A stretch of DNA of 52,520 nucleotides, from assembly GCA_024998645.1 (NCBI GenBank), contig JACOEJ010000011.1:1-52520 (forward strand), given 5' to 3'. Shown piece after piece: positions 1 to 52,520 of the stretch. Source of the stretch: Nitrospira sp. (GTDB lineage Bacteria > Nitrospirota > Nitrospiria > Nitrospirales > Nitrospiraceae). Each line of letters starts with the position of its first letter. Position 1 is the stretch's first letter. The position numbers were made by a program, and so were the translations under genes. The notes below the pieces were generated by a model. The model saw only the letters and a list, made by a program, of their open reading frames with translations, was not told the DNA's origin and made no database searches.

Positions 1-31
1 ACCGTCCAACACGGTGAGTGAATAAATCTCG

Positions 32-1378
32 CTACATGGAGCGCATGAGTTGGGCCAATTGTCGCCGCCCCCCTGTCCCCGTCATGGCCTTTGCCAACTT
101 CTTTGCCGACAAGAATTGCTTGATCAGGCGATTCACTTCCTGCACACTCGCGCCGCTGCCGCGAGCAATCCGTTTCTTCCGGCTGCCGTTAATGATGGTA
201 TGGTCACGCCGCTCACGGGTCGTCATCGAGTCGATCATCGCCGTGACCCGCTTCATCTCGCGCTCCGGCTTGTCCCCCTCGATCACACTTTTCAACTTCT
301 GGCCACCCGGCAACATGCCGAGAATCTGTTCCAATGAACCCAGCTTGTTCATCTGGGCCATCTGCTTGCGAAAATCCTCAAGCGTAAAACTGTTACTGGT
401 CAGACGCTGCTGCGCCTCTTCGGCCTGTTCCTGCGTAAAGGTTGCTTGCGCTTTCTCGATCAGCGAGAGGACATCACCCATCCCGAGAATTCTGGAGGCC
501 ATCCGATCCGGATGAAAGACCTCCAGCGCATCCAGCTTTTCGCCCATACCGAGAAACTTAATCGGCTTACCGGTGACTGCACGGATGGATAATACCGCTC
601 CGCCACGGGCATCACCTTCGACCTTCGTCAGGATCACCCCGGTGAGCCCCACCTTCTGATCGAACTGGGTGGCCATCGTGACGGCATCCTGGCCCGTCAT
701 GGCATCGGCCACCAGCAAAATCTCATGCGGCGCCACCGCCGTCTTCACGGCGACCAACTCTCCCATCAACTCATCATCAATGTGCAGACGTCCGCCGGTA
801 TCGAGTACGACCAGGTCAAATCCCTGCTCACGTCCACGCTCGACTCCGGCCTGACAGATCCGCACGACATCCGCCTGAGTGGCCTGCGCATTATCGACGC
901 GATGAACATCAATCCCAAGATCACGGCCAAGACTGCTGAGCTGATCGCCCGCCGCCGGCCGGCGCGGATCGGCTGCGACTAAGAGCACCCGCTTCCCTTG
1001 CCCTTTGAAAAGCCGCGCCAGCTTACCGCAGGTCGTGGTCTTTCCGGCACCCTGCAACCCGACCATCATCACCACGGTGGGCGGCTGAGAATGGAGGGCC
1101 AAGCCCGCCTTCTCCCGGCCCATCATGTCACAGAGTTCATCCCACACCACCTTGACGACCTGATGACCAGGCGTCAGGCTTTGAAGCACTTCCTGTCCGA
1201 CGGCTTTGACGCGAACCCGTTCAATGAAGTCCTTGACGATCTTGAAGTTCACATCGGCTTCGAGCAACGCCAGGCGGACTTCCTTCAAGGCCTCGCCGAT
1301 GTTCTGCTCCGTCAGCACACCCTGCCCACGAAGCTTCTTCAGGATTTTCTCGAACTTATCGCTCAGCGCGTCCAGCAT
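32..1378 (-). CDS. ffh: Signal recognition particle protein Ffh (SRP54)
   Basis: GTPase of the signal recognition particle. It binds signal sequences emerging from the ribosome together with 4.5S RNA and delivers the complexes to FtsY at the membrane. The 448 residues match the usual Ffh length. The N-terminal helical domain (1-90) is followed by the G domain, with P-loop GLQGAGKTTTCGK near residue 107, DTGG near 190 and TKVEGDARGG near 250. The methionine-rich M domain follows (about 300-448), with GSGASVQEVNRLIKQF in the RNA/signal-binding part. The next gene downstream lies outside the window; in many bacteria it is rpsP, but that cannot be checked here. A divergent gene starts 213 bp upstream. 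Confidence 0.97.
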   Translation of the reverse strand: MLDALSDKFEKILKKLRGQGVLTEQNIGEALKEVRLALLEADVNFKIVKDFIERVRVKAVGQEVLQSLTPGHQVVKVVWDELCDMMGREKAGLALHSQPPTVVMMVGLQGAGKTTTCGKLARLFKGQGKRVLLVAADPRRPAAGDQLSSLGRDLGIDVHRVDNAQATQADVVRICQAGVERGREQGFDLVVLDTGGRLHIDDELMGELVAVKTAVAPHEILLVADAMTGQDAVTMATQFDQKVGLTGVILTKVEGDARGGAVLSIRAVTGKPIKFLGMGEKLDALEVFHPDRMASRILGMGDVLSLIEKAQATFTQEQAEEAQQRLTSNSFTLEDFRKQMAQMNKLGSLEQILGMLPGGQKLKSVIEGDKPEREMKRVTAMIDSMTTRERRDHTIINGSRKKRIARGSGASVQEVNRLIKQFLSAKKLAKAMTGTGGRRQLAQLMRSM

Positions 1379-1513
1379 GGGGCCCCAAAGAAAAAGGCAA
1401 TCGAAGTCTCACCCAAGTTCTCCGATCGCCTCGTAAAATCTAGAGAAAGAGCATCGGGCAGTGTATAGAAACCGGTCCGGCGAAGTCAAGAGATCGCGAA
1501 GCCATCGGATTTG

Positions 1514-1542
1514 TTGACAGACCCGGGACCTTCCGATATGGT
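1514..1542 (+). promoter_or_regulatory. Sigma-70-type promoter before the DUF4321 gene
   Basis: TTGACA at 1514-1519, a 17-bp spacer, then TATGGT at 1537-1542. This is a perfect -35 and a 4/6 -10 with ideal spacing, 49 bp before the GTG start at 1592 and in the same direction. It lies in the 213-bp divergent gap between ffh and that gene. I found no equally good promoter for ffh. Confidence 0.6.
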
Positions 1543-1591
1543 GCCCTCAGTCGACTTCAGTTGGGCCTACATCGGGGAGCGTACGTAGCGC

Positions 1592-1852
1592 GTGAGAAAA
1601 TCACCTTGGGTTCTTCTCATCTTTGTGCTCATTGGCGGGCTACTCGGCGGAATTCTTGGAGAAATTCTGCACGTGATGGCACCACAAGGTAACATTCAGA
1701 GCATCTTCTCCACTCATTTTACCCCTGGAATCAGCCCTCCCCTCACGATCGACCTGGTACTCATCAAGTTCACGATCGGATTCAGTATCAAGGTCAACTT
1801 ACTGAGTATCCTCGGTATGTTTATCGGGGTCTATCTGTACAAGCACGTTTAA
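1592..1852 (+). CDS. DUF4321-like small membrane protein
   Basis: Small integral membrane protein of 86 residues with two hydrophobic segments (about 6-28 and 64-83) separated by a loop rich in Pro, Ser and Thr. The [10 protein letters not shown] glycine pattern in the first helix and the [11 protein letters not shown] ending resemble the DUF4321 family, whose function is unknown. The start is GTG at 1592 with a weak GGGGAG upstream. The gene ends head-on against uvrB: its TAA (1850-1852) overlaps the uvrB stop (1849-1851), so the genes converge with a four-base overlap. The membrane location is well supported; the family assignment is from memory. Confidence 0.75.
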
Positions 1853-3846
1853 GCTTTCAGATCCAAATCTTTCAGTCGCAACGCCCTGATCTGATTGCGT
1901 AATTCTGCCGCGCGCTCAAACGCCAGCTCCTTGGCTGCCGCCTTCATCTCAGCCTCCAACCGAACAATCACCTGACCAACTGTTTCGTCCTTGCCGTAGG
2001 GCTCCGTGGTCTCAGCCGCCAGATCCAACTGTACATAATCCAGCTCGGCCACCGCATACTCCAACGCAGGAATCTCTTTCTTGATACTCGCCGGGGTAAT
2101 CCCATGGGCTGAGTTATACTCGGCCTGGATCAGACGCCGGCGAGTCGTCTCAGCCATGGCGATTTTCATCGACTCTGTGATGACATCGCCATAAAACACC
2201 ACGCGCCCCTCAACGTTTCTTGCCGCACGCCCGGCCGTTTGGATCAGGGACCGATAGGATCGCAGGTAGCCCTCCTTGTCAGCATCAAGAATAGCCACAA
2301 GCGTCACCTCCGGTAGATCCAGCCCTTCCCGGAGGAGATTGATTCCTACCAGCACGTCGAATACTCCCCGGCGCAAGTCGCGGATGATCTCCGCCCGTTC
2401 GAGCGTTTTGATATCGGAATGTAGGTACCGCACCTTCAACCCCAACTCGTGATAGTACTCGCTGAGATCTTCCGCCATCCGCTTCGTGAGGGTCGTCACC
2501 AACACGCGACCGCCTTTGGCCACTTCCTTTCTCACTTCTCCTAAGAGATGATCCACCTGGCCCTTCGCCGGTTGCACCTCAATGCAGGGATCCATCAACC
2601 CGGTTGGCCGAATAATCTGCTCGACCACCGCTCCCGCCGCATGCTCGAGCTCATAGTTCCCCAGCGTCGCTGACACATAGATCACCTGGTTCAGGATCCG
2701 TTCGAACTCCTCAAACTTGAGCGGCCGGTTATCAATGGCCGAGGGCAACCGGAAACCGTAGTCCACCAGCGTCCGCTTCCGTGAATAGTCGCCCGCATAC
2801 ATTCCGCCCACCTGCGAGACCGTGGCATGCGACTCATCGATGATCATGAGAAAGTCTTTGGGAAAGTAGTCGATCAACGTAGGAGGGGCCTCGCCCTGGG
2901 CCCGTCCGCTCAGATGGCGGGAATAGTTTTCAATACCGTGGCAGTACCCCATGGCACGAATCATTTCGAGATCAAACTTCGTCCGCTGCGCGATCCGCTG
3001 CGCCTCGACCAGCTGCTTGTGCTTCTGGAAATAGAGGACGCGTTCATCGAGCTCCTCCTCAATCCCCGTGATCGCTCGCTCATACCGATCAGGCGCAATC
3101 AAATAGTGAGTATTGGGATAGATCGGCACTTTTGGCAATTTCCCCAGCGATTTCCCGGTCAACGGATCGATCTCGTGGATTGCATCGATCACATCGCCGA
3201 ACAGTTCGATTCGAACCGAGACCGCATCGCTGGCCGCCGGAAAAATCTCAATGACATCCCCGCGCGCACGGAACGTCCCGCGATGAAAATCGACATCGTT
3301 CCGCGCATATTGGATCTCGACGAGTTTCGCCAGAATCTTCTCGCGGCGAATCTCCATCCCCATTTCGAGATACAACAACATGCCATGGTAGATCTCCGGC
3401 GACCCCAGGCCGTAAATGCACGAAACCGACGACACGATGATCACATCGTTCCGCTCCAGCAACGACCGGGTGGCCGAGTGGCGCATCTGATCGATCGCAT
3501 CGTTGATCGACGCATCCTTGGCAATGTAGGTATCCGTCTGAGGAAGATAGGCTTCGGGCTGATAATAGTCGTAGTAACTGATGAAATATTCGACGGCATT
3601 CTGCGGGAAAAACTGTTTAAACTCCTGGTACAACTGCCCGGCCAGGGTCTTGTTATGCACAAGCACGAGCGTCGGCTTCTGAACCTGCTCGATCAGGTTC
3701 GCCATCGTAAAGGTCTTACCCGATCCGGTCACTCCGAGAAGGGCTTGATGCTTCCTGCCGGCACGAACACCGGCTGTCAGCTTGGCGATCGCGTCCGGCT
3801 GATGGCCACAAGGATGAAACGGGGCTTCGAGCTTGAACGGCGGCAC
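1849..3846 (-). CDS. uvrB: Excinuclease ABC subunit B
   Basis: DNA-damage verification helicase of nucleotide excision repair. It is loaded by UvrA and then recruits UvrC for incision. The 665 residues agree with the family length of about 670. Visible motifs: Walker A GVTGSGKT near residue 40, the beta-hairpin region [12 protein letters not shown] near 95, the DEAD-like DESH near 340, QTAGRAARN near 540 in the helicase C-terminal part, and a UVR domain at about 625-660 that interacts with UvrC. A uvrA-type gene lies 10.7 kb away at 14579 on the other strand, so the two are not in an operon. A terminator separates this gene from the RRM gene upstream. Confidence 0.97.
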
Positions 3847-3913
3847 AGAGACCTCCGGCGGTCATCATATCAAAGACACCGTATCTGCACGACCGGCGCA
3901 GGGACCGAGGAAT

Positions 3914-3947
3914 AAAAAAGGGCTGCCGGAAATTCCGGCAGCCCTTT
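3914..3947 (-). terminator. Rho-independent terminator after the RRM gene
   Basis: Perfect 11-bp GC-rich stem: GGGCTGCCGGA at 3920-3930 pairs with TCCGGCAGCCC at 3934-3944 around an AAT loop. On the minus strand it is followed by a run of six T (A run at 3914-3919). It lies 26 bp beyond the RRM stop codon and 68 bp before the uvrB start, so it should end RRM transcription and insulate uvrB. Confidence 0.88.
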
Positions 3948-3972
3948 CATGCACTAAGGGGTCGTGACCGGT

Positions 3973-4290
3973 TTAGTACCGACCGCCGCCGCCACCACCG
4001 AATCCGCCACGCCCACCACCGCCGCCGCCACCGGAACGGGGCTCTTGAGGACGGGCTTCATTCACAGTCAATGTCCGGCCGCCGAGCTGCGTGCCGTTCA
4101 ACGCGGTAATCGCCGCCTGCGCTTCGCTGTCCCCCGACATCTCCACGAAACCGAATCCACGGGACTGCCCCGTGAACTTGTCCGTGATGATGCGTGACGA
4201 CGTCACAGCTCCGTGCACAGCGAACAAATCGCTCAGCTGTTGCTCGGTTGTTGAGTAGGGCAATCCACCGACGTAAATCTTCGAACCCAT
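3973..4290 (-). CDS. Glycine-rich RNA-binding protein (single RRM domain)
   Basis: Single RNA-recognition-motif protein of 105 residues. RNP2 is IYVGGL (residues 5-10) and RNP1 is RGFGFVEM (about 44-51). The RRM (4-79) is followed by a flexible tail made almost entirely of glycine with a few arginines. Bacterial RRM proteins of this layout bind single-stranded RNA and are often cold- or stress-induced in cyanobacteria and other phyla. The start is supported by a strong AAAGGAGG about 7 bases upstream of the ATG. A strong terminator follows, so the gene is probably monocistronic. The 260 bp upstream (4291-4551) has no gene and could hold a long leader; I could not name a convincing promoter there. 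Confidence 0.93.
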   Translation of the reverse strand: MGSKIYVGGLPYSTTEQQLSDLFAVHGAVTSSRIITDKFTGQSRGFGFVEMSGDSEAQAAITALNGTQLGGRTLTVNEARPQEPRSGGGGGGGRGGFGGGGGGRY

Positions 4291-4551
4291 GGGGTTCCTC
4301 CTTTGAGAAAATGGTGTTGTGTTGGACTCGAGAACGGAGGAAGGAAGGAATGGGCCGAAGACGTCAACACAGCGGCGGCTTAGCTCTGGCTTCCGATCAA
4401 ATTCCCGGGCACAACCATAACAACATCGATTCAGGCCTTGTCACTTTCCACGCTTGCCTGCCAGGCCTCTCGCAATCAAGCAATCCGATGCTACTCCAGC
4501 AAACTGAGAAAAGGCAAGCAGAGAATCAATCTGCTCATAGCGGGATGCCGT

Positions 4552-5328
4552 TCAATAGGCCGCCGGTGAGGAGAGCGGTCGATGAGAGAACAGGGGAACT
4601 GCGTGCAACGTATCGAAAAACCAGGATGTTTTCCCTTGCATCACCACACCGACTTGACCGGCCCCCAACATCTGATCCTCTACCGAGAGCACCAATACTC
4701 CATCGACAAATGCCTCAATAAAATCTTTACTGACGATCGTATTCCGCTGAACCCGAAGACTATGCCAATCAATGGGCTTCAGCGTCACGGCGGTTTGACC
4801 CAACACTGTCGTCACGCCTTCAATCACACGGATGACCTGTGCGCGCTTTGCCCCGAGGTCGACGAGCGCCGCGTAAAAGTTTTGCGCATCCCGCAAGGCA
4901 AACACGAATCCACCCGCACCAGCCACTCCATCGGCTGACCGAATACGCATCGTGAGATCCGGATACTCATATTCAAGTCCCTGTGCAATCAGCAGTCGGA
5001 AACAGGCGCTTTCTTCGCACGCAGACGTCCCCATCACCACATTCGGAGCGGACGGGGCTGTTTCATCGGCTTCTACCGACCAGTTCGCTGATGGCCCCGC
5101 TCCAAACGAAAGCGGAACAAAACCTCCGGGCATACTTTTGGTTGTATCCTTGTCGAAGGTCCATTTATGGAAAAGCCCGCCGGTCGCTTGCTGCTTCAGA
5201 TTCGCTTCCTTCTCCTCATGGTTCTCACGGGGGACTGCCGACACCGGCGCAACCCCAACCAAGAGAACCACTGCCACCCAGAGACTGGTCGACAGCGTCG
5301 CTCGAATGTTCTGAGCTATCGGACGCAT
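4552..5328 (-). CDS. Secreted protein with LamG/concanavalin-like fold, unknown function
   Basis: About 258 residues from the chosen ATG at 5328, which has GGGAGGG 10 bases upstream. This start begins a clear Sec signal peptide: basic N-terminus, hydrophobic WVAVVLLVGV, then APVSA as a likely cleavage site near residue 32. The mature part has alternating strands such as WHSLRVQRNTI, FIEAFVDGVLVLSVED and GQVGVVMQGKTSWFFDTLHAVPL, the pattern of LamG or 3-keto-disaccharide hydrolase (DUF1080-like) beta-sandwich domains. Two cysteines (EESAC, GTSACEE) may form a disulfide. No catalytic residue is recognisable. It follows a small gene and the DUF255 gene on the same strand with short gaps and may be co-transcribed. 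Confidence 0.75.
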   Translation of the reverse strand: MRPIAQNIRATLSTSLWVAVVLLVGVAPVSAVPRENHEEKEANLKQQATGGLFHKWTFDKDTTKSMPGGFVPLSFGAGPSANWSVEADETAPSAPNVVMGTSACEESACFRLLIAQGLEYEYPDLTMRIRSADGVAGAGGFVFALRDAQNFYAALVDLGAKRAQVIRVIEGVTTVLGQTAVTLKPIDWHSLRVQRNTIVSKDFIEAFVDGVLVLSVEDQMLGAGQVGVVMQGKTSWFFDTLHAVPLFSHRPLSSPAAY

Positions 5329-5369
5329 AATGCTGAATCCCTCCCGCTTGATCATTTCCGAACTACCGC

Positions 5370-5633
5370 CTATAGCTTCGCACCCGGTACCGAGTTCCGG
5401 CGCATGCTCACAATATCTCGCTGCAACCGATCCCGCTCGGCCAAAATCCGTTTCCGCCGCTGCCAACGATCCCAAGTCCACCACCGAAGCTTTTGCGCAA
5501 AGGTAACGGACGGAGGTGCCGAGCTACCGCCCGGAGCATGTTGGAAGTCATACCCCTTATGGTCATCGCGGTTTTCGAAAAACCGCTTATAGAGGTGCTC
5601 GTACAGGCCCTGTCCAGATCCGCCGCCAGCCAC
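5370..5633 (-). CDS. Hypothetical protein, about 87 residues
   Basis: Not recognised. Small protein with a Gly-rich start, a proline/serine linker and a strongly basic, tryptophan-rich C-terminal half (RWWTWDRWQRRKRILAERD) likely to form an amphipathic helix. The start is probably GTG at 5633, because AAGGAG lies five bases upstream; GTG at 5639 is also in frame but too close to that site. It begins 12 bases after the DUF255 stop and ends 41 bases before the next start, which fits an operon. The evidence is spacing and ribosome-binding site only, so it could be spurious. Confidence 0.5.
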   Translation of the reverse strand: MAGGGSGQGLYEHLYKRFFENRDDHKGYDFQHAPGGSSAPPSVTFAQKLRWWTWDRWQRRKRILAERDRLQRDIVSMRRNSVPGAKL

Positions 5634-5645
5634 AGGCACTCCTTT

Positions 5646-7697
5646 CTATAGAAGCGATTCCAAATGAGCGCTCTCCGTCACCGGCGCCGAACAGGTAAAC
5701 TGCTGGCAGACATAGGCAGTCGGTTGCCCGTTCACGCTTACCTTTCCCGCAGCCAGAGGCAGCTCGCCCTCTTTTCCCCGGCGTGCCTCATCAATGACCA
5801 GGAGGATCTTGTTCGGCACATACCGCTGATGCAAAGCAGCCAGGAGCGACTCCGTCTGCGGCTTGCCCCGTGCCCCCACAATCACCACTTCTTTCGGTTT
5901 GGACAACAGGAGATCCAACCCGCAAAGAAGCCCGGATGCGCCGTAGGCATTCTGGTCCATCAACTGACGAAACACCCGCAACGTCTGCTCGGCGCGATCA
6001 TAATACGTCCGTTCCCCCGTCAAAGAAAAGAGGCGAATCAGCACCTGCACCGCCACCGCATTGCCGGACGGCATCGCGCTATCCGTGCCGGACTTCATTC
6101 GATGGATGAGCGTCTCGTGATCCTTGGCCGTGAAAAAGAACCCGCCGAGACCTTCGTCCCAGAAGTGCGTCAGCATACCATCCGCCACAACCTGAGCCTG
6201 CTCCAAATACCAGCCATGCGAGGTCGTCTCGAAGGCATCGAGTAAGGCCGCCGCCAGATAGGCATAGTCATCAAGATAGCCGGCAATCCGCCCGCTTCCG
6301 CCCGCGACCGTGCGGGACACGCGACCGTCGGCAATCGCGTAGTCGATCAGGAACGTCAAGGCCTGCTCGGCCGATGACAGGTACCACGGAGTTCCGAAGG
6401 TCTGGTAGGCATCAAGAAAAGCCGAAACCGCGAGAGCATTCCAGCTCGTGAGAATATTTTCATCCCGTTGGGGCTTCACACGCTGCTCGCGGGCAGCCAA
6501 CAATTTCTTCCTGGCCGGACGCAGTGTCGCTTCGAGCTGCTCCTGAACCTCAGCGGACGATCCAGAGTCCCCCAGCCGATTTAAGACCGTCTTCCCTTCG
6601 AAATTGCCGCCGTCGGTTACGCCATAGGCGCGACAGAACATCTCGCCCAACTCCTGTCCGAGTACGGCCTGAATCTCCGCCGGATCCCAGACGAAAAACC
6701 GGCCCTCTTCACCTTCACTATCGGCGTCCTGCGCGGCAAAAAAAGCTCCATCCGCATGCGTCAGTTCCCGACGCGTCCATTCGAGCGTCTCTTCGACCAC
6801 CTGACGGAACCGCGCCTCTTTCGTCAGCCGCCAGCCATCGAGATAGATGCGCACCAATTGCGCATTGTCATAGAGCATCTTTTCGAAATGCGGAATGAGC
6901 CATTGTCCATCGACCGAATACCGGTGAAACCCGCCGCCGAGATGATCATAAATCCCGCCGGCCGCCATCTTTCGCAACTGCAATAAAACCTTCTCTTGAG
7001 CCGTCGCGTCTTTCGATCGATAGGTATGGCGCAACAACAGACTGAGCGGCGGCACCGTGGGAAACTTGGGCCCCTCGCCGAATCCGCCGTGGACCGGATC
7101 GAAGAAGAGACTCAAGTCTTTCACGCCGTCATTCAGCAAAGTATCCGTAAGCGGCTCAGAGGAAGGCTGATGCGTACTCACCCGGGCCAAGCCCGCCTTC
7201 ACCCGCTCGACGTTTTTCACCACATCGTCACGGTGATTCCGGTAGGCATCCAGGACTCCTTGCAACACCTGCGGAAATCCCGGCAGATTGTGTCGCGACA
7301 CGGGAGGGAAGTAGGTCCCGCCGTAAAACGGTTCCTGATCCGGCGTGAGGAACATGGTCAGCGGCCAGCCGCCTCCCCGCCCCAGAAATACCTGCGCGGC
7401 CTTTTGATAAATATCATCGAGATCGGGACGTTCTTCCCGATCCACTTTCACACTCACAAAGTATTCATTGAGCACGGCCGCAATCTCACGATTCTCGAAA
7501 GATTCGTGAGACATGACATGGCACCAGTGGCAGGCCGAGTAGCCGATCGACAGGAGGATCGGCTTATCTTCAGCCTTGGCCTTAGCCAGGGCCTCCGGCC
7601 CCCAGGCGTACCAGTCGACAGGATTCAGCGCATGCTGCCTGAGATAGGGGCTGGATTCAGTGATGAGACGGTTGGGAAACGAATCGGCCTGCGTCAT
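5646..7697 (-). CDS. DUF255 thioredoxin-domain protein (YyaL/SPATA20 family)
   Basis: About 683 residues. The N-terminal DUF255 thioredoxin-like domain (about 5-165) carries CHWCHVM near residues 56-62, the family's CXXC-type site, in the context NPVDWYAWG and [15 protein letters not shown]. The rest is an alpha/alpha-toroid resembling six-hairpin glycosidases (for example [13 protein letters not shown] and [16 protein letters not shown]). The biochemical role of the family is not established; a redox or sugar-related function is usually suggested. The start was placed at ATG 7697; the in-frame TTG at 7712 is the only other option. It heads a likely operon with the two genes below it and is divergent from the M28 peptidase. 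Confidence 0.9.
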
Positions 7698-7815
7698 GGT
7701 GTTTCGTATCAAAATTCTCCGTGACGAATAGTACCTGGCTCAACCCCGCGGTGCAACCCGCTTGGCCCCCTGTGCTATCATCTTCCTCGGAATTACGACA
7801 GGACGGGGTACCGAG

Positions 7816-9351
7816 ATGACAAGCAGCCGGACCATAGCATTTCCTGCAACCTGCCGCATGGCCCTGTGCATCATCCTCTTGTATGTGATCCATGCCGAAC
7901 CAGTGCCGGCGCAGTCATCCGATGCAGGACTGCAGGCATCCCTGAGCACCCTCTCAACCGAACGGATGCTGGCCGACATTCGAACATTGAGCGCCCCCAC
8001 ATTCAATGGGCGACAAGCCGCCACCCCGGACGATCTGCAATCGGGGCTTTGGGCATGGGAGGAATTTCGTAAGGCAGGATTGCGCTTCCCCACCCTGTTC
8101 AACGGTCCACTGTCTATTCCATCAATCAGTGGCGATGAAGGGCAATCACTGGGAATCATGGCGGCTATCGTCCCTGCAGCACTTCTTGAGCCCGATCCAC
8201 TGGTACGCCTTGGAACGGCCGATCAACGAGTGACGGCGCAAATCACTGCCGATTACCTTCCCGTCTTCGATTCACCCTCAGCTGATGTCCAAGGCCAAAT
8301 CGTGTTCGTAGGCCATGGAATCGTCGATACCGCTCGCGGCATCGATGACTATGCCGGCGTGGATGTCGCCGATCGCATCGTCCTCTTCCTGCGGGGCAAG
8401 CCGTATCAGTACCCAAAACCCGTCAGCCATGCCGACAAGGTTCGGTTCGCACGAGACCGCGGAGCCCTCGCCTACTTGACCGCGACAGGGCCGATTCTCA
8501 ACTCCTATGAAGCCCGGCGCGGGGTCACGGGAAAGCCCAGCGCATTCTACGGACAACTCCCTCCCGATCAAGGCATCCCCGGCGCATGGATCAGCACGAC
8601 GCTCGCAGAACAGATCCTTGCCACGCCAAGCGACGCAGATCGCCTTCGGCATCTTCAGGAACAGCTCAATAAGGATGATTCAGCCCACGCATCGCAAACA
8701 GATCAATACGTCTCACTCCGCTGGAATACCACCATACAAGAAGGCCTGCTGACAAACATCGTGGGATTGATCCCCGGAACCGGCCCTGACGCCATCATCA
8801 TCGGGGCCCATCGCGATCACTTCGGCCGTCCGGCGGGATTGCTCTTCCCGGGAGCAGACGACAATGCCTCAGGCACCGCCGTGATGTTGGAAGTTGCCCG
8901 CGCACTGGCGGAATCAGACCTGCGCCCGCAGCGCACAATCCTGTTTGTATCGTTTAGCGGCGAAGAAAATAACCTGCTCGGCTCGCGCCTCTACGTAACC
9001 CGCCCAGTCGTGTCTCTCGCCTCAACCAAAGCCATGATCAACATCGACCATGCCGGAATCGGCAATGGACGCTTGACGGTCGGGGTGACAGGGCTGGAGA
9101 AAACGGTCTCGCAGCAGGCGGGAGAACCGGCGGGTCTTGCATCCAAGCTCGACGTATTTGGATTCTTCCCCGGCGGCGACCACGTCCCGTTTAAAGAAGC
9201 CGGCGTGCCAACCATTACCATCGTCAGCGGCGGGATACATGCCCACTATCATCAGCCGACTGATACGGCCGACACCATCAATCCTGACGCTCTCATGACG
9301 ACAGCACGCTACGTCCTGTCATTGGCGTGGCAACTGGCGAATGAACCGTGA
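7816..9351 (+). CDS. Secreted M28-family zinc aminopeptidase with PA domain
   Basis: About 511 residues from ATG 7816, chosen because it starts a signal peptide (MALCIILLYVIHAEPVPAQS, residues 15-34). A protease-associated (PA) region lies around 150-230. The M28 catalytic domain follows, with a metal-binding series in the expected order: GAHRDH, GADDNASG, SGEENN, NIDHAG and a late HAHYHQPTD. These supply His, bridging Asp, catalytic Glu, Asp and His of a di-zinc exopeptidase. It probably removes N-terminal residues from peptides in the periplasm. An earlier start at 7762 would add 18 residues without a ribosome site. Transcription runs into the structured repeat at 9362. Confidence 0.88.
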   Translation: MTSSRTIAFPATCRMALCIILLYVIHAEPVPAQSSDAGLQASLSTLSTERMLADIRTLSAPTFNGRQAATPDDLQSGLWAWEEFRKAGLRFPTLFNGPLSIPSISGDEGQSLGIMAAIVPAALLEPDPLVRLGTADQRVTAQITADYLPVFDSPSADVQGQIVFVGHGIVDTARGIDDYAGVDVADRIVLFLRGKPYQYPKPVSHADKVRFARDRGALAYLTATGPILNSYEARRGVTGKPSAFYGQLPPDQGIPGAWISTTLAEQILATPSDADRLRHLQEQLNKDDSAHASQTDQYVSLRWNTTIQEGLLTNIVGLIPGTGPDAIIIGAHRDHFGRPAGLLFPGADDNASGTAVMLEVARALAESDLRPQRTILFVSFSGEENNLLGSRLYVTRPVVSLASTKAMINIDHAGIGNGRLTVGVTGLEKTVSQQAGEPAGLASKLDVFGFFPGGDHVPFKEAGVPTITIVSGGIHAHYHQPTDTADTINPDALMTTARYVLSLAWQLANEP

Positions 9352-9361
9352 AGATGAAATC

Positions 9362-9487
9362 GCAGGATGTTCAAAAAGGCTGCTCAGCTAGGCCGCAGCA
9401 AGCGAAGAGGTGAGGCGTGCTGAGTTCCGCACGTTGAACCACTGAGCGCTGCGAGAACGACGCCGACAGACTTTTTCAGCATCCTGC
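9362..9487. repeat. Structured palindromic repeat, copy 1
   Basis: 126-bp element with inverted ends: GCAGGATG (9362-9369) pairs with CATCCTGC (9480-9487), and AAAAAG (9373-9378) with CTTTTT (9471-9476). Inside, GCTCAG (9382-9387) pairs with CTGAGC (9442-9447) and CGTGC (9416-9420) with GCACG (9429-9433). It fills the space between two convergent genes and its last base is the first base of the 9487 gene's stop codon. A diverged copy lies at 49183-49306 with the same pairing plan. It may act as a bidirectional terminator or be a MITE/REP-like element. Confidence 0.75.
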
Positions 9488-9939
9488 TAGGGAATCTCGT
9501 CGAGAAGCGTCGAAGTGACCGAAGGTAGAGGACCAGTTTGCCTGGGAGGACCGGGCAAAACCAGTGGTGATCCGCCCTGGTTGGCGCCCTGGATCAGGCC
9601 GATCGAGAGTTGCGGGCCAAAGGTCATGACAGCGCCGCTCCAGGCCTGCCCCGTCGTCGGGTTCCGAAAACTATACGTCTGCATATTCCCGCCGGGCGTA
9701 TACAAATATCCCTGCGTCCCCTGACCGTCAAGATAGAGATTTGCGGGACCGGTGAGATTGAACAACGGGCCCACCCCGCCATCAAACGACCGCACACCGG
9801 ACACCGATTGTGCCAATGCCGATGCGCGCTCGACAAGCACCACCCCCACCGTCACCACTGCCGTGATGAGTGCAACCGTGAGCAGACGTCGCACCATGCT
9901 CCTGACCTGAAGGGCGAGTTGATTCATGACAATTTCCAT
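9487..9939 (-). CDS. Exported hypothetical protein
   Basis: 150 residues, not recognised. The N-terminus has a basic segment followed by a long hydrophobic stretch (LLTVALITAVVTVGVVL) and ASALAQS, a plausible signal-peptidase I site near residue 44. The mature part (about 105 residues) is rich in Gly, Pro, Ser and Thr and ends with LLDEIP. ATG 9939 and ATG 9927 are both possible starts; neither has a clear ribosome-binding site. The gene is divergent from tolC (49 bp between starts) and converges on the M28 peptidase gene across the structured repeat. Confidence 0.62.
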   Translation of the reverse strand: MEIVMNQLALQVRSMVRRLLTVALITAVVTVGVVLVERASALAQSVSGVRSFDGGVGPLFNLTGPANLYLDGQGTQGYLYTPGGNMQTYSFRNPTTGQAWSGAVMTFGPQLSIGLIQGANQGGSPLVLPGPPRQTGPLPSVTSTLLDEIP

Positions 9940-9988
9940 ACGACCAGTATAATATGAGCCCGTTCAGTCTGTCGATCAAGGAGGATTC

Positions 9989-11551
9989 ATGAGGCCCCAC
10001 GCTCATCTCGTTTCCAGATGGAGAAGCGGTATCGCCATCACGCTCGTGTTTCTGACAGCCAGCCCCTGCTGGAGCCAAGGTCCCGCCAAGACGGTCACGC
10101 CAGCGGAACGGCGCGAAGCCATCTCCCTGCCTGACGCCGCCGTGCGGGCACTACAAAGCAATCTGGATATTTCCATCAGCCGCCAGACGAAAGAGAGCCG
10201 GATATTCGATATCACCATCGAGCAAGCCAAGTTCGATCCGACCTTCAGCGTAAACGGTCAATACAACCGCCAGGTCTCCCCGCTCAATCGGCCGGTCTTC
10301 GGCGGCACCGGCGGCGCCCTGTCGGACATTCAAGCATTCGATCAGCGCAACAGTTCTGTCACCGTCGATGCGACTCAAAATCTGATCACCGGCGGTAACG
10401 TCGATTTGAATTACAGCCCTGCTCGTACCAACGTGAACCAGAACGTGGCGACCGGATTCCTGTTCAATCCGGCCTATACCGGAGGACTTGCCCTCACGTT
10501 GACCCAGCCATTGTTGCGTAACGCGGGCATCGACGTCACCAAGACCTTCATCAAGGTGGCCCAGAATAATGCCGACGTCGAACAGCACGTATTCCGTGAT
10601 CGCGTCCTGACCGTCCTCGCCACCGTCGAACAAACCTACTGGGAATTGGTCTTTGCGAACGAAAACTTGAAGGTTGCTCAGGCGGCCCTGAAGGCGGCGG
10701 AAGAACTGCTGGCGACCAACCGGGCCAAGACCAAAGCCGGCGTCATGTCGATCGTCGATGTCCTGCAGGCCGAAGCCGCCGTCGCCTCACGGGTGGAACA
10801 GGTACTGGTAGCAGAAAAATCCATCCGCGACCAGGAGGACCAATTGCGCCGGCTGCTCAATCCCGGCGAAGAGGAATTGCGGCAGGACGTGCGCCTGACA
10901 CCGACCGATGTGCCGGTTGTGGTGCTCGAGCCCCTCAGCTTACAGGAAGCCATCGATACCGCCATCGAACAGCGCCCGGAAATCGTCCAGGCCAAGAAGA
11001 ACCTCGAATCGGGCGAACTCAACAAGCAGTTTGCCCGCAACCAGTTACTCCCCACCCTCTCGCTTCAAGGCACGATGGGCATGGCCGGACTGGGCAAAGA
11101 CTACGGCGACTCCGTTAGCAAAAACTTCGGCGGCGATTTCTACAATTATGGGGCGGGGCTCGTCTTGAGCTACCCGCTCGGTAATCGCTCAGCTGTCAGC
11201 ACCTACAACAAGCGCCAACTCGAACTCAAAAATGCCGAAGCCTCCTTGGTGAGCGTGCGCCAGCAAATCATTGTGGGCGTGCGCGAAGCCGTCCGCCGCG
11301 TGCAGACCGATTTCAAGCGGATCGAGACCACCCGCTCCGCCCGCATCATGGCCGAGAAGCAATTGCAGGCCGAGCAGGAGAGGCTGAAAGTCGGCTTGAG
11401 CACCACCCGCTTCGTGCTCGACTTCCAGCGCGACCTTGCGACCGCCCAGGGCAACGAGCTCCGGTCGGTCGTCGATTACAATAAGTCGCTCTCGAACCTG
11501 GCACGGCATAAGGCCACCACATTGGATCGGTACAATCTGCAATTACAATAG
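9989..11551 (+). CDS. TolC-family outer membrane efflux protein
   Basis: 520 residues with a signal peptide ending near residue 30 (LVFLTASPCWSQG). The body has the two tandem OEP repeats of TolC-type channels, with long coiled helices such as NLKVAQAALKAAEELL and KQLQAEQERLKVGLST. Such trimers form the outer-membrane duct of tripartite efflux pumps or type I secretion. AAGGAGG seven bases before the ATG supports the start. No membrane-fusion protein or inner-membrane pump lies nearby. The next gene begins six bases after the stop and is probably co-transcribed. Confidence 0.9.
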   Translation: MRPHAHLVSRWRSGIAITLVFLTASPCWSQGPAKTVTPAERREAISLPDAAVRALQSNLDISISRQTKESRIFDITIEQAKFDPTFSVNGQYNRQVSPLNRPVFGGTGGALSDIQAFDQRNSSVTVDATQNLITGGNVDLNYSPARTNVNQNVATGFLFNPAYTGGLALTLTQPLLRNAGIDVTKTFIKVAQNNADVEQHVFRDRVLTVLATVEQTYWELVFANENLKVAQAALKAAEELLATNRAKTKAGVMSIVDVLQAEAAVASRVEQVLVAEKSIRDQEDQLRRLLNPGEEELRQDVRLTPTDVPVVVLEPLSLQEAIDTAIEQRPEIVQAKKNLESGELNKQFARNQLLPTLSLQGTMGMAGLGKDYGDSVSKNFGGDFYNYGAGLVLSYPLGNRSAVSTYNKRQLELKNAEASLVSVRQQIIVGVREAVRRVQTDFKRIETTRSARIMAEKQLQAEQERLKVGLSTTRFVLDFQRDLATAQGNELRSVVDYNKSLSNLARHKATTLDRYNLQLQ

Positions 11552-11557
11552 GCCTCC

Positions 11558-12271
11558 ATGCCGATGCCTGAACCGAGCGAACGAGCGACCACGGTTCAGG
11601 CTAACGAACGAGGAGCAGCCCTGGCGCTGCTCCCTATTGCTGCCACCGTCATCTATTACCTCCTCCCCGCATCACTGCAGGAACAGACGCTCCTCCAATT
11701 CGCGCCGCAGGTCCTGGCCTATCTCGCGCTCGCTTTATGGGCGACACACAACCGCCCTGTGCTTCCGCTTCTTGGTCTGCACCCACGCGGATTGAAGTCC
11801 GGCTTCCGGTGGGGCCTCGTGATCGGCCTCGGCCTCGGTTGCCTCAACACCATCATGATTCTCAAGACAATCCCTGCCATGGGATTTGACATCACCTTTC
11901 TCAAAGACACCCCCCATGCCCGCATCCCTCTCCCCCTCATGCTGCCCTGGGTGATCGGCGGGATCGCGCTCTTCGTTGAAGTAAACTTTCGAGGCTTTCT
12001 CCTCGGGCGACTCGCCGTGCTCGAATCGCATCTGTGGCACTCCCCTCTTTTCCGGCACCTCTCGCCTCTGGCCCTCATCACCAGCGCCGTCGCATTTTCC
12101 TTCGACCCCTTCATGGTCGCGACCTTCCAACACCTGCATTGGATCGCGATCTGCGATGGTCTCGTGTGGGGGGCCGTGCGGCTCAAGACCAACAACCTCC
12201 ATATCCCCGTCGTCGCGCATGCCGTCGAAGTCATCGTGATGTATAGTGCGGTGCGAATGGCACTTGGGTAG
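11558..12271 (+). CDS. CPBP-like polytopic membrane protein with altered glutamate motif
   Basis: 237 residues with about six hydrophobic segments. The pattern resembles the CPBP/Abi family (type II CAAX prenyl endopeptidase-like). FVEVNFRGFLLG near residue 145 corresponds to the family's EExxFRG motif, and GLVWGAVRLKTNNLHIPVVAHAVEV near the end corresponds to the conserved Gly...H motif of the last helices. The second glutamate of EExxxR is Val here, so catalytic activity is doubtful. Family membership is inferred from these two motifs. It lies six bases after tolC, suggesting a shared transcript. Confidence 0.65.
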   Translation: MPMPEPSERATTVQANERGAALALLPIAATVIYYLLPASLQEQTLLQFAPQVLAYLALALWATHNRPVLPLLGLHPRGLKSGFRWGLVIGLGLGCLNTIMILKTIPAMGFDITFLKDTPHARIPLPLMLPWVIGGIALFVEVNFRGFLLGRLAVLESHLWHSPLFRHLSPLALITSAVAFSFDPFMVATFQHLHWIAICDGLVWGAVRLKTNNLHIPVVAHAVEVIVMYSAVRMALG

Positions 12272-12328
12272 AATCGCTGCACAGGGTGCGAGGCAATCGA
12301 GAGCAAGCTATCGCAGGAGGAATGATCC

Positions 12329-12667
12329 GTGAACGACTGGGGCAAGCATGTACTCTATTTTCTCTTAGGCGGCACCATCGTCAGCGTGTCGACCTATCTC
12401 GGCGCGCAAGGCCGATCCTTTCTCGCGGCCTTCGCCAGCACCTTCCCCGCCATCACCGGCGCCACATTCATCCTGATCTACCTGAACGGCGGCAACGACG
12501 CCATTGTCAGCTACGCAAAGAATCTGCTGTGGTTCGTGCCGCCCTGGACGGTCTATGTCGTGTCCATGATCGTCGGCGTCCCGCGCTTCGGCTTCTGGCC
12601 GGCGATGGCCGGCTCACTCGCGCTCTATATGAGTTGCGTAGGCTTGGTGCGGTTGATCATCCGGTAG
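12329..12667 (+). CDS. Small membrane protein, GlpM/DUF3147-like
   Basis: 112 residues with about four hydrophobic segments (8-24, 31-51, 67-85, 88-110). GTG at 12329 is preceded by GGAGG eight bases upstream, a convincing site. Arrangement and length recall the GlpM/DUF3147 group of small inner-membrane proteins, but the match is from memory and the function of that group is unclear. It follows the CPBP-like gene by 57 bp on the same strand and may be the last gene of the tolC transcript; it then converges on the N-acetyltransferase gene. Confidence 0.6.
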   Translation: MNDWGKHVLYFLLGGTIVSVSTYLGAQGRSFLAAFASTFPAITGATFILIYLNGGNDAIVSYAKNLLWFVPPWTVYVVSMIVGVPRFGFWPAMAGSLALYMSCVGLVRLIIR

Positions 12668-12680
12668 GATCGGGCGGGCT

Positions 12681-13436
12681 TTACGGCAGGACGATGCCAA
12701 AGTGCTGGTGAAGCACACGGGCGTATGCGGCATCACTCTCGACCACTGATTTCTCGTTCTTTCCGTTCCGCCTGATACTTAAACTCTGATCGACCAAGGT
12801 TGTACGTCCCTCTCTCGTTGGAATCGTACAGACCCGCCGCTGCATGAACAGAGAATCCTTGGAATGGGAGTGGAAATAGTTCGCGTATTGATAATCGACC
12901 GGCTGACAAGGCTGAGTCGAGAAGGAATAGAGACTATCCCACTCACCATGAATCCAAGCCTGCAACAAATACTCTCCCGATTCCCCTGAGAGGAGACGAA
13001 ACCGTTCCTCCAACTGCCGGGCTTCATGCCCCACAGCCAGCGGGATGGGCTCAAGCAATCCATTCCCGCCGAAGCCGACATCGACCAGCCAGGGCTCCCC
13101 GCCAGCTCTCACCAGCAGGACCTGATGGCTTCTCGGATAGGGCGGCTTCGCCCCATACCACACCCGCGCGATCAGCCTCGTAACCTCAAACCCCATGGCC
13201 TCCAGGAGCAGACTGAAGAGACCATTCAGCTCAAAACAGTACCCGCCACGACGCGCGGTCACGATCTTGGCAAACAAATCAGGCGGCTCCAGCGAGACCG
13301 GAACGCCCCGATAGCCGTCCAGATTTTCAAACGGCACCGCGAACACATGGGCGAGATGAAGCGCGCGCAGCGTGTCGCGTGATGCCGCAGACTCGCCCGG
13401 ATAATTAATACGATCGAGGTACGCGGAAAGATCCAT
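12681..13436 (-). CDS. Arylamine N-acetyltransferase
   Basis: NAT-family enzyme transferring an acetyl or related acyl group from CoA to arylamine or hydrazine nitrogen through a cysteine thioester. The triad is visible: Cys in RRGGYCFELN (near residue 67), His in RSHQVLLV (104) and Asp in WLVDVGFGG (119). About 251 residues, slightly shorter than the usual 270-280. The start was set at ATG 13436; GTG 13442 is the alternative. The physiological substrate in this organism is unknown. It converges on the gene at 12329 with a 13-bp gap. Confidence 0.92.
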   Translation of the reverse strand: MDLSAYLDRINYPGESAASRDTLRALHLAHVFAVPFENLDGYRGVPVSLEPPDLFAKIVTARRGGYCFELNGLFSLLLEAMGFEVTRLIARVWYGAKPPYPRSHQVLLVRAGGEPWLVDVGFGGNGLLEPIPLAVGHEARQLEERFRLLSGESGEYLLQAWIHGEWDSLYSFSTQPCQPVDYQYANYFHSHSKDSLFMQRRVCTIPTREGRTTLVDQSLSIRRNGKNEKSVVESDAAYARVLHQHFGIVLP

Positions 13437-13542
13437 AACCACCTATACCAAATGAACCGAGCTGAAACGATTATAGGCAGGATCTGATGACAGATCTATC
13501 ACAGCTCAACATACAGAATGTGGACAGTGAGAAGTAATGGCG

Positions 13543-14118
13543 TTAGACGGAAGCAGGGAAATGCAGCCGGTTCATCTCATTAAGCGTCGAGATCATTTGA
13601 TTGAGGGCGTGGGTGACGGTGCGGCTGGCTTCCTGGGAGGGGCTGTTGGTGCCGGCCCAGATATCAGGCGGGTTAGCGATCTCGCGGACGTTCTGGCAAA
13701 AGCGCGAGATGGTCTGTTTCCAGTGGGAGGCGTCCGGGCTTGCTTCGAGAAACTGGGCGCGATCATTTGAAAACGGCTGCTCGAATTGCCCGGCACGGAT
13801 TTGCCACATCTGCTCCATGGCCTGCTGCCGATCCGAACCGAGTTCCAATCCGTTCATCTTCTCGTTCAACGCAGCGAAGAACCCGCCGACCACATGCGCC
13901 ACATGGGACTCAGGAAAGACGCCGACACAGGCTTGCATGAGGAGAAACTTGTGAAAGAGAAAGACCTCGGCGCTGATCCGGGCATCGTTGGCTGAGGGAT
14001 CGTAGGCCAGAGCCAATTCACGCAGGGCATCTGATGAGGCTCCTTCAAGACTGGAGCCAAGGAGCCGGGCGATCTGACGGCCCAAACCAAGATATTCTGT
14101 ATTCGACAGTAGCGCCAT
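13543..14118 (-). CDS. Hypothetical protein, mostly helical
   Basis: Not recognised. About 191 residues from ATG 14118, chosen because the longer frame would overlap the upstream YbjQ gene. It appears soluble, with no signal peptide or membrane segment. The composition suggests helical bundles, with conserved-looking aromatics (FLFHKFLL, SHWKQTISRFCQNVREI). It lies 10 bases downstream of the YbjQ gene on the same strand, so the two are probably co-transcribed. Confidence 0.7.
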   Translation of the reverse strand: MALLSNTEYLGLGRQIARLLGSSLEGASSDALRELALAYDPSANDARISAEVFLFHKFLLMQACVGVFPESHVAHVVGGFFAALNEKMNGLELGSDRQQAMEQMWQIRAGQFEQPFSNDRAQFLEASPDASHWKQTISRFCQNVREIANPPDIWAGTNSPSQEASRTVTHALNQMISTLNEMNRLHFPASV

Positions 14119-14128
14119 GGGATGCCTG

Positions 14129-14449
14129 CTATTCGATGACCACTGCCGTGCCACTGGCACTTACCATCAACATGCTGCTGCTGGCGCCGATCGTTTCGTA
14201 GTCGATATCAATCCCGACAATGGCATTGGCACCGAGGTTCCTGGCCTGTTCTCGCATTTCGCCGATGGCAATATCCTTGGCCTTCCGCAGTTCGGCTTCA
14301 TACGAGGCCGACCGGCCGCCGACAATATCCCGAATCGAGGCAAAGAAGTCACGAAAGATATTCGCGCCCAGAATGGCATCCCCACTGACGAGCCCCAGAT
14401 ATTTAACCGCTCGCTTACCTTCGATACTCGGTGTCGTCGTCAAAGTCAT
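14129..14449 (-). CDS. YbjQ/UPF0145 family protein
   Basis: 106 residues matching the YbjQ (DUF74) family. Family features are [20 protein letters not shown], a central helix with [17 protein letters not shown], then [19 protein letters not shown] and a C-terminal strand [13 protein letters not shown]. Members form pentamers; a heavy-metal-binding role has been suggested but is not proven. The start is supported by GGGAGGG just upstream of the ATG. It is first in a two-gene unit with the hypothetical gene downstream and divergent from the uvrA-type gene. Confidence 0.9.
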
Positions 14450-14578
14450 GCGTCCCTCCCGGTGGATGCCCCCATCCTCTCACTACTGAACGTGATCGCC
14501 AAGACTTTCCCCGTTCCCTGTTGAAGCCCACCACCCCGCTTGATAGGATCATCAATTCTCCTGGAAGGACTTAGCCCC

Positions 14579-17359
14579 GTGGATATCACCCCTCTGCCCA
14601 AGCCTCCGTCATCCGACCTCATCGTCGAAGGCGCCCGGCAGAACAACCTCAAGAACATCTCACTCCGTATTCCCCACAACCAGGTCACGGCTATCACCGG
14701 CCTGTCCGGTTCAGGCAAATCGTCGCTCGCCTTCGACACCCTCTTCGCCGAAGGCCAATGGCGCTATGTTGAATCCCTCTCGACTTACGCGCGCATGTTC
14801 ATCGACAAGGTGGCGCGCCCCGACGTGGATCGCATCATCAACGTACGTCCCGCGATCGCCATCGAACAGAAGAACCAGGTGCGCACCGCCCGTTCGACCG
14901 TCGGCACCACCACGGAAATCTCGGACCTGCTCCGGCTGCTCTTTGCCAAGATCGGCAAGCCGGTCTGTCCCGACTGTCATCAGGAAGCCCGTTCATTCCA
15001 TCCTGATACGGTCGCCACCGAGCTGCTCGAACGCTTTCCCGACGCGCGGGCCATGATTCTCTTCGCCGTGGCCACTCCAACCGCCAAGTTGGAATCGGCA
15101 TTCCTTCAATCGCTCCTGACTCGCGGATTTACCCGCCTCAAAGCCGGCTATGAGATCCTCGATCTGCTTGAGGCCACCCATCCGCCGCTCCACACAGAGA
15201 CGTCACTGCATGTCGTGCTCGACCGGCTCGTGATCAGGTCGGATAATCGAACCCGCCTCGTGGAAGCGATTGAGACCGCGTTCCGCGAGGGCGAAGGCCG
15301 CTGCACGGTCGACGTGATCGGCCAAGGCATTCACTCCTTCAGCACCAATTTCCTCTGCCAGCAGTGCGGTCGCACCTTTGAACCGCTCAGGCCGATCCTC
15401 TTTTCCTTCAACCATCCTCTCGGCGCCTGTCCCGAATGCAAAGGCTTCGGCAACGTCCTGCGCTACGATCCGGAGCTCGTCATTCCCGACCACGGCAAAT
15501 CGCTCGCCGAAGGCGCGGTCGAGCCCTGGAGCAAGCCCGGAACGGATTGGTGGGAGAAGCAGATGCTGCTGGCTATGAAACGGAAAGGCATTGACGTGAC
15601 AGCCCCGTTTCGCAACCTCCCGAAATCGACTCAGACGCTGCTGTGGGAAGGCGACGATTCCTTTGATGGCATCAACAACTTCTTCGAATACATGGAAGGA
15701 AAGCGCTACAAGTTGCATGTGCGCGTCCTCCTGAGCCGCTATCGTACGCCGGTGGAATGCCCGGCTTGTCACGGCAGCCGGTTGAAGCCGGATGCCCGCT
15801 TCGTGAAGATCGCCGGCACCGACATTCACGAGATCACTGAACAAACAATTGCGGGCCTGCTGAGCTGGATGGAGGCCCTGACGCTGCGGCCGTTCGAACA
15901 GGAGATTGCTGCCGATATCCTGCGTCAGTTGAAGGCCAAACTGGGGTTCCTGCTGCGGGTCGGCCTCGGCTATCTCACCCTGGCCAGACAAACAAAAACG
16001 CTTTCTGGGGGAGAAGCCCAGCGCGCCTCCCTGGCCAATCAGCTCGGCGCCAGACTGGTCGGCACTCTCTATGTGCTCGACGAGCCGACCATCGGTCTCC
16101 ATGCCCGCGACACCGACCTGCTCGCCGGAATTCTCAAAGACCTCGCCGCCGTCGGCAACACCGTGGTCGTCGTGGAACACGATCGCCACATGATCGAATC
16201 GGCCGACTATCTCGTCGAACTCGGGCCGCAGTCCGGCGAACGGGGCGGCGAGATCATCTGCGCCGCGCCGGCCAAAGAGTTTATCCAGGACAAGCGCGCC
16301 CTTACGGCCCGCTACCTCCGGGGAGAAGAACACATTCCACTCCCGAAATCCCGCCGGTCCGGCAGCGGGAAGGTGCTCGTCATCGCGGGAGCCAACGAAC
16401 ATAATCTGAAAGATCTCCTGGTCCGGCTGCCGCTCGGCATGTTCATCTGCGTCACCGGCGTATCCGGTTCCGGCAAGAGCACGCTCGTCGAAGACACGTT
16501 GTACCGCGCCCTGGCCCGCGCATTCCGGGTAGATGCGCTCCCGATGGGCCGCTTCAAGGCCATCAAAGGCCTTGAGCACTTGAAGGGCGTGCGCCTCATC
16601 GATCAACAACCCATCGGCCGCACGCCCCGCTCCAATCCCATTACCTATCTGAAAGCCTTCGACGAAATACGCCAGCTCTTTGCCTCTGAGCGCGACGCGC
16701 TCCGGCAGGGGCTGACGCCGGGGCACTTTTCCTTTAACACCGCCGGTGGGCGATGCGAGCGCTGCGAAGGCGCAGGCGTGGAAAAGCTGGAGATGTACTT
16801 CTTCGAAGACCTCTATGTGCCATGCGAAAGCTGCGACGGGAAACGGTTTAAGCCGGAGGTCCTGGCGATCCGCTATCGCGGGAAGACGATTTCAGAAGTC
16901 CTGGCGATGACGGTTGATGACGCGGTGCAATTCTTCAGCGGCGCGCCGAAACTGCAAGAGCGGCTGCATCTGCTCTCTTCCATCGGCCTCGGCTACCTGC
17001 GCCTCGGGCAGTCCGCTACGACACTCTCGGGCGGCGAAGCCCAGCGGCTCAAAATCGCCGCTGAATTAAAAGATGGATCGGCAAAAGATCTCCTCTACAT
17101 CATGGATGAGCCGACGACCGGCCTGCACTTTGAAGATGTGAAAAAACTCCTCGCCGTCCTGCACAAGCTGGTGAACGCCGGCAACACCCTGGTTGTCGTG
17201 GAGCATAATCTGGATGTGATCAAATCAGCCGACTGGGTGATCGACTTAGGACCAGAAGGCGGAGCGGCAGGCGGTCAGATTATCGCAGAAGGTCGTCCGG
17301 AGCAGATAGCGAAAGTGGCAGCGTCACATACAGGAAGATTTCTCTCAGCACTACTCTAA
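14579..17359 (+). CDS. uvrA: Excinuclease ABC subunit A (UvrA)
   Basis: ATP-binding DNA-damage sensor of nucleotide excision repair, with UvrB as partner. About 926 residues; E. coli UvrA has 940. There are two ABC ATPase modules. Walker A motifs are [14 protein letters not shown] near residue 45 and [14 protein letters not shown] near 635. ABC signatures are [14 protein letters not shown] near 480 and [14 protein letters not shown] near 820. Zinc-binding cysteines appear as CQQCG/CPECKG, CPACHG and CERCEG/CESCDG. GTG 14579 was chosen because GGAAGGA lies 7 bases upstream; TTG 14540 is in frame. The DNA-binding insert is rather divergent from the E. coli form, so a second uvrA elsewhere in the genome is possible. 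Confidence 0.92.
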
Positions 17360-17364
17360 CAACA

Positions 17365-18621
17365 TCACAACCCCGGTCGCGGTTCAGCCACGATGCCGAG
17401 TTCCAGGGGTGACCCGGCCCGCCGAATATCAAGCTTCAAGGACTGCCCCGCCTCGATCTGGCAAACCCGTTTGGCTTCGCGTTCTGATTTCACTCCCGCG
17501 AGTGAAGAACCGTTACAGCCGACGACTTCATCTCCGACATGCAGCCCGGCCTTTTCTGCCGGCAAGCCGCTCCGCAGTTCCCGCACCGCATAGTAGCGCG
17601 AGCCACCCGATTCGAGCAGTTCCCAATTCACGCCGATGCGCCCCGAACCGAGCAGACCGGTCTGTGAGCCGAAGCGCGCCAGGATGCGATGCACGATCAG
17701 CCGCGCCGCACTCTCCGCATCGTCGCGGGTGGGGTCGGTCAGATGGCCTTCGCCGTTGAACAGGAGCTGTCCTGTCTCGACGTCGATCATCCGCAGCGAC
17801 AGCGACACACTGCTCGTGCGCGCCTGCTCATGCTGCTCCCATTGCTGCACGCCACCGACGATGATGGCATGGGCGCCGACCAGCTTGCCGACTTTCAACA
17901 CGTTGGCATCGTCGGCGTGGGTCAGTTGAATCACCTGTTCTTTTAAGACTTCATCGAGCTTCGCGCGCTCAACCATGTTCATGTCGAGGTCCAACAACAA
18001 CGTGGTCACGATCCCGGCCACGCGCGAGCCGGAGCCCGGCGCATTCGGCCCGTCTTCGAACAACATGACCGCCATCGTGCGGTACCGATCAATCGTCTCC
18101 CGGTTGATCGGCCCCAATCCGGTCACAACCGGCTCAGGCCGGCCTGTTCGGCCGTCTGTCCGGCCATGAGGCACGCCGGCCACCTCACAAGACTTTCGCC
18201 GCTGCAAGATGGCAACCGGGGGACCCCACGTACACAGTTCTTCATTCACCAGCACCACATGCTGGGGATACTCGCGCTGGCGCTCCATGGCGATATTGGT
18301 AAAGGGATAGATAATGCATCCGCCGAGAATCCAGACGGAGATGGGACAGAGCCCCAGCTCATAGAGCCATTGATTGCGGGTTGTCAGGGAATATTCCCAG
18401 ACGAGCATTCGCCCATCGTCCCGCAAGACACGATCGGGACGACCGATCGCGTCGAGCACCTGCGTCTTGGTCATCGGCACGGCCAGCCGATCCAGCTTCG
18501 ACTCGGATTTATAAATGGTGTACCCGACTCCGCAGTGGGAAGAGAGAAACGCTGCCACGAAGAGACTGATCAGTCCTATGAACCGACCAACTGCACCAGG
18601 AGGACGGGGAAGACATCCCAT
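17365..18621 (-). CDS. BamE-like / CsgG-like / PDZ fusion protein, envelope-associated
   Basis: 418 residues with an N-terminal hydrophobic export or anchor segment (GLISLFVAAFLSS, about 15-30). It then has three regions. Residues 40-90 resemble SmpA/OmlA (BamE): TKTQVLDAIGRPDRVLRDDG, WEYSL. A CsgG-like part spans about 185-310, with MAVMLFED, MVERAKLDEVLKEQ, VGKLVGAHAIIVGGV and LRMIDVETGQLLF. A C-terminal PDZ domain (345-410) has SGLPAEKAGLHVGDEVVGCNG. A Cys follows the hydrophobic segment, but the preceding His makes a standard lipobox doubtful. CsgG-type domains form outer-membrane pores or assembly factors; the combined role here is unknown. It converges on the uvrA gene, 5 bp away. Confidence 0.78.
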   Translation of the reverse strand: MGCLPRPPGAVGRFIGLISLFVAAFLSSHCGVGYTIYKSESKLDRLAVPMTKTQVLDAIGRPDRVLRDDGRMLVWEYSLTTRNQWLYELGLCPISVWILGGCIIYPFTNIAMERQREYPQHVVLVNEELCTWGPPVAILQRRKSCEVAGVPHGRTDGRTGRPEPVVTGLGPINRETIDRYRTMAVMLFEDGPNAPGSGSRVAGIVTTLLLDLDMNMVERAKLDEVLKEQVIQLTHADDANVLKVGKLVGAHAIIVGGVQQWEQHEQARTSSVSLSLRMIDVETGQLLFNGEGHLTDPTRDDAESAARLIVHRILARFGSQTGLLGSGRIGVNWELLESGGSRYYAVRELRSGLPAEKAGLHVGDEVVGCNGSSLAGVKSEREAKRVCQIEAGQSLKLDIRRAGSPLELGIVAEPRPGL

Positions 18622-18710
18622 GCAGGCAGCCTAACACTGCCGCCGACAGGCTTCAATGGAGTCGTGGCGCGATCACGAAGGAGGGAAAGATCGAAACTTG
18701 AATAGAGCGG

Positions 18711-19271
18711 TCAATTACAGGAGGGGTCGAACGGCATATCCGCGTAGTGTTGGTACGCATCGCCCAGGCTCAGCAGAATTTCCTGCCACACCTGCGCAGG
18801 ATCTTTTTCAAACACCATTTTGGAATCAGCCGGCAGGGTAATCCACGAACCGGTCTTCATCTCCGACTCCAGCTGGCCAGGCCCCCAGCCCGAATACCCG
18901 AGATAGGCACGGAAAGAATCTTTAGTCGTGGGACCGGTGAGGATCCGCTCGACGACCCCCATGTCTCCGCCGAGGCAGACCCCGTCAAACACGTGGTGAG
19001 AATTCTCCGGCAACTGGTCGACCCGGTACAGGAGCATGACGTGATTCGTCTGCACGGGCCCCCCGGCGTAGAGTACGTGGCTCGCCCCTTCGATGATGGG
19101 CACCTGCGGGAGTGCTTCCGAGATGGACATGGCCGTCGGTCTGTTGACGACCACACCGAGCGCTCCTTCGTCGCCATGTTCACAGAGCAGCACAACGGTT
19201 TGGCGAAAATTTGGATCGCGCAGTTGGGGCGTCGCCACGAGGAAAATGCCCTTCCCGAGTTCCATATCCAT
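18711..19271 (-). CDS. yqgE: YqgE/AlgH family protein
   Basis: 186 residues with the family signature throughout: LGKGIFLVATPQLRDPNF at the start, VVLLCEHGDEGALGVVVNRP near residue 35, VLYAGGPV near 80, and YLGYSGWGPGQLESEM near 125, followed by a helix with the acidic residues typical of the C-terminal part. AlgH/YqgE proteins are small cytoplasmic proteins of unknown biochemical function (UPF0301). The gene lies between the nitrilase-family gene upstream (87-bp gap) and the CsgG-like gene downstream, all on the minus strand. GTG and ATG alternatives are few; ATG 19271 gives the normal N-terminus. Confidence 0.93.
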   Translation of the reverse strand: MDMELGKGIFLVATPQLRDPNFRQTVVLLCEHGDEGALGVVVNRPTAMSISEALPQVPIIEGASHVLYAGGPVQTNHVMLLYRVDQLPENSHHVFDGVCLGGDMGVVERILTGPTTKDSFRAYLGYSGWGPGQLESEMKTGSWITLPADSKMVFEKDPAQVWQEILLSLGDAYQHYADMPFDPSCN

Positions 19272-19358
19272 AGAAGGATCCTACCGTGCTCACGCTCACG
19301 GCGCAAGCCTACACTGAGAACGGCCGCTGAGCGACGCCATGCGTTCCATGGGGGCGGA

Positions 19359-20150
19359 CTACTTGTGATAGAGGGAGGGCCGGCGATCGCCGAGCAGATC
19401 GTTGTAGCGGGTAAGGGCTTTGTTCCGCGCTTCGGTCGGATCGATGTCTACCACGGCCAGCTCTTCACGGTCGCGCGGCGCGCGTTGCAGGATAACTCCT
19501 CGAGAACTGACCACTTCACTGTTACCGATAAAGGTGAGGGCCTCTTTGCCGCCACGCGCCTCGGTCCCGATGCGGTTGCACGTCACCGCAAAGACGCGAT
19601 TCTCCAGGCAACGCACCGGCATGGAGTCCGGACAATTCGGCAGCACAAGATTGGATGGATGGCAGATGATGTCCGCCCCCATAAGGGCCAGCGTCCGGGC
19701 GGATTCCGGAAAGTACCAGTCGAAACAGATCATGACGCCGATCTTGGCGGACCCGATATCCCAGACGTGAAAACCGGTATCTCCGGGTGCGAAGCAGAGC
19801 GTCTCTTCAAAAAACAGGTGGCTCTTTCGATAGCAGCCGAGAAATCCGGACGGCCCGACGACCACCGCCGAGTTGTAACATTGAGATCCTGCCCGCTCCG
19901 GCAGCCCGGCCACGATATGCATGCGCCGGCGCCTGGCCATCTCGACCAACATCTTCGTGGTCGGCCCGTCCGGCACCGGCTCTGACAACCGTTGCGCCTC
20001 TTCGGCCGACACAAATTGATACCCCGAGGCACAGAGCTCCGGCAGAACCATGAGATCGGCCTCGGTCTGCTCCAGCTTGGCGCGAATCGCGTCCAGGTTC
20101 TTCGCGACCGCACCGAACTCCGGTTCGTATTGGTAATAGCCGACTCGCAC
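19359..20150 (-). CDS. Carbon-nitrogen hydrolase (nitrilase superfamily)
   Basis: Amidase-type enzyme that hydrolyses a non-peptide C-N bond. The triad is visible: Glu in LMVLPELCASGY (near residue 40), Lys in CYRKSHLFFEE (near 110) and the nucleophile Cys in GVMICFDWYFPES (near 145). About 263 residues from GTG 20150, chosen because AGGGGAG lies eight bases upstream; a longer frame to 20168 has no such site. The YFPES and LPNCPDSMPVRCLENR features place it in the aliphatic amidase/omega-amidase-like branches; the substrate is unknown. It is separated from smbP upstream by a hairpin. Confidence 0.9.
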   Translation of the reverse strand: MRVGYYQYEPEFGAVAKNLDAIRAKLEQTEADLMVLPELCASGYQFVSAEEAQRLSEPVPDGPTTKMLVEMARRRRMHIVAGLPERAGSQCYNSAVVVGPSGFLGCYRKSHLFFEETLCFAPGDTGFHVWDIGSAKIGVMICFDWYFPESARTLALMGADIICHPSNLVLPNCPDSMPVRCLENRVFAVTCNRIGTEARGGKEALTFIGNSEVVSSRGVILQRAPRDREELAVVDIDPTEARNKALTRYNDLLGDRRPSLYHK

Positions 20151-20175
20151 GACGCTCACTCCCCTCAAGCAAGAA

Positions 20176-20201
20176 CGGGCAGGGTTGTTGTCCCCTGCCC
20201 G
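20176..20201 (-). terminator. GC-rich hairpin after smbP
   Basis: CGGGCAGGG (20176-20184) pairs perfectly with CCCTGCCCG (20193-20201) around an 8-base loop, 56 bp beyond the smbP stop and 25 bp before the nitrilase start. On the minus strand it is followed by TTCTTGCTTG, a weak T tract, so attenuation rather than full termination is possible. Confidence 0.5.
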
Positions 20202-20256
20202 CTCCGAAAACTCCGGCTGTCAGCTGACAAGCCGGCAACTCTGTACCGTCAATGCG

Positions 20257-20610
20257 TTACTTTACTTCGGACAGATGCGTGACGGCACCCTCGGCATGCT
20301 GCGTCGCCACATCGGCGTGGCCGGCCTTTCCGTGCTCGACGGCTTCCTTCAGATGCTTGACGCCTTCATCCAGGTGCGGATTCTTCACATCCTTCTGCGC
20401 GGCTTCCGCATGGTGGAGCGCGCCTTCGGCATGCTTCACCAAGGCATCGGCATGGCCCTGCTTGCCGTGAGCCACGGCTTCTTTCGCATGCTCAACAGCC
20501 TCAGCCACATGCTTATTGTCCGCCAACGCAAGCCCGGTCATGACCGGACCGGCAACCATCGCACTCACTGCCGCCAACACCAACATTCCGCGACGAATGG
20601 ACATTGTCAT
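20257..20610 (-). CDS. smbP: SmbP-like small periplasmic metal-binding protein
   Basis: About 117 residues. After a signal peptide (residues 1-31, ending TGLALA before DNKH) the mature protein is almost entirely helical heptad repeats in which histidines recur: EHAKEAVAHGKQGHAD, KHAEGALHHAEAAQK, KHLKEAVEHGKAGHAD. This repeat is the hallmark of SmbP, first described in Nitrosomonas europaea, which binds Cu and other divalent metals in the periplasm. The start at ATG 20610 follows GGGAGGTCATA. The gene lies between two hairpins and is probably monocistronic. The family match rests on repeat pattern and export signal. Confidence 0.85.
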   Translation of the reverse strand: MTMSIRRGMLVLAAVSAMVAGPVMTGLALADNKHVAEAVEHAKEAVAHGKQGHADALVKHAEGALHHAEAAQKDVKNPHLDEGVKHLKEAVEHGKAGHADVATQHAEGAVTHLSEVK

Positions 20611-20650
20611 TATGACCTCCCTCTGGGTTAGATAGGATTGCACAGATCAG

Positions 20651-20697
20651 TTCAAAAAATTATGCGCTCGTGAATTCACCTTACACAGCGCTTTTTT
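20651..20697 (-). terminator. Terminator after the rhodanese gene, possibly bidirectional
   Basis: GCGCT (20664-20668) pairs with AGCGC (20687-20691), extended through GTG/CAC with one bulge. T runs are present on both sides: A6 at 20654-20659 reads as T6 on the minus strand, and T6 at 20692-20697 on the plus strand. It lies 3-50 bp beyond the rhodanese stop, so it probably ends the HDAC-cytochrome-rhodanese transcript before smbP. Confidence 0.65.
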
Positions 20698-20702
20698 GAC
20701 TG

Positions 20703-21581
20703 TCAAGAAGGTCGCGCCGACTCGTTGAACCCCAGAATTTTCTGTAACCCTTGTATGTCTTTTTCCACAGGACAGGCAAAGTCCCGACTCCATTCCCACC
20801 AGGACCCCGGGTAGTTGCGGACATTCTGATAGCCCACGAGCTTCAGCACAAAATAGAGCCAGGCCGATCGAACGCCACCGGTGCAGTAGCAGACAATCTC
20901 CTGGGAATCCTGTATCCCCTTGTCCTGCAGAGAATCCTTGATGGCGACGAAATCCTTGACCGTCGCGTCCTTGTTAAGAAACGTGTTCCACGCGACATGT
21001 AATGCGGACGGAATGTGTCCGGGACGCGGAATCCCCGACACTTCCTTGCCGAGATACTCTTCCAGGCTGCGCGCATCCAGCACAGCCGTCTGCGGATGCG
21101 CCTGCCGGACGATGAGCTTTAACTCATCCTTGGTCATCGCGACACTCTTCACTGGCTTGGCTTTGAACGTGCCAGGCTTCGGCGTTTCACGGCCATGACC
21201 GAAGGGGCGCTTCTCCGCCGTCCACTTGACCCAGCCGCCGTCGAGCACCTTCAAATTCTGATGGCCGAGATATTCCAGCATCCAGAACATGCGCCCTTCG
21301 TCACCCCAGTTATCGAAGGGATTGGAGTAGATGACGACTTCGCTGTCGTTGCTGATCCCCAATGCCGAGAGCTGCCGCTCAATCTGCGCGAGGTCAGGAT
21401 TCAGGAGCCCTTTCGGAATCGCATTCGGATCGCTGTACTCGTGCCAGGTCGAATGCACAGCGCCGGGAATGTGGCCGCCGAACTCATAGGCCGATTTTCC
21501 CCGGACATCGATAATCACCAGTCCGGGCTGCCCAAGCCGCTGCTGCAAGGTTTCCGTATCCATCAATAAAGGGTGTGTCAT
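20703..21581 (-). CDS. Tandem rhodanese-domain sulfurtransferase
   Basis: 292 residues forming two rhodanese domains, as in thiosulfate or 3-mercaptopyruvate sulfurtransferases. The N-terminal domain (about 1-130) has VIIDVRGKSAYEFGGHIPGAVH but lacks a catalytic cysteine (IYSNPFDNWG), as usual for the inactive half. The C-terminal domain (about 150-285) has AVLDARSLEEYLG and the active loop VCYCTGGVRS with its cysteine. It would transfer sulfane sulfur to cyanide or thiols. AAAGGAACCAC precedes the ATG. It starts 23 bp after the pentahaem cytochrome gene and closes the operon. Exact donor and acceptor are unknown; no signal peptide is visible. Confidence 0.9.
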   Translation of the reverse strand: MTHPLLMDTETLQQRLGQPGLVIIDVRGKSAYEFGGHIPGAVHSTWHEYSDPNAIPKGLLNPDLAQIERQLSALGISNDSEVVIYSNPFDNWGDEGRMFWMLEYLGHQNLKVLDGGWVKWTAEKRPFGHGRETPKPGTFKAKPVKSVAMTKDELKLIVRQAHPQTAVLDARSLEEYLGKEVSGIPRPGHIPSALHVAWNTFLNKDATVKDFVAIKDSLQDKGIQDSQEIVCYCTGGVRSAWLYFVLKLVGYQNVRNYPGSWWEWSRDFACPVEKDIQGLQKILGFNESARPS

Positions 21582-21604
21582 GTGGTTCCTTTGTTCCTAC
21601 AGAA

Positions 21605-22894
21605 TCAGCTCGCAGCCTGTACCTTGCAACTCGTTCCTTCTTGCAGACGGCTGAGCGCGGTCTGCCGGCGGTTCTCCTGCTCCATCACAGCCGCAAGTTG
21701 CTCAGAAAGCGGAAACTCCCGTTCGTAGATCACGAACCGGTAGGGATCGTTCCCCGTCAGCCCGTATTTGGTCCGGAGCATCTCATGCTGCTTGTCCGTG
21801 AGAATGTGGTACTGCACCCGTGCCTTGAGAATCAAGCCCTCTGATTTGGGGGGGATACGATAGGCAAAACTGTACTCCCGGCTCGCCAGGGGCAGAAGGC
21901 GGTTGTCGTACAGTTCGAGAATGGCCGGTTGCCAGAGAATCCAGCGACCCATCGTCGATTTCTGTTGATCCAACACGTTCTTCTGCGCGTCCTCGACGGA
22001 GAACTCGATGGTAAAGTGCCGGTCGGGATCACCGGTCGGAATCTTGTGCCCCGCACCGGCATTGATCAGGTTGAGCGTAAAGGCGATTTCGTCGCCCGGT
22101 TTGGGTTGCGGGGTATCCGTCTTGACCTCGATGGCCACCGCCCGTTGAATCATGTCCGGATCATGCCCGCCCCGCCACAAATGCCGGCGGCCATGGCGGA
22201 TGGGGCTGTCTGGCGCAACCGGGCGAGTAACCTCAGGCATGTGGCAACTCTGGCAGATGAAGCCCCGCTCCTGCATAAAGAACTTGCCTTCATATTCGGC
22301 ATAAGTCCCGCAAGGGCCCACATTGTAGAACTGGGCAGGGCCTGAGACGACATTGTGACAGCGCTGACAGACCTGGGTCGTCCGGAAGTTCGGGTCGAAC
22401 TTCGTGGGATGCGGCGCGGCGGAATCTTCGAAGGGGCCATAGATCACCCCGTCGCGCACATGGCAGGCGGCGCAGGTGACGGATTCCTTTTGATAGGCGG
22501 GATCATAGTGCGGATTGGGCTCCTGCACCGCCTTCTCCACGCGACCGCGCGGAATGTCCTTCACCAGGGTCGGCTGCTGATTTTCAAGCGGCGTGTGGCA
22601 GTTCAGGCAGACCCAGATGTTCTTATCCTTCTTCCAGTAAGCCTGAAAAAACGGATCTTCATAGGCATGGGCATGGATGCTGGTCTTCCACTCATCATAG
22701 ATCTCGCGATGGCACTGCCCGCACGATTCGGCGCTCAGACTCGTCAGACCTTCCGGCACTTTCTGAAACGGAATCGCATGCGCATACTCATCGCGCAGAC
22801 CGAATATCACGACAGGCTTGATCTCGGTGTAATAGACGTAGATTGCGGCGGCCAGCACGACCACGCCCAACCCTATTTTCACCAGCCGTGTCAT
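21605..22894 (-). CDS. Pentahaem c-type cytochrome, cytochrome c554-like family
   Basis: 429 residues with an N-terminal hydrophobic anchor or uncleaved signal (residues 5-25). Five CXXCH haem sites lie at about residues 58, 96, 141, 176 and 214, in CGQCH, CLNCH, CAACH, CQRCH and CQSCH. The layout is that of the cytochrome c554-type multihaem family. A C-terminal beta-rich domain (250-400) carries GAGHKIPTG near residue 283; GHxxPTG is recurrent in such cytochromes and its His could be a distal haem ligand. Its start overlaps the upstream HDAC-like gene by four bases (ATGA), so translation is probably coupled. Two related proteins lie at 36549 and 37846. Confidence 0.88.
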   Translation of the reverse strand: MTRLVKIGLGVVVLAAAIYVYYTEIKPVVIFGLRDEYAHAIPFQKVPEGLTSLSAESCGQCHREIYDEWKTSIHAHAYEDPFFQAYWKKDKNIWVCLNCHTPLENQQPTLVKDIPRGRVEKAVQEPNPHYDPAYQKESVTCAACHVRDGVIYGPFEDSAAPHPTKFDPNFRTTQVCQRCHNVVSGPAQFYNVGPCGTYAEYEGKFFMQERGFICQSCHMPEVTRPVAPDSPIRHGRRHLWRGGHDPDMIQRAVAIEVKTDTPQPKPGDEIAFTLNLINAGAGHKIPTGDPDRHFTIEFSVEDAQKNVLDQQKSTMGRWILWQPAILELYDNRLLPLASREYSFAYRIPPKSEGLILKARVQYHILTDKQHEMLRTKYGLTGNDPYRFVIYEREFPLSEQLAAVMEQENRRQTALSRLQEGTSCKVQAAS

Positions 22895-23835
22895 ATGGCT
22901 AACAGCCCGCGCACATGGGCGTCGACTGAGGCTGCCAGGGCCGTAAGATTGTATCCGCCTTCGAGGGACGAAAGGATGCGCCCCTGCGCGTGACGTTTGG
23001 CAATGCCGGCGACGATGCCGGTCAACTCCGCATAGCCGGACTCGGTCAATCCCATGCTGGCAAGCGGATCGTCTTTGTGCGCGTCGAATCCAGCGGAGAT
23101 AATCACCAGCTCAGGCTTGAACTGCTCTGCCGCCGGCACCAATACCTTGTGGAAGATGGCGCGATACTCGTCGTCACCCTCTCCCGCTTCCATCGGCACG
23201 TTGATCGTGTAGCCTTCCCCTGCGACACGGCCCCGCTCCGACTCACGGCCGGTACCGGGATAGTGTGGAAATTGATGCGTGCTGAAAAAGAGGACCGACG
23301 GATCGTCTTCGAAACTGTGCTGCGTGCCGTTGCCGTGATGCACATCCCAATCGACGATCAGCACACGGGAGAGGCCATGCCTCTTCTGGGCATAGCGTGC
23401 AGCGATCGCAACATTGTTGAGCAGACAAAAACCCATCGCGCGATTGGCTTCGGCGTGGTGCCCCGGAGGGCGCACCGCACAAAATACATGATCGACCTGC
23501 TTCGCCATCATCGCATCGACCGCGGCCAATGCCCCTCCGGCTGCCAGGTAAGCAGCGGTGAGTGAGCCGGGAGACATGGACGTATCGGGATCCAGCGAGA
23601 CACGACCGTTCGTAGGCGCATGTTGCTTCAGCGAGGCAAGATAGGCCGCCGTATGAACCAGAGTGATCCACTCATCCTCGGCCATGCGTGGCTCGATCCT
23701 GGTCAGTTGCGCCATCGTGCCGCTCTGTTCCAACTGCTGGATGATGGCACGCAGCCGGTTCGGCGACTCGGGATGGCCCAGCCCCATGTCGTGCTCGAGA
23801 TACCGCGGATCGTAAACGAGTCCGGTCTTGCCCAT
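22891..23835 (-). CDS. Histone deacetylase-like amidohydrolase (acetoin utilisation/AphA type)
   Basis: 314 residues of the arginase/deacetylase fold. Diagnostic motifs: GHPESPNR near residue 20, RPPGHHAEANRAMGFCLLNN near 125-145 (tandem active-site His), LIVDWDVHHGNGTQ near 165 (Zn-binding Asp and His), and ISAGFDAHKDDPLASM near 255 (third Zn ligand). Bacterial members remove acetyl groups from small molecules such as acetylpolyamines, or from protein lysines. The substrate cannot be read from sequence. It heads a three-gene unit and its stop codon overlaps the cytochrome start (ATGA at 22891-22894). Confidence 0.93.
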   Translation of the reverse strand: MGKTGLVYDPRYLEHDMGLGHPESPNRLRAIIQQLEQSGTMAQLTRIEPRMAEDEWITLVHTAAYLASLKQHAPTNGRVSLDPDTSMSPGSLTAAYLAAGGALAAVDAMMAKQVDHVFCAVRPPGHHAEANRAMGFCLLNNVAIAARYAQKRHGLSRVLIVDWDVHHGNGTQHSFEDDPSVLFFSTHQFPHYPGTGRESERGRVAGEGYTINVPMEAGEGDDEYRAIFHKVLVPAAEQFKPELVIISAGFDAHKDDPLASMGLTESGYAELTGIVAGIAKRHAQGRILSSLEGGYNLTALAASVDAHVRGLLAI

Positions 23836-23969
23836 AACGAAAGCCGTAAACCGTTAGAGGTACAACGTGAAATGCATCATCGTGATGTATTGAATCAGAT
23901 TAGCACGCAGGAATCGGCATAGACAACGAGCGCTCGCCGCTGCTATCGTCGAGTGAACTGGAGGACGAC

Positions 23970-24287
23970 ATGCCCAATCCCCGTATCGAACCGCTGAAGA
24001 GAGTACTCGCGATTGAACCGACCGACGAGGTGGCCTGGTTCGGTCTCGGGAAAGCCTATATGGAAGATGGAAACTTTGATGAAGCGGCCAAGGCCCTGCA
24101 GCAATGCGTCACGGTGAAGCCCACCTATTCAGCGGCTTACTACGCCCTCGCGCAGTCGCTGCACAAACTCGGCCGGATCGACGAATGTCGAGCGGTGTCG
24201 GTCACCGGCATCGACGTGTCGACTAAAAACGGCGATGCGATGGTGACGAAGAATCTGGAAATGCTGAAGAGCTCGCTTCCCGCCTGA
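23970..24287 (+). CDS. Small tetratricopeptide-repeat protein
   Basis: 105 residues comprising about two and a half TPR helical hairpins: VAWFGLGKAYMEDGNFDEA, AAYYALAQSLHKLGRIDE and a shorter C-terminal pair. TPR proteins are protein-interaction scaffolds; a partner is not evident. There is no signal peptide, so it is likely cytoplasmic. GGAGGACGAC lies directly before the ATG. It stands alone on the plus strand between the divergent HDAC-like gene and the convergent 24292 gene, whose stop is four bases away. Confidence 0.82.
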   Translation: MPNPRIEPLKRVLAIEPTDEVAWFGLGKAYMEDGNFDEAAKALQQCVTVKPTYSAAYYALAQSLHKLGRIDECRAVSVTGIDVSTKNGDAMVTKNLEMLKSSLPA

Positions 24288-24291
24288 GCGC

Positions 24292-25137
24292 TTAGAGCAC
24301 CTGCCGAAAGGTCTCTTCCTGTAACTCTGTCAGCGGCGACAGTACACCGGGATTCCGGACCAACATCCGGACACGTGGATACCCTCGTTGCCGCTTCGGC
24401 CGTTCAACGAGATCAACGTTGGCCAGTCTCGTCCCTGCCTTCGACGGCAACGGCTCTACATCCCACAGAGCAATCATGACGGCACTGAGTTGCCGCAGTG
24501 TCGTGAGAAGCACCGTCACCGAACCGGCCAGCGCCTTGAGGTCGAGCCAGATTTCTTCATGACGGGTTGTCTTATCCCCCAGCAGATCCGCACGCGGGAC
24601 GGAAATACAGAGCACCACCGGATCGCAGTAGTCGGCCAACTGCTTCGCCTTCTGCCGGATGCGCGCGAGAATGCGATGGATCAGGATGACGCCCCGATCC
24701 TCTTCGTCGCCTTGCACATCGATCTCAGCCAGACCACGAACCGGCAGCTGCCGGCGTTCTGCGGATCCCACCATGGCGGTCGCTTCGACAAAGAAACGTT
24801 CCCGGCCCAGATAACATTCCAAATCGGCTGTTCGCGCCTGCGACTCCGGCAAAAAATTCACCCGGGCGCCGACACGGATCAGCTGAGTGGCCAGTTCCAG
24901 CTCGGCCAGCGCGGACTCTCTGACACCGTAATCATAGTGGGTAAGGCGAGGGACGAGGCGACCTAAACGCAGATGACTGGCTTCGTCGCCGCAGTGCTGC
25001 TGAACCGTCGAGCAACGCTCCTCAAGATCGCGGGACAGCCCCTGCTCTTCCCGCTTCCAGGCGGGCAGCGGCACCTGATGGCCTTCCCGAAGATGAGTGA
25101 CCAGCTTGAACGTTTTTCGAGGTCGAAACCGTGCCAT
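24292..25137 (-). CDS. Hypothetical protein with PD-(D/E)XK nuclease-like core
   Basis: 281 residues, not assigned to a named family. Residues about 75-125 read as a restriction-endonuclease-like core: a helix with AELELATQLIRVGARV (Glu 79), a strand with ADLEC (Asp 105) and FFVEAT (Glu 118). The usual lysine of D/E-x-K is replaced (EAT), so nuclease activity is uncertain. A second half (about 140-280) has helix-strand alternation with IHRILARIRQKAKQLADY. There is no export signal. The gene begins three bases after the stop of the 25141 gene and is probably translated together with it. Confidence 0.65.
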   Translation of the reverse strand: MARFRPRKTFKLVTHLREGHQVPLPAWKREEQGLSRDLEERCSTVQQHCGDEASHLRLGRLVPRLTHYDYGVRESALAELELATQLIRVGARVNFLPESQARTADLECYLGRERFFVEATAMVGSAERRQLPVRGLAEIDVQGDEEDRGVILIHRILARIRQKAKQLADYCDPVVLCISVPRADLLGDKTTRHEEIWLDLKALAGSVTVLLTTLRQLSAVMIALWDVEPLPSKAGTRLANVDLVERPKRQRGYPRVRMLVRNPGVLSPLTELQEETFRQVL

Positions 25138-25140
25138 GGC

Positions 25141-25470
25141 TCACACCGCTTCCGTCCCCTCATCATCACTGGAGGCCAGCCCTAAGGCCTCCGGCTGACG
25201 CTTCGCCACTTCCTCGTACACTTCATCCAGCCACCGGCTGGCACAGCCGAGCACTTCGCGGACCAACGGCTCAGGTTGCCCTGTGCGCTTGATGGCCCAT
25301 TGAGTGACATATTCCAGTAACGTCGCCCGTTCAAATTGCCGCGACGACTGCGAGGCGATGGCCGACAATTCGCCCAGACCTGTGTTGAGAATGTCCGCCA
25401 CAATCTCCCGCGCATACGAGGTGCTGGCCGTCACATATTGGATCGCCCGATTGATTTCTTGATCGGTCAT
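25141..25470 (-). CDS. Hypothetical protein, partner of the 24292 gene
   Basis: About 109 residues from ATG 25470, supported by AAAGGAATTGAGC just before it; longer frames upstream lack a site. Not recognised. The sequence is helical (MTDQEINRAIQYVTAS start, YVTQWAIKRTG, WLDEVYEEVAKRQ) and ends acidic (SSDDEGTEAV). There is no membrane segment. It lies immediately upstream of the nuclease-like gene and is divergent from the oligoendopeptidase gene, so the two small genes form a bicistronic unit. Confidence 0.68.
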   Translation of the reverse strand: MTDQEINRAIQYVTASTSYAREIVADILNTGLGELSAIASQSSRQFERATLLEYVTQWAIKRTGQPEPLVREVLGCASRWLDEVYEEVAKRQPEALGLASSDDEGTEAV

Positions 25471-25622
25471 GCTCAATTCCTTTCCAGCAGGATTTTCACA
25501 TCCTGTCGGACCGCTGTCAACGCGGCGGTGACCATACCATCTCTCGCTTTTTCTCCGCGCTTGACCGGCCTCCAATGGTATGATCCCCGCTCATTCACCC
25601 CTGCTTCACGAAGGAGAAGACG

Positions 25623-27437
25623 ATGGCCGGCAGACTCTCTACGCGAACCGCTTCCTCATCGCGCCAACCCAAACCACAGAGGTTCTCCGACAAATGGGAC
25701 CTGACCCATCTCGTCAAGAATCCGACGCGCCAGCTTGATGCGCTCCTGGCCGAGTTGGAGGCGAACGTGGTACAGATCGAAGCCGCCCGGCCCGGGCTTT
25801 CGCCGGCGATGTCCAACCAGGATCTTCTCGCTTTACTGAGGTGCAGCGAGGCCATCGCGCAAGGCTCATCCAGATTGGGCGCCTTTGCCTATCTCTGGTT
25901 TTCAGAAAACACCAAAGACGACGCAGCCCGCTCGTTTAAGACACAGGTTGAAGAACGGCTGACCGCTCTCAGTAACCGTCTGCTGTTCTTTGAACTCTGG
26001 TGGCAAAGTGTCGACGACACCAATGCCGCCCGCCTGATGGCCGATGCCGGCGACCTGCGGTATCACCTGGAAACCATTCGACGGTTCAAGCCGCACACGT
26101 TGTCGGAGCCTGAAGAAAAAATCGTCAACCTGAAAAATGTGACGGGGCGTAGCGCGATTCATACGCTGTACGACATCGTTACCAACGGCTTCACCTTCAC
26201 GCTGACGGTCGGCGGGAAGAAGAAAACCATGAACCGCGAGGGGCTCATGGCCTACGTACGCAGCCAGAAAGCCTCCGTACGTCAGGCAGCCTATCAAGAA
26301 CTCTACCGGGTATTTTCAGGCCAGCGCGACCTGCTAGGCGAAATCTACAAGACGCTCGTGAACGACTGGAAGTCGGAAAACCTCGGGCTCCGCCACTTCG
26401 GCTCTCCGATTGCGACGCGCAACCTCGGGAACGATGTCCCCGACCAGGCCGTCGACGTGTTGCTCTCAGCCTGCGCCAAGAACGCCGACATCTTTCAAAC
26501 CTATTTCAAACTCAAAGCCAAGATCTGCAAAATCACGCCGATGAGCCGTTATCACCTCTATGCGCCCCACCGCACAGAGGCCAAGAAGTACAAGTATGCG
26601 GACGCGGCAAAGATGGTGCTGGAGGCCTATCGCGGCTTCTCGCCGCGCCTGGCCGATCTGGCAGAGCAGGTCTTCACAGACCGGCACATCGACGGCCCGA
26701 CCCGCTCAGGAAAGCTCGGCGGCGCCTACTGCTACAGCGTCGTCCCCGGCATGACGCCCTATGTGATGCTGAATTACACCGGCGAAGCCCGCGACATCGC
26801 CACCATGGCCCATGAGCTGGGACATGCCGTCCATGGAATGATGGCCAAGGATCACTCCGTCTTTACCTTCCACTCGACACTTCCACTCGCGGAGACCGCG
26901 TCGGTCTTCGGCGAACGAATTCTCTCCGATGCGCTCATGTCTCAGGAGCGCAACAAAGCCGTTCGCCAGGGACTACTGATCGGCCAGCTCGACGACATTT
27001 ATGCCACGGTCTTGCGCCAGGCCTATTTCGTCCGCTTTGAAAAACTCGCCCACCAGATGGTGGGAGAAGGCGCCACAGGTGACCAACTGGCGAAGGCCTA
27101 TCTGGGCGAACTCCGCCAGCAGTTCGGCAAGGCCGTCAAAGTCTCCGATGAGTTTCAGTGGGAATGGCTCAGCATCCCCCACATCTTCGCCAGCCCGTTC
27201 TATTGCTATGCCTACAGCTTCGGCAATCTGCTCGTGCTGGCCTTGTACCGCATGTACAAGGAACAGGGTGCGGCCTTCGTCCCCAAATACCTGGAACTCC
27301 TGGAGACAGGCGGCTCTGAAGCTCCCCGCGACATCCTGACCAAAGTGGGCGTCGATATGACGGCTGAAGCCTTCTGGCAATCAGGATTCGACACGATCCG
27401 CGAAATGGTCGTCCAACTGGAAGCGACCCTTTCCTGA
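25623..27437 (+). CDS. M3-family oligoendopeptidase (PepF-like)
   Basis: 604-residue zinc metallopeptidase degrading short peptides in the cytoplasm. The HEXXH signature is in ATMAHELGHAVHGMMA near residue 396, with the third ligand Glu in STLPLAETASVFGE about 25 residues later, as in M3 peptidases. Other family features are SGKLGGAYCYSVVPGMTPYVMLNY and a C-terminal helical region with FYCYAYSFGNLLVLALY. The length matches PepF (about 600). AAGGAGAAGACG precedes the ATG. No signal peptide. The gene stands alone on the plus strand, followed by the bfd promoter. Confidence 0.94.
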   Translation: MAGRLSTRTASSSRQPKPQRFSDKWDLTHLVKNPTRQLDALLAELEANVVQIEAARPGLSPAMSNQDLLALLRCSEAIAQGSSRLGAFAYLWFSENTKDDAARSFKTQVEERLTALSNRLLFFELWWQSVDDTNAARLMADAGDLRYHLETIRRFKPHTLSEPEEKIVNLKNVTGRSAIHTLYDIVTNGFTFTLTVGGKKKTMNREGLMAYVRSQKASVRQAAYQELYRVFSGQRDLLGEIYKTLVNDWKSENLGLRHFGSPIATRNLGNDVPDQAVDVLLSACAKNADIFQTYFKLKAKICKITPMSRYHLYAPHRTEAKKYKYADAAKMVLEAYRGFSPRLADLAEQVFTDRHIDGPTRSGKLGGAYCYSVVPGMTPYVMLNYTGEARDIATMAHELGHAVHGMMAKDHSVFTFHSTLPLAETASVFGERILSDALMSQERNKAVRQGLLIGQLDDIYATVLRQAYFVRFEKLAHQMVGEGATGDQLAKAYLGELRQQFGKAVKVSDEFQWEWLSIPHIFASPFYCYAYSFGNLLVLALYRMYKEQGAAFVPKYLELLETGGSEAPRDILTKVGVDMTAEAFWQSGFDTIREMVVQLEATLS

Positions 27438-27493
27438 TAAAGTAGCTGCCTCAGGACAGCGAAACGCCCTACTCCTGGCTTATCGGAAGAGAC

Positions 27494-27541
27494 TTGACAG
27501 AATCCCCCTATGCTGGCATACTGATAATGGTTATCATAATC
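27494..27541 (+). promoter_or_regulatory. Fur-regulated promoter of bfd
   Basis: -35 TTGACA (27494-27499), a 17-bp spacer and -10 CATACT (27517-27522). Directly at the end of the -10 lies GATAATGGTTATCATAATC (27523-27541), matching 16 of 19 positions of the classical Fur box. Fe-Fur bound here would block the start site. Placement 16 bp before the bfd start makes iron repression the natural reading. Confidence 0.78.
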
Positions 27542-27557
27542 GTTCATGGAGGTTGCC

Positions 27558-27764
27558 ATGTACGTGTGCCTCTGCAACGGGATTACTGAATCGGATGTGC
27601 GAGAAGCCGGCCGGGCCGGCCATGTGACGCCCTGCGCCCTCAAAGCCAAATTCAAACTCAAAGGAAACGGCTGCTGCGGACGTTGCGCGAAGAATATTGG
27701 CGAGTTCGTCGAGATTGCGACTCAGGGATCAACGACCTCCTGCCCCCGCGCAACCGACCAGTAA
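27558..27764 (+). CDS. bfd: Bacterioferritin-associated ferredoxin (Bfd-like [2Fe-2S] protein)
   Basis: About 68 residues. The four cluster cysteines are visible: MYVCLCNGIT at the start (C-X-C) and GNGCCGRCAKN in the middle (C-X2-C within CCGRC), the BFD-like [2Fe-2S] pattern. Bfd donates electrons to bacterioferritin to release stored iron. ATG 27558 was chosen because GGAGG lies just upstream; an upstream in-frame codon at 27546 is inside that region. The Fur-box promoter fits induction under iron limitation. No bacterioferritin gene is in the window. Confidence 0.88.
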   Translation: MYVCLCNGITESDVREAGRAGHVTPCALKAKFKLKGNGCCGRCAKNIGEFVEIATQGSTTSCPRATDQ

Positions 27765-27794
27765 GTCCCCCCTAGAATACATTTCTACGCAAAC

Positions 27795-27814
27795 CAATCC
27801 CGCTCGCGGGATTG
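27795..27814. terminator. Small hairpin between bfd and the flavodoxin gene
   Basis: CAATCCCG (27795-27802) pairs with CGGGATTG (27807-27814) around CTCG, in the 125-bp gap between two convergent genes. There is no clear T run on either side, so its terminator role is uncertain. Confidence 0.35.
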
Positions 27815-27889
27815 CAGCGTTCAATCAAGATCGTCGGTCGATCTCTCGCGAGGCATCCTGCGATCAACAGCACGATTACAGTGAACGAT

Positions 27890-28576
27890 TCAACGGGTAG
27901 GAGCTGAGTGGATGAGTGCGGCGACTTCGGCGACCCGTTGGCCCAAGGCTCTGGCGTCAGCCAACTCTTTATTGTCGATACCCGGACTATCGCCTTCCGT
28001 GGTAGCGGAAGCACCAAAGGCACCGCCGCCGCTCACCACAATCATTTGATTCCCGAGCATCGCCGCCAGAATGGTGAGCATCGTCACTTCTTTGCCGCTT
28101 GAAACCTGCCCAGCCGTGGCGAAAGCCGCCCCGACCTTATTCTTCATCTTGAAGTCCGGAAAGACCCCGAACTTGAACTGCCAATTGTCGAAGAAGGTCT
28201 TCACTTCCCCAGACATATTGGACCAGTAGACCGGTGAGCCTACGACGACCGCATCCGATGAAAACAAATCATCCGCCGTGACCTGCCCGACTCGTTTCAT
28301 CACGACCACGGTCCCCGAAACGCTCTTCGCGCCGTCGACCACCGCCTCGGCCATCCGTTCGGTATTCCCTGAAAGTGAATGGTAGGCGACCAGAACTTTG
28401 ACGGAGAGGGGAGCAGACTCATCTGCAGAGACAGGACTGGCCCCGAGAATGGCGATACCAACAAGTAGACAGACGGCTAAGGCGTTAGGCAAGAAAGGAG
28501 TGGGCACTGCGGTGGGCACAGGACCTGTGGCTTGACCTTGGTCCTCATGCCCGACAAGAGGTGGAAACCGGATCAC
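27890..28576 (-). CDS. Flavodoxin-like NAD(P)H:quinone/FMN reductase with N-terminal hydrophobic leader
   Basis: 228 residues. The flavodoxin fold occupies about 58-225: VLVAYHSLSGNTERMAEAV holds the FMN phosphate loop, SDAVVVGSPVYWSNMSGEVKTFFDNW the second loop, and GAAFATAG the third, as in WrbA/NQO-type proteins. Unusually, the domain is preceded by a hydrophobic stretch (LAVCLLVGIAILGASPVSADE, about 32-52) that looks like a signal peptide, although 30 residues precede it. Start ATG 28576 overlaps the stop of the zinc-ribbon gene (ATGA); internal GTG codons would give a more normal signal peptide. Periplasmic flavodoxins are uncommon, so location needs testing. Confidence 0.82.
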   Translation of the reverse strand: MIRFPPLVGHEDQGQATGPVPTAVPTPFLPNALAVCLLVGIAILGASPVSADESAPLSVKVLVAYHSLSGNTERMAEAVVDGAKSVSGTVVVMKRVGQVTADDLFSSDAVVVGSPVYWSNMSGEVKTFFDNWQFKFGVFPDFKMKNKVGAAFATAGQVSSGKEVTMLTILAAMLGNQMIVVSGGGAFGASATTEGDSPGIDNKELADARALGQRVAEVAALIHSAPTR

Positions 28577-28758
28577 CGGCGAAACGTTTCCTCTTCCATC
28601 CGCTCTTCAACGGACACATCCGTGAGGGCTCCACGATACTCGCAACGATGGCAGCGCACACGCCAGGCTTCGATCCATTTCTCCTGGACATACGACTGGC
28701 GGCAGCTCGGGCACACAAACACACCCTTCACGTAATGAACCTTGCGAACTTCCTTCAT
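28573..28758 (-). CDS. Small zinc-ribbon protein
   Basis: 61 residues with two CXXC knuckles, FVCPSCRQSY (Cys 16, 19) and VRCHRCEYRG (Cys 36, 39), which should bind one zinc as a ribbon. The rest is basic at the start and acidic at the end (DVSVEERMEEETFRR). No named family is recognised. GGAGGTCCGT precedes the ATG and is a strong ribosome site. The stop overlaps the flavodoxin start by four bases, so the two are translationally coupled. Confidence 0.8.
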   Translation of the reverse strand: MKEVRKVHYVKGVFVCPSCRQSYVQEKWIEAWRVRCHRCEYRGALTDVSVEERMEEETFRR

Positions 28759-28907
28759 ACGGACCTCCTGACTGAGATGGCCGAGGATCGCACAGGTCTC
28801 CTCGGGATTGCAAGACGGCTAACCCCGCCCGCACGCCGACATCACTCCACCCCATCGCGCGATGGCCATATCTTGACTGCCGCCATGCCGCCCAGTACCA
28901 TGCCTCC

Positions 28908-29381
28908 ATGTTTATTCGCGTGATCCTGATTGCGTTCGTTGTGCTCAGCCTGGCCGGCCCGTCCAGCGGAGAAGCCACGCCTCCGGCCGGCAACCCGGCC
29001 GCGCGGCTGATTCCCGTGAAGACCCCTTCAGGGACCGTCGTTCAAGCCGAAATCGCCGACACCCCACAGAAGCGCGCCGCTGGATTGATGTACCGCGATC
29101 ACCTCAAGAAAGACCATGGCATGATGTTCTTCTTCGACCAGGCCCAGGAATGGACCTTCTGGATGAAAAACACCCTGATTGCTCTCGATCTGATTTGGAT
29201 GGATGATAAGAAACGCGTCATCCACATCGAACGGAACGTGCCGATTTGCACCAGAACGGATGATTCCTGCCCCCAGTACCGCCCGAATGACGGGGCGATG
29301 TACGTGCTGGAGATTGCCGCCGGAACCGTGGATGGATTGAAGATCGAGAAGGGCTCAAAACTGCAGTTTGCGAATCCGTAA
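28908..29381 (+). CDS. Exported DUF192 family protein
   Basis: 157 residues: a signal peptide (residues 1-23, VILIAFVVLSLAGPSSGEA) followed by a DUF192 domain. Family hallmarks are IADTPQKRAAGLMYRDHL, MMFFFDQAQEWTFWMKNTLIALDLIWMD and VLEIAAGTVDGLKIEKGSKL. Members are small secreted or periplasmic beta-barrel proteins of unknown function. There is no clear ribosome-binding site. The gene is divergent from the zinc-ribbon gene and converges on relA. Confidence 0.9.
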   Translation: MFIRVILIAFVVLSLAGPSSGEATPPAGNPAARLIPVKTPSGTVVQAEIADTPQKRAAGLMYRDHLKKDHGMMFFFDQAQEWTFWMKNTLIALDLIWMDDKKRVIHIERNVPICTRTDDSCPQYRPNDGAMYVLEIAAGTVDGLKIEKGSKLQFANP

Positions 29382-29402
29382 GACCTGCCGGCCAACCGGC
29401 CG

Positions 29403-31580
29403 TTATTTTTCCTGCCACGCCCGAATACGCCGCGCTGAGATCACCCCGTCGACCCGTTCGATTGCCTTAAGCACATGATTGATGTGCTTCGTGTCGTTGA
29501 CTTCGACCACGAAATCCAACACCGCCTTCCGGTCTTCGCGCGTCGCGATTTCCGCCCGGCTGATGTTCGCCTGACATTCCGCAATCGCGGAAGACACATT
29601 CGCCAACACTCCGGTCTTGTCGACCGCCATCACCGACACTTTCACCGGGTGTAACCCCGGCGTCGCCGTATCCCATTCCACCTCGACCAGCCGTTCACGG
29701 TCGTAGTCCAGCGCTTCCAGGTTGGGGCAATCGACCGAGTGGATCGTCAACCCGCGCCCGCGGGTAATGTAGCCGAGAATCCGATCCCCCGGCACCGGGT
29801 TACAGCATCGGGAGAGCTGCATCAAGAGATCGCGTGCGCCTTTGACGCGTACGCCTTTGTCGTCGGATTTGCCAACCGGAGTCTTCGGCGTCGAAACCGG
29901 CTCCGCGACCGGCACAGCGGTTCCCGGCGACGGCGTCACCAGCTTCGCAATCACCTCTGCCGTTGCAAGATGACCGAATCCTACCGCCGCCATCAGTTCG
30001 TCGAGCGTGTCATGCCCGAGCTGTCGCGCAACCGCCAGCAATTGCTCCGACCGTAGCATCTGGGCCGGCGCGAACGAGTGGCGCCGCAACTCCGACTCCA
30101 ACAGACGTCGCCCGATATCGATGCTGCGCGTTTGTTCCTCGGCTTTGACCCAATGTTTGATTTTTGTCTTGGCGCGCGAGGTCCGGACAAACTTGAGCCA
30201 ATCCTTATGCGGCGTCTGGTTCGGCGACGTGAGAATTTCAACCGTATCCCCGCTCGTCACCTGATGCTTTAAGGGCACAATCTTGCCGTTGACCTTAGCC
30301 CCGACACAATGATCGCCGACCTCCGTGTGAATGGCATAGGCGAAGTCGACCGGCGTGGATCCCTTCGGCAGTTCCTTCACGATCCCCTTGGGCGTAAACA
30401 CGTAGACCACGTCGTGAAACAACTCAAGTTTGACGGAATCCATGAACTGACGATTGTCCGGCAGATCGGTGTGCCACTCGACGAACTGCCGTAGCCACCC
30501 GAACGCCTTGTTATCTTTCTCCGCAACCTTGCCCTGTTCCTTATATTTCCAATGCGCCGCAATCCCGTATTCGGCCACGCGATGCATTTCGTCGGTTCGA
30601 ATCTGGAATTCGACGTGCTCGCCCTTCGGTCCGACCACCGTCGTATGCAGCGATTGATACAGGTTGGATTTGGGGATCGCGATGTAGTCCTTGAACCGTC
30701 CGGGAAGCGGGCGCCAGAGCGAATGGATCACCCCGAGCAGAGCATAGCAGTTCATCTTCGTATCGGTGATGATCCGCAGGGCGGTGAGGTCGTAGACTTC
30801 CTCAAAGGAAATATCCTGCTTGTTCATCTTCTGGTAAATGCCATACAGATGCTTCGGGCGGCCGTACACCGTTCCCTGTAACCCGACGTCGGCCAGCGCC
30901 TTTTCGACCAGATCGCGCACTTCCTGAATGTACTGCTCCCGGTCTTCATCGCGCTTGGCGACACGCACCCGCAACATCTCGTACACATCGGGCTTGAGGT
31001 GCTTGAGGCACAAGTCCTCCAGCTCGTTCTTCACCCACCCGATCCCGATCCGATTTGCCAGCGGAGCGTAAATCTCCAGGGTCTCCTGGGCAATCTCCTG
31101 GCGCTTCGCCTCGCTCAAATGCTCCAGCGTCCGCATATTGTGGAGGCGATCCGCCAGCTTGATGATGACGACGCGGATATCGTCCGCCATCGACAGCACC
31201 ATCTTGCGAAAATTCTCCGCCTGCTTCTCTTCATAGCTCCGGAACGTGATCTTGCCGATCTTGGTCACTCCGTCGACCAGATGGACCACCTCTTTCCCAA
31301 ACTCGCGCTCCAGCTCAGCCGGCGTAGCCACCGTGTCTTCCAAGGTGTCGTGCAACAGTCCCGCCACCACCGCCGCCACATCGGTTTTGAGCAATGTCAG
31401 CACGCCGGCCACCGCGACGGGATGCTGTACGTAGGGCTCGCCGGACCGGCGCGTTTGCCCTTCATGCACTTTGGCAGAGAAGTCGTAGGCCTTGCGCACC
31501 AGACTGAGATCGGCATCCGGCTGATAGCTCCGCACGCGGTCGAGGAGCTGATCGATATCGGTGACGGTTTCGTAGACCAT
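29403..31580 (-). CDS. Bifunctional (p)ppGpp synthetase/hydrolase (RelA/SpoT homologue)
   Basis: 725 residues with the full Rel layout. The HD hydrolase domain (about 40-180) has VAGLLHDTLEDT and LADRLHNMRTL. The synthetase domain (about 235-350) has RFKDYIAIPKSNLYQSLHT and HVEFQIRTDEMHRVAEYG. The TGS domain (about 395-460) has VFTPKGIVKELPKGSTPVDFAY, and an ACT domain (about 650-720) has VSVMAVDKTGVLANVSS. It makes and degrades the stringent-response alarmone. Intact HD and synthetase motifs suggest both activities. GGGAGTAACGCGTCG precedes the ATG, and the start lies seven bases beyond the recJ stop, so the pair is co-transcribed. Confidence 0.95.
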   Translation of the reverse strand: MVYETVTDIDQLLDRVRSYQPDADLSLVRKAYDFSAKVHEGQTRRSGEPYVQHPVAVAGVLTLLKTDVAAVVAGLLHDTLEDTVATPAELEREFGKEVVHLVDGVTKIGKITFRSYEEKQAENFRKMVLSMADDIRVVIIKLADRLHNMRTLEHLSEAKRQEIAQETLEIYAPLANRIGIGWVKNELEDLCLKHLKPDVYEMLRVRVAKRDEDREQYIQEVRDLVEKALADVGLQGTVYGRPKHLYGIYQKMNKQDISFEEVYDLTALRIITDTKMNCYALLGVIHSLWRPLPGRFKDYIAIPKSNLYQSLHTTVVGPKGEHVEFQIRTDEMHRVAEYGIAAHWKYKEQGKVAEKDNKAFGWLRQFVEWHTDLPDNRQFMDSVKLELFHDVVYVFTPKGIVKELPKGSTPVDFAYAIHTEVGDHCVGAKVNGKIVPLKHQVTSGDTVEILTSPNQTPHKDWLKFVRTSRAKTKIKHWVKAEEQTRSIDIGRRLLESELRRHSFAPAQMLRSEQLLAVARQLGHDTLDELMAAVGFGHLATAEVIAKLVTPSPGTAVPVAEPVSTPKTPVGKSDDKGVRVKGARDLLMQLSRCCNPVPGDRILGYITRGRGLTIHSVDCPNLEALDYDRERLVEVEWDTATPGLHPVKVSVMAVDKTGVLANVSSAIAECQANISRAEIATREDRKAVLDFVVEVNDTKHINHVLKAIERVDGVISARRIRAWQEK

Positions 31581-31587
31581 CGACGCG

Positions 31588-33285
31588 TTACTCCCTAGCC
31601 GTCGCGCGCATATCCCGGATGCGCAATTGAATACGGTCGTGCCCGTTCCAGTGATTGATCTCCGGAGTAAAAGCCAGATCCACCGGCTGGTTGAGCGTCA
31701 GGCCCTGCTCCGACAACGACTTCATACCGAACCCGATACTGTCGAACGGCAGCGACCGCCCCTGCCGGACTGTCATCTTCAAATGTTTCTCGCCGACGAC
31801 ACGCGCCTCCATGATCGCCAACCCTTTCACGGCAAACATCGGTTCGGGGTTGCCGGCTCCGAATGGGTGCAGCGACCCGATTTCTTGGATGAGGCGCATG
31901 TTCACTTCAGTCAGCGACACTTCAGAATCGAGATGCAGCATAGGGACCGCATTTCCCGCCGAGGACCAGGTTCCAGCCACCGCCGCGAACCGCGCCTGAA
32001 ACTCCGGCAGGCGGGATTCGTGAATCGTCATGCCCGCTGCGCTGGGGTGTCCGCCGAACGCCACGAGCAGATCCTTGCACGACGCCAAGGCTTGATAGAG
32101 GTCGAAGCCCGGGATGGTCCTGGCTGAGCCCTTGCCGATCCCCTGCTCATTGATGGCCATCACAATCGCCGGACGATGATATCGCTCCATCAACCGCGCC
32201 GCTACAATGCCGACCACGCCGAGATGCCAGCCACGGGAAGCCAGGACGATCGCCGGCGGCACCTCGCCATCCCCGAGCGCCGCGACCGCTTCTCGCATAA
32301 TTTCTGCTTCAAGATCCTGCCGACGACGATTGAGTTGTTCCAGCTCCTGTGCGAGCTGCATCGCCTCCGATTCTGACTCCGTCGTCAACAACTGCACGCC
32401 TTTAATCGCATGATCCAAACGCCCTGCCGCGTTCAGCCTGGGCCCGAGCTTGAACCCCACCGTCTCCGAGGTGCACTCACGCGTCACTCCGGCAACCTGT
32501 TTCAACGCACGGATCCCGCAGCGAGCCCCGCGCGACAGTTGCCGCAAGCCTTCTTGAACAAATCCCCGATTCTCATCCTGCAACGGCACCACATCGGCAA
32601 TCGTCGACAAGGCCACTAGATCCAGCAGCGAATCAAGCTCAACCGCTCCCTGACCATAGCGCTGCCGATAGGCATCGGCCACCTTGTAGGCCAACCCGCC
32701 GGAGCAGAGCCCGCGGAACGGATAGCGCGCCTCTCGCCGATGCGGATTCATGACCGCCAACGCCGGTGGCATTTGCTCATCGGTCTGATGGTGGTCAGTC
32801 ACAATGACATCCATGCCCAGCTGATTGGCAACGGCAATTTCATGGTGTGAGGTGGTCCCGCAATCCGAGGTGACCAGCAGCTTCACCCCCTCTGCGGCCA
32901 GCGTCCGCACCGCGCCTTCATTCAAACCGTACCCTTCGCGAATCCGGTGTGGCACATAGGCCTGCGCGTTGGCGCCGAGCCCGCGGAAAAACGAATAGTA
33001 AATACTGGTGGCCGACATTCCATCGACGTCATAGTCGCCATAGAAACAGACCCGCTCACCATGCTGCACGGCATAGTGCAATCGATCGATAGCGGCTTCG
33101 ATGTCGGGGATCAAAAAGGGATCGTGCGCGCGGAGCGGGGTCATCCAGGCGGTGGCTTCATCAGGCGTGGTGACGCCGCGCGCTAACAACAGGCCTGCGG
33201 TCGCAGGCGAGATCGACAAGGCCTTAGCCAACGTCGCCCGCCGACCGGGATCGATATCACGAAACACCCAGAGCTTAGACGTCAT
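31588..33285 (-). CDS. recJ: Single-stranded-DNA-specific exonuclease RecJ
   Basis: 565 residues of the DHH phosphoesterase family; a 5'-3' ssDNA exonuclease in recombination and mismatch repair. Metal-binding motifs: FYGDYDVDGMSA near residue 80, TSDCGTTSHHE near 140 and VTDHHQTDEQMPPALAVMNPH near 165. DHHA1 has AFGGHPSAAGMTI near 420. The C-terminal OB-like domain includes LHPFGAGNPEPMFA. The length agrees with bacterial RecJ (about 560-580). It is followed by relA after seven bases. The 204-bp gap upstream to pup holds the pup terminator. Confidence 0.95.
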   Translation of the reverse strand: MTSKLWVFRDIDPGRRATLAKALSISPATAGLLLARGVTTPDEATAWMTPLRAHDPFLIPDIEAAIDRLHYAVQHGERVCFYGDYDVDGMSATSIYYSFFRGLGANAQAYVPHRIREGYGLNEGAVRTLAAEGVKLLVTSDCGTTSHHEIAVANQLGMDVIVTDHHQTDEQMPPALAVMNPHRREARYPFRGLCSGGLAYKVADAYRQRYGQGAVELDSLLDLVALSTIADVVPLQDENRGFVQEGLRQLSRGARCGIRALKQVAGVTRECTSETVGFKLGPRLNAAGRLDHAIKGVQLLTTESESEAMQLAQELEQLNRRRQDLEAEIMREAVAALGDGEVPPAIVLASRGWHLGVVGIVAARLMERYHRPAIVMAINEQGIGKGSARTIPGFDLYQALASCKDLLVAFGGHPSAAGMTIHESRLPEFQARFAAVAGTWSSAGNAVPMLHLDSEVSLTEVNMRLIQEIGSLHPFGAGNPEPMFAVKGLAIMEARVVGEKHLKMTVRQGRSLPFDSIGFGMKSLSEQGLTLNQPVDLAFTPEINHWNGHDRIQLRIRDMRATARE

Positions 33286-33454
33286 CCATGCCTCGGTACG
33301 GGCTACAGGCGAATAGGGTCAACGGGTCGGATACCGCGGATGGTAAATGCTCACCATCCCTTTGTCAAACCATGCGAAAACGGTCGACACCGAGAGAAGA
33401 TCGGATGCGGATCATGTACCGGACGGAGAGGACAATGAGGCCAGCGGAGTGAGA

Positions 33455-33500
33455 GAAATGAAGAAGGGGGAACGCGAACCGGTTGTTCGCTATTCCCCCC
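33455..33500 (-). terminator. Terminator of pup, overlapping its last codons
   Basis: Two-part stem on the minus strand: TTCCCCC (33493-33499) with GGGGGAA (33466-33472), and GTTCGC (33485-33490) with GCGAAC (33474-33479), around a five-base loop, then a T-rich tract. The pup stop codon is 33490-33492, so part of one arm encodes the last residues and stop of Pup. Confidence 0.75.
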
Positions 33501-33687
33501 CTTTTTGCACGTAGTTTTTGACGAACTCTTCAGCGTTCTTTTCGAGGACCTCGTCGATCTCATCGACGAGCTTATCGATATCTTCCGTGAGCTTCTTCCC
33601 GGTCTCAACGACCTTCGGATTCGCCTTGACCTCGTCCTTCGATTGAGGCTCGCGTTTCGGCTCCTGCTTGCGCTCCTGTTTTTCCAT
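33490..33687 (-). CDS. pup: Prokaryotic ubiquitin-like protein Pup
   Basis: 65 residues. The C-terminal half, from LTEDIDKLVDEIDEVLEK through NAEEFVKNYVQKGGE, closely follows actinobacterial Pup, including the Mpa-binding coiled-coil helix and the terminal Gly-Gly-Glu. Because the last residue is already Glu, deamidation by Dop would not be needed before PafA attaches it to lysines; mycobacterial Pup ends in Gln. The N-terminal 30 residues are disordered, Lys/Glu/Gln-rich. GGGAGGTGCTCGG precedes the ATG. No prcAB, mpa, pafA or dop gene is in the window. Own promoter and terminator indicate a monocistronic gene. Nitrospira genomes are known to encode a 20S proteasome. Confidence 0.93.
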   Translation of the reverse strand: MEKQERKQEPKREPQSKDEVKANPKVVETGKKLTEDIDKLVDEIDEVLEKNAEEFVKNYVQKGGE

Positions 33688-33736
33688 CCGAGCACCTCCC
33701 GTAGTTCTGGGAAACTCTCGTGGACCAGCGCGGCGC

Positions 33737-33754
33737 GTGATCCCTTGCGATCAC
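33737..33754. promoter_or_regulatory. Dyad at the pup start site (possible operator)
   Basis: GTGATC (33737-33742), six bases, GATCAC (33749-33754): a perfect 6-6-6 inverted repeat just downstream of and touching the proposed pup -10 box. The position over the transcription start suits a repressor. No regulator can be named. Confidence 0.4.
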
Positions 33755-33782
33755 CTTACCCTAGGGTTATTTCAGCCGTCAA
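33753..33782 (-). promoter_or_regulatory. Putative pup promoter
   Basis: On the minus strand TTGACG (33777-33782), an 18-bp spacer and TAAGGT (33753-33758), about 66 bp before the pup start. The -35 is 5/6 to consensus, the -10 is weak. Confidence 0.45.
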
Positions 33783-33816
33783 GCCAAGCAGAGAATCGTG
33801 TGGCGATTCTTCGCTT

Positions 33817-33850
33817 TCGTGGCTCACGACCGTCTGATCGTGAGCCACGA
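33817..33850. terminator. 13-bp hairpin after hppA
   Basis: TCGTGGCTCACGA (33817-33829) pairs perfectly with TCGTGAGCCACGA (33838-33850) around 8 bases, 12 bp past the hppA stop. It is not followed by a T run, so it may stabilise the 3' end rather than terminate by itself. Confidence 0.5.
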
Positions 33851-33861
33851 AGATCGAAACC

Positions 33862-35916
33862 CTATTTCACAATCAAGGATACAATCAACAGCGCCACAAT
33901 ATTGATGACTTTGATCATCGGATTGATCGCCGGACCGGCCGTATCCTTATAGGGATCGCCGACCGTATCGCCGGTCACTGCGGCTTTGTGAGTATCGCTT
34001 CCCTTCAGACCCTGCTCTTCAATGTACTTCTTGGCATTGTCCCAGGCGCCACCGCCACTCGTCATCGAGATCGCCACGAACAAACCGGTGACAATACTGC
34101 CGACGAGCATGCCGCCCAACGCTTGCGGACCAAGAATCACACCGACCAGAATCGGAGAAATCACGGGGATTAAGCCCGGCACCATCATCTTCTTGATCGC
34201 CGCCTGCGTCACGATATCGACACACGTTCCATATTCCGGCTTGCCGGTTCCCTCCATGATGCCCTTAATGGTCCGGAACTGTCTGCGCACTTCTTCCACG
34301 ACGAGACCGGCCGCCTCTCCTACCGCTTTCATACAGAGGGCGCCAAAAATAAACGGCAGCATCCCACCCAGGAATAATCCCACTAGAACAGAGGGATTGG
34401 AAAGATCGAACGTGCTCGCTCCGGCCCCTTTTGCGACCTCACGCGCATATTCGGCAAACAACACTACCGCCGCAAGGCCGGCCGATCCGATCGCATAGCC
34501 TTTGGTCACCGCCTTCGTCGTGTTTCCGACCGCATCCAGCGGATCAGTGATATCCCGCACCTCTTTACCAAGGTGAGCCATCTCCGCAATACCGCCGGCA
34601 TTATCCGTGATCGGGCCGAACGCATCGATCGCCACCACAATCCCTGCCATCGACAACATCGACACCGCCGCCACGGCTACGCCATACAGGCCGCCTGATG
34701 CTGCACCGCCGCAAATCGAGTAGCTCGTCAGAATCGCCGCTCCGATCACCACGACCGGCCAGGCCGTCGCCTCCATCCCCACCGCCAGTCCGGCGATGAT
34801 GTTCGTCGCATGGCCCGTTTCACTGGCCTTGGCAATAGCCTTCACCGGCGCATAGCTCTTGGACGTGTAATAGTCCGTAATGAAGACCAGCGCCAGCGTC
34901 ACCGCCAAGCCGATCAACGCCGCCAGGTAGTAACTCATTCCACTCACGCCACCCACACCGGCCATGATCGTGTTCGTCACGGGATAGAATGCGACCGCAG
35001 CGATGCCGCCCGCTACGAACAGGCCCTTGTACAACGCCGGCATAATCTCGCCGCCGGGGCTCACCTTCACGAAGAGAATCCCGATGATCGTTGCAAAGAT
35101 CGTCACGCCGCCGAGGGCGAGCGGATAAAGAATCGGCGCGCTGTTCCCATTGAATAAGGTGAACGCCAAGACCATCGCCGCGACCGTCGTCACCGCGTAG
35201 GTCTCGAACAGGTCCGCGGCCATACCGGCACAATCGCCGACATTGTCGCCCACGTTGTCAGCGATAACCGCCGGATTGCGGGGATCGTCTTCTGGAATGC
35301 CAGCTTCGACTTTTCCGACGAGGTCTGCGCCGACATCCGCCGCTTTGGTATAGATACCGCCGCCGACTCGCGCAAAGACTGAAATCAGGCTGCCGCCGAA
35401 TCCAAGACTCAGCAACGCATGAATCGCCTTTTCCTGTCCTGCAATTTGCGTGGCCACCGTATAGAAGAGAGTAATGGCCAGCAGGCCTAAACCGATCAGC
35501 AACAGCCCGGTCACTGCGCCGCCGCGAAATGCGACCGTCAGCGCCGCATTCATCCCTTTGTGGGCCGCCTGAGCCGTCCGGACGTTCGCCCGCACCGCAA
35601 TAATCATCCCCACATAGCCTGCCAGCGATGACGCGCCGGCGCCGATCAGGAATCCGATTGCAGTCAACAAGCCAAATTTATCGGACACCGCCCCCGCGCC
35701 CCACAATACGACGAACAGCACCGCGGCAACGACGCCGACGGTTCGATATTGTCGATTCAGATAGGCACTCGCGCCTTCTTGAATCGCCTTCGCAATTTCC
35801 TGCATTTTGGGATTACCGGCGTCGAGTTTGAATACCCACATCGCCAGATAGAGACCGTAGGCAATACCGGTGACTGCTGCGATCAATGCAAAGGTAACGA
35901 TGGCTGAGTCGCTCAC
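33862..35916 (-). CDS. hppA: Membrane-bound proton-pumping pyrophosphatase, K+-independent type
   Basis: 684 residues with about 16 membrane segments. It hydrolyses PPi in the cytoplasm and pumps H+ (or Na+) outward. Substrate-binding motifs are clear: [21 protein letters not shown] near 205 and [18 protein letters not shown] near 232, with [10 protein letters not shown] near 450. In the subtype-determining GNTT(A/K)A motif this protein reads [10 protein letters not shown] near residue 475; the Lys marks the K+-independent class, where it replaces the potassium ion. GTG start with AGGAGGGTATCCC upstream. It would conserve energy from PPi released in biosynthesis, useful to a low-energy chemolithotroph. 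Confidence 0.95.
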
Positions 35917-36041
35917 GGGATACCCTCCTAGTGGTTAAACGACCGTTGAATGTCGCTCAATTCCCCGTGGCTTCAACCCAACCGAAGGACCATTCCGAGA
36001 AGAAGTCCGCAGGGTGGTGCAGGTGCCGCTATGGTGCTAAC

Positions 36042-36090
36042 TAGCCGAAAAACTTGGCTAGTCTATACAGATGGCTGAAAGGGATCAAGG
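36042..36090 (-). promoter_or_regulatory. Putative hppA promoter with adjacent dyad
   Basis: Minus strand CTTGAT (36085-36090), a 16-bp spacer and TATAGA (36063-36068). Directly downstream is the inverted repeat CTAGCC/GGCTAG (36042-36047, 36057-36062), over the likely start site, about 130-150 bp before the hppA GTG. The -35 is weak. Confidence 0.4.
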
Positions 36091-36146
36091 TGAAAGATAG
36101 GAGGGAATAGCAAGAAAAACAACCTGCTGAAAGTCTACCCGGTGGT

Positions 36147-36175
36147 TTGCGGTAAAAAATGAGACTTGCTATAGT
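36147..36175 (+). promoter_or_regulatory. Promoter of the 36196 gene
   Basis: TTGCGG (36147-36152), a 17-bp spacer, TATAGT (36170-36175); the start codon follows 20 bp later. The -10 is 5/6 and the spacing is ideal. Confidence 0.55.
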
Positions 36176-36195
36176 CCGCGCTGGTGGAGGGCTGT

Positions 36196-36450
36196 ATGGG
36201 ATTTGAACCGAACTATATCGTGATCGACGGACAGACGTTCAGCAAGGTGAAACTGGCCTTAGACAACCACGTGTACAAGAACTGCCAGATCGACGATTGC
36301 GATCTGTACTACAGCGGCGGGCAGTACGAACTGCTCGATACCCACGTGACGAATTCCCGCCTGGTCCTCAATCATCCCGCCAAAGGCATCTACAACTCCC
36401 TGCAGATCTTCAAGATGAAATCACCGAGTTCCAAGGTCATCTTCGAGTAA
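36196..36450 (+). CDS. Small hypothetical protein, short beta-helix-like
   Basis: 84 residues from ATG 36196, which has GGAGGG at the right distance; GTG 36184 would remove that site. No named family. The spacing of residues in HVYKNCQIDDCDLYYSGG and LLDTHVTNSRLVLNHPAKG suggests rungs of a short parallel beta-helix, as in small proteins of proteobacteria with NC-x-f-x-xC-x-i/l-x-y-x-gg patterns. Two cysteines, no export signal. It stands alone between divergent hppA and the convergent nine-gene operon, with its own promoter. Confidence 0.72.
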   Translation: MGFEPNYIVIDGQTFSKVKLALDNHVYKNCQIDDCDLYYSGGQYELLDTHVTNSRLVLNHPAKGIYNSLQIFKMKSPSSKVIFE

Positions 36451-36457
36451 CATCCAT

Positions 36458-36547
36458 CGTATCTCGGCAAACGTCGTTCGGCTCTCGCGCTGTGCGGAGA
36501 CCGTTCGGCCTCCGCCACGAGATATGCTTCACGAGCGACGAGATACG
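36458..36547. repeat. Inverted-repeat element between convergent genes
   Basis: CGTATCTCG (36458-36466) and CGAGATACG (36539-36547) are perfect inverted ends of a 90-bp segment filling the gap between two convergent genes. Inside is a strong hairpin, CGGAG...CTCCG with CCG/CGG (36495-36514), and a partial extra copy of the end motif (ACGAGATA, about 36518-36525). It could end transcription from both sides. Confidence 0.6.
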
Positions 36548-36548
36548 G

Positions 36549-37799
36549 TTACTTATTGACGGGAATATTCTCAGTGCGTTTCACGATGTCGATCGCCTGG
36601 AAGACCGGATCCTGTGATCCCTTGGAGGCCTCGGCTTCGACACGCTGGAGGAACGGCGCAGGGCCGCTGATCGGCGCGTAATTCAGGGTCACGTCGACAT
36701 CGAATGTCTTCGTATCTTTCGGAGTGGGGAAGGTAAAGGTTTCGACCCGCATTTCGTCAGGCTTTAAAACCGTGTCTTCAAGCACTTTCACCGCCTCAAA
36801 ATCAAAGACGGTCTTCTGGCCTTTCGCATCGGCATAGGTCCGGCCATAGACCCGCTTATCGGCGAAGACTGTTTTCAAATTCTTTCCCTTGATGTCGAGA
36901 TCCAACACCACCGCCGCCCAGGCCGGATGGGTCGTCGGCAGGTTATGCGGCACGAGACTCTGCACTTTCACCGTGACAATCGTCTTGTCCCCGTCGATCT
37001 TGGTCTGGACATCCAGTTTGGCTGCTTCCTGCCGCAGCTTGCCGATGCGTCCGGGGAACGTATGGTTGGCGACCTTGCGCTTCTTCTCTCCATTGGCTGA
37101 CTCCCCGACCTGCTCGGGCATGTGGCAGCTCTGGCATTCTTTGCCGGACTTCACCGCCTGGCTCTGCTCGTAACTCCCGAGCAGATCATTGGCCTTACCA
37201 AGATTTACCGCCGAGGGTACGGACTGGTGGCAGTTCAGACAGAGATCGGACTTTTGAAACAGACCCAGTTCCATCGATTGATGCGCGAGATTCTGGACGA
37301 AGTCTTTGTAGGGACCATAGAGCGTTTTACTGCCCAGTTCGTACTTCGGTTCCGGCGGCTGCTTCGCCCGATCGACCTGCTTGATCAAATGGCATTGTGC
37401 GCAGGCGACACCATCCAGTGAGGGATCTCCCGCCTTGGCCTGATCCACAAAGAGCTGGGCCTGATCAGGAAATTCACGCACGTGGGGCGCGTGGCAGCGG
37501 AAACACATTGCTTTGTCTTTGCCTGCGGAGGAATTCAGATAGGCATCCAGCGAAGCACGGAAGGCCGGGGAATGGATCGACTTGGAGAGCGGGGAGGTTT
37601 CCCACTCTTCGAACACGCGCTCATGACAGCGCTTGCACTTGCTGGAGTTGGGGAAAGCCTTCTCGATCACCGCCTGAGACTTGGCGTCCTGGGCCGAGAG
37701 TTCACCATCAAGCAGGCCAAATAGCGAGAGCCCCAGAACCGCCGCCATCATTCCAAGAAGGACGCCGACCCGCTTTCTACCCGTCACGCTTTGCTCCAT
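36549..37799 (-). CDS. Pentahaem c-type cytochrome (operon gene 9)
   Basis: About 416 residues from ATG 37799 (TTG 37820 is in frame). A signal or anchor segment (about 10-35) precedes five CXXCH sites near residues 55, 99, 133, 187 and 222: CKRCH, CFRCH, CAQCH, CLNCH, CQSCH. A beta-rich C-terminal domain (from about 260) follows, with LVPHNLPTTHP where the 21605 protein has GHKIPTG. It is paralogous to the 37846 and 21605 proteins, and shares KTLYGP near residue 160 with 37846. Probably periplasmic electron transfer. It is the last gene of the nine-gene unit, 46 bp after the preceding cytochrome gene. Confidence 0.87.
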   Translation of the reverse strand: MEQSVTGRKRVGVLLGMMAAVLGLSLFGLLDGELSAQDAKSQAVIEKAFPNSSKCKRCHERVFEEWETSPLSKSIHSPAFRASLDAYLNSSAGKDKAMCFRCHAPHVREFPDQAQLFVDQAKAGDPSLDGVACAQCHLIKQVDRAKQPPEPKYELGSKTLYGPYKDFVQNLAHQSMELGLFQKSDLCLNCHQSVPSAVNLGKANDLLGSYEQSQAVKSGKECQSCHMPEQVGESANGEKKRKVANHTFPGRIGKLRQEAAKLDVQTKIDGDKTIVTVKVQSLVPHNLPTTHPAWAAVVLDLDIKGKNLKTVFADKRVYGRTYADAKGQKTVFDFEAVKVLEDTVLKPDEMRVETFTFPTPKDTKTFDVDVTLNYAPISGPAPFLQRVEAEASKGSQDPVFQAIDIVKRTENIPVNK

Positions 37800-37845
37800 T
37801 CCACATTCTTTCTGGTCCAACCTGTCACGCGTCCCTCGTCACTGG

Positions 37846-39141
37846 CTAGAGAGTCTTTACACGATAGGTCAGGAGCCGCGGCTGCTGATACTCATCGAGC
37901 ACATGCTTGGCCTCGTCCCGCTCCTTATCGTTCTTCAATGTCGCGAGATACTTCTCACGCAACGCCGGTTCCGGCGTCGGAATCAATGCGTAGCTCAACA
38001 CGGCCTCAACCGAGGCTGGCGTCGAACCCGCCGGCATCGAATAAGCAAACGGCACTTTTCTCGTATTGCCGCCCTTAATGAAGGGATCCGGAATCGGGCC
38101 GCGCAGGATCTTGTCGTAGGGCAAGCCGAACCGCTTCGTCTCTTCCGCTAAAACCTTGCCTGCCGCGTCTTTGACGGTGACGGTAAGGATCACCTGCTTG
38201 AGCACCGGATCCCCGTCGGGGAAGCTGTGGGGGAGGCTTCCCACCTTCACCAGAGTCGTTCCCTCCACTGTGCCGCTCGACTTCGCCACTTCGATATCGA
38301 CACGCGGCATCCATTCGGCCTGGAGATTCCGGTTCTTTAACAACGTGCCGGGGATGACGACGCCGCGAAACCAATGCCGGCCGATGGCCCGCGTCATCGA
38401 TCCGCGTTTGGACGTCGAACTACCGGTCGAGGGCTCCATATGGCAGTCCTGGCAGATGGTCCCCTGGAGAATTTCCCCCGGCAGCTCCCGCTTCGTCACA
38501 TCCTTCACTTTATCGAAATGGCAGGAGGTGCAGTAATTCGCCCCGCGGAACAGATCGGATTGCGCTCCGATGTGTACAAGGTTTTCTTCCGGATTCGCGA
38601 AGGGGCCATAGAGGGTTTTCCCCGGCGTCAGCTTGAAGGTCGGCGGAGGACCGGGCGTCGTGTCGACGGAACCGATCATATGGCAGGTGGCGCAGCCGAT
38701 CCCTTCGACCTGCGGCTTCCCGGCCAAGACCTGCGCGACAATCTTTTCTGCATGCTGGGGGAAGACTGTCGTGGACGGGACATGGCAGGACAGACAACGC
38801 TGCCGTTCATCGGGAGTCGGATTCGTCTGCATCCACACGCCCAGCACCGTCCGAAAGACCGGCGACTCCAGCGACGTCCCGTGCAACAGTGCGGCATCGA
38901 CGCGGCCGAAGGTTTTCAGGTCCGGCGTCTGCTCCCGCATGCCTTTCCACTCTTCATAGTGACGGTCATGGCATTGTTTGCAATCTTCGGAGCGGATAAA
39001 GACGTTCTCGATCTCGGCCACCCAGTCGGGCGTCGCCGCGCCATCCGATTTTTGCGCGATGGCCCGCTCATGCGAGAGCGCATTCAACCCGATGGCGAGC
39101 AGAAGAAAACATCCGATGGCCAGGCGTCGCGTCAATGACAT
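37846..39141 (-). CDS. Pentahaem c-type cytochrome (operon gene 8)
   Basis: 431 residues: signal peptide (residues 5-29, FLLLAIGLNALS, cut near AIAQ), five CXXCH sites near 54, 116, 150, 204 and 230 (CKQCH, CLSCH, CATCH, CTSCH, CQDCH), then a beta-rich domain (from about 280) with LPHSFPDGDPVL. The spacing follows the neighbouring cytochrome at 36549, and both carry KTLYGP between haems 3 and 4, so they arose by tandem duplication. Its start lies nine bases after the PDZ gene stop, with AAGGG before the ATG. It is predicted to carry electrons in the periplasm, probably with the NxrC-like protein two genes upstream. Confidence 0.88.
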   Translation of the reverse strand: MSLTRRLAIGCFLLLAIGLNALSHERAIAQKSDGAATPDWVAEIENVFIRSEDCKQCHDRHYEEWKGMREQTPDLKTFGRVDAALLHGTSLESPVFRTVLGVWMQTNPTPDERQRCLSCHVPSTTVFPQHAEKIVAQVLAGKPQVEGIGCATCHMIGSVDTTPGPPPTFKLTPGKTLYGPFANPEENLVHIGAQSDLFRGANYCTSCHFDKVKDVTKRELPGEILQGTICQDCHMEPSTGSSTSKRGSMTRAIGRHWFRGVVIPGTLLKNRNLQAEWMPRVDIEVAKSSGTVEGTTLVKVGSLPHSFPDGDPVLKQVILTVTVKDAAGKVLAEETKRFGLPYDKILRGPIPDPFIKGGNTRKVPFAYSMPAGSTPASVEAVLSYALIPTPEPALREKYLATLKNDKERDEAKHVLDEYQQPRLLTYRVKTL

Positions 39142-39150
39142 CTGTTGCCC

Positions 39151-39666
39151 TTAATCCCGCTTGCAGCCGACAAAATGAAAATTCACACCCCATCCGACCG
39201 GATCGCCGGGATCGGCTGGCTCATAGGTCCCGAGAGTAAAGTTGCATTCCTTCATCGCTTTTTTGATCGCAATCCCGAAATCCGTCATGTTCCGAATTTC
39301 CGTCTTATCGATTTCTTTAATAACGGATCGCACTTTGATGCCGGCATAGTCGGCGCGGGAGTTCCCGATCACCTCGAATACGGCGACGCCCTTGGCCTCC
39401 TGCAGCTTCAGCTCTTTCCGAATATCCTCATCCACCGATCCGACCATCACACCGAATTCTTCGCCCAACCTGACCGCCTCGTCCTCGGTCATGGCCACGG
39501 CGTCAGCCGCTGCCGCTATCGGAAGGGAGACACCGGCTCCCGTGAATCCGACGAGACTGATGGCCAGAGTGCAACTCCGACCGTACCGGAGGGCGATGTT
39601 CACGAATCGATGGCTTCGAATAGCGATCCTTTCACGGGTCATCGGCACAGGCGATCGACGATTCAT
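39151..39666 (-). CDS. Exported PDZ-domain protein (operon gene 7)
   Basis: About 171 residues from ATG 39666; ATG 39642 is an alternative. A longer frame would overlap the upstream NxrC-like gene and lacks export features. A hydrophobic signal (LAISLVGFTGAGVSLP, about 35-50) ends at AAAADAVA. The mature part is a PDZ domain: GVAVFEVIGNSRADYAGIKV, IKEIDKTEIRNMTDF. The C-terminus (CNFTLGTYEPADPGDPVGW) is unlike proteases, and no catalytic domain is present, so it may be a binding or scaffold subunit. It lies 13 bases after the NxrC-like gene and nine before the cytochrome gene. Confidence 0.8.
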   Translation of the reverse strand: MNRRSPVPMTRERIAIRSHRFVNIALRYGRSCTLAISLVGFTGAGVSLPIAAAADAVAMTEDEAVRLGEEFGVMVGSVDEDIRKELKLQEAKGVAVFEVIGNSRADYAGIKVRSVIKEIDKTEIRNMTDFGIAIKKAMKECNFTLGTYEPADPGDPVGWGVNFHFVGCKRD

Positions 39667-39679
39667 TACACCAGGGAAT

Positions 39680-40513
39680 TTAGAGCTTGGCAATCGGATC
39701 GATGGCCAGCTGGAACCAGGGGGCCACGGATTTCTGTCCGTTGCGCTCTTTGTTCTCGCCGTTCCACACTGCGAATGAGACGGTTTGCACACGGCCTGGA
39801 ATGAGCTTCGCCTCATTCTCCGGCTCTTCGCTCACCAGCGGTCGACGCATCACGACACGCCACACGCCGTCTTTCCATTGCGCCTTCCCTTGAATTCGTC
39901 CCTGCTTTTCCTTCGTGGTCAACGTGCTGAATCCTCCGCCGATCAAGTCTTCCACGGAGGAAACGCGCCGGGGAATGACCTCGAACGTGCGCACGCCGCC
40001 TTCCTTCTTTTCCGTTTGGCGCGAGGCGCGGCGGTCGATATCACTCTGCCAATCAGCTTTCCAATGCCAGATGTTGATGTAGTGATCGAGCTGGCCCATG
40101 CAGAAAAAAGCCGGTGCGTCGCCGAGCGGCAACCCGATGGCGACGCCGTCTCGAAAGGTGCCGGGAGTCAGGCGATCATTCTTGGTGTTGTCCTGCCATT
40201 CCAGCAGGAAGGCGATCTCGGTGCCGTTATGGAGAGAGCGTACGACGAGTGCCCGCGCAGTCGGCTCAGGCCAGACAGGGCGCGTAATGACCTGTCCGCT
40301 GAGTGGCACCGTTAAGGAAGAGACTTTGGCCCAGGCCGCATCGTCCGGAGCCGATGGCAGCTCACCCTCGGCAAAATGGGACCGGATAGTCATGCCCGCT
40401 GAGCTGACCAGCGGAATCCCCAATCCACCCAGGACACTTCCGATAGCGAACAGGCCGGCAAAAAACACCAGCAGAAGAGGACGGGACTGGCTGAGATTCG
40501 TCATTCGCACCAT
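39680..40513 (-). CDS. NxrC-like haem b-binding protein (ethylbenzene dehydrogenase gamma type), operon gene 6
   Basis: About 277 residues with a signal peptide (LLLVFFAGLFAIGSVLGG). It belongs with the haem-binding gamma subunits of type II DMSO-reductase-family enzymes (EbdC, DdhC, candidate NxrC). Strong similarity to the 47264 protein: VPLSGQVITRP, LEWQDNTKND, FFCMGQ, NIWHWKADWQ, RVSSVEDL, GFSTLTT, ERNGQKSVAPWF. Expected axial haem ligands, by comparison with EbdC, are the Met in CMGQ (about 139) and the Lys in NGQK (about 261). The start is uncertain (ATG 40513 or 40504). It would pass electrons from a molybdenum enzyme to cytochromes; two pentahaem genes follow. Confidence 0.82.
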   Translation of the reverse strand: MVRMTNLSQSRPLLLVFFAGLFAIGSVLGGLGIPLVSSAGMTIRSHFAEGELPSAPDDAAWAKVSSLTVPLSGQVITRPVWPEPTARALVVRSLHNGTEIAFLLEWQDNTKNDRLTPGTFRDGVAIGLPLGDAPAFFCMGQLDHYINIWHWKADWQSDIDRRASRQTEKKEGGVRTFEVIPRRVSSVEDLIGGGFSTLTTKEKQGRIQGKAQWKDGVWRVVMRRPLVSEEPENEAKLIPGRVQTVSFAVWNGENKERNGQKSVAPWFQLAIDPIAKL

Positions 40514-40607
40514 GCAGATGATTCGAAGTTCGACGGTCGCCGTCTGGACCACTGCAGATTACCATAACGCCAGCCGAGCGACATGGCTCACGCTCAGAAA
40601 CCGGACC

Positions 40608-41861
40608 CTAGGACAGTTTCACTCGGCGAATTTTGTTCTCGCCGCGCTCGCAAATATAGAGATGGCCCTGCGAGTCGAGCGTCAACCCGACCGGCGAGTT
40701 CACCACGGCTTCGATGCCCAACAAGCCATCGCCGTGCTTGACCGTGCCGGCAGATTCTTTCGCAACAAACCGAGCGGCGCCGCATCCGCCCATGTTCTTG
40801 TCTTCATACCCGCTGTCGCCGTTGCCCGCCACGGTGGTGATCGTGCCGGTAACCGCATCGATCCTCCGCACGCGGTGGTTCATGGTATCGGCCACGTAGA
40901 GATTGTCTTCGGCATCGAACACGACGCCCTCGGGTGCATGCAGCATCGACTTCACAGCCGGCTTGTCGTCGCCATCGTAGCCGTACCGACAGATCCCCGC
41001 CACCGTGGAAATGATCCCGGTCTGCATGTCGATCTTTCTCACACGATTGCTGCCCTTATCCACGACGACGATGTTGCCCTTGCTATCGATGGCCATTCCC
41101 ACGAGATCATAGAGGCGGGCTTCCGTTGCAGGCTTCCCGTCATCCAGATACATCGAGAGATCCAACCCGTCCGAACAGACCGGCATCAGCCAACCCTGAT
41201 CGTCGCTGAAATCGATGCCGATCGCATCGCCGGAGAGCACGACGAGACTGCGCGCCACCAACGGCTGCTCCCGCAATTCATCTTCTGCGGTCCAGGCACC
41301 GGCCACGGTGGTGACCATCCCGGTCCGCGCATCGAACCGGCGCACCTTATGCGCCTGCGTATCGGCGATGTACATGACATCGTCTCGATCGAATGCAATC
41401 GCGGCAGGCCAGGTCAGATTCACTTCAAGCGCCGGACCATCGCCATTGAACCCGTGCTGGCCGGTCCCGACGACGGTCGTAATGACACCGGTCTCCCGAT
41501 CGACCCGGCGAATGCGGTTGCTGCCGGAATCGCAAATGAAGAGGTTGTTCTGAGAGTCAAACGCGACATCCAGCGGCAGATACAGACCGGCTTCTCCGCA
41601 AGGCCCCTCATCGCCGCTGTAGCAGGTTTCCCCGATCCCGGCGAAGTTGTGGAGCGTGCCCTCGAGTATGTTGACCCGCCGAATACGGTCCGACCCGGAC
41701 TCGGCAAAATAGAGCCACTTTTCTTCCTTGTCGAGCGCGACATGGTGAGGGAGCGGAATCCCCGCCTTCACCGCCCGCTTCCCGTCACCGGTACTCCTGG
41801 CTTTCCCGTTTCCCGCAAAGGTCTCGATGTAGCCGCCGGCTAACTGCAGTTCTGTATCCAT
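40608..41861 (-). CDS. NHL-repeat beta-propeller protein (operon gene 5)
   Basis: 417 residues made of about six NHL blades. Each has a TFAGNG/TVAGxG strand (YIETFAGNG, LHNFAGIGE, ITTVVGTGQ, VTTVAGAWT, ISTVAGICR, ITTVAGNGD) followed by L/V-x-VAFDSQNNLFICD and N-x-IRR(V/I)D. It closes as a six-bladed propeller, a platform for protein or ligand binding. There is no evident signal peptide (MDTELQLAGGYIETFAG), so it may be cytoplasmic although neighbours are exported. It starts 39 bp after tatA. An NHL protein next to TPR and redox genes could be an assembly scaffold, but this is inference. Confidence 0.85.
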   Translation of the reverse strand: MDTELQLAGGYIETFAGNGKARSTGDGKRAVKAGIPLPHHVALDKEEKWLYFAESGSDRIRRVNILEGTLHNFAGIGETCYSGDEGPCGEAGLYLPLDVAFDSQNNLFICDSGSNRIRRVDRETGVITTVVGTGQHGFNGDGPALEVNLTWPAAIAFDRDDVMYIADTQAHKVRRFDARTGMVTTVAGAWTAEDELREQPLVARSLVVLSGDAIGIDFSDDQGWLMPVCSDGLDLSMYLDDGKPATEARLYDLVGMAIDSKGNIVVVDKGSNRVRKIDMQTGIISTVAGICRYGYDGDDKPAVKSMLHAPEGVVFDAEDNLYVADTMNHRVRRIDAVTGTITTVAGNGDSGYEDKNMGGCGAARFVAKESAGTVKHGDGLLGIEAVVNSPVGLTLDSQGHLYICERGENKIRRVKLS

Positions 41862-41900
41862 AGACGTCTGTGCGTCTCCACTTCACATCGGAAAGAAAAC

Positions 41901-42182
41901 TTATGCGCGCGAGGCCGGTTGCGCGACGGCCGCCGGCTGATCGACGGTCATCGATTGAACCGGAGCCGCGGTAATGGCCTGCGCCGGAGCCGCCGCTTGT
42001 TGCTGCGCGGCGAGCGCCTGGGCCTCGGCCTCGATGGCGTCCGCTTCGTGCACGGACTTCTTGAAGCCCTTGATGGCTTTGCCCAATCCCTCACCCAGCT
42101 GCGGCAACTTGCCGGCGCCGAAAATGATCAACACGATCACGAGAATGAGGATCAGCTCTGTGAATCCAAGACTCCCAAACAT
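41901..42182 (-). CDS. tatA: Twin-arginine translocase component TatA (operon gene 4)
   Basis: 93 residues from ATG 42182, preceded by AAGGAGTCCATC. The TatA pattern is clear: short periplasmic start MFGSLGFTE, one membrane helix [18 protein letters not shown] with the FGxxKLP hinge, an amphipathic helix [19 protein letters not shown], then a disordered Ala/Gln/Pro-rich tail (about 50-93). TatA oligomers form the pore that exports folded cofactor-loaded proteins such as molybdoenzymes and Fe-S proteins. tatB and tatC are not in the window. Its presence among redox genes suggests dedicated export capacity. Confidence 0.92.
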
Positions 42183-42207
42183 GATGGACTCCTTCGTAAG
42201 GGGTAAA

Positions 42208-43020
42208 TCAGGATGCGGAACTCTCTTTGGCTTTCTTGGCAAACCGCTCTTTTAACCGCTTCCGTGCTTCTTCAGCCTGCTCGAACATTTTGCACTTGTC
42301 GTACACACTGATGAGATTGTAGTACGCCAGGGGCTCGTCGGGATTGTTCTCGACGGCGCTCTCCATCACCTTGATCGCCAGGTCAGACTTCTTGTGATTC
42401 AGCGCGATCTCCATCAATTTGAAGCTGGCTTCCAGATGCGTGGGCTCGAGTTCAAGTGTGCGCATGTAACACTGGATGCCCATATCTATCGTGTTGTAGT
42501 CGGACACCAGGGGATTATCCAGCTCCACATACACGCTGGCGAGATTGTACCAGGCGATCGGATCTTCCGGCGTCATCTCGACGAGGCGCTCGTAGTAATC
42601 CTTGGCTTCCATGAACTTCTTCTTGTCCGCATAGACACGACCAAGATTGAACAGCGCCAGGATGTCATGCGGAAACACATCGAGCGCATGCTTGAATTCA
42701 GCCTCGGCTTCGTCGGCCATGTTCTTTGTTGCGTAGATGGTCCCGAGGTTCGAATAATACATGGCGAGCGAGCGATTCATCTCGGCGCGCAATCCCTCGG
42801 CCATTTCAATCGACTTCTTGACCTCGATCAAGGCATCGTCCATTCGCCCTTTGCTGAAATACAATTCGCCCAACCGGCAGCGGGCCTGAAAATCGTCAGG
42901 CTCCTCCGCCAGCAATTTCTCGATCGCAAGGATTTCCTCGTCTGGCGAGAGCGGCTGATCTCCGGGATCCAGCGCGGTAGCCGTCTGCGTGGGTTCATTG
43001 CTTGGGTTCGTTGTGTCCAT
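42208..43020 (-). CDS. TPR-repeat protein (operon gene 3)
   Basis: 270 residues with about five tetratricopeptide hairpins from residue 40 to the end: [77 protein letters not shown] and [21 protein letters not shown]. The N-terminus is acidic and disordered. No signal peptide, so it is predicted cytoplasmic. AGGGG precedes the ATG. It starts 27 bp after the membrane-protein gene and ends 25 bp before tatA. As a scaffold it may guide the partner proteins encoded beside it; the partner is unknown. Confidence 0.87.
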
Positions 43021-43047
43021 ACATGCCCCTGTGTTCAGTTGCGGTGA

Positions 43048-44166
43048 TTATACCTGTTCGGTTGCCAGGGCATCCGAAGAGCCCATGAGCGTATTCGTGG
43101 CCGTCGACGGAGACTCCGAGACCGCCTGTCTGACCCGATCCATCGTGAGCAGCATCACTCCCAGAATCACCATCAACGTGAGATTGGAAAAGAGCAACGC
43201 ATACCCTGCGATAAACATCAGTCCAATCCCATACCCCGCCAGCCGCCCCATATTGAGCAGCTTGATGACGGTATAGGACCAGCACAGCAGGCCCCCCATA
43301 TAAATAGCAAAGGGCAGATAGAAGGTATAGCCCATGCCGAACTGGAAAATCCACCCGATCCCCTGGGACGCCTGCCGGACCGCGGAAGCCAAGGCTGGAT
43401 CATACAAGCCGAGCAGATAGTCGGTAAAGATGAGCGTCGTAAAGATCGTCCCCGTCGTCGCCCAGAACCAGATCGCCCGATTGCGCTGAACGCGATTTTT
43501 GGTCTTGAGTGACAGACCCTGGCCGTAGGCCACAAATGTCAGAAAGCTCGCCAAGACCATCAACGCTTCGCCGATTCGATGGGCCTCATACACGAACGGC
43601 GGCGCAGCAACGGTGTTGGCCACGCTATAGGCGGTGGAAAGAATCTGGTAATAGAGCCATCCCGAAATACCGAAAAAGAACGTAACTCCCAGCACCTGGT
43701 GCGACCGCTGCTGTTGCGTGGAGACATACTCGAACATGAATAACGCCAAAGCCAGAAAGGCGATGACGTTATAGATCAATGACCCGACCATCCCGGAAGG
43801 TACCACCAAAAAGGCCGCAGTTAAGAGCAGCAGCAACACAACGAAGCTCATCGCCACTTTGGTCATCCGGCTCACCTCCTGGCCGGCGCTTCGATTGACC
43901 ATCGTCACACCCAGCGCGAGGAACAAGAGAATAGCCACGATGTTGAGGAGCCAGGTCCCAATCTCCGTGAGCGTACTGAAGGTCGGGGTGATCCACGGAT
44001 GTGCCACAGCCATCTTGCTCAGATGCATCCCCAGTCTCGAGACCAGGCGATAGAGCACCAGCTCAAAAAATGAGGTCAGCAGTACGAGCTTGATCGTATA
44101 TTCGAACATCGGGCCGTAATCGCTGATCCGGCCTGAAATCCGATCACTCATCGTTACGCTCTTCAT
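43048..44166 (-). CDS. Polytopic membrane protein of unknown function (operon gene 2)
   Basis: About 372 residues with nine or ten hydrophobic segments, for example LVLLTSFFELVLYRLV, WLLNIVAILLFLALGVTM, FVVLLLLLTAAFLVV, YNVIAFLALALFMFEYV, FFFGISGWLYYQIL, LMVLASFLTFVAYG, IFTTLIFTDYLLG and YLPFAIYMGGLLCWSY. No family recognised. Several His lie at segment borders (SRLGMHLSK, VAHPW, QQRSHQVLG, YEAHRIGEA), so haem or quinone binding is conceivable but unproven. The start is ambiguous among TTG 44184, ATG 44166 and ATG 44151. Its position makes it a candidate membrane anchor or quinone-linked partner for the module. Confidence 0.8.
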   Translation of the reverse strand: MKSVTMSDRISGRISDYGPMFEYTIKLVLLTSFFELVLYRLVSRLGMHLSKMAVAHPWITPTFSTLTEIGTWLLNIVAILLFLALGVTMVNRSAGQEVSRMTKVAMSFVVLLLLLTAAFLVVPSGMVGSLIYNVIAFLALALFMFEYVSTQQQRSHQVLGVTFFFGISGWLYYQILSTAYSVANTVAAPPFVYEAHRIGEALMVLASFLTFVAYGQGLSLKTKNRVQRNRAIWFWATTGTIFTTLIFTDYLLGLYDPALASAVRQASQGIGWIFQFGMGYTFYLPFAIYMGGLLCWSYTVIKLLNMGRLAGYGIGLMFIAGYALLFSNLTLMVILGVMLLTMDRVRQAVSESPSTATNTLMGSSDALATEQV

Positions 44167-44257
44167 GCCCCTCGTACACTCCAACCAGCAAGGGTTTGAT
44201 TATAGCTGTCACAAAAAAACAGGGTCAATGCCGGGGCGCGGCCGCCGTCCGAGGAAA

Positions 44258-46042
44258 CTAGGACGCGCTGATCGGCTGCGGCGCCTGGCCGGCCTGCGCC
44301 TTTTCATGGGCAATATAGAGCAATCCGTCAGCCATCGAGTAATTGAAGGGCAATTCGCAAACCACTTCACTGACCCGTTCATAGACGTGCTGATAGAGCT
44401 TTTCCGACTCGTCCGGCGTCATCCCCTCCTGCACCTCATAAAAGAAGCCCAGACTCAGATCCTCTGCGGAAGGCCGCATGATTCTGCGTATCCCGTATCC
44501 TCCCGGATCGCTCATGATCGGAGCTTCCTTTTCAAGATCGAACAGGCAGGGCTGGCAGGAGAATCCGAACGATTCGTGCAGCTTCTTGTTCTCCACGATG
44601 AAATTCATCGTTTCCAGCGCTTCTTCTTCCTTCTCCGTGGGGAATCCGACAATGATGTAGCAATGGACGGCGATTCCCAGGTCCACACAGTCGTCGGCGA
44701 TCCGCCGGACCCACTCCTGCTTGATGCCCTTCTTCATGAAATCCATGATGCGCTGGTTGAAGGACTCCAATCCGAACACGATCTTGAGACAGCCGGCATC
44801 ACGCATGGACGTCAGGAGTTCACGGGAGAGGTTCTTTTCGAACCGCATTTCGCAGGTCCATTTGATATCCAGCTTCTGCTCCGTCATCTGCTGGCAGAGC
44901 CGCTTAGTGGGTGCGAGCGCAAAACATTCGTCGGTAAAAAAGAAATTCTGCGCCCCATACCGCTGCTTGAGCCATTTCAGCTCTTCAATAGTCCGGCCCG
45001 GCTCCTTCTGCCTGAAATTCTGGTGATCGAGCGTCAGGGCGCAGAACGCGCAATCTTTGTAGTAGCACCCGCGTGAAAACTGGACCGGCAGGACCGGTTC
45101 CGGCGAGAGATACTTGTCGAGAGGAAATCCATCGTAGTTCGGCGCCGGCAACTGGTTCACATTCTCAGAATAGAAAGGCTGATTGACTGTGATTTTTCCG
45201 TTCTGCCGATAGATCAGATTCGGCACCTTGCTGAAATCTTTCTTCCCGGCCATCTGATTGACCAGTTCCAGTAACGCCGTCTCACCCTCAAACACCACAA
45301 TGTCGTCGGTGATATCGAAGAGACTCGGGCATCGACGAATATTATCGACCAAGCGGGTAAAGATGCTTCCCCCGATTGTGATATGCAGATCGGGAGCCGC
45401 TTCCTTGATCAACCGGCACAGCGTCAAGCCTGGAATAATCTGCGAAGTTGCCGTAATCGACACCCCGATAAGATCCGGCCGGTCGTTCACGATCGACGGA
45501 ATGAATTTATCGCGGAACAGGCTGATGTAGGGATTCTGTGCTTCATCTCGAATGACCTTCATGAGGTCTTTCGAAGAATAGATCGAATAATTGTTGAACT
45601 GATTGTCCACGACCGTCAGTCGAGTCGGAAAATATACCGATGACACCAGTTCCAGCCATTTATCGATCATGAAGAGACTGCCGCGATAGGCATCGAGGTC
45701 ATAAAATGCCTCGCTACGCAGCGTCTCCTTTGCCAGCTCTACCCGATCGATCAAATATGGAAACCGGTCGAGTGACTCCGCAATTTTGGCAGCATGCTCA
45801 CGGCTCCCCGGACCAGTCTCTCCAGACGTACTCTTTTCCAGCTCTCGCTGCTTTGCGAGCAATTGCTCATGAACCTCAGCCCCGAAGGAGCGGGTCAGGA
45901 GTTGGTCGAGCAACTCAATTCCAAGATCCCGCTGGGAGACGTTTTTTACGCCGCCTTGATGCAGGAATCCGGTAAGTGAAGGGAGACTGAGATACGGTTG
46001 AGAGGGATGCCAGGTAGGCGGAAATAATAACGAGACTTTCAT
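44258..46042 (-). CDS. B12-binding-type radical SAM protein (operon gene 1)
   Basis: About 594 residues. The N-terminal part (1-300) resembles a cobalamin-binding Rossmann region: DRPDLIGVSITATSQIIPG and DLHITIGGSIFTRLVDN. The radical SAM domain (about 310-510) has SRGCYYKDCAFCAL, a CX4CX2C [4Fe-4S] motif rather than the usual CX3CX2C, then FFFTDECFALAP, IVFGLESFNQRIMDFMKKG and YIIVGFPTEKEEEALETM. The likely start is ATG 46042. It is the promoter-proximal gene of the operon and may modify a cofactor or peptide used by the following redox proteins; the reaction is unknown. Confidence 0.87.
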   Translation of the reverse strand: MKVSLLFPPTWHPSQPYLSLPSLTGFLHQGGVKNVSQRDLGIELLDQLLTRSFGAEVHEQLLAKQRELEKSTSGETGPGSREHAAKIAESLDRFPYLIDRVELAKETLRSEAFYDLDAYRGSLFMIDKWLELVSSVYFPTRLTVVDNQFNNYSIYSSKDLMKVIRDEAQNPYISLFRDKFIPSIVNDRPDLIGVSITATSQIIPGLTLCRLIKEAAPDLHITIGGSIFTRLVDNIRRCPSLFDITDDIVVFEGETALLELVNQMAGKKDFSKVPNLIYRQNGKITVNQPFYSENVNQLPAPNYDGFPLDKYLSPEPVLPVQFSRGCYYKDCAFCALTLDHQNFRQKEPGRTIEELKWLKQRYGAQNFFFTDECFALAPTKRLCQQMTEQKLDIKWTCEMRFEKNLSRELLTSMRDAGCLKIVFGLESFNQRIMDFMKKGIKQEWVRRIADDCVDLGIAVHCYIIVGFPTEKEEEALETMNFIVENKKLHESFGFSCQPCLFDLEKEAPIMSDPGGYGIRRIMRPSAEDLSLGFFYEVQEGMTPDESEKLYQHVYERVSEVVCELPFNYSMADGLLYIAHEKAQAGQAPQPISAS

Positions 46043-46101
46043 GGAAACCACTTTCTAATATCTTCGGAAAATCAGATAGTTTCGAAGGATTTCACTGATC
46101 G

Positions 46102-46131
46102 TTTATACACTCCCGTCTTCTTCATTTGCAA
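46102..46131 (-). promoter_or_regulatory. Promoter of the nine-gene operon
   Basis: Minus strand TTGCAA (46126-46131), an 18-bp spacer and TATAAA (46102-46107), with the radical SAM start about 60 bp downstream. The -10 is 5/6 and the -35 4/6. A similar TTGCAAAT plus 18-bp arrangement precedes the gene at 49309. Confidence 0.6.
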
Positions 46132-46186
46132 CCCTGCTGCATCGCACTTTTGAGAGTGAAATAGCCTCCCTCAAGCTATGCAGTAA

Positions 46187-46246
46187 CCGTGCAAAAAATA
46201 AAAAGCCCCGGGTCACTTCGCTATTCACATAGCGCAGACCCGGGGC
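46187..46246 (-). terminator. Strong terminator after the second NxrC-like gene
   Basis: GCCCCGGGTC (46205-46214) pairs with GACCCGGGGC (46237-46246); inside, CGCTAT/ATAGCG (46219-46224, 46229-46234) stacks a second stem. On the minus strand it is followed by TTTTTATTTTTT. It ends the torD-nxrC unit 64 bp past the stop codon and before the operon promoter. Confidence 0.92.
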
Positions 46247-46310
46247 CATTTTCTCACTTCACCTCAACGCATTCAGCGGTGAGCGGTGGTCTCTCGCGAG
46301 ACCGCTTCAC

Positions 46311-47264
46311 TCACGGAAGCTTGAGTGTGAACCAGGTGGAGAGCGCCTTCATACCGTTGCGCTCAATGTTGTTCCCATCCCACACCGCGAAGGCGATGGG
46401 CACAGACATACCCGCCTTGAACTGCGTATCGTTTGCATCGCTGGTCTCCAGGCTGCGCTTGATGACCACGCGCCAGGTCGGACCAGTGTAACCGCCACCC
46501 TTGACGGAGCCTGACGGCTCCCACACACCGTTCCCGAATACATCCTGATGGGATTGGGTGGTGAGGGTGCTGAATCCGTTGGCATTCAGGTCTTCAACCG
46601 AGCTCACACGAAGCGTCGGATCGGACATGATGTTGCCGGACCAGATACCTGAGTTGAATGGCCCAAGGCTCCGACCGATCCGATCAGGATAGGTCACGCC
46701 ACCGGCCGGTTCTTCGAAATAGTAGTCCCAGAAGATGCCTGGGTACTGATCGTCCACGTCCCACATACCAGCGCTGTCCTTACCAAGGTCTTTCTGCCAT
46801 TCCGCGTTCCACCGCCAGATGTTGGTGGTTCCGCCGGACTGACCCATACACTGGAAAGGTGGCGCACCGGACGTGGTGACCGGGAACATGATCGCAGCCT
46901 GGTCGCGGAAGTCCTGCGGACCGATGGCTGTGTCATTCTTCGTCTGATCGTTCCACTCCACGCGCAGGCCGAGCTCCTTACCGTTGCTCATGGCCTTCAC
47001 GAACACCGACTTCACCGAGATGTTCGGGTGCATCGGGGTGGTAATCAGCTGACCGCTCAACGGAACGATTACGCCAGGAACGCTTTCCCACACGGGGTTG
47101 GCGCCATCCATGGGAATCGGTCCCTTGACTGCCTTCGCCGGGATCGTCACCGGCTGGCTTACGGCCAAGGGCACTTGCCCGATCGTCAGCATGACGCCGA
47201 CGACGAGGGCAGAGAGCAGGATGCTAAACACCAATTTCTTGTTGGTCGTCTGCACAACTCTCAT
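46311..47264 (-). CDS. NxrC-like haem b-binding protein (ethylbenzene dehydrogenase gamma type)
   Basis: About 317 residues from ATG 47264, which has GGAGGG 10 bases upstream. Signal peptide at residues 10-37 (VFSILLSALVVGVMLTIG). It shares its core with the 39680 protein: VPLSGQLITTP, VEWNDQTKND, FQCMGQ, NIWRWNAEWQ, RVSSVEDLNANGFSTLTT, ERNGMKALSTWF. Predicted haem ligands are Met near 140 (CMGQ) and Lys near 306 (NGMK), by analogy with EbdC. It is longer, with an insert (about 160-205, DDQYPGIFWDYYFEEP). This form resembles candidate NxrC of Nitrospira nitrite oxidoreductase. It is co-oriented with torD 99 bp upstream and followed by a strong terminator. Confidence 0.87.
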   Translation of the reverse strand: MRVVQTTNKKLVFSILLSALVVGVMLTIGQVPLAVSQPVTIPAKAVKGPIPMDGANPVWESVPGVIVPLSGQLITTPMHPNISVKSVFVKAMSNGKELGLRVEWNDQTKNDTAIGPQDFRDQAAIMFPVTTSGAPPFQCMGQSGGTTNIWRWNAEWQKDLGKDSAGMWDVDDQYPGIFWDYYFEEPAGGVTYPDRIGRSLGPFNSGIWSGNIMSDPTLRVSSVEDLNANGFSTLTTQSHQDVFGNGVWEPSGSVKGGGYTGPTWRVVIKRSLETSDANDTQFKAGMSVPIAFAVWDGNNIERNGMKALSTWFTLKLP

Positions 47265-47312
47265 ACAGATAATCCCTCCTCTCAAATTAATGATTAAATA
47301 ACATCGCCCAAA

Positions 47313-47334
47313 ATAACTACCGTATAACTACCGT
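47313..47334. repeat. Perfect 11-bp tandem repeat upstream of the NxrC-like gene
   Basis: ATAACTACCGT at 47313-47323 and again at 47324-47334, head to tail, 49-71 bp before the start codon in the gap after torD. Eleven bases is one helical turn, the spacing typical of tandem response-regulator sites. Confidence 0.5.
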
Positions 47335-47363
47335 CGAGAAAACGAGAAATAATTGCTCGGAAC

Positions 47364-48338
47364 CTACGCGGTTCCGACTGGTCCGCCCTCCTCCTTGTCC
47401 TTATCCTTGTCCTTCACATCCAGGAAGGACTGCGCGCCGACTTCGTTCAACAATACGCTCAGCTCATTCCCCTGATCCTGCGCACCGCACTCGTACGTCT
47501 GACCTTCAGGCGAATTAAAGGTCGCCGGACGGTAATCTGTTTCCGTGTAAGGCTGCGGGGTGACTCCGAGGAATGCGGTCTCGAATTCAATCCAATCAGA
47601 GGTCATATCCGCGACGATCTTGAAAAGACCGGAATCTGACTTTTTCGTCAACATCCGGCAAAACAGCGGCACCCAACGCCCGATGTGATTTTTGACGAAC
47701 TTTTTCTGCGCATCCACAACGATCTGCGTCTTGTCGGCACCGTCATGGCAGCGGGAATACGATTCTTTGTAGGCCAGGAAATGCATGAACTCGAACTCGA
47801 CGCTGAGATGGTCGAGCCGCTCATGAATATCCTTTGACAACTCGACGCCAAATGCCTTGTAGAAGCCGGCGATGTCGCCCATGGTATGGGACTGCGCAAA
47901 CACGTGATCGTTACCGAAGAGGGTTTCGTACGGAGGACAATCCAGCGTGATTACATTGCTGAACACACGCCGATGCTCCGACTGCAGATCGCTTAACTGC
48001 CAGTTCACGCACTCTGACGCAACCAGCTTTTCGACATTATCCAACTGCTTTTTCAAAGCAGCCAGCTTCAATTTCGCACGATCTCCGCCCTGATTGGCAT
48101 CCAAGGCAGCCTGGAGAGCGTCCAAGGCCGCTCGGCCGTCTTCCACAAACTCCCCGCACTGCAAGTAATCAAGAAATTCTTCGTCTTCTGGATACAAAAG
48201 GCTCCAGGAAACAAGGAGATATAACTTGCTGCGATTGAGCGCCCGCTCAACTGCCGGAGAATCTTTGATCGTCGGGGTAGTAGAAATAACGGTAGCAGCG
48301 GTAGATGTTGCAGTCTGCACCGATTGTTTACTCGTCAT
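47364..48338 (-). CDS. TorD/NarJ-family molybdoenzyme chaperone
   Basis: About 324 residues from ATG 48338 (AGGAGACAATTGTC before it). The fold is all-helical as in TorD/DmsD/NarJ: KLYLLVSWSLLYPEDEEFLDYL, then LSDLQSEHRRVFSNVITLDCPPYETLFGND, the family-typical YExxF/ExxRLF region, and HLSVEFEFMHFLAYKE. These proteins bind the apo catalytic subunit and its Tat signal until the Mo-bis-MGD cofactor is inserted. It is longer than typical TorD (about 200), with a Ser/Thr-rich leader and a charged tail (KDKDKDKEEGG). It precedes an NxrC-like gene, which points to the nitrite oxidoreductase system. Confidence 0.87.
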   Translation of the reverse strand: MTSKQSVQTATSTAATVISTTPTIKDSPAVERALNRSKLYLLVSWSLLYPEDEEFLDYLQCGEFVEDGRAALDALQAALDANQGGDRAKLKLAALKKQLDNVEKLVASECVNWQLSDLQSEHRRVFSNVITLDCPPYETLFGNDHVFAQSHTMGDIAGFYKAFGVELSKDIHERLDHLSVEFEFMHFLAYKESYSRCHDGADKTQIVVDAQKKFVKNHIGRWVPLFCRMLTKKSDSGLFKIVADMTSDWIEFETAFLGVTPQPYTETDYRPATFNSPEGQTYECGAQDQGNELSVLLNEVGAQSFLDVKDKDKDKEEGGPVGTA

Positions 48339-48408
48339 GACAATTGTCTCCTGGATGTGGGACTCAACCCAGGCCTCACAACTCACACAACTTCTGAACC
48401 AGCACTAC

Positions 48409-48450
48409 TTTGACCTATCACGGGCCTGCGTATGATAGGTAAAGGTCAAA
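48409..48450. promoter_or_regulatory. Interrupted dyad over the torD promoter
   Basis: TTTGACC (48409-48415) with GGTCAAA (48444-48450) and, offset, CCTATCA (48414-48420) with TGATAGG (48433-48439). The arms cover the spacer, the -10 and the likely start site of the torD promoter, where a repressor would act. Confidence 0.5.
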
Positions 48451-48460
48451 TAGATGTCAA
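48432..48460 (-). promoter_or_regulatory. Sigma-70-type promoter of torD and nxrC-like genes
   Basis: Minus strand TTGACA (48455-48460), a 17-bp spacer and TATCAT (48432-48437): a perfect -35, 5/6 -10 and ideal spacing, about 94 bp before the torD start. It lies in the 234-bp gap after the ferredoxin gene. Confidence 0.72.
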
Positions 48461-48572
48461 GCAAGAACTCGGACTTAAATCCATAGATTTCAGCCGGTTT
48501 ATTTTTTATTTATTTTCTCTAGACATTTCAATTCACCGCCTCAGAACGGTTGATTTCAATTTTCATCGACTC

Positions 48573-49166
48573 TCAGAACCCGACGAGTTGTCGCACGGGT
48601 GCCACACGGATAGCGACATGATCATTGACGGTATTACAGATATGTTCGCACATACCACAGCCCACGCAACCCTCTGCGGATACCTCAAGCCGCAGGGTCG
48701 AAAAATCCATCGATAAGGCATCCACAGGGCACTTCGAGACACAGGCATGACACCCCTGCCCGGCCGTACACAGCCGCTGAGACACTACCGCTACGCCGAG
48801 TCGAACATCCTGCATCCGGTCGACCGGCCGCAATGCGTCAGTTGCACAGGCGGCAATGCAGGGAAGATCGTCACACAAGAGACAGGGCGACTGGTCGGCA
48901 AAAATCACCGGGGTCCCGTCACCGGCATGACAGACAATCGCACCCGGATCGCAGGCCTTGATACAGTCGCCGCATTTCGTGCAGCGATCCAGAAACAAGG
49001 CTTCTTCTACAGCCCCCGGCGGACGAAGCCAATCCGTCCGCAAGACCGGAGCCGCCACCTCAGGCACAGCATCGACGTGCTTGGAAAACTCCTGTGCCGC
49101 CCTAGCGACGGACATTACGGAATCTTTCAGAAAGTCCCGCCGGCCATATGAAGGATTAGATGCCAT
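48573..49166 (-). CDS. Four-cluster [4Fe-4S] ferredoxin-like protein (NapG/NapF-like)
   Basis: 197 residues with four Cys clusters: CTKCGDCIKACDP (from about residue 62), CLLCDDLPCIAAC (about 94), CTAGQGCHACVSKCP (about 132) and CVGCGMCEHIC (about 167). The layout matches NapG/NapH- or MauM-associated ferredoxins that pass electrons between quinones and molybdenum enzymes. The start GRRDFLKDSV is a twin-arginine motif, yet no hydrophobic segment follows, so export is uncertain. It lies just upstream of torD, itself behind a separate promoter, and downstream of the 49309 gene with the structured repeat between. Confidence 0.85.
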   Translation of the reverse strand: MASNPSYGRRDFLKDSVMSVARAAQEFSKHVDAVPEVAAPVLRTDWLRPPGAVEEALFLDRCTKCGDCIKACDPGAIVCHAGDGTPVIFADQSPCLLCDDLPCIAACATDALRPVDRMQDVRLGVAVVSQRLCTAGQGCHACVSKCPVDALSMDFSTLRLEVSAEGCVGCGMCEHICNTVNDHVAIRVAPVRQLVGF

Positions 49167-49182
49167 GGTGTTCGTTGATCCA

Positions 49183-49306
49183 GCAGATGATCAAAACGCC
49201 TGTTCAACGAGGCCGCAGTGAGTGAAAGGCCGCCGCGTACCCTCTGCGGTACGTGGAGACCTTGAACGATGCGAGAACGAAGTTGGCAGACGTTTTCACG
49301 ATCTGC
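49183..49306. repeat. Structured palindromic repeat, copy 2
   Basis: 124-bp counterpart of the element at 9362-9487. End arms: GCAGAT (49183-49188) with ATCTGC (49301-49306), AAAACG (49193-49198) with CGTTTT (49291-49296). Internal pairs: GTTCAA (49202-49207) with TTGAAC (49262-49267), CGTACC (49236-49241) with GGTACG (49248-49253). Blocks such as GAGGCCGCAG and GCGAGAACGA are shared or nearly shared with copy 1. It sits between two co-oriented genes, so here it is not a convergent-gene terminator. Confidence 0.72.
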
Positions 49307-49308
49307 AC

Positions 49309-50307
49309 CTACATCACGCCATCGGCCCGCAGCTTATACACTTCCACGCACCGGTCGCAGCCGCCGTACTCAATGTCCCACCCGGGATGGTTCTCGCGGA
49401 TGAAATCCAGAACATACGGTTCCAGCTTGGTGCCCATATCTTCCACCCACGAATAGGTCGGGAAGCGGCAGAGCGGGCAGGGAAAGCCCGGCATCAGCAT
49501 GACCTTATTTTCCGTCTCCGGAACCTCGCCCCCTTCCACATCGACCGCGCGATCCATCACACGCAAGGTATCGGTCGACATTTCGATCAACTCGGAATGG
49601 GTGAAATACGAGATCTGCCAAAGACCTTCGAATACCGATTTCAACTGGGGCGGCGCGATCTTCCGATACCACGACCGAAACTCTTTGAACCGATCCTCTT
49701 TGCTCAGCATCGGCTCCCGACCTGCCGCACTCAACCGGCTATCGACGCTCACACTCCACAGCACGCGGTAGCGCTGCAGGATCAACGTTTCTTCTCCGGA
49801 ATTCTGCCCGACCTTCGTATCAGGGTCATATCCGAAGACCGGGTCGAGCATGTCCGAGATGTGCATCAGTTCATGGCGGCAATAGCGGGTCAAGGCAGGA
49901 TCATAAAACCGTCGCGGGATCAACTTGATACCCACACCCTTCATGCCCTTGGCCTCAAAATCCCTGGCCAAATCCTGCTCGACCGATCCCCACTTGCGGA
50001 GAATGTCGACGCCTTCCTGATCTTCTTTCAAGACGCCCTTCACCAGCACAATCCCGACCTTATCCTTTAAGAGCGGATATTCGTTGAATGAATCCCGGAT
50101 AATGTCCGAAAATCCCCACGTCCCGAACAAATACTGATACAGCTTCTTAAACTCTCCTTCCCGGTCCTCGAGAATGAATTTCTCGTAGATCGGATCGGCA
50201 TGCTCATGGAACTCCTTATAGTAGGTCGGATCGCCTTCACGCTCCGTCTTTTCAACAAAGGAGTCGATGACTTCTTGCAGCAATGCGGGCTGAAATCTGA
50301 TTTCCAT
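49309..50307 (-). CDS. Unknown protein with HExxH metallopeptidase-like motif and zinc-ribbon cysteines
   Basis: About 332 residues from ATG 50307, preceded by GAGGCTTCCA. Not assignable to a named family. Visible features: RYCRHELMHISDML (His 145, Glu 146, His 149), an HExxH zinc motif in the middle; CPLC (MLMPGFPCPLCRFP, about 285) and CDRC (EYGGCDRCVEVYKL, about 320) near the C-terminus, probably a zinc ribbon. There is no signal peptide or membrane segment. It lies upstream of the ferredoxin, torD and NxrC-like genes on the same strand, and its promoter resembles that of the nine-gene operon. A protease or maturation role is possible. Confidence 0.75.
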   Translation of the reverse strand: MEIRFQPALLQEVIDSFVEKTEREGDPTYYKEFHEHADPIYEKFILEDREGEFKKLYQYLFGTWGFSDIIRDSFNEYPLLKDKVGIVLVKGVLKEDQEGVDILRKWGSVEQDLARDFEAKGMKGVGIKLIPRRFYDPALTRYCRHELMHISDMLDPVFGYDPDTKVGQNSGEETLILQRYRVLWSVSVDSRLSAAGREPMLSKEDRFKEFRSWYRKIAPPQLKSVFEGLWQISYFTHSELIEMSTDTLRVMDRAVDVEGGEVPETENKVMLMPGFPCPLCRFPTYSWVEDMGTKLEPYVLDFIRENHPGWDIEYGGCDRCVEVYKLRADGVM

Positions 50308-50399
50308 TGGAAGCCTCGAAAGAATGGATGTGACGAGCACTCAGTGCGTTGACACCACCGGAATCGCCTACGCGGGGAGATGCGGCGCCCCGCGCCACC

Positions 50400-50429
50400 T
50401 TGACTTGAACGCCGAGCATCTCTTACGAT
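50400..50429 (+). promoter_or_regulatory. Putative promoter of the WD40 gene
   Basis: TTGACT (50400-50405), an 18-bp spacer, TACGAT (50424-50429), 92 bp before the ATG. It overlaps the region downstream of the divergent promoter at 50450-50479. Confidence 0.4.
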
Positions 50430-50449
50430 CTCCCAGCGTTGACGACAGA

Positions 50450-50479
50450 AGTATACTGGCCCTAAAAGACGATTTGCAA
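50450..50479 (-). promoter_or_regulatory. Promoter of the 49309 gene
   Basis: Minus strand TTGCAA (50474-50479), an 18-bp spacer, TATACT (50450-50455), giving a leader of about 136 bases. Hexamers and spacing match the nine-gene operon promoter. Confidence 0.5.
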
Positions 50480-50520
50480 TCAAGGGAGGGCCCTAGTCCT
50501 CCCGGTGAGTGGAGCACCCA

Positions 50521-51609
50521 ATGCCTGAACACACAATGACGCCCCCTATGCCCAGTACCCCTCCGGCAGTGACACCCCCGCCGCCCGTCGACTTTCTCGA
50601 ATACTGGAAAACCGATTGCCGGGAAATCAAGACTTTTCGGGGGCACTCGCACGGCGTCTGGGCCGTCGCCTTCTCGCCCGATGGACTGACCCTGGCCAGC
50701 GGCGGGGCGGAACGCCTGGTCCGCATGTGGGATATTGAAACCGGCCGGCTCCTGCGCTCACTCCGCGGCCATACCAACGACATTCGCGCCATCGTCTTTA
50801 CGCCGGACGGACAAACCCTCGCCACGGCGAGCGAAGACCGCACGATCCGCCTGTGGAATCCGAAAACCGGCGAACCGACCAAGCTCCTGTTCACCCGGTA
50901 CGATCACAATGTGTGCAGTCTTTCCCTCTCGCCGGACGGCCTCATGCTCGCGCGCGGGAGCCACAATAAAGACATCAAGATCTGGGAAGTCACAACCGGC
51001 ACCGAGTTGATGACGCTCCTGGGCAAAGACCAATACGATCACCACTGGTCCGTCTGCGTCGCCTTCTCGCCTGACGGCATCCACCTGGCGAGCGGTACCG
51101 ACATCGGAAAAATTAAGTTGTGGGAAGTGCTCCCGAGCGGCGAGGAGAAAGTCTTGCACGACGGGCACTGGCAGCGCGATGCCGATGACTCCACTGAAAC
51201 CCGCGGCTACTTTATCGAGGACGACGGCGGATTCCAAAAGCCTATGGACTACTGGATCGGCGCCATGACCTTCACGCCGGACGGCAAAACCCTCATCACC
51301 GGCAGCCGCGACAAAACCATCAAGTTTTTCGAGATGCCCAAGCTAATTGAGAAAAAGTGCCTGACCGGGCACACTGCCTGGGTGAGGTCGCTGGCCGTCT
51401 CTCCGGACGGGAAAGTGCTCGCCAGCGCCGGGGACGACAACACCATCAAGTTCTGGGATATCGCCGCAGGACGGCACTTCAAGACCGTGAAGGGCCATAC
51501 CGCCGGCGTCCGCCAAATCACGTTTTCCCCGGACGGCAAACGGCTCGCCAGCGCCTCCTGGGATCGCACAATCAAGCTCTGGGAAGGCGGCGTCGAACCG
51601 ACCGAATAA
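50521..51609 (+). CDS. Seven-bladed WD40 beta-propeller protein
   Basis: 362 residues; a proline-rich start (about 1-30) precedes seven WD40 blades that fill the rest. The typical blade ending recurs: LVRMWDIETG, TIRLWNPKTG, DIKIWEVTTG, KIKLWEVLPSG, TIKFFEMPK, TIKFWDIAAG, TIKLWEGG. GH pairs (GHSHGVWAVAFSPDG, GHTNDIRAI, GHTAWVRSL, GHTAGVRQI) start most blades. Seven blades make a closed propeller, a docking platform for protein complexes. There is no signal peptide. ATG 50521 was preferred, with GGAG upstream; GTG 50509 is in frame. A hairpin follows. Confidence 0.9.
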   Translation: MPEHTMTPPMPSTPPAVTPPPPVDFLEYWKTDCREIKTFRGHSHGVWAVAFSPDGLTLASGGAERLVRMWDIETGRLLRSLRGHTNDIRAIVFTPDGQTLATASEDRTIRLWNPKTGEPTKLLFTRYDHNVCSLSLSPDGLMLARGSHNKDIKIWEVTTGTELMTLLGKDQYDHHWSVCVAFSPDGIHLASGTDIGKIKLWEVLPSGEEKVLHDGHWQRDADDSTETRGYFIEDDGGFQKPMDYWIGAMTFTPDGKTLITGSRDKTIKFFEMPKLIEKKCLTGHTAWVRSLAVSPDGKVLASAGDDNTIKFWDIAAGRHFKTVKGHTAGVRQITFSPDGKRLASASWDRTIKLWEGGVEPTE

Positions 51610-51621
51610 ATCTTGCAGTTG

Positions 51622-51655
51622 CTCGTCAGCCGGCAGCAGACTGCCGGCTGACGAG
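51622..51655. terminator. Terminator-like hairpin after the WD40 gene
   Basis: Perfect 15-bp stem, CTCGTCAGCCGGCAG (51622-51636) with CTGCCGGCTGACGAG (51641-51655) around CAGA. There is no long T run, but stem strength and position between convergent genes (13 bp after the WD40 stop, 37 bp before the next stop) suggest 3'-end formation for both. Confidence 0.65.
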
Positions 51656-51691
51656 AGTTCCTTCCGCAGTATTCTCACCCCCAGATTAACC

Positions 51692-51841
51692 TCAGACCTC
51701 TTCCTCCTCTACATCTTCAACCGCCTGTTTTAACGCGGCGACGAAGGCCTCCGGCTGAGCCAGGGCCGCCTCTGTCAGCTGAAATTCAGACACCAGCACG
51801 CCGGCTTTATCGACGATGACGATACGATAGCCTGGTTTCAT
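51692..51841 (-). CDS. Hypothetical protein, 49 residues
   Basis: Small acidic protein: one beta hairpin (MKPGYRIVIVDKAGVLVSEF) and an amphipathic helix ending EDVEEEEV. ATG 51841 has AAAGGACTGTT directly before it, a good site. Not recognised. It follows the sigma-54 regulator gene by 65 bp on the same strand and may be co-transcribed with it. The shortness and lack of a family keep confidence moderate. Confidence 0.55.
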   Translation of the reverse strand: MKPGYRIVIVDKAGVLVSEFQLTEAALAQPEAFVAALKQAVEDVEEEEV

Positions 51842-51906
51842 AACAGTCCTTTCGGAATGGCATGGGGGAGGGAATGAAGGAAGGAGAGCCCGAGACATGA
51901 TGCTCG

Positions 51907-52520
51907 CTAGTCGTCGTCTCCCTCATCCCTCGCCGAGGGAATGCCGTAGCGTTTGCACTTTTCCCACAAGGCTTTACGGGAAAGACCGAGGATTTTCGAT
52001 GCGGTGGTGCGACTCCCCTCCACCCGTTCCAAAACAGAGAGGATATACTCCTTCTCAAAGGCTTCTCGGGCTGTCGAGAGCGCGGTGAGCGACAGCTCTT
52101 TCTTCTTGGGCTTTCCGGTCAAGCCCTCATTACAAAAGCCACAGGACTCTTGCGGCTCTCCGCCCAGATAGGGGCAGGCCTGAAAGCCGCACAGATCGGA
52201 CGGCTGAATCGGTTCCCGATCACGGCCCAGCGCAACCGCACGCTCAACCATATTCTCCAGCTCGCGCACGTTACCCGGATAGGAATAGCGGAGCAGCAGC
52301 TCTCGCGCCGGCTGGGAAAAGCCCCGCAGCTTCTTGTTCATCTTGGTTGAGCAAGTCTGCAAGACATGATCGGCGATGACGGTAATATCTTCCTGCCGTG
52401 CGCGCAGCGGCGGAATCACCACCTGGACGACGTTCAAACGGTAAAAAAGGTCTTCCCGGAACCGACCCCCTGCCACCTCTTTCCGCAAGTCTTTTTGCGT
52501 CGCGCAGACCAGCCGCACAT
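51907..52520 (-). CDS. Sigma-54-dependent Fis-family response regulator, C-terminal part (cut by window edge)
   Basis: 204 codons to the right edge; the frame is open to the edge and the true start lies outside. The sequence begins inside the AAA+ domain: MRLVCATQKDL is the sensor-type strand (family DVRLIAATN), then GRFREDLFYRLNVVQVVIPPLRAR, and YPGNVRELENMVERAV closes the AAA+ C-domain. The end is a Fis-type helix-turn-helix (SRTTASKILGLSRKALWEKCKRYGI). Between them is an unusual Cys-rich insert: CGFQAC and CGFCNEG, four cysteines. It activates sigma-54 promoters; targets are unknown. The partial protein cannot show whether a receiver or sensor domain precedes it. Confidence 0.9.
   Translation of the reverse strand, partial: VRLVCATQKDLRKEVAGGRFREDLFYRLNVVQVVIPPLRARQEDITVIADHVLQTCSTKMNKKLRGFSQPARELLLRYSYPGNVRELENMVERAVALGRDREPIQPSDLCGFQACPYLGGEPQESCGFCNEGLTGKPKKKELSLTALSTAREAFEKEYILSVLERVEGSRTTASKILGLSRKALWEKCKRYGIPSARDEGDDD

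Follow-up and report, generated by a model that had tools for sequence, protein, structure and literature searches.

Two diverged hairpins in a Nitrospira contig as probable relics of an IS5-type MITE family that often abuts stop codons

The 52,520-nt stretch of Nitrospira sp. DNA analysed here (the window; contig C52 of a 3.2-Mb assembly in 140 contigs that is 89% complete) contains two look-alike elements at gene ends (Table 1), raising the question of what they are, how they came to occupy these positions and whether their capacity to fold matters to the cell. The first-pass annotation reported both elements, with copy 1 between convergent genes and copy 2 between co-oriented genes, and both elements and their gene contexts are present as described. 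The copies share only 69% identity, and each folds far better than shuffled sequence: the predicted RNA folds of the plus strand reach -57 kcal/mol (z -4.2) for copy 1 and -50.5 kcal/mol (z -4.3) for copy 2, none of 200 dinucleotide shuffles folds as well, and the opposite strand folds too. The explanation favoured below, which as a whole we regard as probable, is that they are relics of a MITE with IS5-type mobility that landed at YTAR sequences coinciding with stop codons, and of which the hairpin has been retained.

Table 1. Coordinates of the two hairpin copies, their neighbouring genes and longer variants of the hairpin
Feature	Coordinates	Strand	Remarks
Copy 1, hairpin part (124 nt) of the MITE	9362..9487	+	covariance model 123.8 bits, E 1.3e-22
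CTAG, YTAR-type target sequence at copy 1 hairpin end	9487..9490
M28-family peptidase gene	7762..9351	+	PF04389, E 2.1e-39; ends 10 nt ahead of copy 1
150-aa gene, convergent with the peptidase gene	9487..9939	-	stop codon adjoins copy 1
Copy 2, diverged hairpin without tail	49183..49306	+	covariance model 112.1 bits, E 4.1e-20
TAG stop codon of minus-strand gene	49309..49311	-	2 nt off copy 2 end
Gene upstream of copy 2 (in its own direction)	49309..50340	-	stop codon beside hairpin; no family match
Ferredoxin-type (NapG/MauM-like) gene	48573..49166	-	starts ~16 nt after copy 2
Longer variants of the hairpin	L161:1568-1772, L098:469-659, L112:8832-9023, L042:6702-6899, L017:10529-10740, L209:927-1199

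Copy 1 proper, CAGG...CCTG, occupies positions 9363-9486, and the CTA that follows without a gap (9487-9489) reads, on the minus strand, as the TAG stop of the convergent gene. The 150-aa product of this gene has no Pfam or NCBIfam match, and the gene is kept beside the M28 peptidase gene, in convergent orientation, in the majority of the Nitrospira loci retrieved. The flush-stop arrangement is common to the orthologous sites L011, L012 and L048, remnants are found in L013, L017 and L052, and the arrangement is absent from many others; some orthologous sites have lost the element. One of the loci, L009, is an apparent empty site, which may be a deletion scar and is therefore no proof of an insertion mechanism.

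Searches of the window genome with copy 1 and copy 2 returned 40 and 29 places, respectively, and 39 copies served to build a covariance model (R1) that returned 64 matches; about eight of these are weak or represent the reverse strand of another, leaving about 55 clear copies. A model search of this kind, extended to relatives, had been suggested by the first-pass annotation, and it recovered dozens of further copies. Within the genus, matches to the family occur in 73 of 79 genomes, and within the phylum in 134 of 296. Distant families of the phylum carry the structure too, with up to 87 matches in a single genome; plasmid and viral collections contained no match to the element. Rfam 15 gave no match over the element at the gathering threshold or at a lax E-value, and identity with a known Rfam RNA was rejected, since Rfam has no family for it. 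The literature searched for Nitrospira MITEs and repeats yielded no account of the hairpin family, and the MITE family is apparently undescribed so far.

The family consensus is a single long interrupted hairpin of 43 pairs. Its outer arm consists of CAGGATGCT, a C.C mismatch and AAAAAG. Next come the stem CCGTCCAGC/GCTGGCGG and an internal loop, conserved, in which AAGGCCGCAG faces GAGAACG; a pair of short stems and a GGCGTAC/GTACGTT hairpin at the apex complete the structure. Among the four stems initially proposed, GCAGGATG/CATCCTGC, AAAAAG/CTTTTT and CGTGC/GCACG are consensus helices, whereas GCTCAG/CTGAGC is unsupported: 28 of the 39 copies cannot form its middle pair, and the consensus pairs both segments elsewhere in the hairpin. 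The accompanying proposal that paired bases change together is upheld across the family, as 30 of the 43 pairs show double changes in the 39 copies (14.3 when shuffled). In the same aligned copies standard pairs fill 94.7% of paired cells (86.4% when shuffled), and covariation scores 0.294, compared with 0.143 for shuffled data and at most 0.091 when the partner is slid by one to three columns. The two outcomes that the first-pass annotation had named as refuting, a lack of further copies and pairing on a par with shuffled sequence, did not occur. An independent MAFFT alignment of 26 copies, drawn mostly from distant genomes, has double changes at 19 of 28 pairs, and the loop and apical motifs are still recognisable. 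In certain distant families (L244, L245, L256 (G094, G123), L246, L257 and L258) the loop pair AAGGCCGCAG/GAGAACG is exchanged as a set for AAGGAAGG/CCTGACG or AAGGCGCGC/GCGCAACG, so that the loop region too seems to co-change.

The nature of the complete unit is apparent from a relative, G128 (4,317,083 bp), in which fresh copies are 199 bp long and consist of the 124-nt hairpin and a 75-nt tail. These are arranged in the order YTAG, CAGGATGCGGAAAAAGTC, the remaining hairpin, the tail ending in GAGTTTTTCCGCAACCTG, and the same YTAG; the terminal inverted repeats are CAGGNTGCGGAAAAA (ends CAGGATGCGGAAAAAGTC / CAGGTTGCGGAAAAACTC) and the target-site duplication is a 4-bp YTAR. Five of the six 199-bp copies fetched from G128 differ by no more than one base, and all six have matching YTAG flanks. 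Among 33 copies whose right end is recognisable, 17 carry the same 4-mer on both flanks (mean of 4.7 and maximum of 13 when shuffled). The suggestion in the first-pass annotation that the copies might have spread as palindromic mobile units accords well with these recent insertions.

A pattern combining YTAR with the terminal repeat occurs at 46 sites in G128 and its reversed control at none; about 14 pairs of such sites are at exactly 207 bp and one is at 1,324 bp. The latter pair corresponds to a 1,316-bp insertion sequence (L207:1275-2590) with the terminal inverted repeat CAGGCTGCGGAAAAAC, TTAG duplications and a 342-aa transposase of the IS5 family (NF033581, 278.9 bits, cut-off 140), and similar elements with identical ends are present in L217, L218 and L228. 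These insertion sequences have the terminal repeats and YTAR duplications in common with the MITE but differ in encoding a transposase, the 124-nt hairpin being characteristic of the MITE. Duplications generated by IS5 in Escherichia coli are YTAR (PMC10359306). Membership among IS5-family MITEs is indicated by the shared terminal inverted repeats, by the YTAR duplication (in relatives) and by the element being short, multicopy and non-coding, its indels not being multiples of three. As sequence comparison with these relatives shows, the full unit of ∼199 bp comprises the 124-nt hairpin, whose outer arm is one terminal inverted repeat, and a ∼75-nt tail ending in the second. An IS5-family DDE transposase, encoded by 1.3-kb insertion sequences that possess these ends and acting in trans, would insert the unit at YTAR and duplicate these 4 bp.

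A different transposase, RAYT, had been raised in the first-pass annotation, and REP/BIME-like repeats moved by RAYT (Y1 tyrosine) transposases resemble the element in being palindromic, intergenic and repeated; the TAG at the hairpin foot is like the GTAG tag of REP sequences, and Y1 transposases are encoded in 61 of 76 genomes of the genus. However, no Y1 transposase was found in the window genome (in an assembly that is 89% complete), copy number shows no relation to Y1 transposases in the genus, Y1-free genomes such as G003, G014 and G070 carry dozens of copies, and the transposase that matches the element belongs to the IS5 family. The 4-bp duplications and the ends held in common with an IS5 element also argue against such a system, as does the hairpin itself, which is 124 nt long rather than 20-40 bp with a GTAG/CGTC tag and has at its foot a variable copy of the YTAR target. 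A REP/RAYT system was rejected as very improbable, there being no Y1 transposase in the genome and no relation to copy number.

IS5-type mobility in the window genome itself appears to lie in the past. No relative of the L207 transposase was detected at E<=1e-20 in this genome (89% complete) and a recognisable tail end is retained in only two of 52 analysed copies; with no close IS5 relative and the tails nearly all gone, the copies look like relics. The two look-alike stretches of the window are apparently old copies of the MITE, moved by IS5-type transposases, and both would be tail-less relics of this Nitrospirota family. A tail end was sought beside copy 1 and none was recognisable, and because the window copies have neither a tail nor a two-sided target duplication, their transposition is deduced from that of their relatives. 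In L171, L172, L154 and other loci, the tails or spacers downstream of the hairpin hold further TTTTTCNGCANCCTG terminal motifs, which are either solo terminal repeats or belong to other MITEs of this IS group.

The position of the hairpins relative to genes is distinctive. Genes were called with a simple codon-score caller, so the counts are approximate: an opposite-strand stop codon lies exactly at the hairpin end in 64 of 155 copies, and offset 0 accounts for 64 of the 97 nearby stops, against a uniform expectation of 0.8. These 64 stops comprise 43 TAG, 15 TAA and 6 TGA, as expected if the stop codon had been the YTAR target, and in 12 further copies a stop on the same strand is found 73-76 nt from the other end, at the expected terminus of the tail. 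Copies are flush with stops, then, because the YTAR target is the stop codon itself, which is duplicated. Insertion at a TAG or TAA stop would leave the gene intact, and since these codons match YTAR and the gene would be unharmed, the surviving copies would be those flush at stops, at gene ends and between the genes of operons.

Placement directly behind stop codons would also suit hairpins that are mainly intrinsic, possibly bidirectional, terminators recruited from the repeat by virtue of a GC-rich stem with AAAAAG/CTTTTT flanks. Most copies do have an A-tract and a T-tract round a GC-rich stem, and copy 1 lies between convergent genes, but the T-tract is in some cases replaced by CTGTTT, CTAGTTT or CCGTTT with pairing preserved, and many copies lie within housekeeping operons (for example pyrG-kdsA-kdsD-pgsA-plsY), where full termination would be harmful; we consider this reading unlikely. 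The view taken in the first-pass annotation, that a single terminator role is inadequate, is reasonable for an element found both between convergent genes and within operons. In L109:1-16000 (G000:C63), an operon-like row has hairpins right behind the stops of pyrG, a kdsD-like gene, pgsA and other housekeeping genes.

Rows of this kind, in which seven same-orientation copies lie behind open reading frames within 10 kb of G040 and five in C63, recall the attC-like recombination sites of integrons, as do the length of ∼124 bp and the flush position. Against this, no integron integrase scores above the TIGR02249 cut-off in the window genome, the ends are CAGG...CCTG rather than RYYYAAC/GTTRRRY, and the element is associated with YTAR duplications. 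The genes between the hairpins are fixed and, judged from their translations, housekeeping, and are therefore not gene cassettes. For want of an integrase, and given the fixed housekeeping genes, the attC interpretation was rejected as scarcely credible.

After insertion, the tail has been lost and the hairpin retained, changing by compensatory pairs. Copies at orthologous sites were compared with simulations in which substitutions occur independently. The L096/L188 pair differs by seven double compensations and no breaks (simulated 0.7 and 10.9), the L148/L202 pair by nine and two (simulated 1.2 and 14.0), and window copy 1 and L012 by 12 and one (simulated 1.9 and 16.1). In L012 the outer arm is GCAAGCGAGTCAAACGGG, a quite different sequence in which pairing is complete, and which is so changed that it is hardly usable as the same terminal repeat. 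Such compensatory change between orthologous copies suggests that the fold was kept after insertion, in keeping with the selected fold envisaged by the first-pass annotation. Conservation of unpaired columns is not above that of paired columns overall; the loop motifs AAGGCCGCAG and GAGAACG are conserved among copies, as are, in diverged copies, the two C residues that form the C.C mismatch beside the AAAAAG stem.

Selection is the simplest reason for the compensatory change, and template switching is its main rival. Correction of quasi-palindromes is an established source of mutation, and the hairpins may be neutral MITE relics that have no host function and whose arms stay paired because template switching or intra-element conversion transfers mutations between them as the DNA is replicated. 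Fresh MITE copies in relatives and loss of the element at some orthologous sites are compatible with neutrality, which we nevertheless judge rather unlikely: correction should erase mismatches and internal loops too, yet the C.C mismatch and the AAGGCCGCAG/GAGAACG loop persist, weakening the case for template switching, and the hairpin has been retained in the window genome where nearly all tails are gone. The continued co-change of paired bases suggests that the hairpin is still useful to the cell.

The likeliest cause of retention, with about an even chance, is that the transcript is selected for its fold at the 3′ end of an mRNA or between cistrons; by analogy with ERIC or Correia/NEMIS the hairpin could act as a processing, stabilising or terminating structure. 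G-U pairs outnumber A-C mismatches by 188:78 overall and by 73:42 where a stop abuts, favouring the strand antisense to the abutting gene, which is the opposite of what selection on that gene's transcript predicts. The counts are a weak indicator of strand, were set aside as such given their conflict with a role at gene ends, and constitute the main observation that such a role leaves unexplained. A more tentative possibility sees the hairpin as a structured module of RNA or single-strand DNA that occurs throughout the phylum, has fixed internal loops, is read by a host factor and is carried as cargo by IS5-type MITEs; it would have been recruited repeatedly as a gene-end regulator because the target is a stop codon.

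The family is a real MITE family of the ERIC, Correia and RUP kind. According to the portion of a review that describes them (PMC2229807), the enterobacterial ERIC or IRU (RU-1) sequences are 127 bp long, close in length to the element, and, like it, imperfect intergenic palindromes that form a long RNA stem-loop; they are reported there to affect the stability of upstream mRNA. In that account ERIC sequences have TA ends, 7-bp terminal inverted repeats and no known transposase (PMC2229807), and the Nitrospira MITE is set apart from this published description by its YTAR duplication, terminal inverted repeats of ∼15-18 bp, IS5-family partner and Nitrospirota hosts. Correia/NEMIS elements of Neisseria, as covered in the same text, are also MITEs with terminal inverted repeats, exist in long and short forms and yield a transcript stem-loop proposed as an RNase III substrate; they differ in their TA-type ends, 24-bp repeats and host taxa, and stop-codon phasing is not among the features it describes (PMC2229807). 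The partner of RUP, a 107-bp MITE of Streptococcus pneumoniae, was likewise inferred from ends in common with an insertion sequence, IS630-Spn1 (PMC2229807), although on that description RUP has an IS630-type TA target in place of an IS5-family YTAR target. The palindromic 'multicopy nucleotide sequences' of Geobacter are also intergenic repeat families, the likeness being one of published description (PMC2996986, PMC2700814).

A named transposase partner, a simple landing rule and evidence of fold selection are rare among bacterial MITEs, and the Nitrospira family offers all three in its IS5 partner, its YTAR targets that are stop codons and its co-changing pairs at orthologous sites. Should the cell make use of the fold, a transposon-derived 3′-end element that Rfam does not cover would be shared by dozens of genes in each genome of these environmentally important bacteria. 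Caution is warranted in annotation, as rows of hairpins behind open reading frames may be misread as integron cassettes or as plain terminators. Longer variants of the hairpin (Table 1) carry ∼65-85 extra nt in its upper part, with at least two different inserts, and recall other bacterial MITEs that have both long and short forms.
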